DNA of 53,142 nucleotides, taken from NCBI GenBank assembly GCA_040902535.1, contig JBBDXD010000028.1, positions 1 to 53,142 of the forward strand, in the 5' to 3' direction. The DNA is from Dehalococcoidia bacterium (lineage in GTDB: Bacteria > Chloroflexota > Dehalococcoidia > DSTF01 > JACRBR01). Below the pieces are notes generated by a model. The model saw only the letters and a program-made list of their open reading frames with translations. It was not told where the DNA came from and searched no databases. The translations under genes and the position numbers were made by a program. Numbering within the stretch: position 1 is the stretch's first letter; every line of letters begins with the position of its first letter. Of the stretch, positions 1 through 53,142 are shown piece by piece.

Positions 1-50
<50 letters not shown>

Positions 51-58
51 ACCAGGGA

Positions 59-598
59 GTGGCCAACACTGCGCGGGTCGCCGTCTTCATCGATGGCGCG
101 AATTTCTATAATCGTCTCCGCCAGTGCCGCTGGCCGACAAGGATCGACGTTGGCGAGTTCGGTGCCCGGCTCGCGGGAGCGCGCGATTTCGTCGGTGCGT
201 GGTATTACAACGTATCACCTCCAGCCGAGCGCCCGGCAGACCAGATCCGCGGGCAGGAGGCGTACTACGCGCGGATACGCGAGCACGGGCTAGTGACATT
301 CAGATTGGGTTTCCTGCAGCGCCGACGGGTCGACGCGAAGGTGTTATACGAAGAGAAAGGTGTCGACGTGGCTCTGGTCGTCGACATGTTGACTGGCGCG
401 TTCGAGGATCGCTACGACACCGCGGTCCTCGTCTCGTCGGACGGCGACTTCAAGCCCGCAGGGAGGCCGTTGCGACGGTACGCCAAACACGTGGAGTACT
501 TGTACTTTGGCGGATCCCAGCGCTCGTCGGCACTGCTTCAGGCATGCAATGTCGCGAGAAAGTGTCGTCGGTCGTGGCTGATTGAATTCAGCGAATAG
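59..598 (+). CDS. NYN-domain (LabA-like) ribonuclease
   Basis: This 179-residue protein matches the LabA/DUF88 branch of the NYN (PIN-like) nucleases. Visible acidic positions are VFIDGANFYN (Asp12, Asn15), the KGVDVALVVDML segment (Asp103, Asp109) and SSDGDF (Asp128, Asp130), which together would bind the metal ion. Family members act as single-domain RNases or RNA-processing enzymes. The GTG start at 59 is uncertain because the frame stays open into the poly-C run, so the 5' end may be missing. It converges on the phage-tail-like cassette that begins 49 bases downstream and is not obviously part of it. Assignment to the fold is secure; the RNA target cannot be told. Confidence 0.85.
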   Translation: MANTARVAVFIDGANFYNRLRQCRWPTRIDVGEFGARLAGARDFVGAWYYNVSPPAERPADQIRGQEAYYARIREHGLVTFRLGFLQRRRVDAKVLYEEKGVDVALVVDMLTGAFEDRYDTAVLVSSDGDFKPAGRPLRRYAKHVEYLYFGGSQRSSALLQACNVARKCRRSWLIEFSE

Positions 599-646
599 CC
601 AGGCCGCGAGCACCTCTCGCGCACCGTCCTCGCGGACCGCGACAAT

Positions 647-868
647 CTACGTCCATACGGCGAACAGTACGGCGTCGGTGTGGTTGGAGGGGTCGAAGAA
701 TGCGACGGCGACGTTGCGCTCGGCGATCATCTCGCCGGCGGCGATGTCGCGCGCGACGTTGACGCCGGCGACGAATTGCTGCAGCGAGCCTGTGAACTGC
801 ACGGTCGCCTTGTAGGCGCCGGCGTCGAAGGCTTTGAGGATGCCGGCGCGGAGGTCGGGGGCCGTCAT
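647..868 (-). CDS. Small phage-cassette protein, unknown function
   Basis: A 73-residue protein ending the minus-strand cassette. Its ATG overlaps the stop of the preceding 48-residue gene as ATGA, and AGGAG lies 6 nt upstream of the start, so the start is well supported. The sequence alternates hydrophobic and polar residues with a mixed alpha/beta look and has no cysteines or signal peptide. I do not recognise a family; position at the 3' end of a tail-like operon suggests a minor virion or assembly protein, which is inference only. Confidence 0.7.
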   Translation of the reverse strand: MTAPDLRAGILKAFDAGAYKATVQFTGSLQQFVAGVNVARDIAAGEMIAERNVAVAFFDPSNHTDAVLFAVWT

Positions 869-1011
869 GTGGGCTCCTGGATGCTGGTCTCACGACACGC
901 GCAGATGCATGGGCCGTCGTGATCCTTGAGTTTCTTGCAGAGGTGCAGGGGGTGAGTTCCCCAGGTGGCGTTGCACGCGTTGGTCCATATGTCTTTCGTT
1001 TTGGTGGTCAT
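865..1011 (-). CDS. 48-residue Cys/His-rich mini-protein
   Basis: The ATG overlaps the tail-hub stop (ATGA) and the stop overlaps the next start (ATGA), so it sits inside an unbroken translationally coupled chain. It contains Cys13, a His-x2-His-x-Cys stretch (HPLHLC) and an HDGPCICAC ending, consistent with a small zinc-binding knuckle. Similar short Cys/His proteins are common among phage accessory genes. The chain of overlaps is the main support; function unknown. A longer overlapping frame reaching 2490 is an antisense shadow of the upstream gene's coding strand and was not used. Confidence 0.65.
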   Translation of the reverse strand: MTTKTKDIWTNACNATWGTHPLHLCKKLKDHDGPCICACRETSIQEPT

Positions 1012-2978
1012 CGTGGTCCGAGCCTCACTTCCTGTTGGTAGATGGCGCGGCGGTTGTGGTAGCGCCAGCGGATGCCGGTGGCGCGTCGGCGTTCGGTTGC
1101 GGCGCTGATCAGCGTGTCGGCGAACGACACGACGTCGTAGAGCTGCAGTCCGACGTTGGGCTGGGCGATCAGGCGGCCGTGGCCGGCGTCGAGCTGACGC
1201 GAGCGGCGGGGCGCGGCGGCGGTGGCGTCGGCGGCGGCGCCGGTCGCCGACGTGAGGTCGCGTTGGCGGACGATCTCGCCTATGCCCTGCGCGAGCTGCG
1301 TGAAGTCGAGGTCGTCGCCGAAGGCGGCGGCGCCGAAGGCGTGCGCTTCGCTGACGGGCGCGGGGACGGCGCGCAGCTCGAGCGCGCGCAGCGGATGGTC
1401 GAGGCCGTAGGCGTACGTCGTGCCCTGGCTGGCGGAGAGCGTGAGGTTTTCGAGCGTGGCGTCGGCGACGAAGCGGGCGCGGTCCTCGAGGAACGCGTAC
1501 GCCTGCAGCAGCGCCTGGTAGCCGGTGGTCGCCGGGTCGACCGCGAACGCCGGCGTCACCGTCGACAGCCTGGTGGATCCGGACGTGACGGCGAAGTCGA
1601 GGCCGGCGCGGGCGAGGATGCGGTCGATGATCGTCGAGTAGGTGTCGGCGGTGTGCGAGAGGGCGGTGCGCTGCGTCGAGCGGCGCAGCAGGTCCCACGC
1701 GCTTTCGAGCTGGACCCGGAGGACGGAGAGGCCGCCGGAGCGGCGGTGCTCCCAGCCGGCGACCCACATGTCGGGCAGCGGCGACGTGCGGAGGCCTGAG
1801 GCGGTGTCGTAGCCGAAAGCGACGCTGACGCGCGCTCCGAGCGTTAACGGGGCAGGAGGTCCCGCGTAGGCGCCGCCGGCGTTGTCGAGCTCGAGGATGC
1901 CGGTCATGGCGCGCGGCTCCTCGTCGACCTCGAGCGAGAGGACGGCCGCGGTCACGTCGAGCGTGACGGCGGCGGTCGACGCGCGCTGCACCAAATCGAC
2001 GCCGGACTGGTAGACCCAAGACTGGTTTAAGTCGCCGTCGTGGCAGTGGGCGAGGCCGTTGGATCCGGCGTAGCTCGTCGGGACCGGCGTGCGCCACGTG
2101 TAGGCGCCGGCGTCGAAGCCGGCGAGCGGATGGACCCACGTGCGGTACGTGCGCGTGGCGCCGCCGGTGAAGAGCTGCGCCTCGACGTAGTTGACGCGCC
2201 AGGTATCGGAGAACGTGAGCGACGGCGCGCCGAAGGCGGTGATGCCGGCTTCTCCCTGGACCTGCACCCAGAGCGCGGACCACGCCGGCGTGGTCGGGTT
2301 GTAGTGCAACGACCAGACCGTCGGTTTCGCCGTCGTCGTCTCCTCGCCGGTGAGCACGATCTCCCAGAAGAGGCCGCGGACGAGCGCTATGCCGTTGAGC
2401 GTCGCGGCGGTGTGCGGCCAGGTGAGGATCCCCGCGAACACGCCGGCCGTGCGGATGTTGAGGTAGGTGTTGGCGGTGCCGGCGGTACACCAGGCGACGG
2501 CGAGGTCGCCGGACGTGTTGGTGTAGGCGACGGCGAGGTCGGCGATCGCGAACGCCGACGCGAAGAGCGCGGCGTCGGCGGAGAACGTGGCGCCTGAGTC
2601 CGTCGATTCGCGAAAGCGGATGTTGGCGCCGCCGGCGTCGCTGTAGATGACGATGACGTTGGCGCCCCAGGCGGCGGCGGCGACGTTCGAGCCCATGCCG
2701 GTGGCGAGGTCGATCCAGGCGGCGGCGAAGGCGCCGACGGCTGAGGGGTCGGTGACGCGCTGGTACTTGACGGCGCCGGCGGACATGCGGACTCGGTGCA
2801 ACGTGCCGTTGCTCGAGAGCGCCACGTCGTGTTTGGCGTTGGCGTTGGCGGTGGCGTCGAGCTGCGCGAAGTCGAGGCGGCGGACGACGCCGATGTCGTT
2901 GTGCACGATCACTGCGACGTGCGGCTCGCGCGAGGCGTCGACCTGGGCGGCGAGGAGGTCGGCGTGGATGCTACGCAT
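1008..2978 (-). CDS. Phage tail-hub/baseplate-like protein with sialidase-like N-terminus
   Basis: A 656-residue virion-type protein. The N-terminal half is beta-rich and has an Asp-box-like turn (STDSGATF, near residues 126-133) typical of sialidase-type beta-propellers, suggesting a receptor- or glycan-reading module. The second half resembles tail-associated hub proteins (gp27/late-control type): a repeated pattern of beta strands around an ILELDNAGGAY segment, then an RLS-TVTP-like domain and a C-terminal segment that would thread the tail tube. It has no signal peptide. The start at 2978 lies directly after an array of 7-bp repeats. It is the largest gene of the cassette. Family call is by pattern; the exact tail type (siphovirus Dit/Tal or contractile) cannot be decided by eye. 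Confidence 0.6.
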   Translation of the reverse strand: MRSIHADLLAAQVDASREPHVAVIVHNDIGVVRRLDFAQLDATANANAKHDVALSSNGTLHRVRMSAGAVKYQRVTDPSAVGAFAAAWIDLATGMGSNVAAAAWGANVIVIYSDAGGANIRFRESTDSGATFSADAALFASAFAIADLAVAYTNTSGDLAVAWCTAGTANTYLNIRTAGVFAGILTWPHTAATLNGIALVRGLFWEIVLTGEETTTAKPTVWSLHYNPTTPAWSALWVQVQGEAGITAFGAPSLTFSDTWRVNYVEAQLFTGGATRTYRTWVHPLAGFDAGAYTWRTPVPTSYAGSNGLAHCHDGDLNQSWVYQSGVDLVQRASTAAVTLDVTAAVLSLEVDEEPRAMTGILELDNAGGAYAGPPAPLTLGARVSVAFGYDTASGLRTSPLPDMWVAGWEHRRSGGLSVLRVQLESAWDLLRRSTQRTALSHTADTYSTIIDRILARAGLDFAVTSGSTRLSTVTPAFAVDPATTGYQALLQAYAFLEDRARFVADATLENLTLSASQGTTYAYGLDHPLRALELRAVPAPVSEAHAFGAAAFGDDLDFTQLAQGIGEIVRQRDLTSATGAAADATAAAPRRSRQLDAGHGRLIAQPNVGLQLYDVVSFADTLISAATERRRATGIRWRYHNRRAIYQQEVRLGPR

Positions 2979-3013
2979 AGTTTTCAGTTCTCAGTCGTAA
3001 GTTGTAAGTCGGT
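2979..3013. repeat. Heptanucleotide-phased array, AGTTNTN type (5 units)
   Basis: Five consecutive 7-mers beginning AGT: AGTTTTC, AGTTCTC, AGTCGTA, AGTTGTA, AGTCGGT. The array starts immediately after the tail-hub start codon and provides the stop codon of the zinc-protein gene on the minus strand. Confidence 0.85.
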
Positions 3014-3311
3014 TTCGGCGCTTGGGTGCGCGGCGGCGGAGCTGATCTTCCTGGATGCAGGCCTTGCACCATACGTGCATGCCCAGAGGTGCCCGGGGCT
3101 GCGACATGAAGAAGTCCGGCGTCGCGGACCACCACTCTTCGCATTTCGTGCATTGCTTTTGGAGTCCAAACCGCACGTCGTAGCGAAATCGCCGGGGGTG
3201 TTGAAGCGCGAAGGTCTGGCGATCGCGTTCGGTGGCCACCGGCGACTGACGACTGGCGACTGACAAATGTGACAAATGTGATAACTGATCACTCGTCATC
3301 GGGGTCCTCAT
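2991..3311 (-). CDS. Small zinc-ribbon protein (HNH/endonuclease VII-like N-terminal half)
   Basis: Up to 106 residues. It has a CTKC pair followed about 30 residues later by a CKAC pair (WCKACIQE), the four-cysteine ribbon found at the N-terminus of many phage HNH/recombination endonuclease VII proteins, but no His-Asn-His catalytic part follows before the stop. The ATG at 3311 overlaps the J-domain stop as ATGA. A GTG at 3176 would remove an N-terminal part encoded partly by 7-bp repeats (3243-3263) and give a 61-residue protein; both starts are plausible. The stop falls within another 7-bp array, so the gene looks 3' truncated by repeat expansion or was always short. Confidence 0.55.
   Translation of the reverse strand: MRTPMTSDQLSHLSHLSVASRQSPVATERDRQTFALQHPRRFRYDVRFGLQKQCTKCEEWWSATPDFFMSQPRAPLGMHVWCKACIQEDQLRRRAPKRRNRLTTYD
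3243..3281. repeat. Short tandem repeat: three CGACTGR 7-mers then two CAAATGTGA 9-mers
   Basis: CGACTGA, CGACTGG, CGACTGA, followed by CAAATGTGA twice. It lies at the 5' end of the zinc-ribbon frame and may be intergenic if the later GTG start (3176) is used. Confidence 0.8.
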
Positions 3312-3796
3312 GCGCGGTCGCGGCGGACGCGTTGGATGGCGTCGTTGAGCTCGCGCATGTCTTCATCGCTGCCGCCGGCGTCGGGGTGCAGCGCTTTCGC
3401 CAGGGTTTTGTATGCCGCCTCGGCGACGGGGAGCGGCGTGTCGGGCCGCACGCCGAGCAGCTCGTAGGGGTCGCGGTGCACGGCGGCGGCGCCGAGCTGG
3501 AGCATTTGCGAGACGGTGTTCGTGAGCAGGTCGCCGAGGCCTCGGCGGTACGCGAGGCGCAGCCCTTCGAGGGTGAGGTAGACCGCGCGCAGGTTGTCGC
3601 GGTAGCGTTGCTGCAGCCCGTATTGCACGCGCACGGTTTCGCCGTGGAACTCGAAGACCACTTCGGCCGTGTCGTTGGCGTCCTTGAGGTTGCGGGCGCT
3701 GATCAGCTCGGCGTCGCGCCAGCCTTCGAAGCAGTAGCGGAGCTCGCTCATGGTCTCGTCGGGCGTCTTGTTGGTGCTGAGGTTGTAGGTGGGCAT
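3308..3796 (-). CDS. J-domain protein within phage-tail-like cassette
   Basis: A 162-residue protein. Residues 1-100 form a mixed alpha/beta domain I do not recognise; residues 108-157 are a C-terminal J-domain (DPYELLGV start, HPD at 137-139, then a helix ending DAIQRV), which in DnaJ proteins stimulates Hsp70 ATPase. No Gly/Phe or zinc-finger region is present, so it is a type III J-protein that would recruit host DnaK to a specific partner, perhaps during tail assembly. The ATG at 3796 overlaps the preceding TGA by one base; its stop overlaps the next ATG. An open frame running on to 4204 is antisense junk ahead of the true start. Confidence 0.8.
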   Translation of the reverse strand: MPTYNLSTNKTPDETMSELRYCFEGWRDAELISARNLKDANDTAEVVFEFHGETVRVQYGLQQRYRDNLRAVYLTLEGLRLAYRRGLGDLLTNTVSQMLQLGAAAVHRDPYELLGVRPDTPLPVAEAAYKTLAKALHPDAGGSDEDMRELNDAIQRVRRDRA

Positions 3797-4500
3797 CAAT
3801 ACTTCACGCGGTCCTGTTCGAAGATCGACGGCGCGTCGGTGGTGTACATGCGGCGTTGGCGCACGGTGTTGTTGCGGGCGATGCGCGCGAGCTCGGCGCG
3901 GAAGTAGCCGAGGCGCTCGTCGGCGAAGGAGCGGTAGCGGCCCCAGACGTCGTCGCCGCCGGTGTTGATGCGGTTGCTGGCGAACGACGTCCAGTCGAGC
4001 GCGGCGTAGGCGGCGGCGCCGGCGGCGATCAGGTCGTCGTGGGGCGCCGGGACCGTCGACGTGGAGCCGTCGAGCGTGTGCGTCTTCGTCCAGAACACGT
4101 TGACGTTTTCGACCCCGCCAGGCGCGCTCACGACGTCCATCGTCAGCGTGTCCTGCCAGAGCGTGAAGCCGACGCGCCTGGGCGGAAACTCGCCCGTCGG
4201 CCACTCGACGGCCTCGACGGCGATGCGGCCCGTTAGCGTGCTTAAGCTGACGTCGCGCGATGCGGCGACGGTAGCGAGCGTGTCCTTCTGCTCGCGCGGG
4301 GCGTGCAGCGAATACTCGAGCGCGGCGCGCGCGATGTGGCGGTCGAGGACGGTGTCGGTCCAGCGGTCGGCGGGGTCGTCGTGGAGGTCCTTGCGGACGG
4401 CGGCGCGGATGACGGTGATGTCAGCTGCGATGGTGCGTTGCTCCTCTCCGGTGCTGTCGGTTGCGTAAGTTGGTTTCCCCTCCCGGACCCTCCCCTTCAT
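3796..4500 (-). CDS. Phage-cassette structural protein, unknown
   Basis: About 234 residues from the ATG at 4500; the upstream open frame to 4608 is antisense to the preceding gene. Residues 20-70 are helical and charged (IRAAVRKDLHDD, DRHIARAALEYS), the centre is beta-rich (GFTLWQDTLTMDVV) and the end helical. The shape recalls head-tail connector or tail-completion proteins, whose members are often of this length, but no diagnostic motif is visible. Its TGA overlaps the J-domain start by one base, implying coupled translation. No clear ribosome site precedes 4500, so the start is tentative. Confidence 0.55.
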   Translation of the reverse strand: MKGRVREGKPTYATDSTGEEQRTIAADITVIRAAVRKDLHDDPADRWTDTVLDRHIARAALEYSLHAPREQKDTLATVAASRDVSLSTLTGRIAVEAVEWPTGEFPPRRVGFTLWQDTLTMDVVSAPGGVENVNVFWTKTHTLDGSTSTVPAPHDDLIAAGAAAYAALDWTSFASNRINTGGDDVWGRYRSFADERLGYFRAELARIARNNTVRQRRMYTTDAPSIFEQDRVKY

Positions 4501-4531
4501 CGATCGCCGAGGCGTCGAGCCGAGGCTTCGT

Positions 4532-4774
4532 TCAGACGTCGATGGTGAACGTGTGTTCGATGGCGGGCGGGGCGTCGGCGTCGCGCAGCGCGTGGCGCAG
4601 CGCCGCAAGAAAGGCGTCGCGCGACGGGCGCACGTGGAAGACGAGGAGCGCGGTATGCGCGAGCTCGTCGATCCGTACGGTGGCGGTGTATTCGGCGCCG
4701 GCGACGGGCTCGCCGGCGGTGCCGAGCATGACGTCTTGGCGATCCCAGTCGATGAGCGTACACGTGAGCTGCAC
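4532..4774 (-). CDS. 80-residue cassette protein, unknown
   Basis: Begins at GTG 4774, preceded by AAGGAG with 6 nt spacing, one of the best ribosome sites in the cassette. The protein is a compact beta-alpha domain (LTCTLIDWDRQDV, YTATVRIDEL, LVFHVRPS, FLAALRHALRDA) ending HTFTIDV. No family recognised. The ribosome site overlaps the stop of the preceding gene, so the two are translated as neighbours of one mRNA. A 566-residue frame covering this gene and running to 6232 is an Arg/Pro-rich shadow. Confidence 0.65.
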   Translation of the reverse strand: MQLTCTLIDWDRQDVMLGTAGEPVAGAEYTATVRIDELAHTALLVFHVRPSRDAFLAALRHALRDADAPPAIEHTFTIDV

Positions 4775-4785
4775 GGTTGGCTCCT

Positions 4786-5829
4786 TCAGAATGCGACGCC
4801 GACGAGGACGGCGGCGGCCTGCGCTGCGTTGTTGCCCTTGGAACGCGCGGCGACGCGCGTGCCGGCGGGCACGAAGATCGCTGAGTCGAGGCGGCGGAAC
4901 TGGTTGACGCCGGTGTGAAAGCCGGCGGCCTGGCCCATGCACTTGAAGCGGGCGACGGCGTGCCAGACTTCGGCGCCGGCGGCGCCGGCGCCGAGCTGGA
5001 CGTCGATGACGTCGCCGCCGGCGCTGGTGCCCGGCCAGGCGGCGGAGACGGTGCAGAGCCAGAGGTCGTTCGGGACGGCGGCGTGCAGCTGCACGGCGGC
5101 GCCGTAGGCGTCGGCTGAGGCGCCCGTGGTGACGGCGATCGGGACGGCGGTGCTCCCGAGGGCGTCGAACGAGTATGCGCTGCCGAGCGTGTCCTTGCCG
5201 TAGGGGATGTCGTCCGAGGCGAGCGCGGCGGCGGGGATGAGGCCGGTGGCGACGATGCGGCTGCCGGACTTGATGGTGGCGAGGCTGGAGCGGGCGCGGA
5301 ACGCGATGCGGACGCCGGCGGGCAGCAGGATGCCCATGGGGAGGTCGAGCTGCATGGCGGTGAGGTTGGTGAAGGAGGAGGCCTGGCCCATCGTGTAGGG
5401 GACCTCGACGGGCAGCCAGACCTCGGATCCGGCGGCGCCGGTGCCGAACTGGATGATGGCGCCGAACTGGGGGTTGAGGGAGGAGCCGGCGATCAGGAAC
5501 TGGTAGAGGATGCGGTCTTCGGCGAGGCCTGCGTGCAGCTGTACTGCGGCGCTGTACACGTCGGGGCCGGCGGGCATGTTGAACGCGATGCCGCCACCGG
5601 TGCTGGGGTTGATGTCGGCGGAGGCGTTGCCGAGGAAGCCCTGGTAGACGGTGGCGGCGCTCACAGGCGGCGGCTCCAGTCCGCGCTGCGGGAGGAAGCG
5701 CGGGGCGCGCGTACGCCCGGACGAGGCCGGCGATGCGGGCCGTGCGGGGCCTTCGGGCCGCTGCGGTCTCGCGGGCGCGGCGGGGCGGTGAGGGTGCGCA
5801 GGGTGCTTGTTGACAAAGTCTGTTTCCAC
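4786..5829 (-). CDS. Duplicated beta-sandwich virion-like protein
   Basis: About 347 residues from GTG 5829. Residues 1-55 are Pro/Ala/Arg-rich and may be a linker or may precede the true start. The rest holds two copies of one domain of about 130 residues: both contain AAVQLHA, a GTGAAGSEVW/GAGAAGAEVW strand, a MGQAxxF turn and an LPAGVRIAFRAR/VPAGTRVAARSK strand. This is an internal duplication of a beta-sandwich, as in phage tail-fibre, decoration or adhesin proteins. It is the first gene of the cassette; no gene on the same strand lies directly upstream. Confidence 0.6.
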   Translation of the reverse strand: METDFVNKHPAHPHRPAAPARPQRPEGPARPASPASSGRTRAPRFLPQRGLEPPPVSAATVYQGFLGNASADINPSTGGGIAFNMPAGPDVYSAAVQLHAGLAEDRILYQFLIAGSSLNPQFGAIIQFGTGAAGSEVWLPVEVPYTMGQASSFTNLTAMQLDLPMGILLPAGVRIAFRARSSLATIKSGSRIVATGLIPAAALASDDIPYGKDTLGSAYSFDALGSTAVPIAVTTGASADAYGAAVQLHAAVPNDLWLCTVSAAWPGTSAGGDVIDVQLGAGAAGAEVWHAVARFKCMGQAAGFHTGVNQFRRLDSAIFVPAGTRVAARSKGNNAAQAAAVLVGVAF

Positions 5830-5998
5830 ACGCCGTGTGCTCGTTCATGCTCCGGTGACCGATGGCAAGACGGTAGTCGAACATCTGTGCTATCACATAG
5901 CTATGGACGTCACGCGCCAAGCACGGGATGACAGCACCCGTTTCCGGCTGTTCCACGAGGACTGCCGCCCGATCGCAGGTTGATACGAGACGGAGCTG
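5830..5998. other. Divergent intergenic region
   Basis: 169 bases between the start of the minus-strand cassette and a plus-strand membrane-anchored protein, so it should hold two divergent promoters. It includes the small palindrome ATAGCTAT but no convincing -35/-10 pair could be assigned by eye. Confidence 0.4.
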
Positions 5999-6643
5999 AT
6001 GAACGTTGATCCCGGCGTGAACGTACTTTCGGTGCCGAACCATCCGCTGCGGCTGCTCTCTCTGTTCGCGCTGAGCATGTTGGCGAGCCTGATCGTCGCC
6101 GGGGCGGCCGCCGCGCTGGTCTACGTCATCGACGACGTGGGGTTGAGCGACGTGCGCGGCGTCGCGGCGCCGCCGCACGGCATCGACGCGACGGATGGCC
6201 TCGTCGTGGTCATCCCGGTCGAAGACGCGCAACAGTTCGAAGATCTCGCCGGCTTCGCGCCGTTCGTGCCGTCATCGCTGCCGGCGACCACGGTCGACGC
6301 GCCGGTGATGTCGGTGACGCCGCCCGACGAGCAGGGTCGCAGCGTCGGGCGCGTGTCGTACAGCGCGCAGCCTGACCCCGTCGAGGGCATCACGGGCCCG
6401 CTAATCGTCATCATCCAAGCGCAGGGCACGCCGGGCGAAGGCGTCGACGGTCAGCTCAAGCGGCTGACGTCAGGCAACGGGCGCACGCTCGTCGCGACGC
6501 TGCCGTGCGGCGACCTGGTGTTGGACGTGCAGATGTACTTCGGTCCGGGCATCACGTCGGGCGAGCCGTTTGTGACCGACCACATGAAGTCCACGGCGGA
6601 GAGCTTCGTCGACGGCGTGAAGGCGGATTGCAGCGCGCGTTAG
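5999..6643 (+). CDS. Membrane-anchored protein of unknown function
   Basis: 214 residues. One N-terminal transmembrane helix (residues about 18-43, LLSLFALSMLASLIVAG followed by more hydrophobics) anchors an extracytoplasmic domain of about 170 residues, beta-rich with two cysteines (PCGDLVLDV and ADCSAR near the end) that could form a disulfide. GGAG lies a few bases before the ATG. It is divergent from the phage-like cassette and not obviously linked to the toxin-antitoxin pair that follows 50 bases later. No family recognised. Confidence 0.75.
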   Translation: MNVDPGVNVLSVPNHPLRLLSLFALSMLASLIVAGAAAALVYVIDDVGLSDVRGVAAPPHGIDATDGLVVVIPVEDAQQFEDLAGFAPFVPSSLPATTVDAPVMSVTPPDEQGRSVGRVSYSAQPDPVEGITGPLIVIIQAQGTPGEGVDGQLKRLTSGNGRTLVATLPCGDLVLDVQMYFGPGITSGEPFVTDHMKSTAESFVDGVKADCSAR

Positions 6644-6653
6644 CGGCTGCTAT

Positions 6654-6683
6654 TTGACAACATCTGCAATAAATGAGCATAAT
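6654..6683 (+). promoter_or_regulatory. Sigma70-type promoter of HTH/PIN pair
   Basis: Perfect -35 TTGACA (6654-6659), 18-nt spacer, -10 CATAAT (6678-6683). Transcription would begin near 6690, only a few bases before the ATG at 6693, and no ribosome site is present, so the mRNA is predicted to be leaderless. Confidence 0.65.
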
Positions 6684-6692
6684 TGCAACGAT

Positions 6693-7115
6693 ATGCGAGA
6701 GCGTCGCAGCCCGAATGAGCAGCGCAACGCGCAGGTCTCGGATCTCTGCACGGTGGCGGAGGCGGCCGAGATGCTTGGCGTCAGCGTATCCACTATCTGG
6801 CGCTGGGTGGACTCCGGACAGCTTCCGGCGTTCCGCGTCGGACCGAAGGCGATTCGCATCAAGCGACAGGATGTAGAAGCCGCGATTCAGCCGGTTTCAC
6901 GCCAAAACGAGGTCCCCACGATGAGTCGCATCTACACCGACACCAGAGAAGCGCTGCGGCCCAGGACGGCGGAGGAAAGGGCGCGCGCACTTGCCTGGCT
7001 TGAGCGGGCAGAGAAACTTGCGAAGCGGTTCAGCGCTCGACGCAAGGGACTCCCTCTGCCCGACTCGGCGGCGATCATCAGGGAGGCTCGAGAAGAACGC
7101 TCCAAGCAACTATGA
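6693..7115 (+). CDS. Antitoxin-type MerR/excisionase helix-turn-helix protein
   Basis: 140 residues from ATG 6693. Residues 18-68 form an HTH_17/excisionase-like winged helix (TVAEAAEMLGVSVSTIWRWV, then the wing VGPKAIRIKRQDVEAAI). The C-terminal half is helical and basic with no known fold and would fit a toxin-wrapping tail. The stop overlaps the PIN-domain start as ATGA, the usual order in VapBC-type modules (DNA-binding antitoxin first). An earlier TTG at 6654 is part of the -35 box and was rejected as a start. Autorepression of the promoter just upstream is expected from the family, not shown here. Confidence 0.8.
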   Translation: MRERRSPNEQRNAQVSDLCTVAEAAEMLGVSVSTIWRWVDSGQLPAFRVGPKAIRIKRQDVEAAIQPVSRQNEVPTMSRIYTDTREALRPRTAEERARALAWLERAEKLAKRFSARRKGLPLPDSAAIIREAREERSKQL

Positions 7116-7585
7116 GCGACGCCATCGTGGTGGACGCCAGCATCGCGTTGAAGTGGATCTTCAACGAGGACTACTCAGATGGCGCACGCAGCCTGCTCCG
7201 ACATACGCTCGCACAAGGACATGAGCTCGTCGCGCCAGCGATATTCTTGAGCGAGGTCACAAACGCCGTCTTCCAACACGAACGCCTCGGGCTGATCACC
7301 GCGAAAGAGAGCGACCTGGCCATTGCGTCGTTGCTTGCCAATCCCGTCGAAGTTCTCTCACCGCCCACGCTGTATGGCGACGCCCTTGAGCTCGCAAGGC
7401 AGCACGGACTCCGCGCAACATACGACAGCCAGTACCTCGCACTCGCCGTCAGTCTTGATGCGGAGTTCTGGACCGCCGACGACCGACTGTTCGATGCGCT
7501 GCCCCGATCGCTGGGATGGGTACGGCGGATCGCTGACTATCGTGTGCCGCGCGCACTGAGAAAAACGAGCCTGCTACTCAAATAG
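7112..7585 (+). CDS. vapC: VapC-like PIN-domain toxin ribonuclease
   Basis: 157 residues with the complete acidic set of a PIN nuclease: Asp8 (VVDASIALKW), Glu48 (FLSEVTNAV), Asp105 (TYDSQYLALA) and Asp123/Asp124 (WTADDRLFDAL). VapC toxins cleave tRNA or rRNA loops when released from the antitoxin. The gene is coupled by a 4-bp overlap to the HTH protein upstream, and its 3' end overlaps the convergent lipoprotein gene by 12 bases. The antitoxin type (excisionase-like rather than AbrB or RHH) is a recognised but less common VapB partner. Confidence 0.85.
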   Translation: MSDAIVVDASIALKWIFNEDYSDGARSLLRHTLAQGHELVAPAIFLSEVTNAVFQHERLGLITAKESDLAIASLLANPVEVLSPPTLYGDALELARQHGLRATYDSQYLALAVSLDAEFWTADDRLFDALPRSLGWVRRIADYRVPRALRKTSLLLK

Positions 7586-8332
7586 CAGAATAAGCAGCGT
7601 CGGACCCGTCGACGGATCTTGTGGATCGACGCCGATCTCTGTTGTGCCACCCGCAGTGAACTCTGGAAAGGAATCCACTGCGCCTCCGAATACTCTGACA
7701 ATCACCGGCTGTTCAGCCGTTCGCGCGAACACGATGGCGAAGAACCCACCGAGCTCGCTCGGGTCCGTAGAACTCAACACCAGTGAGAACATAACCTTGC
7801 AATCTGCAACGTTCCCCTCGGAGCGACACCCGATCGTGTAGACTCGCGTCCGCTCAGCATCGACTGGAGCGGGTGATGACCAGCCACCAAGCAACTCCTT
7901 GATGCCGGCAAGATCCGTGGTGTAAGCCTCGGGCTGGAAGTATCCTGCGCCGAAGCCGTACCGCACTTCCTCCGGGATCGCTCCGTCACAAAGCGGAAAC
8001 GTATGATCGAGGCCTTCGTTCACCCCGTTCGGGCAGGTGATCGGTACACCCGGCGAGCCTTCAAGCAACTCATCGGCGCGGCCTTCGCTCACGAGCAGCT
8101 CTACTCGCTGTGCGAAATCACATAGTTCCTGTTCTACCGGGCATGTCGAGGACGAAACGATGACAGAAGCGGCAGGATCAGGGGGGAACGTCGGAGTACT
8201 GCCGGACTTCTGCGTCGCTACGACCGTCTCGCCCGAGCTAGCCGGCGCATCCTGGCCGGGATCGCCACACGACATCAGGAGCGGCGCCGCCACCGTCAGG
8301 ATCACGCACGCAAGGAGACTGGGGACGAGCAT
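7574..8332 (-). CDS. Putative lipoprotein of unknown function
   Basis: 252 residues with a lipoprotein signal peptide: hydrophobic residues 4-20 and lipobox LLMSC with Cys22. A Ser/Thr/Pro-rich linker follows (about residues 26-58) and then a globular domain with several cysteines (CPVEQELCDF, CPNGVNEG, FPLCDGAIP, GCRSEGNVADC). GGAGGG stands 4 nt before the start. The protein would be attached to the outer face of the membrane. No family is recognised; such lipoproteins with paired cysteines are common in Chloroflexota. Confidence 0.75.
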   Translation of the reverse strand: MLVPSLLACVILTVAAPLLMSCGDPGQDAPASSGETVVATQKSGSTPTFPPDPAASVIVSSSTCPVEQELCDFAQRVELLVSEGRADELLEGSPGVPITCPNGVNEGLDHTFPLCDGAIPEEVRYGFGAGYFQPEAYTTDLAGIKELLGGWSSPAPVDAERTRVYTIGCRSEGNVADCKVMFSLVLSSTDPSELGGFFAIVFARTAEQPVIVRVFGGAVDSFPEFTAGGTTEIGVDPQDPSTGPTLLILLFE

Positions 8333-8399
8333 CTATCCCTCCGGTCAGCCCTGCAGATGCGATGATACAACGGATGTCGCGAGATCCGACATCCGATTT

Positions 8400-9329
8400 C
8401 TAATCGCCCCTTGCCCTAAACCACTCCACCGTGCGCGCTAACCCCTCCCGCAGCCCCACCTGCGCGCGCCAGCCGGTGGCAGCGCGGAGTTTCTGTGACG
8501 AGGCGTAGTTCGCGGGCACGTCGCCGGGACGCTCCCCAAGGTCGTTGAGCTGCGGCTCGCGGCCGACGATGTCGCTGATCTGTTCGATCACGTCGATCAT
8601 CTTCGAGCCGGTGTCGGAGCCGACGTTGAAGTAGTCGAGGCCGCTCAGTCCGAGCACGGCGGTGTGCGCGCGCGCCAGGTCGTCGACATAGATGAAGTCG
8701 CGCACCTGCTCGCCCTTCCAGTACAGCGGGATCGGCTCATCGGCGAGCAGCGCCGTGATGAAGTTCGGGATGGCGTGGGTCTCCGGCTCGTGCATCTCGT
8801 TGGGGCCGTACGGGTTGAAGTAGCGCAGGATGATCGCGTCCATGCCGTAGGTGGCGTGGAAGGACTCCGCGAACGCCTCGGTCGCCACCTTCGACGCGCC
8901 GTACGGGTTCGACGCGGCACCGAGCGGGTCCGTCTCGCCGATCGGCAGGTGTTGCGGCGTGCCGTAGACCGTCGCGCTCGACGAAAACACGAGCTTGCCG
9001 ACGCCGGCGCGTTGCATCGCGTCCATCAGGCGCACGGAGTTCAGCACGTTGTTCTCGGCGAAGAGCAGCGGCTGCTCGACGGAGCGCGCGACCTCGATAA
9101 ACGCCGCCATGTGGATGACGGCGTCGTGGCCGCGCAGCCATTCGGCGAGACGCTCGTCGCGCATGTCGCCTTCGATGAAGCGCGCGCCTTCGGGCACAAG
9201 CTCGCGAAAGCCCTTCGACAGGTTATCGACGACGGTGACATCGTGCTGTTCTTCGAGCAGGACGCGGGTGACGGCGGAGCCGATGAATCCCGCCCCGCCC
9301 GTGACGAGGACGCGCAGGCGGCGGCGCAC
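8400..9329 (-). CDS. galE: UDP-glucose 4-epimerase-like NAD-dependent sugar epimerase
   Basis: 309 residues, an extended SDR. The N-terminus has the Rossmann motif VTGGAGFIGSAV, then VVDNLSKG for NAD adenosine binding, SSSATVYG with the catalytic Ser/Thr, and YGASK giving the Tyr-x3-Lys pair; RYFNPYGP and DFIYVDDLARA are standard nucleotide-sugar epimerase signatures. The GTG start at 9329 overlaps the fabF TAG by one base (TAGTG), so the longer frame to 9791 is not used. Substrate could be UDP-Glc/Gal, UDP-GlcNAc or UDP-uronate; sequence alone does not decide. Coupling to fabF hints at cell-envelope synthesis. Confidence 0.85.
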   Translation of the reverse strand: MRRRLRVLVTGGAGFIGSAVTRVLLEEQHDVTVVDNLSKGFRELVPEGARFIEGDMRDERLAEWLRGHDAVIHMAAFIEVARSVEQPLLFAENNVLNSVRLMDAMQRAGVGKLVFSSSATVYGTPQHLPIGETDPLGAASNPYGASKVATEAFAESFHATYGMDAIILRYFNPYGPNEMHEPETHAIPNFITALLADEPIPLYWKGEQVRDFIYVDDLARAHTAVLGLSGLDYFNVGSDTGSKMIDVIEQISDIVGREPQLNDLGERPGDVPANYASSQKLRAATGWRAQVGLREGLARTVEWFRARGD

Positions 9330-10600
9330 TAAGCCTCGTACTTCTTGAAGACGAGGCAGGCGTTCTGGCCGCCAAACCCGAAGCTGTTCTTGAGCACGAC
9401 CTTGATCTCGCCGACTTCGCGCGACTGGTTCGGCACGTAGTCCAGGTCGCAGTCCGGATCCGGGTAATCCTGGTTGATCGTCGGCGGCACCCATCCGGTG
9501 AGGATCGACTGCACGGCGACCACCGATTCGATCGCCGCGGAAGCGCCGAGCGTGTGGCCGATCTGCGACTTCGTCGAGCTGATCGGCACCTGGTACGCGT
9601 ACTCGCCGAGGGCGCGCTTCATGGCGATGGTCTCGTACTTGTCGTTCATCTGCGTCGACGTGCCGTGGGCGTTGACGTAGTCGATCTCCTCGGGCTTCAC
9701 GCCGGCGTCGGCGAGCGCGAGGGTCATCGCGGCGGCGGTCGTCTCGCCGTCTTCGACGGGCGCGACGACGTGGTGCGCGTCCGACGTGCACCCGTAGCCC
9801 GCCAGCTCCGCGAGGATCGTCGCGCCGCGCTGCTTAGCGCTTTCTTCCGACTCAATGACGAACACCGCGGCGCCCTCGGACGACACGAAGCCGTCGCGCT
9901 GCGCGTCGAAGGGGCGGCTGGCGCCGGAGGGCGGGTCGTTACGCGTCGAGAGCGCTTTCATCACCTGGAACGCGGCGAGTCCGAGTTCGGAGAGGCCGGC
10001 TTCGGTGCCGCCGGTGATCATCATGTCGGCGCGGCCAGCGCGGATCATCTCCAGCGCCTCACCCATCGCATTGCCGGCCGATGCGCAGGCGGTGGAGATC
10101 GTCGCGTTGTAGCCCTTCAAGCCGTGCGTCATCGCGACCTGCGCGGCGGCCATATTGGGCAGCATCTTCACCATGTAGAACGGGTCGACGCGGCGGCCGC
10201 CCTTCTGGACGATGTCCTTGACGGCCTTGTCCGTGTCGGGATAGCCGCCCATGCCGTTGCCGAACAGCACGCCGACGCGGTACCGGTCGTCGATGGCGCC
10301 CGTATCGAGGTTCGCCATCTTGAACGCCTCGACGCAGGACGCGAGGGCAAGCTGCGAGAAGCGCGACATGCGGCGCGCCTCCTTGCGGTCGATGTACTCC
10401 TCCGGCGCGAAATTCTTCACCTCGCCGGCGATGTGCGTGTCGTAGCCGGTGGAGTCGACCTGCGTCAGCCAGTCGACGCCCGACTTCGCCGCAAGAGCGC
10501 GCTCCCAGAACTCGGGCACGCTGTTGCCGAGCGGGTTGAGCGTGCCCATGCCGGTGATGACGACCTTCCTGCGGCCGTTGCCGTTGGTGGCGTTGACCAT
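9329..10600 (-). CDS. fabF: Beta-ketoacyl-ACP synthase II
   Basis: 423 residues, normal for FabF. It catalyses condensation of acyl-enzyme with malonyl-ACP in fatty-acid elongation. The nucleophile is Cys172 (STACASAGNA), with His312 (NAHGTST), Lys344 and His349 (KSQIGHTLGAS) completing the Cys-His-His set, and the C-terminal FGFGGQNA loop is intact. It is followed by the galE-like gene with a one-base overlap and preceded by folC. No acpP or fabD is in the window. Confidence 0.95.
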   Translation of the reverse strand: MVNATNGNGRRKVVITGMGTLNPLGNSVPEFWERALAAKSGVDWLTQVDSTGYDTHIAGEVKNFAPEEYIDRKEARRMSRFSQLALASCVEAFKMANLDTGAIDDRYRVGVLFGNGMGGYPDTDKAVKDIVQKGGRRVDPFYMVKMLPNMAAAQVAMTHGLKGYNATISTACASAGNAMGEALEMIRAGRADMMITGGTEAGLSELGLAAFQVMKALSTRNDPPSGASRPFDAQRDGFVSSEGAAVFVIESEESAKQRGATILAELAGYGCTSDAHHVVAPVEDGETTAAAMTLALADAGVKPEEIDYVNAHGTSTQMNDKYETIAMKRALGEYAYQVPISSTKSQIGHTLGASAAIESVVAVQSILTGWVPPTINQDYPDPDCDLDYVPNQSREVGEIKVVLKNSFGFGGQNACLVFKKYEA

Positions 10601-10630
10601 GCTGGCTCTCTGAAACCAGGCGGAACGAGG

Positions 10631-12010
10631 CTATCCCGGCGCCTGTCCGAGGGGCGGTCGCCCCTGCTTCATCGATAGCATGATCATATCTGATTCGATC
10701 CCAAGCAGGTATTCGCGCAGCGCCGCAACGAACGCGATCGCGCCGAACGCCACGACGGCGCCGCGCTCGCCTGCCGAAGCTACGGCTGCTTCATACGCGT
10801 CCGGGAGGCTGCTGAACGTCTGCACCGGCGCCTCGTACGGCCGGAACGCTTCGGCAAGCTCGCGAGGGTCGGCGGCGCGCGCGCTCACCCACCCCGTCAC
10901 GAACACGTCGTCGGCGATCTCCGCGACCGCTGCCGCCATCGCTGCGACGTCCTTGCCGGCGAGCGTGCCGAAGACAAACGTCGCGTGCGAGAGGCCGAAA
11001 TGCTCGCGCAGCGCCGCCACCATGCGCTTCGCCGAATCGCCGTTGTGGGCGCCGTCGATGATCACATACGGCCGCCGCTTCAGCACTTCGAGCCGTCCCG
11101 GCCACGTCAGATCGGCGAGCGCCGTGCGCACGTGCTGCGGCGTCAGTTCGAATCCCGCACAGGCGGCCAGCGCTTCGCACGCGAGGATCGCCGTGGCGGC
11201 GTTATCGAGCTGATGGCGGCCGGTGAGCGAAAGGCGGCCCGCGTACGCCGCGTGCTCCGTCTTCATCTTGAAGTCCTGTCCTTCACTTGAAGCGGACGTG
11301 CGCGCGAGCTGACACGCCTTCGCCGTTTCGATGACCGTCGCGCCGCGATCATCGGCCGTTGCGCGCACGACGTCGATCGCCGACTCACGTTGCGGCGCCA
11401 CGATGACCGTCGCGCCGGGGGTGATGATGCCCGCCTTTTGTGTCGCGATCTCCGCGATCGTATCGCCCAACACGGCGGTGTGTTCGAGGCTGATCGGCGT
11501 GACGATGACGACGTCGGTGGCGTCGAAGACGTTGGTCGAGTCGAGCGTGCCGCCGAGCCCCACTTCGACGATCTGCAGGTCTACCTCCGTTTCGCGGAAG
11601 GCGACGAACGCCGCCGCGGTCAGCGCGTCGAAGGCGAGGAATTGTCGTGCGGGGAAGTTGGCAGCGACCCCGGCGATCGCGTCCCGCGCCAGCGTCATGG
11701 CCGAGGCGAACGCCTGCTGCTCGCACGGCTTGCCGTCGATGCGGATGCGCTCGTTGTATCGATGCAGGTGCGGGCTGATGTAGTAGCCGGTGCGCTTGCC
11801 GGACGCCCGGAGGATCGATTCGACGATGGCGCCCGTGCTGCCCTTCCCCTTCGACCCGGCGATGTGCACCGTCGGACGCGCGAGATGCGGGTCGCCGAGC
11901 ACCGCGAGCAGCGCGCGCATCGGTTCCACGTCCGGGCGCGATGCGAACTCGCCCGTGCGTTCGAAGTCAGGCAGCGTGAGCAGCCATTCCAGCGATTCGA
12001 CGTAGTCCAT
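10631..12010 (-). CDS. folC: Folylpolyglutamate / dihydrofolate synthase
   Basis: 459 residues, a Mur-ligase-type ATP-dependent amide ligase that adds glutamate to dihydropteroate or folate. Diagnostic stretches are the P-loop HIAGSKGKGSTG, SPHLHRYNERI, VEVGLGGTLDSTNVF, SLEHTAVLGDT, QKAGII and the C-terminal domain IDGAHNGDSAKR. It is one of five folate-pathway genes in the window (with folE, PTPS, folK, folP), though not adjacent to the others. It probably precedes fabF on the same mRNA, 30 bases apart. An octamer/heptamer repeat array begins two bases upstream of its start. Confidence 0.95.
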   Translation of the reverse strand: MDYVESLEWLLTLPDFERTGEFASRPDVEPMRALLAVLGDPHLARPTVHIAGSKGKGSTGAIVESILRASGKRTGYYISPHLHRYNERIRIDGKPCEQQAFASAMTLARDAIAGVAANFPARQFLAFDALTAAAFVAFRETEVDLQIVEVGLGGTLDSTNVFDATDVVIVTPISLEHTAVLGDTIAEIATQKAGIITPGATVIVAPQRESAIDVVRATADDRGATVIETAKACQLARTSASSEGQDFKMKTEHAAYAGRLSLTGRHQLDNAATAILACEALAACAGFELTPQHVRTALADLTWPGRLEVLKRRPYVIIDGAHNGDSAKRMVAALREHFGLSHATFVFGTLAGKDVAAMAAAVAEIADDVFVTGWVSARAADPRELAEAFRPYEAPVQTFSSLPDAYEAAVASAGERGAVVAFGAIAFVAALREYLLGIESDMIMLSMKQGRPPLGQAPG

Positions 12011-12012
12011 CG

Positions 12013-12088
12013 CAGTCTGTCAGTCTGTCAGTCTCTCAGTCAGTCAGCAATCCGCGGTCAGCGGTTAGCGGTCAGCCGTCAGCAGTCG
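12013..12088. repeat. Octamer then heptamer tandem arrays (CAGTCTGT; GCGGTCA)
   Basis: Three CAGTCTNT 8-mers at 12013-12036, CAGT repeats, then five 7-mers at 12054-12088: GCGGTCA, GCGGTTA, GCGGTCA, GCCGTCA, GCAGTCG. The GCGGTCA family recurs at 46053-46080. No gene is seen in the rest of 12011-12211. Confidence 0.85.
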
Positions 12089-12211
12089 GCGGGGCAATGA
12101 TAGCAACGCTCGGTGCGTCGACCGTCGCTGCATCGAAGTCCGGCTTTGCGCTGGATCGTGACGTACCGTCAGGCCCGACCGCCGCCCTCTGACTTCCCAC
12201 AAGCCACTTCG

Positions 12212-13312
12212 CTAAGGCTCGTACGGTCTTCGCGCGGTGTTGGCCCAGTGCTGCCATGCCGGTTTCTCGGTGTCGTCGTCGCGCAGCAGGCCGATGCTCT
12301 CGAAGGCGCCGAAGGCGGTGTCGCGCGCGTACGTCGGATCCCAGATCGCGAACCAGACGACGAATGGCATGGCGAGGTCTTCCGCCTCGTCGATGATCCG
12401 CTCGACGAACGCGGACTGGTCTGACTCCGTGCCGCTGTTGACGCCCTGGGCGCCGGCCGTCGTCGCGTACCCCATCTCGGCGATGGCGATCGGCTTGTCG
12501 GTGAAGGCGCGCAGTTGCGAGTAATAGTTTTCCGGGATCGCGGCGGCGTTCGGGAAAGCGAAGCTGGGATACGTGCTGATCGCCGTGAAGTCCGTGCGCG
12601 GCTCGAATGCCGTGACGAGTTGCCAGTCCGCGAAATGGCGATCCTCGCGGGGCAGCAGCCCCTGCAGGTCTTCGTACTGGAGCGTCACTGTGATCTGGGT
12701 CTTGGGTGACTTCGCCTTCACCGCCTCGTACGCCTGGGCGTACAGCGTCTTGAAGTTCTCGAAGTCTTCCGCGTTCTGCGCGTAGTAGAGGTTCATCTCG
12801 ACGCCGAGCGCCATGTAGTCGGGCTCGTAGTTCAATGCCACGTACTCCGCGTACGACACGAACGCCGCCCGCACATCACCGTCGTCGAAGCGTTTGCCGG
12901 AGAGCGAGACGGGAAGGTTCGAGAGCCGGTCGCGGCCGGTCGCGCCGTCCGTCGGATCGATCGCGAAGAAGGAGCGCAGATCGTTGTCGTCGATCGCCCT
13001 GATCTCCGACGAGGTATTGCGCGCCGTCTCGTCGCTGATCTCGGCGCCGGGCGTGAAGTCCGACCACGGCACGCTGCGCTGGATGAGCACCAGGTCGCCA
13101 TGCGTATCCGCGAACTCGATGGCCTCCTGGTACGCATCGGCGTTCAGTTCGCGAGGCAAGGAACTGAAGCCCATCATGAACGAGCGTGCGGGTCCGCTGG
13201 GCGGCTCGACGCCCGGATCACCCGCGTCACCGCCGCACGCGGCGAACGCCGCCGGCAGCACCATCAGCAGCGCGAGCGCACAGCCTCGCCAGAGTCGTCC
13301 CAAGATCACCAT
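12212..13312 (-). CDS. Lipoprotein with glycoside-hydrolase-like TIM-barrel domain
   Basis: 366 residues. Signal peptide with lipobox AFAAC (Cys26) places it on the outer membrane face. The rest looks like a clan GH-A (beta/alpha)8 barrel: Glu172 in LGVEMN fits the acid/base position after strand 4 and Glu279 in IAIAEMGY fits the nucleophile after strand 7, with ISTYPSF before strand 6/7 and a WFAIWDPT strand 8. This recalls arabinogalactan endo-galactanase or cellulase-like lipoproteins. Substrate is unknown and the family call rests on the two glutamates and strand pattern. Confidence 0.65.
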   Translation of the reverse strand: MVILGRLWRGCALALLMVLPAAFAACGGDAGDPGVEPPSGPARSFMMGFSSLPRELNADAYQEAIEFADTHGDLVLIQRSVPWSDFTPGAEISDETARNTSSEIRAIDDNDLRSFFAIDPTDGATGRDRLSNLPVSLSGKRFDDGDVRAAFVSYAEYVALNYEPDYMALGVEMNLYYAQNAEDFENFKTLYAQAYEAVKAKSPKTQITVTLQYEDLQGLLPREDRHFADWQLVTAFEPRTDFTAISTYPSFAFPNAAAIPENYYSQLRAFTDKPIAIAEMGYATTAGAQGVNSGTESDQSAFVERIIDEAEDLAMPFVVWFAIWDPTYARDTAFGAFESIGLLRDDDTEKPAWQHWANTARRPYEP

Positions 13313-13363
13313 TCCCGCGTCCCGGCGGATTGTACCGTGTCGCTTCGCGGCGCAATCCCAAAG

Positions 13364-13975
13364 TCAGGGAGCAGGATCAACCGATGAAGGTGCTTTGGAC
13401 GGCAATAAACGCCGCAATTCGCGCATGTGGCGTTCCAGTTCGCGCGGCGTTCGCACCCGCGCAACCGTCAGTTGCGCCAGCTCTGGTTGCCGCAGGTATT
13501 CCGGATAACGCCGCCGCCGGCTGCGGTGCGACTGCACGATCCATAGCAGGAGCGACTCGCGACTGAAGAAGAACATGCGCAGGCGCTCGCGGTTATTGCC
13601 CCAGAGCACTTCCCCGCGGGCGCGGCGGCGGAACGTCCGCAGCGTGACCTGCCAGAGCGCCCGCGGCATGGAGTAGTCGAGCCAGATCACGTGTTCCGCG
13701 CGTCCCCACGTGAGATCGCGCACCTGCGCGTAGCCGCCGTCGACGACCCATGCATCGCCGGCGAGCGCGGCCTCCACGCGCGCGCGAAAATCCGCGGGCG
13801 CGGCGGGCGTCCAGGCCGGCTCCCAGTGCAGAGCGTCGAGCTCGACGTGCGGCAGCGCCGTCATGGCGGCGATGCGCGCGGCAACCGTCGTCTTGCCGCT
13901 CCCCGACGTCCCGATGATGGCGATGCGGCGCGGGAAGCGGGGCAGCGTCGTAGGCGTGTCGGGTTGTGGGGGCAT
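13364..13975 (-). CDS. P-loop nucleotide kinase (adenylate-kinase-like, FlaR/topology-modulation type)
   Basis: 203 residues. Walker A is GTSGSGKTT near residue 22; ELDALHWEP, WVVDGGYAQVRD and VIWLDYSMPRALWQV are the typical segments of the small P-loop proteins annotated as DNA topology modulation/FlaR or adenylate-kinase-like. WGNNRERLRMFF and the basic stretch SHRSRRRRYPEYL form the lid. The family's true substrate is unknown. It stands alone, with a degenerate tandem repeat 95 bases upstream of its start. Confidence 0.75.
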   Translation of the reverse strand: MPPQPDTPTTLPRFPRRIAIIGTSGSGKTTVAARIAAMTALPHVELDALHWEPAWTPAAPADFRARVEAALAGDAWVVDGGYAQVRDLTWGRAEHVIWLDYSMPRALWQVTLRTFRRRARGEVLWGNNRERLRMFFFSRESLLLWIVQSHRSRRRRYPEYLRQPELAQLTVARVRTPRELERHMRELRRLLPSKAPSSVDPAP

Positions 13976-14040
13976 GGACTCTGTTCGCTACTGCAGTGTG
14001 ATGCGGAGACTGTGGAGATCCGGACCGGGTCGCCGTGATG

Positions 14041-14068
14041 AGGTCCTTCGCGTTCGCTCAGGACGACC
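14041..14068. repeat. REP-like half element
   Basis: Reverse complement reads GGTCGTCCTGAGCGAACGCG and then AAGGACCT, matching the left/right ends of the element at 21604-21712. A single arm only. Confidence 0.6.
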
Positions 14069-14070
14069 TT

Positions 14071-14240
14071 ATGCGCAGACTGATGATTTTATGCCAGACC
14101 GATGATTTTATGCGCAGACCGATGCCGTGATTCGCAGACTGATGACGTTATGCAGACTGATGACGTTATGCGGACTGATGACGTTATGCGGACTGATGGC
14201 GTTATGCAGGCTGATCGACGTTATACGGAGTGATGACAGT
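14071..14240. repeat. Nine degenerate 18-20 bp tandem repeats
   Basis: Nine units of ATGCGGACTGATGACGTT type at 14071, 14091, 14110, 14130, 14150, 14168, 14186, 14204 and 14223; units 5-7 differ by one or two bases, outer units are more diverged and 19-20 bp long. They fill most of the 305-base gap between scpA and the kinase gene. Plus-strand translation gives a spurious RLMTLC peptide repeat. No spacers, so not a CRISPR array. Confidence 0.9.
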
Positions 14241-14280
14241 CATTTCGGCTTATCGCCGAAGACTAATCGACTGAGCCGCC

Positions 14281-15093
14281 TCACGCCTGCTGGTCGAACT
14301 CCGACGTGTCGCCCACTTCGAGCGCCTCTTCGCCGGAAGGCGCGAGCAAGATGTCGGTGAACGTACCATCCTGGACGGCGTCGAGTTCGCGCGCCTTGAT
14401 CAGCTCGAGCACGGCCATGAACGAGACGATGATCTCCATGCGTGTGCGACACGCTTCGATCACGCTGCGGAAGCTCACCGTGCCTTCGGTCTCGAGCCGC
14501 GCGCGCAGCAGTTCGACCTTCTCTTGCACCGTGATCTTGTACGGGCGGATGACGTGCACCGGCTCGTGGTGCTCGATCTCGCGCGTGAGGGCGATCTCCA
14601 CCATCTGGCGCAGCAGGTCCACGGTCACGCCATCGAGGCCGGTCGGGGGCGGCAGTTCGGGCGGTGGGGCGATACGCGGGTACGAGTGCAGGCCGGCCGT
14701 CTCGATGGCGCGCAGCCTGCCGGCGGCCTCCTTGAAGAGCTTGTACTCGAGAAGCTGGCGCGTCAGCTCGCCTGCCAGATCTTCCTCGTCCTCGTCGTCC
14801 GTGCCCTCGACCGCCGGACGCGGCAGCAGCGCCCGCGACTTGAGCAGCAGCAACCGGGCGCCAATGGAAATGAAGTCCGCGAGCGCATCGAGATTGATGT
14901 GCTCCGATTGGTGCAGGATCTCCATGTACTGATCGGCGACGGCGACCAGCGCGATGTTCGTGATGTCGAGTTCTTCGCGTTCGATGAGGTGCAGCAGGAG
15001 GTCGAGCGGCCCCTCGAAGAAGGGGAGCGCGAGTTGGATGCCCGTGGCCTCGTCATGTAGCGCGGAGGTGCGCGCCTCAGGGTGTGCGGTCAT
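14281..15093 (-). CDS. scpA: Segregation and condensation protein A
   Basis: 270 residues, the kleisin subunit that bridges SMC heads. The N-terminal signature FFEGPLDLLLHLIEREELDI is intact, followed by ADFISIGARLLLLKSRALLP, an acidic linker with DDEDEEDLAG, and a C-terminal winged-helix (VSFRSVIEACRTRMEIIVSF, LELIKARELDAVQ). Its usual partner scpB is not adjacent in this window. Start at 15093 is preceded by TATCAT with 7-nt spacing and no ribosome site, suggesting leaderless mRNA. Confidence 0.95.
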   Translation of the reverse strand: MTAHPEARTSALHDEATGIQLALPFFEGPLDLLLHLIEREELDITNIALVAVADQYMEILHQSEHINLDALADFISIGARLLLLKSRALLPRPAVEGTDDEDEEDLAGELTRQLLEYKLFKEAAGRLRAIETAGLHSYPRIAPPPELPPPTGLDGVTVDLLRQMVEIALTREIEHHEPVHVIRPYKITVQEKVELLRARLETEGTVSFRSVIEACRTRMEIIVSFMAVLELIKARELDAVQDGTFTDILLAPSGEEALEVGDTSEFDQQA

Positions 15094-15100
15094 CCGGGGG

Positions 15101-15106
15101 ATGATA
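15101..15106 (-). promoter_or_regulatory. Leaderless -10 box of scpA
   Basis: TATCAT on the minus strand, 7 nt before the scpA ATG; no Shine-Dalgarno between. Confidence 0.5.
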
Positions 15107-15170
15107 GCAGAGGGTGGAAGCGAGATGCGGGGTTAGAAGCGAGATGCGGGAAGCGGGATCAAGCGCCGAG

Positions 15171-16007
15171 TTAGTTGCGGAGGCGCTCGCGAAGCTTGTC
15201 TATCACTTCTCGTTCGAAGATGGCTTTGAGTTCATCCGGCTGCAGGTCGTTGTCGCACGCGACGAACGCGTCATTGAGCCTCACCTCACTTCGCCCCTCA
15301 CGAAGGTCAACGAACTCGGCGCGGAAGTCGATGCCGCCGAACGTCGCTCCACACTCGTTTGCGCGAACGCCTACGTCATAAGTGAATGAGAAGAACGGCG
15401 TGAGGGGCGGGCTGTACTCCCGATCATCGTCGTCGATGCGGTCGAGTAGCCCAACGAGGTCAGACTTGGGCACGGCGAACGCATATACGTTGGCCCCGGG
15501 CTCGTACGCGACGGTCTTCTTAACGGACGGCTCGCACGTCGTCGCCGTGAACGCGAATAGAGCGACCCCGGCGAGTATCAAGGTCCGCCAAGAACTGGCT
15601 GTCGAGAGGCTGGTCCGACTGGTGAAGTAGATGTACGAGGCGGGCAACGCAACGAGCGCGACCAAGTCCGTCCAGTCAACGACGCGCTTCACGTCCAGTA
15701 CAACTACAGAGTTCCACAGGTCGATGACACCCTGTGACGTCGGCGACTTCCACCAAACGAAAGCCGCTGCCGTCAAAAGATAGATTTGATCGCGTCGTGC
15801 GGGCACCACCGCCGCGAAAAACGCCGGGAAGATCCAGAGACCGGCGAAGTCTGAGAGCTTGCCGGTCAGTTCGTTGGCGAGTTCGCGTTTGAGTATGAAG
15901 TCGTTGAGCAGCAGGACCGCAAGGCCGATCAAGAAGCCTGGAGAGGTCACTGTGCCGCTCAGGCGAGTGGCGCGCAGGGAATGCTCCCACCCTCCTCTTG
16001 CATTCAT
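15171..16007 (-). CDS. Multi-pass membrane protein with extracytoplasmic C-terminal domain
   Basis: 278 residues from ATG 16007; the longer frame to 16304 is non-coding by its composition. The N-terminal half has about four membrane helices and the stretch NELTGKLSDFAGLW followed by FPAFFAA, a pattern I have seen in uncharacterised membrane proteins of several phyla. After the last helix (LILAGVALFAFTATTCE) comes a soluble region of about 130 residues with single cysteines (NECGATF, VACDNDL). Function unknown. Confidence 0.75.
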   Translation of the reverse strand: MNARGGWEHSLRATRLSGTVTSPGFLIGLAVLLLNDFILKRELANELTGKLSDFAGLWIFPAFFAAVVPARRDQIYLLTAAAFVWWKSPTSQGVIDLWNSVVVLDVKRVVDWTDLVALVALPASYIYFTSRTSLSTASSWRTLILAGVALFAFTATTCEPSVKKTVAYEPGANVYAFAVPKSDLVGLLDRIDDDDREYSPPLTPFFSFTYDVGVRANECGATFGGIDFRAEFVDLREGRSEVRLNDAFVACDNDLQPDELKAIFEREVIDKLRERLRN

Positions 16008-16032
16008 GCGGCCACGATAGCACCACTGGCAC

Positions 16033-16070
16033 AGCAAGAAGCGGGATCGACGCCGATCCCGCTTCTTGCT
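16033..16070. terminator. Perfect 17-bp inverted repeat, possible terminator hairpin
   Basis: Arms 16033-16049 and 16054-16070 are exact reverse complements (AGCAAGAAGCGGGATCG) with a 4-base loop. It lies downstream of the minus-strand phosphodiesterase gene and upstream of the membrane-protein start. No U-tract follows, so it could be a terminator without tail or a palindromic repeat. Confidence 0.5.
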
Positions 16071-16212
16071 CCTCTGCGATGGGAGGCATCGTCGGTCTGC
16101 ACCAGACGGGCTTCGGGTGGCGGACGCCGTCATGCTCGATGGCACGATCCTCCGCGCAAGGCTTATGACGTCGAGATCGAGCGGTGTGAGCAGCTGGCGC
16201 GATGGCGCGCGG

Positions 16213-16713
16213 CTAGCCGGCGGCCGGACGCTTGCGTGTGCCGGTCCTGGCGAGCAATTCTCGCGGCCCCAACTCAACGATGCGCGCCTCGCTGACGATA
16301 CCACGCGCGATGCGCATCAGCGCGACAGTCTGCACACGATGAAAGCCCGCGCGGCCTGCCGCACCGGGATTCACGTACAGCACGTCGACGCGACGATCGA
16401 TCAGGGTCTTGTGCGAGTGGCCGAAGACCACGATCTGCGCATCGTCCGGCGGGCGCGCGTGCGGCAACTGGTGCACGAGATGAAACCGGACGCCGCCAAG
16501 CGCGAAGTCGTCGATGAACGGCAATCCAAGCCCGCCGAGCTTCTCGTCGTTGTTGCCGTATACGGCGTGCAGCGGCGCGATCGCGCGCAACGCTTCGAGC
16601 ACGTGCGTGCCGCCGACGTCGCCGCCGTGCACGATCGCGTCGACGCCGCGAAACGCCGCCGCAAGCCGGGGATCGACGTACCCGTGCGTGTCCGCAATGA
16701 CGCCGACCAGCAT
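16213..16713 (-). CDS. YfcE/MJ0936-type metallophosphoesterase
   Basis: 166 residues carrying all five calcineurin-like metal motifs: IADTHG (Asp8, His10), HGGDVGG (Asp32), YGNNDEK (Asn54/Asn55), an LVHQ segment in place of the usual HGH, and FGHSHKT, closing with NPGAAGR. Family enzymes are Mn-dependent phosphodiesterases acting on bis-p-nitrophenyl phosphate or cyclic nucleotides in vitro; natural substrates are mostly unknown. It lies 21 bases after the osmC-like gene on the same strand, with 7-bp repeats in the gap. Confidence 0.88.
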   Translation of the reverse strand: MLVGVIADTHGYVDPRLAAAFRGVDAIVHGGDVGGTHVLEALRAIAPLHAVYGNNDEKLGGLGLPFIDDFALGGVRFHLVHQLPHARPPDDAQIVVFGHSHKTLIDRRVDVLYVNPGAAGRAGFHRVQTVALMRIARGIVSEARIVELGPRELLARTGTRKRPAAG

Positions 16714-16720
16714 GCGATCG

Positions 16721-16741
16721 CTTCTCGCTTCTCGCTACGAC
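16721..16741. repeat. Short heptamer array CTTCTCG
   Basis: CTTCTCG, CTTCTCG, CTACGAC in the gap between the osmC-like and phosphodiesterase genes. Confidence 0.55.
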
Positions 16742-17175
16742 GCGAGCGACGCGCTGACGCTGATGTTCACGTTGCCCCGCAGCGCGTTCGCGACCGGGCA
16801 CTTCTGCTCGGCAGTCCGCGCCATCTCGTCGAACTGCGCGGGCTCGAAGCCGGGGACGTTGCCTTTCACCGTCAGCGCGATGTCGGTGATCTTCAGCCCG
16901 CCTTCAATCCGGTCGAGCGACGTCACTGCCTCGACATCGAGCTGCTCTGAGGGATTGCCCGCTTGCTTGAGGATGTTGGCGAGCACCATGACGTAGCACG
17001 TCGCGAGCGCGCCGGAGATCAGCTCCTCGGGCGTCGTGCCCTCCTGCTTTTCGGTGCGGGCGCTGAACGTGACGGTCTGCTCGGGGAAGGCGTTGCTGCC
17101 GACGCGCAGCTTGCCGGACCCTACGATGAGGTTGCCGGTCCACGTGATGTTGGCACGGCGCTGGTTCAGTGGCAT
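16735..17175 (-). CDS. osmC: OsmC-family peroxiredoxin
   Basis: 146 residues. The two redox cysteines of the OsmC/Ohr superfamily are present: Cys60 (GALATCYVMVLAN) and Cys126 (EQKCPVANAL). The TPEELISGALATC context and KCPVANAL ending favour OsmC over Ohr. Such proteins reduce organic peroxides using thiol or lipoyl partners. The downstream neighbour is the phosphodiesterase; a heptamer array lies upstream of the start. No nearby OhrR-type regulator is seen. Confidence 0.9.
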   Translation of the reverse strand: MPLNQRRANITWTGNLIVGSGKLRVGSNAFPEQTVTFSARTEKQEGTTPEELISGALATCYVMVLANILKQAGNPSEQLDVEAVTSLDRIEGGLKITDIALTVKGNVPGFEPAQFDEMARTAEQKCPVANALRGNVNISVSASLAS

Positions 17176-17191
17176 GCTGATCCTCCTGCGT

Positions 17192-17219
17192 TTGGTGGCT
17201 GGTCGTTGGTCGCTAGTTG
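17192..17219. repeat. Heptanucleotide array, CTGGTCG type (4 units)
   Basis: TTGGTGG, CTGGTCG, TTGGTCG, CTAGTTG. Same unit family as 20315-20335 and (inverted) 34042-34076. The rest of 17176-17380 shows no gene. Confidence 0.85.
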
Positions 17220-17367
17220 CTCCCTCACTGTGCCACGCCGCGCAACGTGCGTCAGCCTCTATGCGGATATGCGAGATCTACGGGGTGCTTCGGGCCGACG
17301 CAGATGGCGTTTGGCCGAGGGTGAAACATCTGCTAACCGGCCTCTGACCTCCAACAGCCCAGTCCGC

Positions 17368-17373
17368 TACGCT
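17368..17373 (+). promoter_or_regulatory. Leaderless -10 box
   Basis: TACGCT, 7 nt before the ATG at 17381; no ribosome site in between. Confidence 0.45.
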
Positions 17374-17380
17374 GGCGGCG

Positions 17381-17848
17381 ATGGCACGCCAACGCCGAAC
17401 GACCGCCGAACCCTCGATGCGCATCGCCGACTTCCTGGCGCTGGTACACGACGGCGTCGCCGAGCGACTGGGCAAGAAGCTCGACGGATTCGACTGGCGG
17501 CAGCGCTTCGGGTACGTGCAGTACTACCGCGGCAAGCCGGACCTTCACTACGAGGTGTGGGTGCAACGCAAGACGCAGCGCCTCGAAATCGGTCTGCACT
17601 TCGAAGGGCCGGACCGCGACCGCAACTACGAGTGCGCCGAGGCGCTTGCGGTCCGCAGCCCCGACGTGCAGAGGGCCGTCGGGCCGGAGTACGAGCTGGA
17701 AGAGTGGACGAAGCAGTGGACGCGGCTGCACCGCTCATTCGACGCGCCGTCGCTGACACCGGCGCTCGCCGATGACGCGGCCGGCCGCGTCGTCGCGCTG
17801 ATCCGCGGCATGGAGCCGATCATCGACCAGATGGAGCTGCGGCGATGA
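17381..17848 (+). CDS. Conserved protein of unknown function upstream of PHP phosphatase
   Basis: 155 residues, soluble. Alpha helix at residues 12-32 (MRIADFLALVHDGVAERLG), then beta strands with aromatic residues (RFGYVQYYRGKPDLHYEVWV, RLEIGLHFEG) and a helical C-terminus. Not recognised. Its TGA overlaps the ATG of the PHP-domain gene (ATGA), so the two are translationally coupled and may work together. TACGCT lies 7 nt upstream of the start. Confidence 0.75.
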   Translation: MARQRRTTAEPSMRIADFLALVHDGVAERLGKKLDGFDWRQRFGYVQYYRGKPDLHYEVWVQRKTQRLEIGLHFEGPDRDRNYECAEALAVRSPDVQRAVGPEYELEEWTKQWTRLHRSFDAPSLTPALADDAAGRVVALIRGMEPIIDQMELRR

Positions 17849-18762
17849 TCGACTGTCACACGCACTTGCAGCCGCACGGCGAGGCGCCGCCGATGACGCT
17901 GGCGCGCATCGAAGAGTACGTGCGCGTCGCGCAGTCGCGGGGCGTCGAACGCGTGTGCATTACCGAGCATCTCTTCCGCTTTGAAGAGGCATACACGATG
18001 CTCCACGGCTGGTGGGACGACGATCCGGACGCAACGCTCGCCGGCATGGTCGACCAGTACTGGCAGGACCACGTCTCGGGCAGCGTCACGGACTACGTGC
18101 GCGTGATCGAAGAGGCGAAGCGCGCCGGACTGCCCGTGCTCCTCGGGTTGGAGATGGACTGGATCCGAGGCCGCGAAGACATCCTGCGCAAGTTCCTCGC
18201 GCCGTACGATTGGGACATCGTCCTGGGGTCCGTGCACTACATCGGCTCGTGGGGCTTCGACGACGATCGTTTCCTCGATGAGTGGACGCGGCGCGACGTT
18301 GTCACGGCGTGGGGTGAGTACGCGTCGTTGGTACGCGACCTCGCAGCAAGCGGACTCGCCGATGTGCTGTCGCACCCTGATCTGCCGAAGGTCTATGGCC
18401 ACCGTCCGCCCGACGAGACGCCGCTGCACGACGCGATCCTCGCGGGCGCGCGCGCGACCGGCACGGCGATCGAACTGAACAGCAACGGCATCCGCCGCTG
18501 CCGCGAGATCTATCCGGCGATGCCGCTGTTGCTGCGCGCACGCGCATATGATCTGCCGATCACGCTCGCGTCGGACGCGCATAGGCCGGAGCGCGTCGGC
18601 GCGCACTTCGGCGATCTGATCGCGTGGGCGCGAGCGGCGGGTTACGAAGGCGCGTCGTTCTTCGAAGGACGCAAGCGACGAAGCTATGCGCTGCCGGAGG
18701 CCGAAGGTGGCATGGCGAGCGAGCAGCGCGAGGGAGAGCAACAGACGTCGCTCGGACACTGA
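17845..18762 (+). CDS. PHP-domain phosphoesterase (histidinol-phosphatase-like)
   Basis: 305 residues of the HisJ/PHP type. Metal-binding signatures: DCHTHLQPHG at the N-terminus, ITEHLFR, LGLEMDWI, GSVHYI, LSHPDLPK and ASDAHRPERVG. This set is that of the trinuclear-metal PHP phosphatases that dephosphorylate L-histidinol phosphate, but related proteins hydrolyse other phosphates, and no his genes are nearby. The last 15 residues are hydrophilic and variable. Coupled to the preceding unknown gene. Confidence 0.8.
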   Translation: MIDCHTHLQPHGEAPPMTLARIEEYVRVAQSRGVERVCITEHLFRFEEAYTMLHGWWDDDPDATLAGMVDQYWQDHVSGSVTDYVRVIEEAKRAGLPVLLGLEMDWIRGREDILRKFLAPYDWDIVLGSVHYIGSWGFDDDRFLDEWTRRDVVTAWGEYASLVRDLAASGLADVLSHPDLPKVYGHRPPDETPLHDAILAGARATGTAIELNSNGIRRCREIYPAMPLLLRARAYDLPITLASDAHRPERVGAHFGDLIAWARAAGYEGASFFEGRKRRSYALPEAEGGMASEQREGEQQTSLGH

Positions 18763-18853
18763 CTTAACATCGATTCGCTTCTGTTTTCAAGCTGTAGCCT
18801 TCAATTTCCATATCAGTGCCATAATCTGCCGCAGGGTGGCCCTTGCATCGTCA

Positions 18854-18859
18854 TATACT
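18854..18859 (+). promoter_or_regulatory. Leaderless -10 box
   Basis: TATACT with a 6-nt spacer to the ATG at 18866; no ribosome site. Confidence 0.55.
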
Positions 18860-18865
18860 TAGTGC

Positions 18866-19300
18866 ATGGTCACGCGCAGCCAGAGCTGGTTCGACGCGGA
18901 GAAATTGCTGGGCGGTGAGTCGTTGATTCGCCAGGCGCCCGCGCGGTTGCGCACGCCGGCAGCGCCGCCCGGATGGTGGGAGGGCACGCTCGTGCTGACC
19001 AGCGACCGGCTCTTCTTCCTCTCGTTCGTCCAGAACCCGCTCGTCGACACGGAGGCGGCCTACTGGCTCGCCGACCTGGAGGCGACCGAGGCAGGACGCA
19101 ACCGTGTGCGCGTGTATCCCCGGGGCAACCGTGGCGCGAGCGTCACCTTCCAGATGCTCGGGTCGCGGCTCGACCCGCAGGGCATCCTGGGCGAGCGCGG
19201 CAAGGCCTGGCTGCACGAACTGATCCGCGCCCAGCTCCGGGCACGGCCGTCGTACACCTTTGACCTGCCCGCGGCGCCGCGACGGGCCGCCGCTGGATGA
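18866..19300 (+). CDS. PH/GRAM-like domain protein
   Basis: 144 residues. The centre (residues 25-80) has a PH/GRAM-like beta pattern: a start near LIRQAPA, then EGTLVLTSDRLFFLSF and ATEAGRNRVRVYP, typical of bacterial PH-like proteins that bind lipid or protein. The C-terminus has a helix (GKAWLHELIRAQL). It overlaps the next gene by ATGA, so it is probably a cytoplasmic partner of that anchored hydrolase. Fold call is by pattern only. Confidence 0.6.
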   Translation: MVTRSQSWFDAEKLLGGESLIRQAPARLRTPAAPPGWWEGTLVLTSDRLFFLSFVQNPLVDTEAAYWLADLEATEAGRNRVRVYPRGNRGASVTFQMLGSRLDPQGILGERGKAWLHELIRAQLRARPSYTFDLPAAPRRAAAG

Positions 19301-20310
19301 GGCTCGCCGGCCTCGGCATCAGCGTCTTCGCCGCTACGCTTGCCGCCCTCGTGCTGCTGCTCGTCTTCACCGGCAGCGGCAGCGATGCGCCCGGCGAGGA
19401 AGCGAGCGTAGTCGCCACATCGACCAGCGCGCCTGCCACCGCCACGGCGACGCCCGTTGCCACCACGTGGCTGCAAGCGCTCGGCGAGCCCGACGACGCA
19501 CCGCCGCCAATGTTAGTTTCTTGCGCCGACTCGAACGAAGACGGTGCGCTCACCGCGGACGACAGTGCGACCGGACTGCCGTCCGGCGTCACAATCGCCC
19601 TCGACGGCGAGCTGGCATGCGTGGAGCCGGAACAGCACGCGGACTTCTACGACGGCGCGTCGTTTCCGCCGGAGGTGCGCGAGTGCAGCGGCGCCACGCC
19701 GGTCCAGATCGTGCTCGCGGCGAGCGCCGGCAGTGATCTGTTGCAACCGCACGAGGGCGAGAGCCTGGGCCTGATCGCCATCGCAAAGGACATGCGGTCC
19801 GCCATCGAAGCGGCGGGCGGCAGCGCGTCGATCATGGTGGCGATGTCGGCGATCTTCGGGGCTGAGCCGCCGCAGACGAGCATGGAGTTGTGGCTCGCCG
19901 CGCGCGTGCGCAACGTGCTCGAAGACGTGCCGTGCTCGCGCGTCGTGCTGATCGGCCACAGCCACGGCGGCGTAACCGCGACGGCCGTCGCCGTGGCGCT
20001 CGAAGCGGAGTACGCCGACCGCATGCTGGTGGTGCTCATCGATCGCTCGGCGGTGCTCTACGACCGCGTGGCGCTAGAGATGCCGCAGCAGGCGCGCGTG
20101 TTGAACTTCTTCCAGCTCAACGAAGGCTGGCATGGCGTGCCGATCGACCAGCCGAACATCGAGAACATCGACGAATCGGACGAACGGGCGCCGGTTGCGC
20201 CCAGCGACGGCGGCGGCGGCTTGGCGCTGGTGAGCCACAAGACGCTCGATGATGCGGTGGCGGTGCAGGCGCAGGTCGTAGAGCGATCGGTTGCGTGGGC
20301 ACTGCGGTAG
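19297..20310 (+). CDS. Membrane-anchored alpha/beta-hydrolase-like protein
   Basis: 337 residues. N-terminal signal anchor (residues 3-26), Thr/Ala-rich linker (residues 38-56), a Ca-binding-type loop DSNEDGALTADDS like an EF-hand or dockerin loop, and an alpha/beta hydrolase core whose nucleophile elbow GHSHGG (lipase type) is preceded by the strand SRVVLI. A C-terminal acid and His (VSHKTLDD) complete a plausible triad. The enzyme would face outward, and could be an esterase or lipase. Coupled with the PH-like gene upstream. A heptamer repeat starts five bases after the stop. Confidence 0.65.
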   Translation: MRLAGLGISVFAATLAALVLLLVFTGSGSDAPGEEASVVATSTSAPATATATPVATTWLQALGEPDDAPPPMLVSCADSNEDGALTADDSATGLPSGVTIALDGELACVEPEQHADFYDGASFPPEVRECSGATPVQIVLAASAGSDLLQPHEGESLGLIAIAKDMRSAIEAAGGSASIMVAMSAIFGAEPPQTSMELWLAARVRNVLEDVPCSRVVLIGHSHGGVTATAVAVALEAEYADRMLVVLIDRSAVLYDRVALEMPQQARVLNFFQLNEGWHGVPIDQPNIENIDESDERAPVAPSDGGGGLALVSHKTLDDAVAVQAQVVERSVAWALR

Positions 20311-20314
20311 TCGC

Positions 20315-20335
20315 CTGGTCGCTGGTCGCTGGTAC
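20315..20335. repeat. Heptanucleotide array, CTGGTCG type (3 units)
   Basis: CTGGTCG, CTGGTCG, CTGGTAC just downstream of the hydrolase stop. Confidence 0.8.
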
Positions 20336-20373
20336 CTAACGATTGCTGTTGTCCGAGGTGGGTCTCGCGATTC

Positions 20374-20400
20374 GTCATGCTGAGCGAACGCGAAGCATCT
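20374..20400 (+). repeat. REP-like left arm
   Basis: GTCATGCTGAGCGAACGCGA followed by AGCATCT, identical over its first 26 bases to 21604-21629. It supplies a spurious ATG at 20377 in frame with the next gene. Confidence 0.7.
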
Positions 20401-20436
20401 CGTTATGCTGCGGGACGTCCGTTTTGGGCGAGAGCG

Positions 20437-20775
20437 ATGGCTTGTCGCTGGCCGCGGTCTTCCTCTGCCTTCGTATACTCGGTCGTGCGCCGCTTGGGTC
20501 GTTGGCTTGTATGGCTCGGATGGGCAGGCTGGGTCTTCTTGTCCTGGGTGTTGTTCCTTGCTCTCGGTTTTGGCCAACGTCACGAGATACTGGCCATAGC
20601 GGCCGTCTTTGTATTGGTTCCCCCACTCTTACTGCTGGGGCAGCGGATCACATGGCCTCAGCGGCCAGTGCGCTCCCGGACTGTAATCTTCATCGCAGCC
20701 GTCGGCGCTGTGCTGTACAGCGCGATCACGATACTGACTCTTCAAGGTGCGGTGGGCGTCGAGTCAACGTACTAG
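20437..20775 (+). CDS. Small membrane protein, unknown
   Basis: 112 residues from ATG 20437; the in-frame ATG at 20377 lies inside the REP-like repeat and is not used. Three hydrophobic segments (WLVWLGWAGWVFLSWVLFLA, ILAIAAVFVLVPPLLLL, TVIFIAAVGAVLYSAITI) predict three membrane helices with a basic loop between the second and third. No ribosome site is clear, and a GTG nearer the first helix is also possible. Function unknown. Confidence 0.5.
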   Translation: MACRWPRSSSAFVYSVVRRLGRWLVWLGWAGWVFLSWVLFLALGFGQRHEILAIAAVFVLVPPLLLLGQRITWPQRPVRSRTVIFIAAVGAVLYSAITILTLQGAVGVESTY

Positions 20776-20820
20776 TCGACGTTGGCTACCACGTCTCGGT
20801 CACTGGACGGTAGGCGCGCC

Positions 20821-21449
20821 TTAGCCGCGGCCTCCACTCACCATGCCACGCAGCACCACCAACGACATCGCGCCGCAGGCGGCCGCGGCGATCGCGCTAA
20901 ACAGAAGCAGGTCGCCGTGCGACGAACTCGAGTCGTTGCCACCACCCAACGCCGGGAGCCGGAAGTGCCTTCGAGACGGATCGCTCAACGCCGCCACGTC
21001 GTACGGCTCGTCTCGCAGCCAGAACGTCGTCGGAAGACTGGGTGACAGGTACGCCTCGCCACTGCGGTGCAAGCCCAGCACCGCAAACATGCCCGTTGGA
21101 TCCTCACCAATCGCGCCGCACGAGCCGCCACCGCCCCAGATCGGCTCCGGCTCGCCAGGAATGTAGGTCATCGACCTCGTGTCGATGATGGACTCACCGA
21201 GCAGGTCGCCCTTCCACACATGCATGACCTGGATGTGCAGTTCGACAGGAGTGAAGATCGTCTCCGAAGCGATATCATCGCGTCGTTCCCACGACGTGAT
21301 GCGGCCGCCGATGATGACGTCGACTCGGCGACCGGGTCGAAGTCGGGCCCAACGCTGCAGCGCAGTGGTGCCGCGCCCGCCTCGGAGAACGCTGCGAGGG
21401 CCGACAACACGCAAGCCACAACTCCAACCGTGGTCGCCAGAAGCCGCAT
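20821..21449 (-). pseudogene. Secreted NTR/TIMP-like domain protein, broken by one-base deletion
   Basis: The start at 21449 has a perfect AAGGAGG ribosome site and begins a signal peptide (MRLLATTVGVVACVLSALAA). The mature part reads RCSVGPDFDPVAES and then shifts frame near 21321; the next frame continues DVIIGGRITSW, ELHIQVMHVWKG, GGGSCGAIG and a C-terminal transmembrane helix. Restoring one base after the TCG serine codon gives a single 209-residue protein. The pattern Cys..AD/SD-V-x-G ... VWKG ... CG resembles TIMP/netrin-like (OB-fold) secreted proteins of bacteria. Either a true pseudogene or a base missed in sequencing; the other two frameshifts in this window are also single deletions. 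Confidence 0.7.
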
Positions 21450-21603
21450 ACGTCCTCCTTCGCCAGCGAGGATCGTCGAACCGGGGCCGCGGCACCTGAC
21501 GGAAGCCCGGCGGGGAGCCGACGGATTCCTGTCAGTGTCGCGCGCATGGAGCTTTTGCAGCTTTCGCTGCGCCCTTCGACCGGGGCAAAGCGCAACAATC
21601 CCC

Positions 21604-21712
21604 GTCATGCTGAGCGAACGCGAAGCATCCCGTCATATATCCAACGTTTGTCGAGGCGAGAAGTGATCGCCGGGATGGGATCCTTCGCGGCGCTCGGCTT
21701 GCTCAGGATGAC
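21604..21712. repeat. REP/MITE-like element with imperfect terminal inverted repeats
   Basis: Left end GTCATGCTGAGCGAACGCGA..., right end ...GCTCAGGATGAC, whose reverse complement is GTCATCCTGAGC. The internal part is unique. About 109 bp, between the secreted-protein gene and the EEP gene. Related arms occur at 14041-14068, 20374-20400 and 33543-33568. The rest of 21450-21741 shows no gene. Confidence 0.7.
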
Positions 21713-21741
21713 GAGGGTCTACGACACTGGTGTGCTCGCGG

Positions 21742-22500
21742 CTAAAGGGCGATCCGCGCGAACAACCCCAGGTGGTCGGACGGATAGAGCTTCGGGTCGT
21801 AGGCCGCCGGCTGATCGAAGGCGAGGCCGGCGTCCTTCACGTCCCACTCCGAAGACAGCCAGATGTAATCGAGCGTGCCGTGCGGTGAGTCGTCGTAGGT
21901 ATTGACGGGCGTCGTCCACGTCTTCTCCGGCTCGCGGCCGTGCACCGCCTCGTGCGCCGAGCGATAGCGCTGCTTCATCATCGTCACGGCCGGTTCGGGC
22001 GGATCGGCGTAGGCGTTGAAGTCGCCGGCGATTACGAGCGGCAGCCGGCGCGTGTCGCGGTCGAGCCACGCGAACATGCGCTCGATCTGCTCGACGCGCT
22101 CTTCCTGCGCTTCGACGGGATGGTGGAGGTGCGTGTTGACGAAGACAAACGGCCGGTCGCCGCAGCGCAAGACGAAGCGCTGCGCGACGCGCTCGAACGT
22201 CATGAGGTCGAGAATCTCGTGTTCCTCGAACTGCAGGCGTGACATCGTCGCGATGCCGTGATAGCTGGCCCGTGTGTCGGGATTCGCGGCGTGCTTGATG
22301 CGATAGTGCGGCCGCTGGCCCATGCGGATGTTGACCTGGCGGCTGATCCACATGCCCTGGTCCAGCACAAGGTCGATCTCCTGCAGGCCGATGACGTCGG
22401 GCGTAAGCTGCTCGAACTGCTCAATCAGGAGCGGGGCGCGCAGACCCCACTCTCCGGCGCGGTTGAAGATGTTGAGCGTGGCGACGGTGACTTCAGGCAT
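21742..22500 (-). CDS. Endonuclease/exonuclease/phosphatase (EEP) family hydrolase
   Basis: 252 residues with the whole EEP signature: ATLNIFNR (Asn), GLQEIDLVL (metal Glu), VNTHLHHP, IAGDFNAYADPP and the final SDHLGLFARI (catalytic Asp-His). These enzymes cleave phosphodiester bonds in nucleic acids or phospholipid/inositol head groups; substrate is unknown. TAATCT lies 6 nt before the ATG without ribosome site. A diverged copy of the first 37 codons occurs at 24362-24469, fused to leuB sequence. Confidence 0.85.
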   Translation of the reverse strand: MPEVTVATLNIFNRAGEWGLRAPLLIEQFEQLTPDVIGLQEIDLVLDQGMWISRQVNIRMGQRPHYRIKHAANPDTRASYHGIATMSRLQFEEHEILDLMTFERVAQRFVLRCGDRPFVFVNTHLHHPVEAQEERVEQIERMFAWLDRDTRRLPLVIAGDFNAYADPPEPAVTMMKQRYRSAHEAVHGREPEKTWTTPVNTYDDSPHGTLDYIWLSSEWDVKDAGLAFDQPAAYDPKLYPSDHLGLFARIAL

Positions 22501-22506
22501 GGGCGT

Positions 22507-22512
22507 AGATTA
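22507..22512 (-). promoter_or_regulatory. Leaderless -10 box of EEP gene
   Basis: TAATCT on the minus strand, 6-nt spacer to the ATG at 22500. Confidence 0.55.
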
Positions 22513-22579
22513 GACCGTTCGGTGGCGCGAGCATAGAGGCGCGGACCCTGATCCCGCCTCGCGCTCCCGCTTCTCGCCG

Positions 22580-23238
22580 CTACGCCGGGCGGTAGCCCCA
22601 CGCCTGCACGACGCGCGGGATCGAGAGCACCGAACCAGGTTGCCGCGCGAAGGCGTACAGCTCATCGATGAGCCGATCCAGCTCGGCCTCGTCCGATAGG
22701 CCTTCTGCCAGCACCGAGTCGACGATGTTCTCCATCGTCAGCGGCGTTACGACCTTGGCTTCGCCATCGATGCCGGCGGGCTGCACGACGTTCATGTCGA
22801 CTCGCTCGCAGCCCGCCGCTGCCAGCATGCCCGGCAACCGCGGGCCGATGTTCGGGTCGACGCCGCGCTTCAGCGCTGAGCGCGTGTACAGCTCGCAGTA
22901 GCGCTCATACGCCGGGTTCGGCGGGTAGCAGAACGATCCGCTGAAGTCGATGTCCTCGACGATCAGCACGCCGCCGGTCCGCACCGACTTCCAGATCGCC
23001 CGCAGCGTTTCTTCTGGCTCCGGCAGGTGCGTGAGCAGGAAGCGCACGTAGACGGCATCGAACTCGCGGTCGAAGGAGTCGCCCGCGGCATCTGCGAGCT
23101 GGAACTCGACGTTCATCACGCGGTTGTTGATCGCCTCGGCGCGCGCCATTTCGAGCTTGATCTCGTCGATGTCCGTGCCGACCGCCCTGCCGTCCGGAGC
23201 CACGCGCCCGGCGAGCTCGATAGTGACGTCGCCGCCGC
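22580..23238 (-). pseudogene. SAM-dependent methyltransferase, 5' truncated
   Basis: The coding segment begins abruptly within motif I (only GGDVTIELAGRV of the usual glycine-rich loop remains), continues GTDIDEIKLEMAR (acidic ribose-binding loop), FDAVYVRFLLTHLPEPEETL (motif IV), and GVLIVEDIDF, and ends normally at 22580. The residues that would start the methyltransferase are missing: upstream of about 23238 the sequence belongs to an oppositely oriented hydrolase gene. An open frame continues to 23341 through antisense sequence and may give a short fusion. Loss of the first SAM loop makes activity unlikely. Confidence 0.75.
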
Positions 23239-24174
23239 TATTCGCTCGAGGCGACCGTGCGGGACCTCGAAGCTTTGGTCGAGCATCTCGGACTGGAGCG
23301 ATTCGCGGTAGGCGGAATGTCGGAAGGCGCACCCACGGCAATCCTCTACGCGGCGCGCCATCCAGAACGGATCATGAGACTCGTGCTCTACGGCTCATAC
23401 GCACGAGGCGAAGGGCTCATGGCCCCGCCCGAGCTGCGTGACGCCGTTCGGATGGTGTTGAAGACGCAGTGGGGCGTCGCGTCGAAGCTCCTCTCAGCGA
23501 TCTTCCTGGGCGACGATTCGTACGTCACGCCCGAGCAATTCGCGCTGTACCAGACAGCGTCGGCCTCTGCGGACGATGCACTCGCGCTGATCGACCGCGC
23601 GATCAACATCGACGTGCGAGACGTCCTGGCGCAGATCGACGTGTCGACGCTCGTCTTCCACCATCGCGACGACATGGCGGTGCCGATCGAACTGGGCCAG
23701 GAGGTCGCGGCCGGGGTCCGCGGGTCGCGATTCCTGTCCGCGCCGGGCGGGCACTACGCGGTGAGCTGGACCGAATTCAACCGCGCCTCGCTCGCGTTTC
23801 TGCTCGGTGAGGAGATCGGTGAGCTAGAGACGTATCGGGAGGAGGATCCGGCGCATGCCACCAGCGCTTCGCCGCGCGAAGCTAACGGCGTGTACGGCGA
23901 CGGCCCACTCGTCATCGACTCCGACCGGCACGTCGTCACACTCGACGGGCAGGGCGTCGAGCTTTCGCCGACGGAGTTTCGGTTGCTCGCCGAGCTGGCG
24001 AGGACGCCCGGACGGGTCCGCTCGTACCAGGAACTGCTCCATCGCGTGTGGGGTGCAGAGTACGTCGGCGAAACCGACTTCCTGCACGTGTACGTTTCCC
24101 GGCTGCGCAGAAAGCTGCGCGCCGACCTGATCACCACCGAACGCGGCTTCGGCTATCGATTCGGCAGCCGTTAG
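23239..24174 (+). CDS. Alpha/beta hydrolase fused to OmpR-type winged helix, 5' truncated
   Basis: The remaining 300-odd residues (GTG at 23257 possible) have an alpha/beta hydrolase core lacking its first strands and oxyanion region: nucleophile elbow GGMSEG (Ser22), then AARHPERIMRLVLYG, FHHRDDMAVPIE (acid) and GGHYAVSW (His). Residues from about 213 form an OmpR/PhoB winged helix (LSPTEFRLLAELARTPGRV, DFLHVYVSRLRRKLR, TERGFGYRF). Full-length relatives begin with a strand-rich N-terminus around the FDQRG motif, absent here. Sensor-type hydrolase/transcription factor fusion. The 5' break coincides with that of the methyltransferase. Confidence 0.75.
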   Translation, partial: YSLEATVRDLEALVEHLGLERFAVGGMSEGAPTAILYAARHPERIMRLVLYGSYARGEGLMAPPELRDAVRMVLKTQWGVASKLLSAIFLGDDSYVTPEQFALYQTASASADDALALIDRAINIDVRDVLAQIDVSTLVFHHRDDMAVPIELGQEVAAGVRGSRFLSAPGGHYAVSWTEFNRASLAFLLGEEIGELETYREEDPAHATSASPREANGVYGDGPLVIDSDRHVVTLDGQGVELSPTEFRLLAELARTPGRVRSYQELLHRVWGAEYVGETDFLHVYVSRLRRKLRADLITTERGFGYRFGSR

Positions 24175-24199
24175 TCCAGCGGCTCATCACTACGGTCCA

Positions 24200-24469
24200 T
24201 CACAGCGCCCGCTCGATCGCGGCGCCCATCTCCTGCGTCGATACGAGGGTGCCGCCGGCACCGGCGATGTCCGGCGTGCGGAGACCTGCGCCCAGCGTGC
24301 GGCGGACGGCTGCTTCGACGGCGTCGGCCTCGGCTTCGAGCTTGAAGGACAGGCGGAGCATGACGTCGGGCGCCAGGCGCTCGAACTGATCGAGCAGCAG
24401 CGGCGCGCGCAGGCTCCACTCGCCGGCACGATTGAAGATGTTGAGCGTGGTGACGGTGACGTCAGCCAT
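24200..24469 (-). CDS. Chimeric ORF: EEP N-terminus fused to LeuB C-terminus
   Basis: 89 residues. Residues 1-37 (MADVTVTTLNIFNRAGEWSL..., APDVM) match the start of the EEP nuclease encoded at 22500, diverged by several substitutions. Residues 38-89 match the last part of LeuB (LRLSFKLEAEADAVEAAVRR, GTLVSTQEMG). The reading frame is maintained through the joint near 24361. TACGCT sits 6 nt before the ATG, as for true leaderless genes, so the promoter came with the EEP part. Probably a non-functional product of recombination. Confidence 0.75.
   Translation of the reverse strand: MADVTVTTLNIFNRAGEWSLRAPLLLDQFERLAPDVMLRLSFKLEAEADAVEAAVRRTLGAGLRTPDIAGAGGTLVSTQEMGAAIERAL
24204..24361. repeat. 158-bp direct repeat, copy 1 (leuB 3' end)
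   Basis: Identical to 25383-25540 except one base (T at 24335 against C at 25514). Copies are 1,179 bp apart in the same orientation and bracket the EEP fragment and the phosphotransferase gene. Confidence 0.95.
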
Positions 24470-24475
24470 GGCGTT

Positions 24476-24481
24476 AGCGTA
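24476..24481 (-). promoter_or_regulatory. Leaderless -10 box of chimeric ORF
   Basis: TACGCT on the minus strand, 6-nt spacer to the ATG at 24469. Confidence 0.4.
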
Positions 24482-24506
24482 ATACGCGGAGGCCTTGGCG
24501 CATAGA

Positions 24507-25331
24507 TCAGGCCGCTTCGCACTCGCTGCGCAAGAACGCCTCCGGATCGCCGGTGCGCAGCAGTTCGAGCGCGACCGGCATGAGGTTGTCGCTGAACTCC
24601 GCGCGGCCGGCAATGAGGTTGCGCTCGAGGAAGAACAGCAGCATCCAGGCGTACATATCGGACAGAAGCGGCGGGGACGATCCGTATCCGTGGAGGAGAG
24701 GGCGGATCACGCGCCGGCGCCCCCGCCCCGCGGACGCCGCGGCGAGTTGCGCGATATCCCAGGCTGGCGGCCCGACGCCCGGAAACGGATCGATCACCTT
24801 CGGCCCTGCTTCCGTCAACATGACGTTGGACGGCACGAGATCGCCGTGCAGCATCACAAGGGGTGCCGGATCGGCGAGCGCGCGCGCGGCCGACTCCTCG
24901 CCGAGCGCGATCAATTCAGGCGGCAACTGCCTCCAGCCGGAGGTGCTCAGCCGATCGCGAATGTCGCGAAGCGACGCGAGCGGCGTCACGTCATGCAGCG
25001 TGCCTAACATCTTCCCGATCGCCACGAAGTCTGCCGGTTCCGACGGCGCCAGTTCGGCGAGCGACCTGCCGCCCAGCCATTCCGCGAGGTAGGCGCCGCC
25101 CTCCAGCTCGTCGACGATGCGAACGGCGCAGCCGGTCGCGTCCCAGGCGCGGAGCGCCGCGACCTCCGCGGGTTGCCGATCCGGCATCGATTGCTTGAGC
25201 AGGAAGAGTGCGCCCGTGTGGTCACGCACGCACGCGATGTATCGTGAAGCACCCGACGCGCCCTCCTGGAAGCTCTGGAGCTCGAGGCCGTGCTGTCGGC
25301 AGATGTCCAGGCACTCCGCGCGATCATTCAC
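24507..25331 (-). CDS. APH-family phosphotransferase (streptomycin 6-kinase-like)
   Basis: 274 residues of the protein-kinase-like APH fold. The N-lobe ends LFLLKQSMPD (ATP-binding Lys46), the hinge is YLAEWLGG, catalytic loop LHGDLVPSNV (His162, Asp164, Asn169) and the metal Asp181 in VIDPFPGVGPPAWDIA. The DPFPGVGPPAWD form is like the APH(6)/streptomycin 6-kinase and hydroxyurea kinase group (DPKG..GEPAYD). Natural substrate unknown; could be an aminoglycoside or a metabolite. It lies between the two copies of the leuB repeat. GTG start at 25331 with TACAGT 9 nt upstream. Confidence 0.8.
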   Translation of the reverse strand: MNDRAECLDICRQHGLELQSFQEGASGASRYIACVRDHTGALFLLKQSMPDRQPAEVAALRAWDATGCAVRIVDELEGGAYLAEWLGGRSLAELAPSEPADFVAIGKMLGTLHDVTPLASLRDIRDRLSTSGWRQLPPELIALGEESAARALADPAPLVMLHGDLVPSNVMLTEAGPKVIDPFPGVGPPAWDIAQLAAASAGRGRRRVIRPLLHGYGSSPPLLSDMYAWMLLFFLERNLIAGRAEFSDNLMPVALELLRTGDPEAFLRSECEAA

Positions 25332-25366
25332 GTCAGAGGCACTGTACCGCGGCTCTCCGTACCGGC

Positions 25367-26452
25367 TCAGGAATCGCGCGCGAGCGCCCGCTCGATCGCG
25401 GCGCCCATCTCCTGCGTCGATACGAGGGTGCCGCCGGCACCGGCGATGTCCGGCGTGCGGAGACCTGCGCCCAGCGTGCGGCGGACGGCTGCTTCGACGG
25501 CGTCGGCCTCGGCCTCGAGCTTGAAGGACAGGCGGAGCATCATCGCTGCGCTGAGGATCATCGCGACCGGGTTCGCCTTGCCGGCGCCGGCGATGTCCGG
25601 CGCCGAGCCGTGGATCGGCTCGTACATGCCGAAGCCGCGCGCGTTGAGGCTCGCCGAGCCCATCATCCCCAACGAACCCGCGAGCACGCTCGCTTCGTCA
25701 CTGAGGATGTCGCCGAAGATGTTGTTGGTGAGCAGCACGTCGAACTGGCGCGGGCTGAGCACGATCTGCATGGCCGCGTTGTCCACGTGGAGGTAGTCCG
25801 TCGTGACGTCAGGGTACTCGGGCGCGATCTTGTCGAAGACGTTGCGCCACAGCACGCTGCTGCTCAGCACGTTGGACTTCGCGACGAGCGTGACGTGCTT
25901 GCGACGCCCGCGCGCGACCGTAAACGCGACATGCGTGATGCGCGCAATCTCCCCTTCCGTGTAGGACTCCGTGTCCCAGACCTGGCGCTGGCCATCGACC
26001 TCGCGTTCGCCGCGTTCGCCGAAGTAGATGCCGCTCGTCAGTTCGCGCACGATCATCATGTCGACGCCCTCGACGATCTCCGGGCGCAGCGGCGACAGCG
26101 ACACGATCTCCGGATAGACGACGACAGGACGCAGGTTCATGAACAGGTCGAACTCGCGCCGCAGCCCGAGGATCGCCGTCGTCTCCACGCCCTTCCATTT
26201 CGGGTGATCCAGTTCGCTCGTCGGGCCGCCGAAGGGCCCTTTGAGGATCGCGTCGGCGTTGCGGCACGCTTCGACGCTGGACGCCGGCAGGTGCTCTCCG
26301 AAGCGCTCCCACGCTTCGCCGCCGGCGTACGTCTCGATGAACTCGAACTCGTGCCCGAAGCGCCCACCGACGGCCTGGAGCACCCGCAACGCCTCGTCGG
26401 CGATCTCCGGGCCGATGCCATCGCCCTTGAGCAGCGCGATCTTGAAGTGCAT
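25367..26452 (-). CDS. leuB: 3-isopropylmalate dehydrogenase
   Basis: 361 residues, the normal length. It oxidatively decarboxylates 3-isopropylmalate in leucine synthesis. Visible are LKGDGIGPEI at the N-terminus, ILGLRREFDLFMNLRP (substrate Arg residues), YFGERGER, LVAKSNVLSSS (catalytic Lys), VDNAAMQIV, NNIFGDILSDEAS (metal Asp pair) and the NAD loop PIHGSAPDIAGAGKANP. Start at 26452 has TAGGCT 5 nt upstream and no ribosome site. No leuC/leuD in the window. Its 3' 158 bp are duplicated at 24204-24361. Confidence 0.95.
   Translation of the reverse strand: MHFKIALLKGDGIGPEIADEALRVLQAVGGRFGHEFEFIETYAGGEAWERFGEHLPASSVEACRNADAILKGPFGGPTSELDHPKWKGVETTAILGLRREFDLFMNLRPVVVYPEIVSLSPLRPEIVEGVDMMIVRELTSGIYFGERGEREVDGQRQVWDTESYTEGEIARITHVAFTVARGRRKHVTLVAKSNVLSSSVLWRNVFDKIAPEYPDVTTDYLHVDNAAMQIVLSPRQFDVLLTNNIFGDILSDEASVLAGSLGMMGSASLNARGFGMYEPIHGSAPDIAGAGKANPVAMILSAAMMLRLSFKLEAEADAVEAAVRRTLGAGLRTPDIAGAGGTLVSTQEMGAAIERALARDS
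25383..25540. repeat. 158-bp direct repeat, copy 2 (within leuB)
   Basis: Parental copy inside intact leuB; see 24204-24361. Confidence 0.95.
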
Positions 26453-26457
26453 GGGGG

Positions 26458-26463
26458 AGCCTA
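26458..26463 (-). promoter_or_regulatory. Leaderless -10 box of leuB
   Basis: TAGGCT on the minus strand, 5-nt spacer to ATG 26452. Confidence 0.45.
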
Positions 26464-26473
26464 CCGGCTCCGA

Positions 26474-26515
26474 GTCTTAGGTTCTAAGTTCAAAGTTCTA
26501 AGTTCTGGGTTCTCG
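26474..26515. repeat. Heptanucleotide array, GTTCTAA type (6 units)
   Basis: GTCTTAG, GTTCTAA, GTTCAAA, GTTCTAA, GTTCTGG, GTTCTCG between leuB and the racemase-like gene; the clearest 7-bp phasing in the window. Confidence 0.92.
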
Positions 26516-26526
26516 GACTCACGTCA

Positions 26527-27219
26527 TCAGGGCGCGACGGCGTGCCGCACGGCGGCTTCGGCGAGCAGCGCCAGCGGGTTGATCAGGTCGGGCGCCTCGG
26601 CGTCGCGGCCGAGCATGAGCGGCAGTTCCGTGCAGCCCAGGATCGTGCCATCGACATTGCGCGCCCGCACGCTGCGCAGCGCTTCGGCGACGACGGCGTG
26701 TGACTCCGGCGTGACGTTGCCCGCCTGGTACTCCAGGATCAGTTCGTCGAGTTGCGCCTGCATGTCCGGCGCAACCGACGCCCACTCGATGCCGCGCTCG
26801 TCCAGCGGTGCGGCGTAGACGCTGGCGTCGAGGTACGCGAGGACGCCGGCGCGCCGCCATGCACGTCGCTCCACTTCCGCCATCACGACGTCGATCATGC
26901 TCAGCACCGGCAGCCCCGTCGTCTCCTCGAGTTCGCGTTGCACGCGATGCGCGGCGTTCGCGCCGATGACGAGGAAGTCGACCCAGCCGGCCAGCCGCCG
27001 GGCGGCGTCCAGGAAGTCCGGGTTGGCGCGAAACGGCTCGATGGGCGCGCCATCGTCATCGAACAGGAACGGCGGGCCGCGATGGTAGTACACCACCATG
27101 CGGGGGTAGCCGGTGTTCCCGGAGCGCGGGAGCAAGCGCTGCGAGACCTCGTGGACGCGGCGCTCGAAGTCCATCGTCGCCTGCGGGCCGATGCCGCCGA
27201 GGACGCCGATTGTCTTCAA
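26527..27219 (-). CDS. Aspartate/glutamate racemase-family protein lacking one catalytic Cys
   Basis: 230 residues, typical length. N-terminal IGVLGGIGPQATMDF is the family signature. The second catalytic motif LGCTELPLML (Cys196) is intact, but the first, normally CNTAH, reads ANAAH (residues 87-91), so one of the two acid/base cysteines is Ala. Some family members (E. coli YgeA) work with Thr/Cys, but Ala cannot act as acid/base. It may act on one enantiomer, have another role, or be inactive. The start overlaps the CehA-like gene's stop by 4 bases. Confidence 0.75.
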   Translation of the reverse strand: MKTIGVLGGIGPQATMDFERRVHEVSQRLLPRSGNTGYPRMVVYYHRGPPFLFDDDGAPIEPFRANPDFLDAARRLAGWVDFLVIGANAAHRVQRELEETTGLPVLSMIDVVMAEVERRAWRRAGVLAYLDASVYAAPLDERGIEWASVAPDMQAQLDELILEYQAGNVTPESHAVVAEALRSVRARNVDGTILGCTELPLMLGRDAEAPDLINPLALLAEAAVRHAVAP

Positions 27220-29324
27220 GCGAGCTGCGCCCTGTAGTACGACTGCCCTTCGCGAAAGAGCGCCGCCACGCGGTCGCGCGATGCTTCGTCGGGATATTTT
27301 GCGCGCCGCGCCGCAAGGGCGATCAGCCGTTCGATCCAGTCGACGAAGTACTCGGCGGACTCCGCATCGCGGACCGGCTGATCATCGACGCTCACGTAGA
27401 CCGGGCTCGTGTGCGCGAAGACATGCGTATCGAGCGCGAGGCGGTGCGCGGGGCCGATCGCGCGCGCGGCGACCCAGCACGATGCGGCGGGCTTGAATTC
27501 ATGCGCCAGGATCGCGCGCTGTCCCGCCTCCTCCGCCATCGCCGCGGCGACGACTTCGCCGTTGACGATCAATTCAAGGCGCTCTATGGGCACGTACGAT
27601 CCCGCTTCGACCACGACGCCGATCGATGCGCCCGCGGTCGCGGCGACGTCGTCGCCGGGGATGTTGCCGTTGACTTCAAGCGAGAGCATGGGCCCGTTCG
27701 TGACGAACGTGCGACCAGCGCGGACCGCCTCGCACCACGACTCGACGGTGAAATCGCCATCGATGAGCGCGTAGACGCGGTCGCCCGCCGGCGGATTGCT
27801 GAAGTCGCCCTGGTCAACGGTGTTCATGAACGTGTCCGTGCCAGCCGTCGCGGCGAGCCGGAGGCCGCAGTTCAGCAGCCGATACCACAGCTCGCTCGTT
27901 TGCAGTTCGTTGCCGGGGTACGACATCACATCGACAGCATCGATCTTGCCGAGCGCGGCGTCGACCGGAAGTTCCTTCGCCTCGACGCTGTAGGTGTGCT
28001 CATCGGCGAACACGCGATCCAGCGCGATCGTGTCGAACATCGGGTGCGCATAGCTCAACGTGCCGCCGGCGCGGTGACAGTGATCGGCGGCGCCGGCGTT
28101 CGCCGGCAGGTCGTGGTAGTGCTCGCTGAGCGGGAAGCCGCTGTAGATGGGCGGCACGAGTTCATCGATGCCGTACATGCACATGTGCCCGTACAGGTTG
28201 TTGCGATACTCCTCGCCCCAACGGAGCATGTAGTCGGGCGTGCTCAGCGGACTCGCCTGGCCTTCAAAGTACGGCTCGTCGTGCACCCAGCCTGTGCCCT
28301 GGTTGGCGACCATCATGTTCATGAAGTGCACGTCTTCGGCGCGCTGCGCCAGGGATGCGTCCTCGGGCGTCAGCAGCAGTTCGCCGCCGTAGTGCAGGTG
28401 GACGTGCACATCGGCGCTGCGCCAGCCGTCGCCCTTCGAGTCGACCCAGCGTTCGAGCCGCACGTCGAGCGCGCGCTCACCAGCCGCCGGCACATCGATG
28501 ATCTCCTCGTACGGCATGTACTCGATGCCGCGCACGATGAGCACGCGCGCCCGGCCGCTGACGCGCGCCTCGAAGGCGCCGTCGGCGTGAAACCACGCGC
28601 TCTCGTTGCGGTCGCGGCGCAGATGCGCGTCCGGCGGCGCCGGCTCACCGATGGCGTCGGTGATGTAGACACGGGCGGCGATCGCTTCGCCCGTCGCGCC
28701 ATCGAGCAGGCGCACGCGCAGCATGCCGGATGGCGCGCATTCAATCGGAAGGTCGATCGTCGTCGCGCGTCCGCCTGCGGTAACGAGCAGCGGCAGCAAG
28801 TACGAGCCGCGGTGCATGCGTCCCGCGTTCAGGAGGCCTGAGCCCGTTCGGCCCGGCTCGACGAATCCGCCGATGCCCTCGCCGTGCGCCTCGGCCGAGA
28901 ACTCGACGCCCGCCGCCGTATCGTTCGACGCGAAGGCCAGCAGGATGAGCTCTTCGTCCTCGCGGATGCGGATCGGCTCGTGCTCGCGGGTAGCGACAGG
29001 CCCGCTTTCGCCGATAGCGACGCGCACCATGCGCGTGGCGCGCATCGACCCGTACATCGCATCGATGACGCGGGCGAGGTCTTCGTCGTCGGGGATCTGG
29101 CCGCGCTCGGGCCAGGCGTCTCGCGCAACGCGTGCCCAGTCGCTGATGTCCAGGTCGAGTCCAAGCGCAGCCCGGATCTCGGTGAGCGTCGGGTGGCGAC
29201 CGCTTTCCAGCCTCAGCAGGTGGTCGAGCACCTGCTGCGGCATCGGGGCGTTATCGCGGATCATCGTCACGAACGTGCGGGGGCCGTTTGGGTGCTGCGG
29301 CGGGGCTTCCTGCTCAACAGTCAT
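27216..29324 (-). CDS. CehA/McbA-family PHP metallohydrolase
   Basis: 702 residues. The N-terminal 270 residues are beta-rich with an MPPDAHLRR-like segment, probably carbohydrate-binding or Ig-like. The catalytic part starts near residue 300 with ADVHVHLHYGGELLL (metal His), followed by HYHDLPANAGAADHCH, LSYAHPMF, KIDAVDVMSYPG and LAATAGTDTFMN, matching CehA/McbA proteins (some hydrolyse carbamate pesticides; others unknown). A C-terminal Ig-like strand region (IERLELIVNGEVV) is usual. No signal peptide was found. Its stop overlaps the racemase-like start, implying a two-gene operon. Confidence 0.8.
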   Translation of the reverse strand: MTVEQEAPPQHPNGPRTFVTMIRDNAPMPQQVLDHLLRLESGRHPTLTEIRAALGLDLDISDWARVARDAWPERGQIPDDEDLARVIDAMYGSMRATRMVRVAIGESGPVATREHEPIRIREDEELILLAFASNDTAAGVEFSAEAHGEGIGGFVEPGRTGSGLLNAGRMHRGSYLLPLLVTAGGRATTIDLPIECAPSGMLRVRLLDGATGEAIAARVYITDAIGEPAPPDAHLRRDRNESAWFHADGAFEARVSGRARVLIVRGIEYMPYEEIIDVPAAGERALDVRLERWVDSKGDGWRSADVHVHLHYGGELLLTPEDASLAQRAEDVHFMNMMVANQGTGWVHDEPYFEGQASPLSTPDYMLRWGEEYRNNLYGHMCMYGIDELVPPIYSGFPLSEHYHDLPANAGAADHCHRAGGTLSYAHPMFDTIALDRVFADEHTYSVEAKELPVDAALGKIDAVDVMSYPGNELQTSELWYRLLNCGLRLAATAGTDTFMNTVDQGDFSNPPAGDRVYALIDGDFTVESWCEAVRAGRTFVTNGPMLSLEVNGNIPGDDVAATAGASIGVVVEAGSYVPIERLELIVNGEVVAAAMAEEAGQRAILAHEFKPAASCWVAARAIGPAHRLALDTHVFAHTSPVYVSVDDQPVRDAESAEYFVDWIERLIALAARRAKYPDEASRDRVAALFREGQSYYRAQLA

Positions 29325-29374
29325 CGTGCTGTCCTCGGCTGTTTCCGCGTCGGACTCGCAGCGTACAACGCGGA

Positions 29375-29409
29375 GCGGTCGTCGGTCATCAGTCTGCGGT
29401 CGTCAGGGG
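29375..29409. repeat. Heptanucleotide array, GCGGTCG/TCNGTCN type (5 units)
   Basis: GCGGTCG, TCGGTCA, TCAGTCT, GCGGTCG, TCAGGGG. Confidence 0.7.
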
Positions 29410-29522
29410 TCCTCGGCGGTGCGCCTTCATCAGGCCGCGAGTAAATCGCCTGAGGCCGTTTCGGCAACCTCGCCCGTTCGATTGGCCGTGCAAGGCGCGA
29501 TCGGAACATGAGCCGTCGCACG

Positions 29523-29552
29523 TTGACCCTGCGAAAGCAAGGCTGCTAGCAT
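29523..29552 (+). promoter_or_regulatory. Sigma70-like promoter candidate upstream of folE
   Basis: TTGACC (29523-29528), 18-nt spacer, TAGCAT (29547-29552); it would give a leader of about 55 nt. A second box TATCCT at 29602-29607, 5 nt before the ATG, would give a leaderless mRNA instead. Confidence 0.45.
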
Positions 29553-29601
29553 TTCTAAAGCGAGTGCATCCGTACCGCGCCCGCCCTGCGCCCCCGGACG
29601 G

Positions 29602-29607
29602 TATCCT
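29602..29607 (+). promoter_or_regulatory. Leaderless -10 box of folE
   Basis: TATCCT with 5-nt spacer to ATG 29613; no ribosome site. Confidence 0.5.
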
Positions 29608-29612
29608 GAACG

Positions 29613-30218
29613 ATGGCTCTCGAACGCTTGCCCGACTCCCTGAAGCCAGTCCCGGCCGAAGTGGACCTCGAACGGATCGAGCGGGCCTTTCGCGAGATCA
29701 TCGAAGCGATCGGCGAAAACCCCGATCGGGAGGGCATGCGTCGCACGCCGAACCGCGTCGCGCGGATGTACGTCGAGCTGTTCGAGGGGCTTCGAGTTGA
29801 CCCGAAGAGCCACGTGGACGTCGGGTTCGAGGTGGGGCATGAGGAGATGGTGATCCTGAAGGACATCCCCTTCTACAGCGTCTGCGAGCACCACTTTATG
29901 CCGTTCCATGGCATCGCCGCCGTCGGCTACATTCCCGATGGGCGGGTGGTCGGCCTGAGCAAGCTCGCGCGGCTGGTCGATGGCTACGCTCGCCGCCCGC
30001 AGATCCAGGAGCGGCTCACCGGCCAGATCGCCGATTCGCTCATGGAGACGCTTGAGCCGGACGGCGTCGCCGTCGTCATCGAGGCGGAGCACCTGTGCAT
30101 GACGCAGCGGGGGGTGAAGAAGCCGGGCAGCCGGATGGTGACCTCCGCGACGCGCGGCCTGTTTCGCAAGAACGAGGTCACGCGCGCCGAATTCCTGTCG
30201 TTGGTGCGCGGAACGTGA
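29613..30218 (+). CDS. folE: GTP cyclohydrolase I
   Basis: 201 residues. First enzyme of pterin synthesis, converting GTP to 7,8-dihydroneopterin triphosphate. Zinc ligands are present: Cys91 and His94 in [11 protein letters not shown] and Cys162 in [32 protein letters not shown] and [20 protein letters not shown] are standard. It heads a three-gene operon with overlapping starts: folE stop overlaps the FemAB-like GTG (GTGA), whose stop overlaps the GT4 ATG. The product feeds the PTPS/FolK/FolP genes encoded 15 kb away. Confidence 0.97.
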
Positions 30219-31204
30219 CTGTGACCCAGCTCGCCGTCAACGACGAGCCCTTCGACGCGGTCGCCGGCGAATGGTCTGAACTCGTCGCCCAGTGCCGGAA
30301 TGCCATTCCCTTCGCGACGCCACAGTGGCAGCGCGTCTGGCTGCGTCACTTCCAGGGCGACCGCAAGCTGCGTGTGCTGAGCGTCCGCGAGGGCGAGCGC
30401 CTGATCGGCGTGGCGCCCCTGCTGGTCGATGGGGACCTCGCAGAGTTCGTCGGGCACTACTCGATTTGCGACTACATGGATGCCATCGTCGCGCCGGGCT
30501 ACGAGCGCGAGTTTTACGCGCGGGTGCTCGAGCATCTCGCGCGCGATGGCGTGACGTCGCTGGACCTCCGCGGCGTGCGCGAATGGTCGAGCACGCTCGA
30601 ATGCGTGTGCAATTGCGCCGAAGGCATCGGTTACGGCGTCCAGCGCGAGCTGGAAGCGCTCTCGCCGAGTGTCGAGCTTGCGGGGGACTGGGACGCGTAT
30701 CTCGGCCAGCTCTCGAAGAAGGACCGGCACGAACTGCGGCGCAAACTACGGCGTTTGATGTCGGCAGGGGGCGTCGAGTTACAGGTCGTGACGGCGCCAG
30801 ACGAAGCTTTGGAACAACTCGAGACGTTGTTCCGGCTGATGCGGATCAGCTCGCACCACAAAGAGGAGTTCCTCGACCGCCCGGGGATGATGGCGTTCTT
30901 CCGCGACATGACCCGCACCATGGCGGAGGCCGGCATGCTCCGGCTCTATTTCCTGACCTTCGACGGCCAACCGGTGGCATCCGTACTGAACTTCGATGTC
31001 GGGGGCGTGCTGTACATGTACAATAGCGGCTACGACCCCGAATACGCGCACTACGCCGTCGGTCTGATGTCGAAGGCCCTGCTCGTGAGGGACGCGATCG
31101 AGAACGGCCGCTCGTGCGTGGATTTCCTCCGCGGCGACGAGAGTTACAAGTACGACCTCGGAGGGAAGGACCAGCAGGTCTACAGGCTGGTACTAACCAG
31201 ATGA
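30215..31204 (+). CDS. FemAB/GNAT-type acyltransferase (Acetyltransf_6)
   Basis: 329 residues from GTG 30215, which overlaps the folE stop; the frame to 30095 inside folE is spurious. The protein has two GNAT-like halves as in the BioF2/FemAB-like group: N-terminal [15 protein letters not shown] and [11 protein letters not shown]-terminal [64 protein letters not shown] and [15 protein letters not shown]. Members use aminoacyl-tRNA or acyl-CoA in cell-wall or exopolysaccharide modification. Being coupled to a GT4 glycosyltransferase supports a glycan- or glycolipid-modifying role. Confidence 0.8.
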
Positions 31205-32484
31205 CGAGTCTTTACGAGCGGGGAGCACTGCACGGGCGGCGCATCGCCGTGATCAGCGCGCACACGTCGCCGCTGGCGGCGCTCGGCGGCCGCGAGACGG
31301 GCGGCATGAACGTCTACGTGCGCGAGCTGAGCCGCGAGCTGGGCGCACGCGGATACGAAGTCGACGTGTTCACGCGTCGCACATCTGCCGCGGATCCGGA
31401 AGTGCAGCCCTTCGGGCCGAACGCGCGCGTCATCAACGTCGATGCCGGCCCCACGGATACGATCGACAAGCTGCGCATCGCCGACTACCTCGATGAGTTC
31501 GAGCTCAACGTGCTGGCGTTTGCGGCGCGAGAAGGCGCTGTCTACGACCTCGTGCACAGCCACTACTGGATGTCCGGCAAGGTGGCGCTCGCGCTCTGTG
31601 AGCGTTGGAGCGTGCCGCACGTCGCGATGTTCCACACGCTCGGAGAAGTGAAGATGCGGGCGCGCCTCAGCGAGCACGAACCGGCGGCGCGCATGGAAGC
31701 GGAGACGGCAGTGGCGGCGGCTGCGGACTGCATCGTCGTTGCGAGCCGCCACGAATTGCACCTGCTGACGACGCTCTACCGGGCCGACGAATCGCGGATA
31801 GCCGTCGTACCGTGCGGCGTCGACCTGGAGCGCTTCTACCCGATGGACAAGGAACAGGCGCGGCGCGCGCTCGAACTGAAGGACGGCGACCGCATCATCC
31901 TCTTCGTCGGGCGGATCGAGCCGCTGAAGGGCATCGACATCCTGATCAGCGCGGCGGCGCAACTGCACGAAGACGAGAACTTCCGCGTGCTGATCGTCGG
32001 CGGTGACGGCCGCGCCGAGGCCGAGCTTGCGCAGTTACGCGCGCTGGCGGAGCGCCTCGACATCGACCATCACATCTCGTTTGTCGGCGCCGTACCGCAC
32101 GAAGACTTGCCGATGTACTACAACGCCGCGGACGTCTGCGTCGTGCCGTCGTACTACGAGAGCTTCGGGCTGGTGGCGGTCGAAGCGATGGCGTGCGGCG
32201 TGCCGGTCGTGGCGTCACGCGTCGGCGGGCTGACGAGCACGATCAGCGACGGCGAGACCGGCTACCTGATCCCGTGGCGGTGCCCGGAGCCCTTCGCGGA
32301 GCGTTTGGAGCTGCTGCTCGACAACGACGAATTGCGCCAGTCGTTCGGCCGCGCCGGCCGCGAGGCGGTCGAGCGCTACCGCTGGGCGAACGTCGCAGAC
32401 GCCGTCGCTGCGCTGTACGAGGAGTTGCTGTTGATCTACGCGAGTTATCCGTCGGGCGACGCAGAGGCCGGCGCCGCATACTAA
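31201..32484 (+). CDS. GT4-family glycosyltransferase
   Basis: 427 residues from ATG 31201 (overlapping the previous TGA). N-terminal ISAHTSPLAALGGRETGGMN, then VHSHYWMSGKVAL, FHTLGEVKM, a VVPCGVDLERFYP domain boundary, LFVGRIEPLKGIDIL, and the C-terminal E-x7-E motif ESFGLVAVEAMACGVPVVAS. This pattern (GGxxxGGMNVY) is that of MshA- and sucrose-phosphate-synthase-like GT4 enzymes that use UDP- or GDP-sugars. Acceptor unknown. Last gene of the folE operon. Confidence 0.88.
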   Translation: MTSLYERGALHGRRIAVISAHTSPLAALGGRETGGMNVYVRELSRELGARGYEVDVFTRRTSAADPEVQPFGPNARVINVDAGPTDTIDKLRIADYLDEFELNVLAFAAREGAVYDLVHSHYWMSGKVALALCERWSVPHVAMFHTLGEVKMRARLSEHEPAARMEAETAVAAAADCIVVASRHELHLLTTLYRADESRIAVVPCGVDLERFYPMDKEQARRALELKDGDRIILFVGRIEPLKGIDILISAAAQLHEDENFRVLIVGGDGRAEAELAQLRALAERLDIDHHISFVGAVPHEDLPMYYNAADVCVVPSYYESFGLVAVEAMACGVPVVASRVGGLTSTISDGETGYLIPWRCPEPFAERLELLLDNDELRQSFGRAGREAVERYRWANVADAVAALYEELLLIYASYPSGDAEAGAAY

Positions 32485-32507
32485 GCGTCAGTGTTAGGGC
32501 GTGCCTC

Positions 32508-32897
32508 GTGACCGAAGCTGCTCCCACCCGGCCGTCACTTCGACTGGCGACCGTCAACATCGACTGCGCCGACGCGCGGGCGATGGCGGACTTCTACCGC
32601 AGGCTGCTGGGATGGGAAGTCACGTTTGATGACGGCAACTTCCTCCTGATGCGGGACCCGGCCGGGGGCACGGGCCTGTCCTTCCAGGAAATACCGGACT
32701 ACCGGCCGCCCGCCTGGCCGGAGCAGCCCGACGGGCAGGACAAGATGCTCCACCTGGAGATCAAGGTGGATGACCTGCAGGCTGCTCTCACGCACGCTCT
32801 CGCCTCAGGAGCGCGGCTGGCCGGCTACCAGGGACGAGAAGACGTCCGAGTCATGCTCGATCCTGCCGGCCATCCGTTCTGCCTGTTCCTCGTCTGA
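32508..32897 (+). CDS. Glyoxalase/VOC-family protein
   Basis: 129 residues from GTG 32508. Two beta-alpha-beta-beta-beta units: RLATVNIDCADARAMADFYR ... LLGWEVTFDDGNFLLMRDPA and LHLEIKVDDLQAALTHALAS ... VMLDPAGHPFCLFLV. It is of the common small VOC type seen in actinobacteria and Chloroflexota, with conserved DPAGHPFCL ending. Natural function unknown. It stands 23 bases after the GT4 gene and may be cotranscribed. A heptamer array follows. Confidence 0.85.
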   Translation: MTEAAPTRPSLRLATVNIDCADARAMADFYRRLLGWEVTFDDGNFLLMRDPAGGTGLSFQEIPDYRPPAWPEQPDGQDKMLHLEIKVDDLQAALTHALASGARLAGYQGREDVRVMLDPAGHPFCLFLV

Positions 32898-32913
32898 CGC
32901 ACCGGGACTGTCG

Positions 32914-32934
32914 CTCCAGCCTCCAGCCTCCAGT
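32914..32934. repeat. Heptanucleotide array, CCTCCAG type (3 units)
   Basis: GCTCCAG, CCTCCAG, CCTCCAG; the reverse complement (CTGGAGG) corresponds to the GGCTGGA units at 49426-49460. Confidence 0.75.
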
Positions 32935-32946
32935 GCTCGAGGCCAG

Positions 32947-32975
32947 TTGTAGCGGCACTACCCCGCCGATATACT
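32947..32975 (+). promoter_or_regulatory. Promoter of IscA/ErpA-type gene
   Basis: TTGTAG (32947-32952), 17-nt spacer, TATACT (32970-32975), giving a start near 32982 and a leader of about 58 nt with a good ribosome site. Confidence 0.55.
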
Positions 32976-32989
32976 AAGTGAGTACTTAG
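32974..32989. promoter_or_regulatory. Palindromic operator CTAAGT-GAGT-ACTTAG
   Basis: Perfect 6-bp arms around a 4-base centre, overlapping the -10 box and the probable transcription start of the iron-sulfur carrier gene. The position suits a repressor; the regulator is not in the window. Confidence 0.55.
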
Positions 32990-33039
32990 CAAACCATCGC
33001 TCGGGCTAGACGCCGGGCGTCCCAGGCAAGGAGTCCCAG

Positions 33040-33417
33040 ATGGTCCAGGAAATCGAAACTGTCGTGACGATCACCGACAAGGCTGCCGAGAAGGCGAAGG
33101 CGCTGCTTGCGGACCGCGGCGTCGAAGACGCCGCGTTGCGCGTGTTCGTCGTAGGCGGCGGCTGTTCCGGCTACCAGTACGGCATGGCGATCGCGCAGGG
33201 TAAGGAAGAAGACGACATCGTCATCGAGCACAGCGGCGTTACCGTGCTGGTCGACCCCGAGAGCGCGCCCTTGATGCGCGGCGCCGAGATCGACTACGTG
33301 GACGACATCATGAAGTCGGGTTTCACGATCTTCAACCCGAACGCGGTCAAGGGCTGCGCCTGCGGTTCGAGCTTCCAGACCGAAGACGGCGGCGGCCAGG
33401 CCAAGAGCTGCTGCTAA
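33040..33417 (+). CDS. erpA: A-type iron-sulfur cluster carrier (IscA/ErpA/HesB)
   Basis: 125 residues. The three cluster-binding cysteines are present: Cys42 (VGGGCSGYQYG) and Cys106, Cys108 (KGCACGSSF). NPNAVKGCACGSSF is the standard ending; here it is extended by a 14-residue tail finishing Ser-Cys-Cys. A-type carriers accept clusters from scaffold proteins and pass them to apo-proteins. AAGGAG lies 9 nt before the ATG. The gene has its own promoter, operator and a strong terminator, so it is probably a monocistron. Confidence 0.93.
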   Translation: MVQEIETVVTITDKAAEKAKALLADRGVEDAALRVFVVGGGCSGYQYGMAIAQGKEEDDIVIEHSGVTVLVDPESAPLMRGAEIDYVDDIMKSGFTIFNPNAVKGCACGSSFQTEDGGGQAKSCC

Positions 33418-33442
33418 GGTCGACGGTTCAGTGAGACAAGAG

Positions 33443-33474
33443 AGGGCCTCGAAACGAGGCCCTTATTGTTTTTT
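33443..33474 (+). terminator. Rho-independent terminator
   Basis: Stem AGGGCCTCG / CGAGGCCCT (33443-33451 and 33455-33463), AAA loop, then a T-rich tail TATTGTTTTTT. The only classic intrinsic terminator noticed in the window. Confidence 0.95.
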
Positions 33475-33542
33475 CGCGTGCGATTGCCGGAACCGAGAAC
33501 CTCTAACCTCAGCGAAGCGTCGCCGTCTCGGCGTCTGACGGG

Positions 33543-33568
33543 AGATTCGTCGCTTCGCTCTGAATGAC
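33543..33568. repeat. REP-like arm, diverged
   Basis: Reverse complement GTCATTCAGAGCGAAGCGAC then GAATCT, a variant of the arm at 21604. Confidence 0.5.
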
Positions 33569-33593
33569 GATGCGTTTATGGGGCGCCTATGTT

Positions 33594-33599
33594 TATCAT
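33594..33599 (+). promoter_or_regulatory. Leaderless -10 box
   Basis: TATCAT, 6-nt spacer to ATG 33606; no ribosome site. Confidence 0.55.
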
Positions 33600-33605
33600 G
33601 CGCGC

Positions 33606-34040
33606 ATGACACTCGAAGGACAGTACGCACCGAGCACGCTGAAGTTCGCCGCCGACCAGGTCGAAATCTACGAGCGCACAGGTGGCGCCGAGGGCAACAC
33701 GCTCCAGGGCGTGCCCGTCATCATCCTCACGACGCGCGGGCGCAAGAGCGGATTCGTCCGCAAGTCGGCGCTGATGCGCGTCGAGCACGACGGGGCGTAC
33801 GCCTGCGTCGCATCGTTGGGCGGCGCGCCACGCAGCCCGAAGTGGTACGACAACGCGATCGCCCATCCCGACGTCCTGCTGCAGGACGGCGCAACCGTCT
33901 ATGAGATGCGCGCACGCGAAGTCACCGGCGATGAGAAGGCGGCATGGTGGGCGCGAGCCGTAGCCGTCTGGCCGGCGTACGACGAGTACCAGGCGAAGAC
34001 CGAGCGCATCATCCCCGTGCTCGTGCTGGAGCGGAGATAG
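33606..34040 (+). CDS. F420-dependent nitroreductase-family (DDN) protein
   Basis: 144 residues. The DDN-family stretches are all present: [60 protein letters not shown] and [20 protein letters not shown], ending [13 protein letters not shown]. These split-beta-barrel proteins use deazaflavin F420 (or sometimes flavin/quinone) to reduce substrates, so the organism may make F420. The longer frame from 33564 is rejected because the TATCAT box and the family's usual length favour 33606. Confidence 0.92.
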
Positions 34041-34041
34041 C

Positions 34042-34076
34042 CGACCAGCAACCAACGACTAGCGACCAGCGACCAG
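34042..34076. repeat. Heptanucleotide array, CGACCAG type (5 units)
   Basis: CGACCAG, CAACCAA, CGACTAG, CGACCAG, CGACCAG; the reverse complement is CTGGTCG as at 17192 and 20315. The array contains the stop codon and last codons of the minus-strand methyltransferase. Confidence 0.88.
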
Positions 34077-34774
34077 TCCGTAGCGGCCGCGCACGCTGTC
34101 CAGGTGGCCCTCCGCGTCGTCGATGGCCGTGAGGTCGATGCGGCGCACGGCGCCGAATCCCGCCCACTCCAGCAGGCGGATAACGTCGTCAACGCTCTCC
34201 GCCTGCGTCAGCGGCAGCGCCGCCATCACGTCGTCGGTGTAGGAGTCGTCGCCGGGATGCTCGTGCGCATCTTCGTCGGCCGCGCCGTCCTGTCCATGGT
34301 CGTCGTCGTTCCAGATGCCGTCGATGATGACGAGACGGCCCTCGTGACGCAGCAACGTGCGCCAGTTGCGCAGCGCCAGTTCGGGGTCAGTCAGCGTCCA
34401 CAGCAGATGGCGATTGACGACGGCATCGAACGACGCGGGCGGAAACGACGGCGCGGCCGCGTCTCCGAGCGCGAACGCCGGCGCATCTGCGACGTCCTGC
34501 GCCGCACGCCTCGGATAGCGAGCATCTGTACCGACAGGTCGATGCCGCGGACGCGATGCCCCAACTGGCGCGCGTGGAACGCAAGAAAGCCGGTGCCGGT
34601 ACCGACGTCGAGCACGTCGCAGGGCGGCGGCGGGAGCACGTCGCGGAGCATCGCGAGCCATGCGTCGCGCTCGGCTGAGCTCATGATGCCGTGCCCGGGC
34701 GTGGCATCGTACGACGCCGAAGCCATGTTCCAGCACGCGGTGATGCGCTGCTGGGCGTGCTGGCGATCGGTCAT
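34059..34774 (-). pseudogene. SAM-dependent methyltransferase broken by one-base deletion
   Basis: From ATG 34774 the protein reads ACWNMASASYDATPGHGIMS, motif I VLDVGTGTGFLAFHARQLG and GIDLSVQML, then leaves frame near 34513. The frame shifted by one base continues VADAPAFALGDAAAPSFPPA, SFDAVVNRHLLWTLTDPELA (motif IV) and GRLVIIDGIWNDDD. Restoring one base gives 238 residues, a normal class I methyltransferase. The stop lies inside the heptamer repeat. True pseudogene or sequencing deletion; the other two broken genes in the window show the same one-base loss. Confidence 0.78.
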
Positions 34775-34802
34775 GGAAACTCTCTGGCGACGGTGCCAGC
34801 CT

Positions 34803-35333
34803 TCACAGCGCCTTGACGAGATACGTGCACGATTCGCCCTCGATGCCTTCGTTACCTGCGGCGTCGACAGTCGTCCACGTCACCTCGAACTCGCCGAATC
34901 CCGACTCGCGATAGCCGAGCCGCCGGTACAGGCGCCGCGCCCTCGCGTTCTCGACGCCTACCGCAAGTCCGATCGTCGTGTGCCCGCGCGCCACGGTGCG
35001 ACGCTCCGCTTCGAGCATGATCGCGGTGCCGACGCCGCGCGATTGCAGGTCCGTGCGCACGGCGAGCCCTTCGACGTACGGGTCGCGACCGATGCGCTCG
35101 TGCAAACGCGGATCGCTTGCACCGGCCCAGCGGACAAGCACATGCCCTGCAGGTTGTCCATCGACCCACGCGATCAGGTAGTCGCCCGCGCCTTCTTCCT
35201 GGATGCGAAAGCGGCCGGCATGAGAGTGCGTTCGTATTCCGTCGATCATGCGCTCAATGGAGGGCATGGTGATCTGCAACGCGTCGATCTCCCGCCGTGT
35301 AAGCGCTCGCACTTCGACGCGGTCTGTTATCAC
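34803..35333 (-). CDS. GNAT-family N-acetyltransferase
   Basis: 176 residues from GTG 35333. Standard GNAT layout: GAGDYLIAWVDGQPAGHVLV, YVEGLAVRTDLQSRGVGTAI (acetyl-CoA pyrophosphate loop QSRGVGTA), IGLAVGVENARARRLYRRLG and a C-terminal YLVKAL strand. Substrate unknown. It lies between the broken methyltransferase and the AI-2E transporter on the same strand. Confidence 0.88.
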   Translation of the reverse strand: MITDRVEVRALTRREIDALQITMPSIERMIDGIRTHSHAGRFRIQEEGAGDYLIAWVDGQPAGHVLVRWAGASDPRLHERIGRDPYVEGLAVRTDLQSRGVGTAIMLEAERRTVARGHTTIGLAVGVENARARRLYRRLGYRESGFGEFEVTWTTVDAAGNEGIEGESCTYLVKAL

Positions 35334-35362
35334 GTCCGTTGTCCTTCCATTGCCGCGTCTCG

Positions 35363-36625
35363 CTAGCTGGCAGCGCCCGCTTCGGCATCGACTGGCGGCG
35401 GTTCATCTTCGGCGAGCGCCGTTACCGGGGCGGCGCTGCGCGGCATTTCGACCCCGAACCCCTGGTTGCCAAGCTCGGCCGCGGGCACAACCTCTTCGAG
35501 CTTCCAGCGCGTGCGCAGCGCACCTGCGCCATACTCGCCGAGCGCGCGGTCGAGCGCCGCGTCGGGCGGCACATTGCCCACTCGCAGGTAGATGTACTGG
35601 TACACGTCGCGCACGAACGCCGCGAGCGGCACGATCAAGATCACCAGGATGAAGCCGCCGATCGCGCCGGCCAGCACCAGCAGGACGATAATCACTCCCG
35701 GGTGCATCCGCAGCATGTCGCCCTGAAGCTTCGGGACGATCAGGTTGTTCTCGATCTGCTGAATGATCAGGAAGGCCAGCGCGACCCACAGCGCCTTCAC
35801 GGGGTCCTCGGCAAGCGCGACGAGCACGGCCGGGACCGCGCCGATGATCGGGCCGATGATCGGGATCATCTCGGTGATGCCGGCGATGATCGCCAGCCCC
35901 AGCGGGTAGCGCACATCGAGGATCTCGAGCGCGATGTACGCCATCGTGCCGACGATAATGCCCTGGATCAGCATCGCCCGGATGTAGTGGCGCAGCACGG
36001 CATCGGCGATGCCCAGCGTGTTGCGCACGTCGTGGCGCCAGTCCGGCGGAAACATGCCGATGAAAGAGCGCACGCCGCGCGGGTGGTCCTTCATCGTGAA
36101 ATACAGCCAGATCGGGATCGTCAGATAGCCGATGATGATGGTGAACGTGCTGCCCGCGAATGTCAGGACATCGGGCGCGAGGCCCGCCGCCCAGTCGCCG
36201 GCCGCATCGCCGAAGTCCGTCAGCGTCTCGTCGACGACGTCGTGGTGCTCTTGTGGCACGGCCTGGTCGTACCAGTCCTGGATCCGGTCCTGGACCGCGT
36301 CGATCGTGGCGGGCAGGTCGTCGCTGAACTGCTGGATCTCATCGATCGCCTGCGGCACGAACAGAAATCCCAGCCCGGTACCGATGCCGGCGACGCCCGC
36401 ATAGAGGATCAGGATCGCGAGGCCGCGCGCCAGGTGCGGGTCGCGGTGCCGGAAGGGGATGATCGAGGCGATCCAGTTCACCGCCGGGGCGATGACGTAC
36501 GCGATGGCGACCCCCAGCAGAAACGGGAAGAGGGCCGTCCGCTCGTTCCACGCGACGAACAACACCAGCACGATGGGCACGAACACCATCGCGATGTGGA
36601 TGCGGCGGCGCGTCAGCTCGTTCAT
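35363..36625 (-). CDS. AI-2E family transporter (PerM/TqsA-like)
   Basis: 420 residues with about eight membrane helices. N-terminal helix pair (VFVPIVLVLFVAW, PFLLGVAIAYVIAPAVNW), a periplasmic/loop domain of about 90 residues, then ITEMIPIIGPIIGAVPAVLV, a hallmark of the family, and VPKLQGDMLRMHPGVIIVLL. Members include TqsA (autoinducer-2 exporter) and a Na/H antiporter; function cannot be assigned from sequence. The last 60 residues are a soluble acidic tail (ALAEDEPPPVDAEAGAAS). Confidence 0.9.
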   Translation of the reverse strand: MNELTRRRIHIAMVFVPIVLVLFVAWNERTALFPFLLGVAIAYVIAPAVNWIASIIPFRHRDPHLARGLAILILYAGVAGIGTGLGFLFVPQAIDEIQQFSDDLPATIDAVQDRIQDWYDQAVPQEHHDVVDETLTDFGDAAGDWAAGLAPDVLTFAGSTFTIIIGYLTIPIWLYFTMKDHPRGVRSFIGMFPPDWRHDVRNTLGIADAVLRHYIRAMLIQGIIVGTMAYIALEILDVRYPLGLAIIAGITEMIPIIGPIIGAVPAVLVALAEDPVKALWVALAFLIIQQIENNLIVPKLQGDMLRMHPGVIIVLLVLAGAIGGFILVILIVPLAAFVRDVYQYIYLRVGNVPPDAALDRALGEYGAGALRTRWKLEEVVPAAELGNQGFGVEMPRSAAPVTALAEDEPPPVDAEAGAAS

Positions 36626-36759
36626 ACGTGGGGTATCGTGCCGGAAATCCCCGCCTGAGCGCCACTATCAGAGACGCGCATCGATCTGCCTGCCGCACGT
36701 CCGGGCAGCTCACAACGGCGACGTATCGCACAAGCATCGCCCGAACCGTAGTTTCGCGG

Positions 36760-37977
36760 CTAGTCGCCGATGAGGTCGAGCGGAATCACCGTTTGCAGCG
36801 CCGAAGCCACAGTCGGCAACAGGGGCAGGAGCTGCGGCACCGGCGTCGCGGTTGCGATGACTGGCGGCGGTTGCGATGCCGTTGGTGATGCGCGTGGCGG
36901 CGCGGTGGGTGCAGCCGGCGGCTCCGAAGGCGATGGCGATGCCGGCGAGTCAGATCCAGATTGCGTCGTGGCGCCGGACGCAGGCGGCGCGGCATCCGAC
37001 GGCGATGCATCGTCACGGGCGCGGGTGGATTCGTCCGACTCGCGGGACTCGCCCGACGGCGACTGGCCAGACCACTCGTTTCCGTCGGCAAGAGTGTCCG
37101 GCGCACTGCCGTCTTCTGTCCTCGCATTGCCGATCGCCTCGGTAAGGTTGCTGGCAGCATCGGGTTGCAGCGCGTCAGAGGAACCAGGATCGACGGACAG
37201 CACCACGGCTCCATCGGATCGCGCATCGCCCAGCGTCGTATCGTCCGTATCGCGCGATGGTTGCGGCGTCGAATCATCGCGAGCGGCGCCTGCGACGACC
37301 GCAGCCGGAACACCGTCGCCCGCGTCGCCGCCGGACGAGATCAACATCGCGCCGATGCCAACCGCCGCCGCGAGCAGCACGCCGCAAGCCGCGCCGAAGA
37401 CGACATGACGCGTAGCGAAACGCCGTTTGCCTCGTCCTTCAGTGGCGGTGTCGGGCGGTCTGCTCGCGGTGACTGGCGGCGCAATCTCGCGCCACACGCG
37501 ATCCTTCAACTCCGCACGATGTGGCCGCAACGCGTTGACGGCGGGCCCCAGGTAGGGCAGCGCACCCCAGCGGCGGCAGGCGCGGCAGCGCGCTACGTGC
37601 GAGTTCACCGACGCAAGCTGATCGCCGGACAGCGCGTGCGTCCCCGCCGCGACGGGTTGCGTCGCGCGCGCACCGCGTGTCACCGCCTCGTGGTACGCCG
37701 TGGCCAGCAGGCTGCCAGCGACATCGGCGTTCGCTCGGACGAGATCGTCTTCGACGAGACGCGCGAAGGTCGCCCGCGTGATCTTCGTCGCGGCGCTCTC
37801 CGATGGCGCCAGCCGCAACGCCAGGTCGTTCACGGCGGCGAAGTGCTCCTGGTAGATGCCGCGGAGCGCGTCGGCGCCCGACGAAGCCGCGCGTGAGTCG
37901 CGGCCGACGAACGCACCAAATCGGCGCAGGTGAGCGGGGTGATGCCATGCCATCGCCGCCCAGCATGCCACCGTCAC
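36760..37977 (-). CDS. Membrane protein fusing sigma-factor-like and anti-sigma (zf-HC2)-like domains
   Basis: 405 residues from GTG 37977. Residues 40-78 (IYQEHFAAVNDLALRL, ESAATKITRATFARLVED) look like a degraded ECF sigma region 2. Residues 120-165 hold a zinc anti-sigma-type motif His127-x3-Cys131-x2-Cys134 (NSHVARCRACRRW). A transmembrane helix (about 190-213) follows, then a 190-residue extracytoplasmic tail rich in Ser, Asp, Pro and Ala with Glu/Arg patches. This order would put a sigma-like and an inhibitor-like module in one membrane-bound chain. Domain calls are from pattern. Confidence 0.55.
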   Translation of the reverse strand: MTVACWAAMAWHHPAHLRRFGAFVGRDSRAASSGADALRGIYQEHFAAVNDLALRLAPSESAATKITRATFARLVEDDLVRANADVAGSLLATAYHEAVTRGARATQPVAAGTHALSGDQLASVNSHVARCRACRRWGALPYLGPAVNALRPHRAELKDRVWREIAPPVTASRPPDTATEGRGKRRFATRHVVFGAACGVLLAAAVGIGAMLISSGGDAGDGVPAAVVAGAARDDSTPQPSRDTDDTTLGDARSDGAVVLSVDPGSSDALQPDAASNLTEAIGNARTEDGSAPDTLADGNEWSGQSPSGESRESDESTRARDDASPSDAAPPASGATTQSGSDSPASPSPSEPPAAPTAPPRASPTASQPPPVIATATPVPQLLPLLPTVASALQTVIPLDLIGD

Positions 37978-38101
37978 TTCGATGATGGCGCGTTCCCGGC
38001 CGGGCGGGCGGACAACGCCAGCGAACCGCAGCGAGCCAGGTGAAAAACGCGATGCCCGCGCAAGATTCGGCGCATGGCTCGGGGGCCGCCATGCGTCCCG
38101 C

Positions 38102-38107
38102 TACACT
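38102..38107 (+). promoter_or_regulatory. Leaderless -10 box
   Basis: TACACT, 6-nt spacer to ATG 38114. Confidence 0.55.
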
Positions 38108-38113
38108 CTCCGC

Positions 38114-38875
38114 ATGCACGCACTGGCATCGCTCGACGAGATCGTCGCGTTCCTCGACCGCATCCTGGCCGCACCGCGCTACGAGGAGTTGGAGCCCGAC
38201 TCGAACGGGCTGATCGTCCGCGGGGGCGCTGGCGTCTCGAAGGTCGCGGTCGCCGTGAGCACGTCGATCACGACGATCGTCGGGGCGGCGAAGGCGGGCG
38301 CGCAGCTTCTCGTCGTGCATCATCCGACGTGGGCGGCGGTCGACCTTTCGCTGCGGGACGAAAAGCTGCAGGCGCTCGAAGCGGCGCAGGTGTCGCTGTA
38401 CGCCGCGCACGCGTCGCTGGACTGCGCGCCGGAGTTCGGCAACGGCTGGGTGCTCGCGGCGATGCTTGGCGTGCGCGTCGACGCCACGTTCGAGGAGTAC
38501 CACGGCGGCCACGCAGGCGTCATCGGCGCGCACGATGCGACGTTCGGCGAGTTAATTAGCCGCACGCAGCGCGAGCTAGGCGTCGAAGTCGAAGCGCACG
38601 AGCACGCGAAGACGTGCGCGCGCGTCGCCATCGTCACGGGCGGCGGCGGCATGACGACGGCGCTGGAGGAGGCGCGCTCGCTGGGCGCCGATACGTACGT
38701 GACCGGTGAGGGCAGCCTGTTTACCCGCATGTTCGCGCGCGAAGCCGGCATGAACCTGATCTTCGCGACGCACCAGGCGACGGAAGCGCCGGGCATCAAA
38801 GCGCTCGGACAGCGCATCAGCGAGGAAGCGCAGATCCCATGGGAGTTCATCGCCGAATCGCCTGACGTGTTTTAG
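38114..38875 (+). CDS. Nif3-like dinuclear metal center protein
   Basis: 253 residues from ATG 38114; the frame to 37982 is spurious. Nif3/YbgI signatures: LEPDSNGLIV, VSTSITTIVGAAKAGAQLL, VVHHPTWAAV (metal His), AAHASLDCAP, ARVAIVTGGGGM, ADTYVTGEG and the C-terminal FATHQATEAPGIKALGQRI. Family members are metal-dependent and annotated as GTP cyclohydrolase I type 2 in some databases, but a real folE is present here so that role is not needed. Confidence 0.92.
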   Translation: MHALASLDEIVAFLDRILAAPRYEELEPDSNGLIVRGGAGVSKVAVAVSTSITTIVGAAKAGAQLLVVHHPTWAAVDLSLRDEKLQALEAAQVSLYAAHASLDCAPEFGNGWVLAAMLGVRVDATFEEYHGGHAGVIGAHDATFGELISRTQRELGVEVEAHEHAKTCARVAIVTGGGGMTTALEEARSLGADTYVTGEGSLFTRMFAREAGMNLIFATHQATEAPGIKALGQRISEEAQIPWEFIAESPDVF

Positions 38876-39036
38876 CGGAAGCTCTCCGGACAGCCGCACA
38901 CCGCGCGCACGGGGACGGCGTCAACACGGAGCGCGCGGACCCCAGACGACGCGTCGTTCGTCGCGCGTGCGGCCCGCTGAGATGAGTTCCGCTCAGGTCC
39001 CGGATCAACAAGACCTGCCGCTACACTTAGGCCGCA

Positions 39037-39933
39037 ATGGCGGCATCTACGCCCAATGTTCTTCCACCCGACCTCCTCGCGCGAATACGCCGCATCGAGA
39101 TCCGCGCGCGGCGCCTCGTCGCGAACGTCTTCCTGGGCGAGTACCACAGCGTGTTTCGCGGGCGCGGCATCGAGTTCTCCGAGGTGCGGCAATACGAGCC
39201 CGGCGACGACGTGCGTCTCATCGACTGGAACGTCACGGCGCGCATGGGGACGCCGTACATCAAGAAGTACATCGAAGAGCGCGAGCTGACGGTGATGCTG
39301 GTGGTCGACGTCTCCGCGTCCTCGGCGTTCACGACGGCCGGCATCACGAAACGCGAACTCGCGGCGGAAGTCGCCGCCACCCTGGCGTTCGCGGCGATCG
39401 CCAACGGCGACCGCGTCGGGCTGCTGGCGTTCAGCGACCGCATCGAGGAGTACGTGCGGCCGGCGAAGAGCCGCCGCCACGTGCTGCGCATCATCCGCGA
39501 GCTGCTCTACTTGCAGCCGCAGGGGCGCCGCACGAACATCGGCGATGCGCTGGCGTACCTGGCCCGCGTGACGCGTCGCCGCGCCATCGTCTTCGTGCTG
39601 TCAGACTTCTTCGATACCGGATACGGGCCGGCGTTGCGCGCGGCTGCGCTCCGTCACGAGATCGTCGCGCTGACGCTGAGCGACGCCCGCGAGCGGGAGT
39701 TGCCGCATGTCGGACTGCTGGAAGTCGAAGACGCCGAGACCGGCGAGCGCGCGCTGATCGATACATCGAGCGGGCAGTTGCGCGCCGCCTGGGCGCGACG
39801 CGCCGCGGAGTTGCGCGACCGGCGACGGCGGACGCTTTCGGCGGTTGGCGTCGAAGAAGTGCCGCTTTCGACCGATGCGTCGTACGTGGAGCCGCTGCTG
39901 CGCGCGTTTCGCGCGCGCGAGACGCGCCGGTAG
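39037..39933 (+). CDS. DUF58 / vWA-like protein
   Basis: 298 residues. DUF58 hallmarks: EYHSVFRGRGIEFSEVRQYE, PGDDVRLIDWNVTARMGTPY, IKKYIEERELTVMLVVDVSA (MIDAS-like DxSxS in VVDVSASS), then LAFAAIANGDRVGLLAFS and AIVFVLSDFFD. Such proteins usually pair with a MoxR-type AAA ATPase; none is adjacent here. TACACT lies 9 nt before the ATG. Probably cytoplasmic and involved in envelope or metal-enzyme assembly, by analogy only. Confidence 0.88.
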   Translation: MAASTPNVLPPDLLARIRRIEIRARRLVANVFLGEYHSVFRGRGIEFSEVRQYEPGDDVRLIDWNVTARMGTPYIKKYIEERELTVMLVVDVSASSAFTTAGITKRELAAEVAATLAFAAIANGDRVGLLAFSDRIEEYVRPAKSRRHVLRIIRELLYLQPQGRRTNIGDALAYLARVTRRRAIVFVLSDFFDTGYGPALRAAALRHEIVALTLSDARERELPHVGLLEVEDAETGERALIDTSSGQLRAAWARRAAELRDRRRRTLSAVGVEEVPLSTDASYVEPLLRAFRARETRR

Positions 39934-39949
39934 CATTGCACGTTGGGAA

Positions 39950-40174
39950 CTACGGCCGGGCCCGCTCCCGGCGACCTTCTCGCTGCATCACGCGGTCGAA
40001 GGTATCCCAGTCCAGGACGCGGCCCAGCCGCTTATTGGCATGACGCCAGACGACGGCGCCTTTGCTCACCTTGAGGATCCCGAGCCGTTCATCGTCGCTG
40101 TAGACGTTGAACTCGACATCGCTGTTGCCGAGACTCCGCTCGGGGATGGTGAACCGCACGTCGTGACGGGCCAT
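39950..40174 (-). CDS. 74-residue conserved protein of unknown function
   Basis: From ATG 40174 with GGGAGGAACC just before it (GGAGG, 4-nt spacing). Sequence VRFTIPERSLGNSDVEFNV, RLGILKVSKGAVVWRHANKR and DWDTFDRVMQ; I recall small proteins with a DVRFTIPER start followed by LKVSKGSVVW in other bacteria, so it is likely real and conserved. The longer frame to 40474 is antisense. It is convergent with the DUF58 gene. Confidence 0.75.
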   Translation of the reverse strand: MARHDVRFTIPERSLGNSDVEFNVYSDDERLGILKVSKGAVVWRHANKRLGRVLDWDTFDRVMQREGRRERARP

Positions 40175-40301
40175 GGTTCCTCCCTTGAATGCCGCCGCCG
40201 CCATCATACGGCAGGGCGTGCCACGCGGGCGCAAGCTGACAAGCCGGCCCGGGCCTCGGCGGGCACTGCCGCCTAACGCGCGCCGCCGGTAGGTCACCGC
40301 C

Positions 40302-41276
40302 ATGCAGATCGTCGCCACGCAGCGCGTCGTCGATGAGTACGCGGCGCGTATCCGGCAGACGGAGCCGCGCGCGCGGTTCGTCGTGCCGCGCGTCGAAGGC
40401 GGCGAACTGCGCTGGCACGGCGACCCGGCGGCGGCCGACATATGCTGCTTCTCCGAGGACTGCTGGCAGGACAACGAACTCCGTCACCTGCTGATCCCGG
40501 CGCTCTTCCGCCTGCACGGCCTCAGGTGGTTTCACACGTTCAGCGCCGGCGTCGATTCTCCGGCGTTCCAGGTGATCATCGACCGTGGCACGATCCTGAC
40601 GAATTCGTCCGGCGCGTCGGCGCCTTCGATCGCACAGTACGTGCTGGCGATGATGCTCTATCGCACGAAACCGATCGAGACGTGGCGCGAGCAACAACGG
40701 CGGCGTGAATGGTCGCAGGTGCGGGGCGGCGATCTGACGGGCAAGACCGCGGGCATCATCGGCACGGGCGCGATCGGCGGCGAGGTGGCCCGGCTCGCCA
40801 AGGCGTTCGCGATGCGCACGATCGGCGCCCGGCGCTCTACGCGCAAGACGCGCCACATCGACGAGCAGGTGTCGATGGCGAATCTCTCGCCTCTACTCGA
40901 AGCGAGCGACTTCGTCGTGGTGGCGTGTCCGCTGACGAAGGACACCGAGAGCCTCATCAGCGAACACGAGCTGCGCGCCATGAAGCCGACAGCGACGCTG
41001 ATCAACGTCGCGCGCGGCCGCGTCGTGCAGGAGGCAGCGCTGATCCGGGCGCTCGACGAAGGCTGGATCGCGGGCGCCTGCCTCGATGTCTTCGCGACGG
41101 AGCCGCTGCCCGACGACAGCAGGCTCTGGGATACGCCGAACGTCATCGTGACGCCGCACAATTCGGCCTTTTCGCCGCTGAACATGGAACGCGCCATGGG
41201 CGTGTTTATCGATAACCTGGGCAGGCTTGCGGCGGGGAAGCCGCTACGCAACCGCGTGCTGCGCGCGGGCGTGTGA
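40302..41276 (+). CDS. D-2-hydroxyacid dehydrogenase
   Basis: 324 residues. NAD-binding GIIGTGAIGGEVARLA, catalytic Arg in NVARGRVVQEAAL, Glu in DVFATEPLPDDS and His in VIVTPHNSAFSP, in the standard order. Several enzymes fit (phosphoglycerate, glyoxylate/hydroxypyruvate or D-lactate dehydrogenase). It lacks the C-terminal ACT domain, so it is not a long-form phosphoglycerate dehydrogenase. Ends 21 bases before the convergent mreB. Confidence 0.9.
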   Translation: MQIVATQRVVDEYAARIRQTEPRARFVVPRVEGGELRWHGDPAAADICCFSEDCWQDNELRHLLIPALFRLHGLRWFHTFSAGVDSPAFQVIIDRGTILTNSSGASAPSIAQYVLAMMLYRTKPIETWREQQRRREWSQVRGGDLTGKTAGIIGTGAIGGEVARLAKAFAMRTIGARRSTRKTRHIDEQVSMANLSPLLEASDFVVVACPLTKDTESLISEHELRAMKPTATLINVARGRVVQEAALIRALDEGWIAGACLDVFATEPLPDDSRLWDTPNVIVTPHNSAFSPLNMERAMGVFIDNLGRLAAGKPLRNRVLRAGV

Positions 41277-41297
41277 CGGGCCGACGAGGAGCTACCG

Positions 41298-42332
41298 CTA
41301 GTAGCTGGCGACGAGCGTTTCTTCCTCGGTCGGCAGGCTGCGCTTGATCACGTCCAGGTACTCCAGCGCCACGCCGGCGCCGATCGCGACGCAGTCGAGG
41401 GGATTTTCGGCGACCTGGCACGGGATGCCGGTCTCCTGCGTGAGCAAGATGTCCAGGTGCCGCAGCATGGCGCCGCCGCCCGTGAGCACGATCCCGCGAT
41501 CGATGACGTCCGATGCGAGTTCCGGCGGCGTCCGTTCCAGGACGCTGCGCACGACGGACACGATCGTGCCGAGCGAGTCCTGGATCGCCGCCGTGACGTC
41601 GCTCGACTGCACGGTGAGCGTCTTCGGCATGCCGCTGATCTGATCGCGCCCGCGGATCTCCATCTTCAGTTCGGTCTCGAGCGGCACGGCGGCGCCGATC
41701 GTCCACTTCATCTCCTCAGCGGTGCGCTCGCCGATGAGCAAGTTGTAACGACGCTTCACGTACGCGACGATCGCGTCATCGAGCCGGTCGCCGGCCACGC
41801 GCACGCTCTCGCTCACGACGATGCCGTACATCGAGATCACAGCCGCCTCGCATCGCCCGCCGCCGATGTCGACGACCATGTTGCCGCTGGGCGAGTTGAT
41901 CGGGATGCGCGCGCCGATCGCCGCGGCGAGCGGTTCCGGCACCAGGTGCACTGGCCGCCGCCCGCCCGCCTGCTCGGCGGCGTCGCGTACCGCGCGCTGT
42001 TCGACGCTGGTGACGCCGGCCGGAATGCACACCATCACTTCCGGCTTGACGAGGTTGAAGCGCCCGACGACTCTCTGGATGAAGTAGCGAAGCATCGCTT
42101 CGGTGATCAGGTAATCGGCGATCACGCCGTCGCGCATGGGGCGGATGACGGAGATGCTCTGGGGGACGCGCCCCATCATGTTCTGCGCCTCGCGGCCCAC
42201 GGCGACGACGGTGTTATCGCGGTTCGCCAGCGCGACGACGGACGGCTCGTTGACGACGATGCCTCTGCCCTTGACGTACACAAGGACGTTCGCGGTGCCC
42301 AGATCGACCCCAATCCGCTTCGGAAGAAGCAT
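41298..42332 (-). CDS. mreB: Rod-shape actin homologue MreB
   Basis: 344 residues from ATG 42332 (GGAG 11 nt upstream; TTG 42353 is an alternative). It forms filaments that direct lateral wall synthesis. Visible are [20 protein letters not shown] (phosphate 1), [40 protein letters not shown] (phosphate 2) and [14 protein letters not shown]. The phosphate-2 loop has Arg160-Cys161 where most MreBs have Thr-Thr. mreC/mreD/mrdA are not adjacent; murA is upstream instead. Together they imply a peptidoglycan-making, probably rod-shaped cell. Confidence 0.9.
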
Positions 42333-42417
42333 CTGCCGTGTCTCCAGTGTCAAATAACGTGGATTGGTCGCTCGCCATGCGGGCCGGCGAGCTTGCCCTC
42401 AAACCAGTGCCGGAAGC

Positions 42418-43686
42418 TTATTCGATCGCCACGCGTTCGATCGAGGCGCCCAGAGCGCCGAGTTTACCATGAAGCTCCTCGTGCGCCCTGTCGATGTGAT
42501 GGATGTCGCTGATCTCCGTCGTGCCCTCTGCGACGAGCGCGGCGAGCACGCATGCCGTCCCGGCCCGCACGTCAAGCGCCTGTACGCGCGCCGCCCGAAG
42601 CTGCGTCGGGCCGGAGATGATCGCGGTCTGGCCGGTCGCAACGACATCGGCGCCCATCTTGCGCAACTCCGACACGTACAGCAGCCGGTTGTCGAAGACG
42701 CGCTCGTGGATCGTGCTGGTGCCTCGCGCCTGCGTGAGGAACGCTGCGAGCTGCGGCTGCAGGTCCGTCGCGAGGCCGGGATAGGGCAGCGCCTGCGCAT
42801 TGACGGCGCGATACGCATCGCCGCCGCGCACCCGCATGCCGGCGTCGGTTGGCTCGACGACGGCACCCGCCTCCGTCATCTTCCAGATCAGTGCGTCGAG
42901 GTGCTCGGGCACGGCTTCTTCGAGCACAACGTCGCCACGCGTGAGCGCCGCGCCGAGCGCGAACGTGCCCGCTTCGAGCCGGTCCGGCACGATGCGGTGC
43001 TCCGTGCCGGAGAGTTCATCGACGCCTTCGATGCGGATGGTGTGCGTGCCGGCGCCGGTAATGTTCGCGCCCATCTCGTTGAGCATCGCCGCAAGGTCGG
43101 CGACCTCCGGCTCGCTGGCGGCGTTGATGATCGACGTGACGCCCTCGCTCAGGGTCGCCGCGAGCATGACGTTGAGTGTGCCCATCACGCTCGGATAGTC
43201 GAGCACGACGCGGCCGCCGCGCAGCGATTCGCCGTCGTTCACGTCGAACAGGCCGCCCTCCTGCGAGACGTTCGCGCCGAGCACGCGAAAACCCGCGAGG
43301 TGCACATCGAGCGGGCGGATGCCGATCGCGTCACCGCCGGGCGGCGGACAAGCGGCACGCCCGAAGCGCGCGAGCAGCGGGCCCATGACGAGAAAGCTCG
43401 CGCGCAGCCGGTTCGCCAGCGACGCCGGCACGTCGAACTTTGAGACGTCGGCACAGTTAATGCGCAGCGATCCCGGTGCGATGTGCTCGACGCGCGCGCC
43501 CAAATGCTCGAGGATCTCTTCCATTTGTCGCACATCGAGGATGTCAGGCACGTTGTGCAGGACGACATCGGACGCGGTGAGCAGCGCCGCCGCGAGCGCG
43601 TAGTCGCTCCCGTTCTTCGAGCCGCTGATACGGACGCTGCCTACGAGCGGCGCGCCACCGGTAATCCGGAACATGGCTTTCGGCAT
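42418..43686 (-). CDS. murA: UDP-N-acetylglucosamine 1-carboxyvinyltransferase
   Basis: 422 residues, first committed step of peptidoglycan synthesis (PEP + UDP-GlcNAc). Lys24-Asn25 in SGSKNGSDYALAAALLT, GLATDLQPQLAAFL (catalytic Asp of TDxQ) and FDNRLLYVSEL are normal. The active-site loop, usually PGGCTIGARP, reads PPGGDAIGIRP: the fosfomycin-reactive Cys is Asp119. A nearby Cys113 is not at the catalytic position. Natural C-to-D MurAs (Mycobacterium, Chlamydia) are active and fosfomycin-resistant. Start has TATCCT 7 nt upstream. Cotranscribed with mreB is likely. Confidence 0.95.
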   Translation of the reverse strand: MPKAMFRITGGAPLVGSVRISGSKNGSDYALAAALLTASDVVLHNVPDILDVRQMEEILEHLGARVEHIAPGSLRINCADVSKFDVPASLANRLRASFLVMGPLLARFGRAACPPPGGDAIGIRPLDVHLAGFRVLGANVSQEGGLFDVNDGESLRGGRVVLDYPSVMGTLNVMLAATLSEGVTSIINAASEPEVADLAAMLNEMGANITGAGTHTIRIEGVDELSGTEHRIVPDRLEAGTFALGAALTRGDVVLEEAVPEHLDALIWKMTEAGAVVEPTDAGMRVRGGDAYRAVNAQALPYPGLATDLQPQLAAFLTQARGTSTIHERVFDNRLLYVSELRKMGADVVATGQTAIISGPTQLRAARVQALDVRAGTACVLAALVAEGTTEISDIHHIDRAHEELHGKLGALGASIERVAIE

Positions 43687-43693
43687 TGGTAGC

Positions 43694-43699
43694 AGGATA
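43694..43699 (-). promoter_or_regulatory. Leaderless -10 box of murA
   Basis: TATCCT on the minus strand, 7-nt spacer to ATG 43686. Confidence 0.5.
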
Positions 43700-43796
43700 G
43701 CGTGTCAGAGTCGCTCGATGTGTGTCGGATCCCATCCTTGGCGCACCGCACGCGGCCCGAACATGTGAGCGCCGGCGGCGCACCGCTTCGGGGTGG

Positions 43797-45022
43797 CTAC
43801 GCCAGGATCTTCTCGATCGTCTCGTCCGTGAACGCGAACTCCGGCACGGCGTACGGGCCGATGATGGCGGCGAGCTGGGTGAGCTGCAACGTCGGATCGG
43901 CGCGCATGCGCTCGCCGATGCGGCGGCGGCGCGCTTCCGCCTCCGGGCCGAACTCGTTGAGGATCCGCGAACTCAGCGCCGCCGAAATGCGCAGTCGTCG
44001 CATGCGCTCGGCTCGTTCGGCCGCGTATTCGCTGAACAACTCCGGTCGCCAGTCACCGTTCGCCAGCAACGCTTCACTGACGATACGCACATCGGTCATC
44101 GTGATGGATAACCCCTGTCCGATGATCGGGTCGTTGTAGCCTGCCGCATCGCCACGAGCACGACGCCTTCGCCGTATGGCACATCCGTCCACGCATCCTC
44201 GTTGGGATACGAGTTGCACGGCCCCGCTGGCGTAGCGTTCGCGATGTGCTCGCTGCCGGGGAGCGAGGCGAGACGAAACGCATCGAGGAAGGCTCGCTGG
44301 CCGTCCTCGCCGGCGAAGCGTTGCGTGTGCTGCTTCGAATAGCCCAGGTAGAGCCGCGCGCGGCCCTTGCCCTGCGGGAACACCAGGTAATGCACGTCGT
44401 TCTCGGCGCCGATCACCTGCAACGTCTCGTCGAAACCGGCGCAGCCTTCGATGAGCATGCCACCGAACATGTGGTGCGTCGGATCTTTGTGCAGCTTGAT
44501 GCCCGCGGCGCGCCGGACGATCGATCCGCGACCGTCGGCGCCGATGATGATCCGCGCTCGCGCTGTGTGCGCCGTGCCGTCGTGCGTGTACGCGACGGCC
44601 GGTTGCGCGCCGGTTGTCACCGCGATCTCCGGCACGTCGACGAGGAACGTCGCGCCGGCGGCACGAGCGGCATCCTGCAGCGTGGCGCACATGGCGGGGT
44701 GGCCCATGCACAAGGCGCCCGGCACGTCCGCCACGAGCGTCAGCGGAAGCGACTCGACAGCTTCCGGGTCGAGCGTGTCGCCGTAGGTGCGGTGTTGCGT
44801 GACGTGATGACCGCCCGCGGCCATCAGCGTGTCGTACAGTCCGAGCTTCTTGACTTCGACGACGCCCCAGGGCGCGATCCACTCGCCGCGCACGCGGTCG
44901 CGGTAGACGCGCACCTTCTCCAGCACGAGCACGGAGCGGCCGGCGCGAGCGAGCACCGTGGCCATGGCGCCACCGCCGATCCCGCCGCCGACGATGATCG
45001 CGTCGTAGCTGTCCGTCATCAT
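43797..45022 (-). pseudogene. FAD-dependent monooxygenase/geranylgeranyl-reductase-like, broken by one-base deletion
   Basis: From ATG 45022 (GGAG upstream) the protein reads YDAIIVGGGIGGGAMATVLA (FAD Rossmann), LEKVRVYRDRVRGEWIAP, IIIGADGRGSIVRRAAG (DG motif) and up to YGEGVVLV, where the frame breaks near 44152. The shifted frame continues GDAAGYNDPIIGQGLSITM, the second FAD motif of PHBH-fold enzymes, and runs to 43797. One extra G in the GTGGGC context would restore a 408-residue protein. A homopolymer-like GGG to GG loss suggests sequencing error rather than decay. Confidence 0.85.
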
Positions 45023-45032
45023 CCCACTCCGA

Positions 45033-45512
45033 TCAGAATGCGTCCGTCGCCGTACCGGCCTGCCCTGGCGCCTCTTCGACGCCAATGGTGATCGAGGTCA
45101 GGTTCGCTGCGCCCTTCGCGGCAAGGTCGGACTTGAGCCGCAGGATAAACCACTCGGCGAGCCGCTCGGCGGTCGTGTTGTCGATCGGCAACGCCACGAC
45201 GTCGCTCTTCGGAAAGACGAAGCCGCGCTCCAGGAATCGCACCTTCCAGTTGCTCATGCCCTCGTCGATCTCGAGCACCGCGCTGTCGCGCTGCAGGAGG
45301 AACTTATGGTCCAACTCGTCGCACAGCGCCTTGCCGAGCGACTTCAACAATGAGAAGTCGACGACCCACGCATCATCCGTGAGCGTGCCGGTAACATCGA
45401 TCGTGATCGCGTAGTTGTGGCCGTGCAGGGGCTCGCACTGACCGCCGAACGTCGCGAAGTGCGCGGCGGCGAACTTCAGCTTGTTGCGCTCGACCCGGAC
45501 GCGGTACTCCAC
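45033..45512 (-). CDS. 6-pyruvoyl-tetrahydropterin synthase / QueD-family protein (PTPS-I/III type)
   Basis: 159 residues. Zinc ligands His18 (AAAHFATF), His30 and His32 (LHGHNY). The active-site stretch GGQCEPLHGHNY carries Cys26 (QueD/PTPS-I catalytic position, C-x3-HGH) and Glu27 (the PTPS-III position, E-x2-HGH). Enzymes with Glu cleave dihydroneopterin triphosphate to 6-hydroxymethyl-dihydropterin and replace FolB; those with both motifs are dual-function. WVVDFSLLKSLGK and a C-terminal IGVEEAP complete the fold. folK and folP are 600-2,000 bases away on the same strand and no folB is seen. GTG start 45512. Confidence 0.88.
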   Translation of the reverse strand: MEYRVRVERNKLKFAAAHFATFGGQCEPLHGHNYAITIDVTGTLTDDAWVVDFSLLKSLGKALCDELDHKFLLQRDSAVLEIDEGMSNWKVRFLERGFVFPKSDVVALPIDNTTAERLAEWFILRLKSDLAAKGAANLTSITIGVEEAPGQAGTATDAF

Positions 45513-45524
45513 TGATGCTCTCCG

Positions 45525-45716
45525 TCAGTCGGCGTAGCGGTAGTCGTTCCAGCCGCCCTGGCTCGTGGGCGCGGGCACCCTGGCGCCGCAGATGCAGGGG
45601 AACTCGCCGATGCGGACGTACATCGGAAAGTTGCCCTCGTAGTGGCGTCCGCAGGCGGAGCAGTCCGCCTGGTAGAGCTTTACGTGTGGCTCGTTGACCT
45701 TCTTTTTGGGAGGCAT
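45525..45716 (-). CDS. Small zinc-ribbon protein
   Basis: 63 residues with two Cys pairs: CSACGRHYE and CICGARVP, a rubredoxin/zinc-ribbon knuckle layout, preceded by a Lys/Pro-rich start (MPPKKKVNEPHV). Located 13 bases upstream of the PTPS gene and probably on the same mRNA. Function unknown; small zinc ribbons near pterin genes are not diagnostic. Confidence 0.7.
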   Translation of the reverse strand: MPPKKKVNEPHVKLYQADCSACGRHYEGNFPMYVRIGEFPCICGARVPAPTSQGGWNDYRYAD

Positions 45717-45724
45717 GGCTCAGA

Positions 45725-45988
45725 TCAAGGAGGCGTCAGGAACAGGTAATAACGGTCCTCGCGCTCGACGATGATCGGCTTCTTGCCGGCGCTCCGCGCC
45801 GCGCGAATATCGGCGGGGAGGAAGGCCCCGTACCCGAGCACCGGCGCGCTGCGCTGAAACGCGTATTCGTCGTTGGCCACCTTGATGCGCGTTGGCAGAA
45901 ACTCGGCGTCATAGAGGTCGATGTACGGTATCCACACGTCGTGCTCAATCTCGAGTGTGCCGAGCTGAATGGGGTCGATTTGCAACAT
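45725..45988 (-). CDS. 87-residue protein of unknown function
   Basis: From ATG 45988 with GGAGG two bases upstream. Beta-rich start (LGTLEIEHDVWIPYIDLYDA, RIKVANDEYAF) and C-terminal IIVEREDRYYLFLTPP; no cysteines or membrane helix. Lies upstream of the zinc-ribbon and PTPS genes on the same strand, spacing 8 bases to the next. I do not recognise it. The frame continues open to 46030 but the better start is 45988. Confidence 0.65.
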   Translation of the reverse strand: MLQIDPIQLGTLEIEHDVWIPYIDLYDAEFLPTRIKVANDEYAFQRSAPVLGYGAFLPADIRAARSAGKKPIIVEREDRYYLFLTPP

Positions 45989-46052
45989 AGCCTCCGCCCG
46001 CCTCCGAAAGCGCGCATCATTGCATCGCATGGGCGTCCGTGCGTCAACTGAA

Positions 46053-46080
46053 GCGGTCAGCGGTCAGCCGTCAGCGGTCA
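46053..46080. repeat. Heptanucleotide array, GCGGTCA type (4 units)
   Basis: GCGGTCA, GCGGTCA, GCCGTCA, GCGGTCA; same unit and order as 12054-12088, 34 kb away. The last codons of folK lie 12 bases beyond. Confidence 0.9.
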
Positions 46081-46092
46081 ATGACAGCGACG

Positions 46093-46602
46093 TCAACCTT
46101 GCCACCATTCCGATGGCGACGAGACGTGCTCGAGACCGTCATAGTCCACCTGCTCGGCCAGTTCGCCGATCGGGCGTCGCTCGCGCGGATGCTCCACATC
46201 GGGCGCCAGCTCAGCCAGCGGCACCAACACGAAGTTCCGGTCGAGCAGACGCGGATGCGGCACGACCAGTTCGCCGGAGTCGATGACCTGGTCGTCGTAG
46301 AGCAGGATGTCGATGTCGATCGGGCGTGGCGACCAGCGCTCGGCGGGCCGCCGCCCGATCGCGTGCTCGACGGACTTCGCGTGCGCCAGCAACTCGTGCG
46401 GCGACAGGGACGTTTCGACCTCGCAAGCGGCGTTGAGGTAGTCGGGGCCGGGCGGCGCGCCTTCCAGCACGACAGCGTCGGAGCGGTAGAGCGACGACAC
46501 GCCAACGACGCGGCACGCCGGAGCCAGCCACCCTAGCGCGAGTCGCAGATTCTCCTTACGGTTGCCGACGTTCGCGCCGAGACCGAGGAACACGCGCGCC
46601 AT
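46093..46602 (-). CDS. folK: 6-hydroxymethyl-dihydropterin pyrophosphokinase
   Basis: 169 residues from ATG 46602, which overlaps the folP TGA by one base. FolK signatures: FLGLGANVGNRKENLRLAL, SSLYRSDAVVLEGAPPGPDY, NAACEVETSLSPHELLAHAK, and the catalytic RPIDIDILLYDDQ and VPHPRLLDRNFVLVPLAELA. It activates 6-hydroxymethyl-dihydropterin for condensation with pABA by FolP, encoded directly upstream. The extension to 46623 is not used. Confidence 0.95.
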   Translation of the reverse strand: MARVFLGLGANVGNRKENLRLALGWLAPACRVVGVSSLYRSDAVVLEGAPPGPDYLNAACEVETSLSPHELLAHAKSVEHAIGRRPAERWSPRPIDIDILLYDDQVIDSGELVVPHPRLLDRNFVLVPLAELAPDVEHPRERRPIGELAEQVDYDGLEHVSSPSEWWQG

Positions 46603-47480
46603 CAGGCATCCCCCTCGCGCCATCCGCGCACGATCGCATCGGCGACGAGGGCGACGTGCTTCATCTCGTGTACGTCGTGTACGCGCACCAGATCGGCGCC
46701 GCCCGCGATCGACAGCGCGACGCTGGCGGCGGTGCCAAACGCACGACGTTCCACCGGCGCGCCGCCGAGCACGGCGCCGAGCGTCGACTTGCGCGACGTG
46801 CCGATGAGCAGCGGCAGGCCGAGCACGTCCAGTTCGCGCAGCCGACGCAGCATCTCGATGTTGTGCTCCGCATTCCAGCCGAACCCGAACCCCGGATCGA
46901 CGATCAACCGCTCGCGCGGCAACCCCGCCTCGTCCGCGATGCGCATGGACTCGCGCAACCCGTCGAGGACAGCCTGCAACACGTCGGACGCCTTACGGCC
47001 GCGCTGATTGTGCATCGCTATGGCGGGGATGCCCGCATCCGCCGCGATCCGCGCAATCTCCGGGTCGCGGCGAAAGCCCCAGATGTCGTTGAGCATGTGC
47101 GCACCGGCATCGATCGCGGCGCGCGCGACCTGCGGCTTGTAAGTATCGACGCTGATCGGCGTATCGGGCAGATCGCGATGGATGCGTTCGATCACCGGCA
47201 CGACGCGCGCGATCTCTTCGTCCGCGGTGATCTCATCGAACCCGGCGTCCGTCTTGTTCGCGCCCGGGCGCGTCGACTGGCCGCCGACATCGAGGATATC
47301 GGCGCCTTCTTCCACCATGCGGCGCGCGAGCGCGACCGCCGCATCGACGTCGGCGAGGCCATCACCGGAGAACGAGTCCGGCGACGTGTTGATGACGCCC
47401 ATGATGTACGTGCGATCGCCCCATCGGAGCTCGACTGGCCCGATGCGCATGATAGAAGAGATGTAGGTGCGACTGCTCAC
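46602..47480 (-). CDS. folP: Dihydropteroate synthase
   Basis: 292 residues, DHPS TIM barrel. YIMGVINTSPDSFSGDG, EGADILDVGGQSTRPGANKT, ISVDTYKPQVARAAIDAGA, MLNDIWGFRRDPEIARIA and LIVDPGFGFGWNAEHNIEML are the conserved pterin and pABA-site stretches; TSRKSTLGAVLGG is the phosphate-binding loop (loop 7). Starts at GTG 47480 or ATG 47450. A one-base overlap with folK makes the two a coupled pair. Target enzyme of sulfonamides. Confidence 0.95.
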   Translation of the reverse strand: MSSRTYISSIMRIGPVELRWGDRTYIMGVINTSPDSFSGDGLADVDAAVALARRMVEEGADILDVGGQSTRPGANKTDAGFDEITADEEIARVVPVIERIHRDLPDTPISVDTYKPQVARAAIDAGAHMLNDIWGFRRDPEIARIAADAGIPAIAMHNQRGRKASDVLQAVLDGLRESMRIADEAGLPRERLIVDPGFGFGWNAEHNIEMLRRLRELDVLGLPLLIGTSRKSTLGAVLGGAPVERRAFGTAASVALSIAGGADLVRVHDVHEMKHVALVADAIVRGWREGDA

Positions 47481-47489
47481 GGCGTCATG

Positions 47490-49388
47490 CTACCGCGCGG
47501 CGTCTTCGACCTCGATCCATTGCGCGTACAGCTTGTCGAGGCGCGCCTTGTGCTGCTCCAGCCTGGTCGCTGAGCGCGTGCCCTCCTTGTGGTCCCCGCG
47601 CGTGAAGGCATCGGCGACCTGGCGCTCCAGGTCGTGGCGTCCGCGCTCCATCGCCTCGATGCGCTGGCGCAGTTCGGCCTGCTGCGGCGTCTCGCGGCGC
47701 ACGGCGTCGTCTCTCGGTGCGCGCTCGCGTTCGCGGCGGCGGGTGGCGATGCGGCCGCGGCTCGCAGGCAGTGTCTGCGGGTGGCGCTCCTGCCAGTACT
47801 CAGAGAAGTTGCCCTCGTACGACTCGAAGCCGCCATCTCGCACTTCGATCACGCGGCCGACGATCTTGTCCAGGAAGTAGCGATCGTGCGACACGACGAG
47901 CAGAGTGCCATTGAAGTTCGCCAGCGCTTCCTCGATCGCCTCGCACGCAGGAATATCGAGGTGATTCGTGGGCTCGTCGAGGACAAGAAAGTCGGGCTGC
48001 AGCGTCATGAGCTTCGCGAGCTGCAGCCGGTTGCGTTCGCCGCCCGAGAGATCGCCGACGCGCTTCGCCAGATCCTTCGTGCGGAAGAGGAACTGCGAAA
48101 GCACGCCAAAAGCGCGGTCGCGCGTGATCGCGCCGGTCGAGATCAGCTCTTCGAGGACGGTGCGGTTGTCGTCCAGCACTTCCTGCTGCTGCGCGCAGTA
48201 GCCGACGCGCAGGCTCGGCCCGACGCGGATCGTCGCATCGTCCCATGCGCCGTACTCGACCAGATCGCGGACGAACGTTGTCTTGCCGCAGCCGTTGGGC
48301 CCGACGAGCGCCACGCGTTCGCCAACTGCCACATCGAGCGACGCATTGTCGAAGAGCGCGCGTTCGCCGAACGCCTTCGCGTAACGGCGTACCTGCAGCG
48401 CGACATCGGCGCGCGTGGCCTCGGCCGTGAACGCGACGTTGATCGCGGACATCTCCGCCGCCGGCTTCTCGACTGCGTCTTCGCGCTCGCGTTCGAGCAG
48501 CGATCGGCGGGCGCGGAGCCGCCGGCCCCACTTGGGATCGCCGGTGCGGCGCGCGAATTCCTCGAAGCGCTTCACCTGCTCCTCGAGCTGCGCGAGCCGC
48601 TTCTGGTTGACGACGTAATCCGCCTGCTGCGCGATCTTCTCGCGCAGGACGGCGGCGCGATATGCCGAGTAGTTGCCGGCGTAGGTCTTCACTTCGCCGT
48701 TCTCGAGATGCAGGATCGTGCTCGCGGCGCGGTCGAGCAGATAGCGGTTGTGCGAGACGATGAGCACGGCGCCGCGGAAGCCGCGCAGGAACCCTTCGAG
48801 CCAGGCGATGCCCGCGAAGTCCAGGTGGTTGCCCGGCTCATCGAGCAGCAGGATGTCCGGGTCGCCGAGCAGCGCCTGCGCGAGCGACAGCACGTTGCGC
48901 TCGCCGCCGGAGAGCGCAGCCACGCGGTGGTCCCGGCGGCCCGCCAACCCCAGTGCGTCGAGCATCTCGACGGCGCGCTGTTCGAGCAGGTCGCCGCCCG
49001 TGCGCTCGTAGTCCTCACGCGCGCGCTCGTACGCGTCGGATGCGGACGTCACGCCGTCGCCGGCCGCGCTCGCCAGCAGGCCCTCGTGGCGACGTAGCTC
49101 CTCGCGGGCGCGCATATTGTCGGCGAGCACAATTTCCTGCACCGTTTGCGATTCGTCGAAGGCGACGTGCTGCGGCACGTAGCCGGTGCGCAGATGGGGT
49201 CCGCGCGTGATTCGGCCCGCATCGGGCGAGGCTTCGCCGGTGAGGAGGCGCAGTATGGACGTCTTGCCGGCGCCGTTCGGCCCGATAAGCCCGCACTTCG
49301 ACCCGGCGAGCACGCGGAACGTGACGTCGCGCAGCACCGGCCCGTGACCGTAGCCGAGGCTCACGTTCTGGAGGCGGATCAGTTCCAT
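47490..49388 (-). CDS. ABC-F family ATPase (translation/ribosome-protection type)
   Basis: 632 residues from ATG 49388; the frame to 49892 is spurious. Two nucleotide-binding domains: Walker A GPNGAGKTS and GPNGCGKTT, signature LSGGERN twice, Walker B LLLDEPGNHLD and LVLDEPTNHLD, joined by the charged linker typical of ABC-F proteins (REKIAQQADYVVNQ, EEQVKRFEEFARRT) and followed by a helical C-terminal extension. No membrane domain. Members act on the ribosome E site or give antibiotic resistance. TACCAT lies 6 nt before the ATG. A heptamer array is found upstream. Confidence 0.93.
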   Translation of the reverse strand: MELIRLQNVSLGYGHGPVLRDVTFRVLAGSKCGLIGPNGAGKTSILRLLTGEASPDAGRITRGPHLRTGYVPQHVAFDESQTVQEIVLADNMRAREELRRHEGLLASAAGDGVTSASDAYERAREDYERTGGDLLEQRAVEMLDALGLAGRRDHRVAALSGGERNVLSLAQALLGDPDILLLDEPGNHLDFAGIAWLEGFLRGFRGAVLIVSHNRYLLDRAASTILHLENGEVKTYAGNYSAYRAAVLREKIAQQADYVVNQKRLAQLEEQVKRFEEFARRTGDPKWGRRLRARRSLLEREREDAVEKPAAEMSAINVAFTAEATRADVALQVRRYAKAFGERALFDNASLDVAVGERVALVGPNGCGKTTFVRDLVEYGAWDDATIRVGPSLRVGYCAQQQEVLDDNRTVLEELISTGAITRDRAFGVLSQFLFRTKDLAKRVGDLSGGERNRLQLAKLMTLQPDFLVLDEPTNHLDIPACEAIEEALANFNGTLLVVSHDRYFLDKIVGRVIEVRDGGFESYEGNFSEYWQERHPQTLPASRGRIATRRRERERAPRDDAVRRETPQQAELRQRIEAMERGRHDLERQVADAFTRGDHKEGTRSATRLEQHKARLDKLYAQWIEVEDAAR

Positions 49389-49394
49389 GCGGGG

Positions 49395-49400
49395 ATGGTA
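49395..49400 (-). promoter_or_regulatory. Leaderless -10 box of ABC-F gene
   Basis: TACCAT on the minus strand, 6-nt spacer to ATG 49388. Confidence 0.5.
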
Positions 49401-49425
49401 GCGAGTGTGGCGACCGGATGCCGGA

Positions 49426-49460
49426 AACTGGAGGCTGGAAGTTGGAGGCTGGAGAGCGGA
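49426..49460. repeat. Heptanucleotide array, GGCTGGA type (5 units)
   Basis: AACTGGA, GGCTGGA, AGTTGGA, GGCTGGA, GAGCGGA, between the divergent ABC-F and hydrolase-cyclase genes. Confidence 0.88.
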
Positions 49461-49523
49461 GGCAATCAGCAGAGGAGCAGACGATCCGGGTCGGGTAGAT
49501 AGCCAGCGTTTCCAGTGCTGATC

Positions 49524-49529
49524 TAAGCT
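49524..49529 (+). promoter_or_regulatory. Leaderless -10 box
   Basis: TAAGCT, 6-nt spacer to ATG 49536; no ribosome site. Confidence 0.55.
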
Positions 49530-49535
49530 TCGCTC

Positions 49536-50864
49536 ATGCAGCGAGAGATCCGGTATTGCACGAGCGCCGACGGGACGCGCATCGCCTACAGCACGTACGG
49601 CGAGCGGCCGGGCACACCGCTCGTGGAGTTCGGCGCTTGGTACGTGACCAACGGCATGTGCATCCGCATGGCATCGATGCGTCCGTGGTACGAGGAATTC
49701 GCGAAACGCTGGTCGCTGGTCACGTTCGACCATCGCGGGACCGGCGATTCGCAACGCGAGGTCGAAGACGTCGCTCTGGGTGCCCATGTTGCGGACCTCG
49801 AGGCCGTCATTGCCGCGACGGGGATAGATCGGTTCCACCTGATGGGTCACGGGCATGGGGGCGCGGTGGCTGTTACGTATGCATCCCAACATCCGGAACG
49901 CATCGAACGCCTGACGTTGTCATACATCCCTCCGCGAGCCACGGGCATCCTTGCTGGCCCGGCGCGCGACGCGTTTCTGCAGCTTGTCGAGACTGACTGG
50001 CCGCTTGCCATCAGGACGTTCGTTGACAGCACGAGCTGGAAGTACGCGACGTTCGATGTCCGGCGCGATGCTTACCGCGAACTCAGCCAGACGCTTTCTC
50101 CACGCGCTATGGCGCAATACCTGCGGTTCGCGTCGGATCACGACATCAGTTCCGCCCTGCCAGGTATCCAGGCTCCGACGCTCGTGATGCAGGCCTCGGC
50201 GCCGCGTCGGGTAGCAGACGGATCTCGCGAGACGGCCTCTCTCATCCCGAACGCTCGATTCGTGCAGGTGCGGGAAGCGAACGACGAGGCGGAGGTGAAC
50301 GCGCAGATTCGCCTGATCGTGGACTTTCTCGGGCAGCCCGCAGTTGCGGCACCGGACACCGGGGCCACCGACGGCATGGCGGTGATCCTCTTCGCCGATA
50401 TCGCAGACAGCACGGCGCTCACTGAGCGCATGGGCGACGAGCGCTTCCGCACTGCCGCACGCGCGCTCGAGGCGCCGGTGCGCGAAGCGATCGCGCGTGC
50501 AAACGGCACCGTGCTCGACGGCAAGCTGCTGGGCGATGGCGTGCTCGCCGTCTTCACGTCGGCGCGCCAGGCGATCGAGGCGGCGCTGCAATGCGCGCGG
50601 ATCAGCGACGGCGGCGAGTTGCGCCTGCACCTCGGCATCCACGCGGGCGACGTGATCCGCGAGCCGGGCAACGTCTACGGCGGCGCGGTGAACATCGCGT
50701 CGCGGATCTCCGACGCGTCGCAGCCCGGCGAGATCCTCGTATCGGCGACGGTGCGCGACCTCGCGCGCACGTCGGCGGGCGTGGCATTCGAAGATCGCGG
50801 CGAGCACAGCCTCAAAGGCATCGCCGATCCGGTGCGGGTGTTCGCCGTCCAAGCGCAGCCGTAG
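49536..50864 (+). CDS. Alpha/beta hydrolase-adenylate cyclase fusion, nucleophile Ser replaced by Gly
   Basis: 442 residues. N-terminal alpha/beta hydrolase (residues 5-270) with TFDHRGTGDS oxyanion region and elbow GHGHGG: the nucleophile position (106) is Gly instead of Ser, so this domain is probably a ligand sensor. C-terminal class III cyclase (residues 282-440): ILFADIADSTALTERMGDER (metal Asp289), DGKLLGDGVLAVF (Lys331, Asp335) and VNIASRIS (Asn387, Arg391), so the cyclase looks active and adenine-specific. cAMP output controlled by a small hydrophobic ligand is a reasonable inference. Confidence 0.85.
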   Translation: MQREIRYCTSADGTRIAYSTYGERPGTPLVEFGAWYVTNGMCIRMASMRPWYEEFAKRWSLVTFDHRGTGDSQREVEDVALGAHVADLEAVIAATGIDRFHLMGHGHGGAVAVTYASQHPERIERLTLSYIPPRATGILAGPARDAFLQLVETDWPLAIRTFVDSTSWKYATFDVRRDAYRELSQTLSPRAMAQYLRFASDHDISSALPGIQAPTLVMQASAPRRVADGSRETASLIPNARFVQVREANDEAEVNAQIRLIVDFLGQPAVAAPDTGATDGMAVILFADIADSTALTERMGDERFRTAARALEAPVREAIARANGTVLDGKLLGDGVLAVFTSARQAIEAALQCARISDGGELRLHLGIHAGDVIREPGNVYGGAVNIASRISDASQPGEILVSATVRDLARTSAGVAFEDRGEHSLKGIADPVRVFAVQAQP

Positions 50865-50927
50865 CGTCACCGTCCTCGGCGCAGCTAAAGCTACGCAGCT
50901 ACGGTGTCCCCGTTGGCCGAAGACCCG

Positions 50928-50990
50928 ACTTCAACTTCCGACGTCCCGCTTCCCGCTTCCCGCTTCCAACATCAGCCTCCAACCGCCAGA
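50928..50990. repeat. Heptanucleotide array, CTTCCCG type (about 9 units)
   Basis: ACTTCAA, CTTCCGA, CGTCCCG, CTTCCCG, CTTCCCG, CTTCCAA, CATCAGC, CTCCAAC, CGCCAGA; the longest 7-bp-phased array, upstream of the radical SAM gene. Confidence 0.9.
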
Positions 50991-51034
50991 CCCGTTACCA
51001 TGAGCATCGAACAGCAGCACACATGGAGGGGCGC

Positions 51035-52951
51035 ATGCCCGCACTGCGGAACATGGAGCCGGTCTTCCAGCGCGTCAGCAAGGCGGCGCGTTACACCGGC
51101 GGCGAGTGGAACTCGATCGTGAAGGACTGGGACGGCTGCGACGTCCGCGTGGCCTTCGCGTACCCCGACCTCTACGACATCGGCATGTCGAACATGGGGC
51201 TCGGCATCCTGTACGACATCGTCAACCGGCGCGAGGGCATGCTCGCTGAGCGCGTCTTCACGCCGTGGTCGGACATGGAAGCGATCATGCGCGCCGAGGG
51301 CATCCCGCTGTGGAGCCTCGAGACGCGCCACCCGATCGGCGAGTTCGACGTCATCGGATTCTCGCTCAGCTACGAGGGCACGTACACCAACATCCTCAAC
51401 ATGCTCGACCTGGCCGGATTGCCCGTGCGCGCCGAAGAGCGCACAGACGCGCATCCGCTCGTGATCTGCGGCGGCTCCGGCGCGCTCAACCCCGACGCGC
51501 TGGCGGCGCACGTCGACCTGTTCGTGCTCGGCGACGGTGAGGAGATCATCGTCGAGATCGTGGACTTCGTACGTGAGTGGAAGCGCCATGGACGCGGCAC
51601 GCGCGAGGAGATGCTGCGGCGCCTCTCGAAGATCTGGGGCGCGTACGTGCCCCGCTTCTACGCGCCAACCTACAACGCCGACGGCACGATCAAGTCGATC
51701 GACCCGATCGATGATGCGACGCCGCCGAAGGTGGTGAAGCGCTTCGTGCAGGAGTTGCCGCCGCCGCTGACAACGCCGATCGTGCCGTTCCTGCAGACCG
51801 TACACGACCGCATGGCGATCGAGATCCAGCGCGGCTGCACGCAGGGCTGCCGCTTTTGCCAGGCCGGCATGATCTATCGTCCGCGGCTCGAACGCGGGCC
51901 GGAGGAAGTCGTCGCGGCGGCGAAGGAACTGCAGCGCAACACCGGCTACGACGAACTGTCGCTCGTATCGCTCAGCACGACAGACCACTCGCAGATCGTG
52001 GAGATCGTCGACGGACTGCGCGACGAGTTCGGCGCGAAGCTCAGCATCTCGCTCCCTTCGATGCGCGTCGACAGCTTTTCGGTGCGCATCTCGGAGGCGG
52101 TCGCTTCGCGCGGGAAGCACGGCATCACGTTCGCGCCGGAGGCCGGCACCGAGCGGCTGCGCATGACGATCAACAAGATCGTCACCGACGACGACCTGTA
52201 CGCGGCGGCCGAGAACGCGTTCAAGCAAGGTTGGACGAACATCAAGATGTACTTCATGGTCGGCCAGCCGACCGAAACGCACGAAGACGTCGAGGGCATC
52301 GTCACGCTGGCGAAGCGCGTGAAGGAGATCGGCCGCAGGCACCACGGCGGGCGGGCGCGGGTGCGCGTGAGCACGTCGAACTTCATCCCCAAGGCGCACA
52401 CGCCGTTCCAGTGGGCGCAGCAGGCGCGGCCGGAGGTGCTGCGGCCGCGGCACCAGTACTTGCGGGAACACTTGAAGAAGGCCGGCGTCGCATTCACCTG
52501 GGAGGACCCGGAGCACAGCCTGCTCGAAGCGGTGCTCTCGCGCGGCGACCGCCGCCTCGGCGCGGCGATCGAACGCGCATGGCGCGCCGGCGCCCGCTTC
52601 GACGCGTGGCACGAGCACTACGACTGGCCGCGCTGGCAGCGGGCGCTCGAGGAGAGCGACCTCGACCCGGCGTTCTTCGCCTATCGCGAGCGCGATCTCG
52701 GTGAGAAGTTCCCGTGGTCGCACATCAACATCGGTGTCAGCGAGTCGTACCTGCGCAACGAGTGGGTAAAGACGCTGCGGCAGGAGACGACGCCCGACTG
52801 CCACAAGGAGCCGTGCAACGTCTGCGGCGTGCAAAACCAGAACGCCGCAGACTGCCTCGATCGCCTCGACCTGCGGCTCGCCGCAGCGGGCAAGCCGCCG
52901 AAGGACCGCACGGGACTGCGTCAGCCGATCGAGCTGTTTACGGTGGGTTGA
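51035..52951 (+). CDS. TIGR03960-type B12-binding radical SAM protein
   Basis: 638 residues from ATG 51035, preceded by GGAGGGG; an ATG 12 bases earlier is possible but lies in the ribosome site. N-terminal cobalamin-binding-like region (AFAYPDLYDIGMSNMGLGIL, LVICGGSGALNPDALAAHVD), then radical SAM CTQGCRFCQAG, TFAPEAGTERLR and SNFIPKAHTPFQW. C-terminal cysteines (DCHKEPCNVCG) resemble a second metal site. In other genomes the family usually precedes a TIGR03936 (DUF2344) gene; the window ends too soon to see one. Function unknown. Confidence 0.88.
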   Translation: MPALRNMEPVFQRVSKAARYTGGEWNSIVKDWDGCDVRVAFAYPDLYDIGMSNMGLGILYDIVNRREGMLAERVFTPWSDMEAIMRAEGIPLWSLETRHPIGEFDVIGFSLSYEGTYTNILNMLDLAGLPVRAEERTDAHPLVICGGSGALNPDALAAHVDLFVLGDGEEIIVEIVDFVREWKRHGRGTREEMLRRLSKIWGAYVPRFYAPTYNADGTIKSIDPIDDATPPKVVKRFVQELPPPLTTPIVPFLQTVHDRMAIEIQRGCTQGCRFCQAGMIYRPRLERGPEEVVAAAKELQRNTGYDELSLVSLSTTDHSQIVEIVDGLRDEFGAKLSISLPSMRVDSFSVRISEAVASRGKHGITFAPEAGTERLRMTINKIVTDDDLYAAAENAFKQGWTNIKMYFMVGQPTETHEDVEGIVTLAKRVKEIGRRHHGGRARVRVSTSNFIPKAHTPFQWAQQARPEVLRPRHQYLREHLKKAGVAFTWEDPEHSLLEAVLSRGDRRLGAAIERAWRAGARFDAWHEHYDWPRWQRALEESDLDPAFFAYRERDLGEKFPWSHINIGVSESYLRNEWVKTLRQETTPDCHKEPCNVCGVQNQNAADCLDRLDLRLAAAGKPPKDRTGLRQPIELFTVG

Positions 52952-52977
52952 CGGTCGTCGGTCGGCCGTCGTCGGTC
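52950..52977. repeat. Heptanucleotide array, GTCGGTC type (4 units)
   Basis: GACGGTC, GTCGGTC, GGCCGTC, GTCGGTC just after the radical SAM stop. Confidence 0.85.
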
Positions 52978-52998
52978 TTCGGAGCGACGGAACCGCCG

Positions 52999-53038
52999 AG
53001 ACGCAGAGACGCAGAGACGCAGAGACGCAGAGACGCAG
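52999..53038. repeat. Octamer array AGACGCAG, five perfect copies
   Basis: Five exact 8-bp units followed by a partial one. No gene is supported between it and the end of the window (53142). Confidence 0.95.
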
Positions 53039-53142
53039 AGATTTGTGTAATTCATGAGGTGTCATCGTCCGTCGAGGGATGCACGCCGACGCCGCGCGCT
53101 TTCCGAACATCACGGACGAGCGGTCGCATTGCCGCGCGGGCT

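Follow-up and report, generated by a model that had tools for sequence, protein, structure and literature searches.

The PTPS-family gene at 45033..45512 (minus strand) of the window, by which we mean the whole stretch of 53,142 nucleotides analysed here, very probably encodes a PTPS-III-type enzyme that forms 6-hydroxymethyl-7,8-dihydropterin. By analogy with the Plasmodium enzyme, this zinc-dependent protein is highly likely to replace dihydroneopterin aldolase (FolB) in the Dehalococcoidia bacterium that carries it. An earlier note on this DNA had proposed that the protein replaces FolB and completes folate synthesis; the proposal is now supported by the operon context, the absence of FolB and the mutual exclusion of FolB and PTPS across 196 genomes, and further by an invariant PTPS-III glutamate and a predicted fold of the Plasmodium type.

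The PTPS protein and its catalytic residues

The gene encodes 159 amino acids from a GTG start codon, just 5' of which a reading of the start region places a GGAG-like, purine-rich ribosome site. The protein matches PF01242 at 75.6 bits (cut-off 22.4) and is thus a genuine PTPS, and a family search returned it as the sole PTPS in the 3.18-Mb genome. It contains GGQCEPLHGHNY, with Cys26 and Glu27 numbered as previously claimed, in the context GGQ-C26-E27-P-L-H-G-H-N-Y, i.e. the motif CExxHGH; the gene and its two residues are therefore confirmed at this place. The best NCBIfam model is QueD (TIGR03367), which at 70.4 bits falls under its equivalog cut-off of 89.25. The nearest named relatives, at 84-73% identity, come from MAGs labelled Dehalococcoidia or Chloroflexi.

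We counted residue conservation in 99 non-redundant homologues of the window type. Glu27 is present in all 99, which excludes chance for this residue; His18, His30, His32, His69, Glu116 and Glu147 are invariant in the same set, and Asp68 is kept in 98 of 99. Position 26 is occupied by Cys in 50 homologues, by Leu in 22 and by Arg in 16, followed by Ala, Met, Val and Ile. Replacement of Cys26 is found in some relatives as near as 74-77% identity, close relatives with Met at this position retain the Glu, and the Cys state changes at least six times on the homologue tree. Cys26 is real but not conserved, having been lost repeatedly in close relatives, and Glu27 has never been lost.

We take His18, His30 and His32 to be the zinc ligands and Glu147 to be the pterin anchor, as in the PTPS family generally. 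The predicted structure (mean pLDDT 94.7) and the alignment together place this histidine triad and Glu147 within a PTPS fold, as expected of PTPS-III. The best matches, in sequence as in fold, are Plasmodium PTPS (TM 0.88-0.93, E about 1e-18), and E. coli QueD gives TM about 0.53-0.58 (E about 1e-5). Glu27 aligns with Glu-38 of the Plasmodium enzyme, so that the ExxHGH motif of PTPS-III is present; Glu-38 is required there for 6-hydroxymethyldihydropterin, and its replacement by Cys abolishes that product (PMC2229834).

The Plasmodium PTPS-III proteins (PfPTPS, PDB 1y13; PvPTPS, 2a0s) share about 31-32% identity with the window protein, together with the same fold, the long form, an FPxxD...LP insert and the ExxHGH Glu, and come from organisms likewise without FolB. 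They differ in having Arg in place of Cys26, as do the Planctomycetota homologues, and the window gene, unlike theirs, sits in a run of folate genes. Plasmodium falls beside Planctomycetota in the tree, a possible long-branch artefact of which we made no use. QueD (PTPS-I, e.g. that of E. coli) belongs to the same superfamily and has the same zinc site and Cys position, but the window protein has Glu for Gly after the Cys and about 35 extra residues, stands at a fold distance of TM about 0.55, and is encoded in a genome without queuosine genes.

A run of folate genes upstream of PTPS

Four folate genes lie in the window: folC (10631..12010, minus strand; TIGR01499, 350 bits), folE (GTP cyclohydrolase I; 29613..30218, plus strand; PF01227, 254 bits; TIGR00063, 242 bits), folP (dihydropteroate synthase; 46602..47480, minus strand; TIGR01496, 274 bits) and folK (HPPK; 46093..46623, minus strand; TIGR01498, 124 bits), which overlaps folP. 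The earlier listing of these four genes in the window, with folB missing from it, is borne out by the family models and by the PF02152 search given below. Between folK and PTPS is a 101-aa protein of unassigned family (45725..46030, minus strand), which occupies the same position in relatives and is 43-58% identical to its counterparts there. It is followed by a 63-aa ORF (45525..45716, minus strand) that reads as zinc-ribbon-like (CxxC..CxC), has no Pfam or NCBIfam match, and ends 12 nt before the PTPS start. PTPS is thus clustered with folate genes, as expected of PTPS-III, in a minus-strand run of folP, folK, the 101-aa protein, the small ORF and PTPS. The same-strand order folP-folK-101-aa-PTPS is kept in the named relatives L002-L006 and in the same-family genomes G121, G154, G014 and G174; counting against this, many further genomes across the class do not have the window-type gene next to folK. 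A promoter and terminator scan of the PTPS region returned nothing.

Two further observations concern the surroundings of the pathway. The FAD-binding monooxygenase that comes after PTPS (43797-45085, minus strand) is seemingly in two frames near 44100, owing to a frameshift or an assembly error; its relative in L004 has a single open frame. DHFR (PF00186) was not found in the whole genome, so dihydrofolate reduction must use another enzyme.

Proposed reaction

In the proposed pathway, FolE would make 7,8-dihydroneopterin triphosphate, which the window PTPS would bind as its substrate through zinc, held by His18, His30 and His32, and through the pterin-anchoring Glu147. With Glu27 as catalytic acid/base, the enzyme would then cleave the side chain and directly yield 6-hydroxymethyl-7,8-dihydropterin, so that neither a phosphatase step nor FolB would be needed. 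The products of the neighbouring upstream genes, FolK and FolP, would convert this pterin to dihydropteroate, and FolC would take it on to dihydrofolate. From the Plasmodium enzyme and from knowledge of the PTPS family we infer the reaction, its substrate and what Glu27, the histidine triad and Glu147 do in it. FolB belongs to a different family and has the same proposed product, but acts on dihydroneopterin, whereas the triphosphate itself is the expected substrate of PTPS-III. Cys26 would be an ancestral or neutral feature, with no queuosine pathway here for a QueD side activity.

FolB and PTPS across the class

The genome was covered by family searches and by reading short stretches. No protein of the window or of the whole 3.18-Mb genome, which is 96% complete, matches PF02152, the FolB family; as a control, the same model found matches in 10 of 14 genomes. 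The genome-wide search for folB that had been suggested earlier is therefore negative, and the genome makes folate (FolE, FolK, FolP, FolC) without FolB while carrying a PTPS with the PTPS-III motif.

We surveyed 196 genomes of the class, among which 78 have a window-type PTPS, 93 have other PTPS types only and 25 have none. FolB is present in only one of the 76 folK-positive genomes with a window-type PTPS (75 lack it), and in eight of the folK-positive genomes without any PTPS (another eight lack it). The association between any PTPS and FolB has P = 3e-5 by Fisher's exact test, a value that ignores genome kinship and comes from counts that are not phylogenetically independent. A sister-family genome of the same order (G143) lacks PTPS; its folB lies next to folK, in the run folE-folK-folB, where the window family has PTPS. 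Judged by gene content, this distribution shows PTPS in the role of FolB in most of the class.

A single genome (G184; L105, L165, L166) combines FolB with a window-type PTPS, and it gives two FolK matches. Eight folK-positive genomes have neither FolB nor PTPS (G021, G036, G042, G065, G072, G134, G166 and G185); either these genomes are incomplete or their aldolase step lacks an explanation.

Queuosine and the CExxHGH signature

The earlier note read the Cys-Glu pair as the dual PTPS-I/III combination. The motif stands, as CExxHGH is the published signature of bacterial PTPS-I/III hybrids (PMC5041015); the dual function finds no support, as the genome lacks a queuosine pathway. TGT has no match in the 96%-complete genome (control 14/14), QueF has none above the cut-off, the only weak match being FolE itself, and QueC has only a weak PP-loop-like match (E 8e-4), such as generic PP-loop proteins produced all through the survey. 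True QueC is also absent from all five same-family genomes. The proposed search for queC and queF thus turned up no true queC and no queF above the cut-off, and with Cys26 lost in relatives the suggestion that the enzyme possibly feeds queuosine falls away.

That Glu27 serves folate while Cys26 makes 6-carboxytetrahydropterin for queuosine is accordingly very unlikely for the window protein, even with its hybrid-type motif. Unlike the hybrids, it belongs to a long Plasmodium-like lineage rather than a short QueD-like one, and Cys26 is not conserved in its family, near relatives with Met26 keeping the Glu. Across the class, Cys26 is commoner in genomes with QueC (11/13 vs 24/54; raw P = 0.013), but this association is unsupported by independent tree pairs (four pairs, P about 1), and we do not take Cys26 to mark a dual function. 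Furthermore, a second PTPS is present in 11 of the 13 genomes that have QueC and a window-type PTPS. One genome does fit a dual role better: G019 (L162) has a queC-queE pair with no queD adjoining, and its only PTPS is a Cys-bearing window-type protein (CEPLHGH). Its gene context makes that protein, not the window protein, the foremost candidate for a true dual PTPS-I/III. The CE motif alone, as far as these sequence comparisons reach, does not show dual function.

We see only a slim prospect that Cys26 is active and yields a further pterin, carboxy- or pyruvoyl-tetrahydropterin, destined for neither queuosine nor biopterin; if so, CE-type PTPS enzymes would divert part of the pterin flow to an unknown product. 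Neither a queuosine pathway nor a biopterin hydroxylase, which would call for another PTPS product, was found in the genome.

More distant homologues also carry Cys-Glu motifs beside folate genes. In L022-L031, from Anaerolineae and Desulfobacterota, a PTPS with CERLHGH or CETLHGH directly follows a gene for a fused FolK-GCYH-IB (PF01288 + PF02649), and in G003 (L139) such a PTPS lies beside one. The two halves of the fusion would act on either side of the step that we propose for PTPS, which favours a folate role. In L022, where it was checked, the cyclohydrolase half passes the cut-off of MptA (TIGR00294), its best NCBIfam model, rather than that of FolE2. Short CENLHGH-type PTPS proteins (L052-L081 and other class genomes) score as QueD, as checked for L052. 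Where the place of folK is known, 60 of 68 lie within 1 kb of it, and 47 of those genomes are without QueC. Judging by this placement, the short proteins probably serve folate synthesis but would be annotated as QueD.

Other assignments of the FolB step and of the PTPS product

It is highly improbable that another protein fills the FolB role, be it a FolB2 of the transaldolase type or the product of a folB that was missed, with PTPS doing something else. FolB2 transaldolases have been predicted in folB-less bacteria (PMC1971073), a transaldolase is encoded here, and the assembly may lack 4% of the genome. However, this sole transaldolase is of the ordinary long type, lies in a tkt-rpiB-tal-pgi cluster and matches ordinary models rather than FSA/FolB2; we rejected it as an ordinary pentose-phosphate enzyme. 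Such an assignment also leaves both the mutual exclusion with FolB and the folK-side location of PTPS unexplained.

A PTPS-II enzyme, making 6-pyruvoyltetrahydropterin for tetrahydrobiopterin, shares the fold family, and the Plasmodium enzyme makes the conventional PTPS product as well (PMC2229834). The PTPS-II motif CxxxxxHGH (PMC5041015) is absent, no aromatic amino-acid hydroxylase (Biopterin_H) was found in the genome, and the gene sits in a folate operon; we rejected a biopterin role, which is scarcely credible here. A plain QueD (6-carboxytetrahydropterin synthase) carries next to no probability and was rejected on genome content (no TGT, QueF or true QueC), the PTPS-III Glu, the fold and the folate operon outweighing a best NCBIfam model that stays below its cut-off.

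Implications for annotation

The PTPS-III replacement of FolB that we favour has precedents: FolB absence in Chloroflexi and Planctomycetes, and PTPS-III in its place, are already published (PMC5041015, PMC4674097, PMC2229834), as are the CExxHGH hybrids. The annotation is sound but largely expected. We found nothing in the literature specific to PTPS in Dehalococcoidia. Mildly new, from sequence comparison across the class, is that the CE signature fails as a predictor of dual function in this lineage; the survey also adds evidence for PTPS in FolB's place in most of the class. For a poorly studied Chloroflexota lineage, the missing FolB step is supplied on paper. In this lineage both the CExxHGH signature and the QueD model call queuosine function too readily: proteins of the window type retain the Glu and shed the Cys freely, and the short QueD-scoring CE proteins mostly adjoin folK in genomes without QueC.
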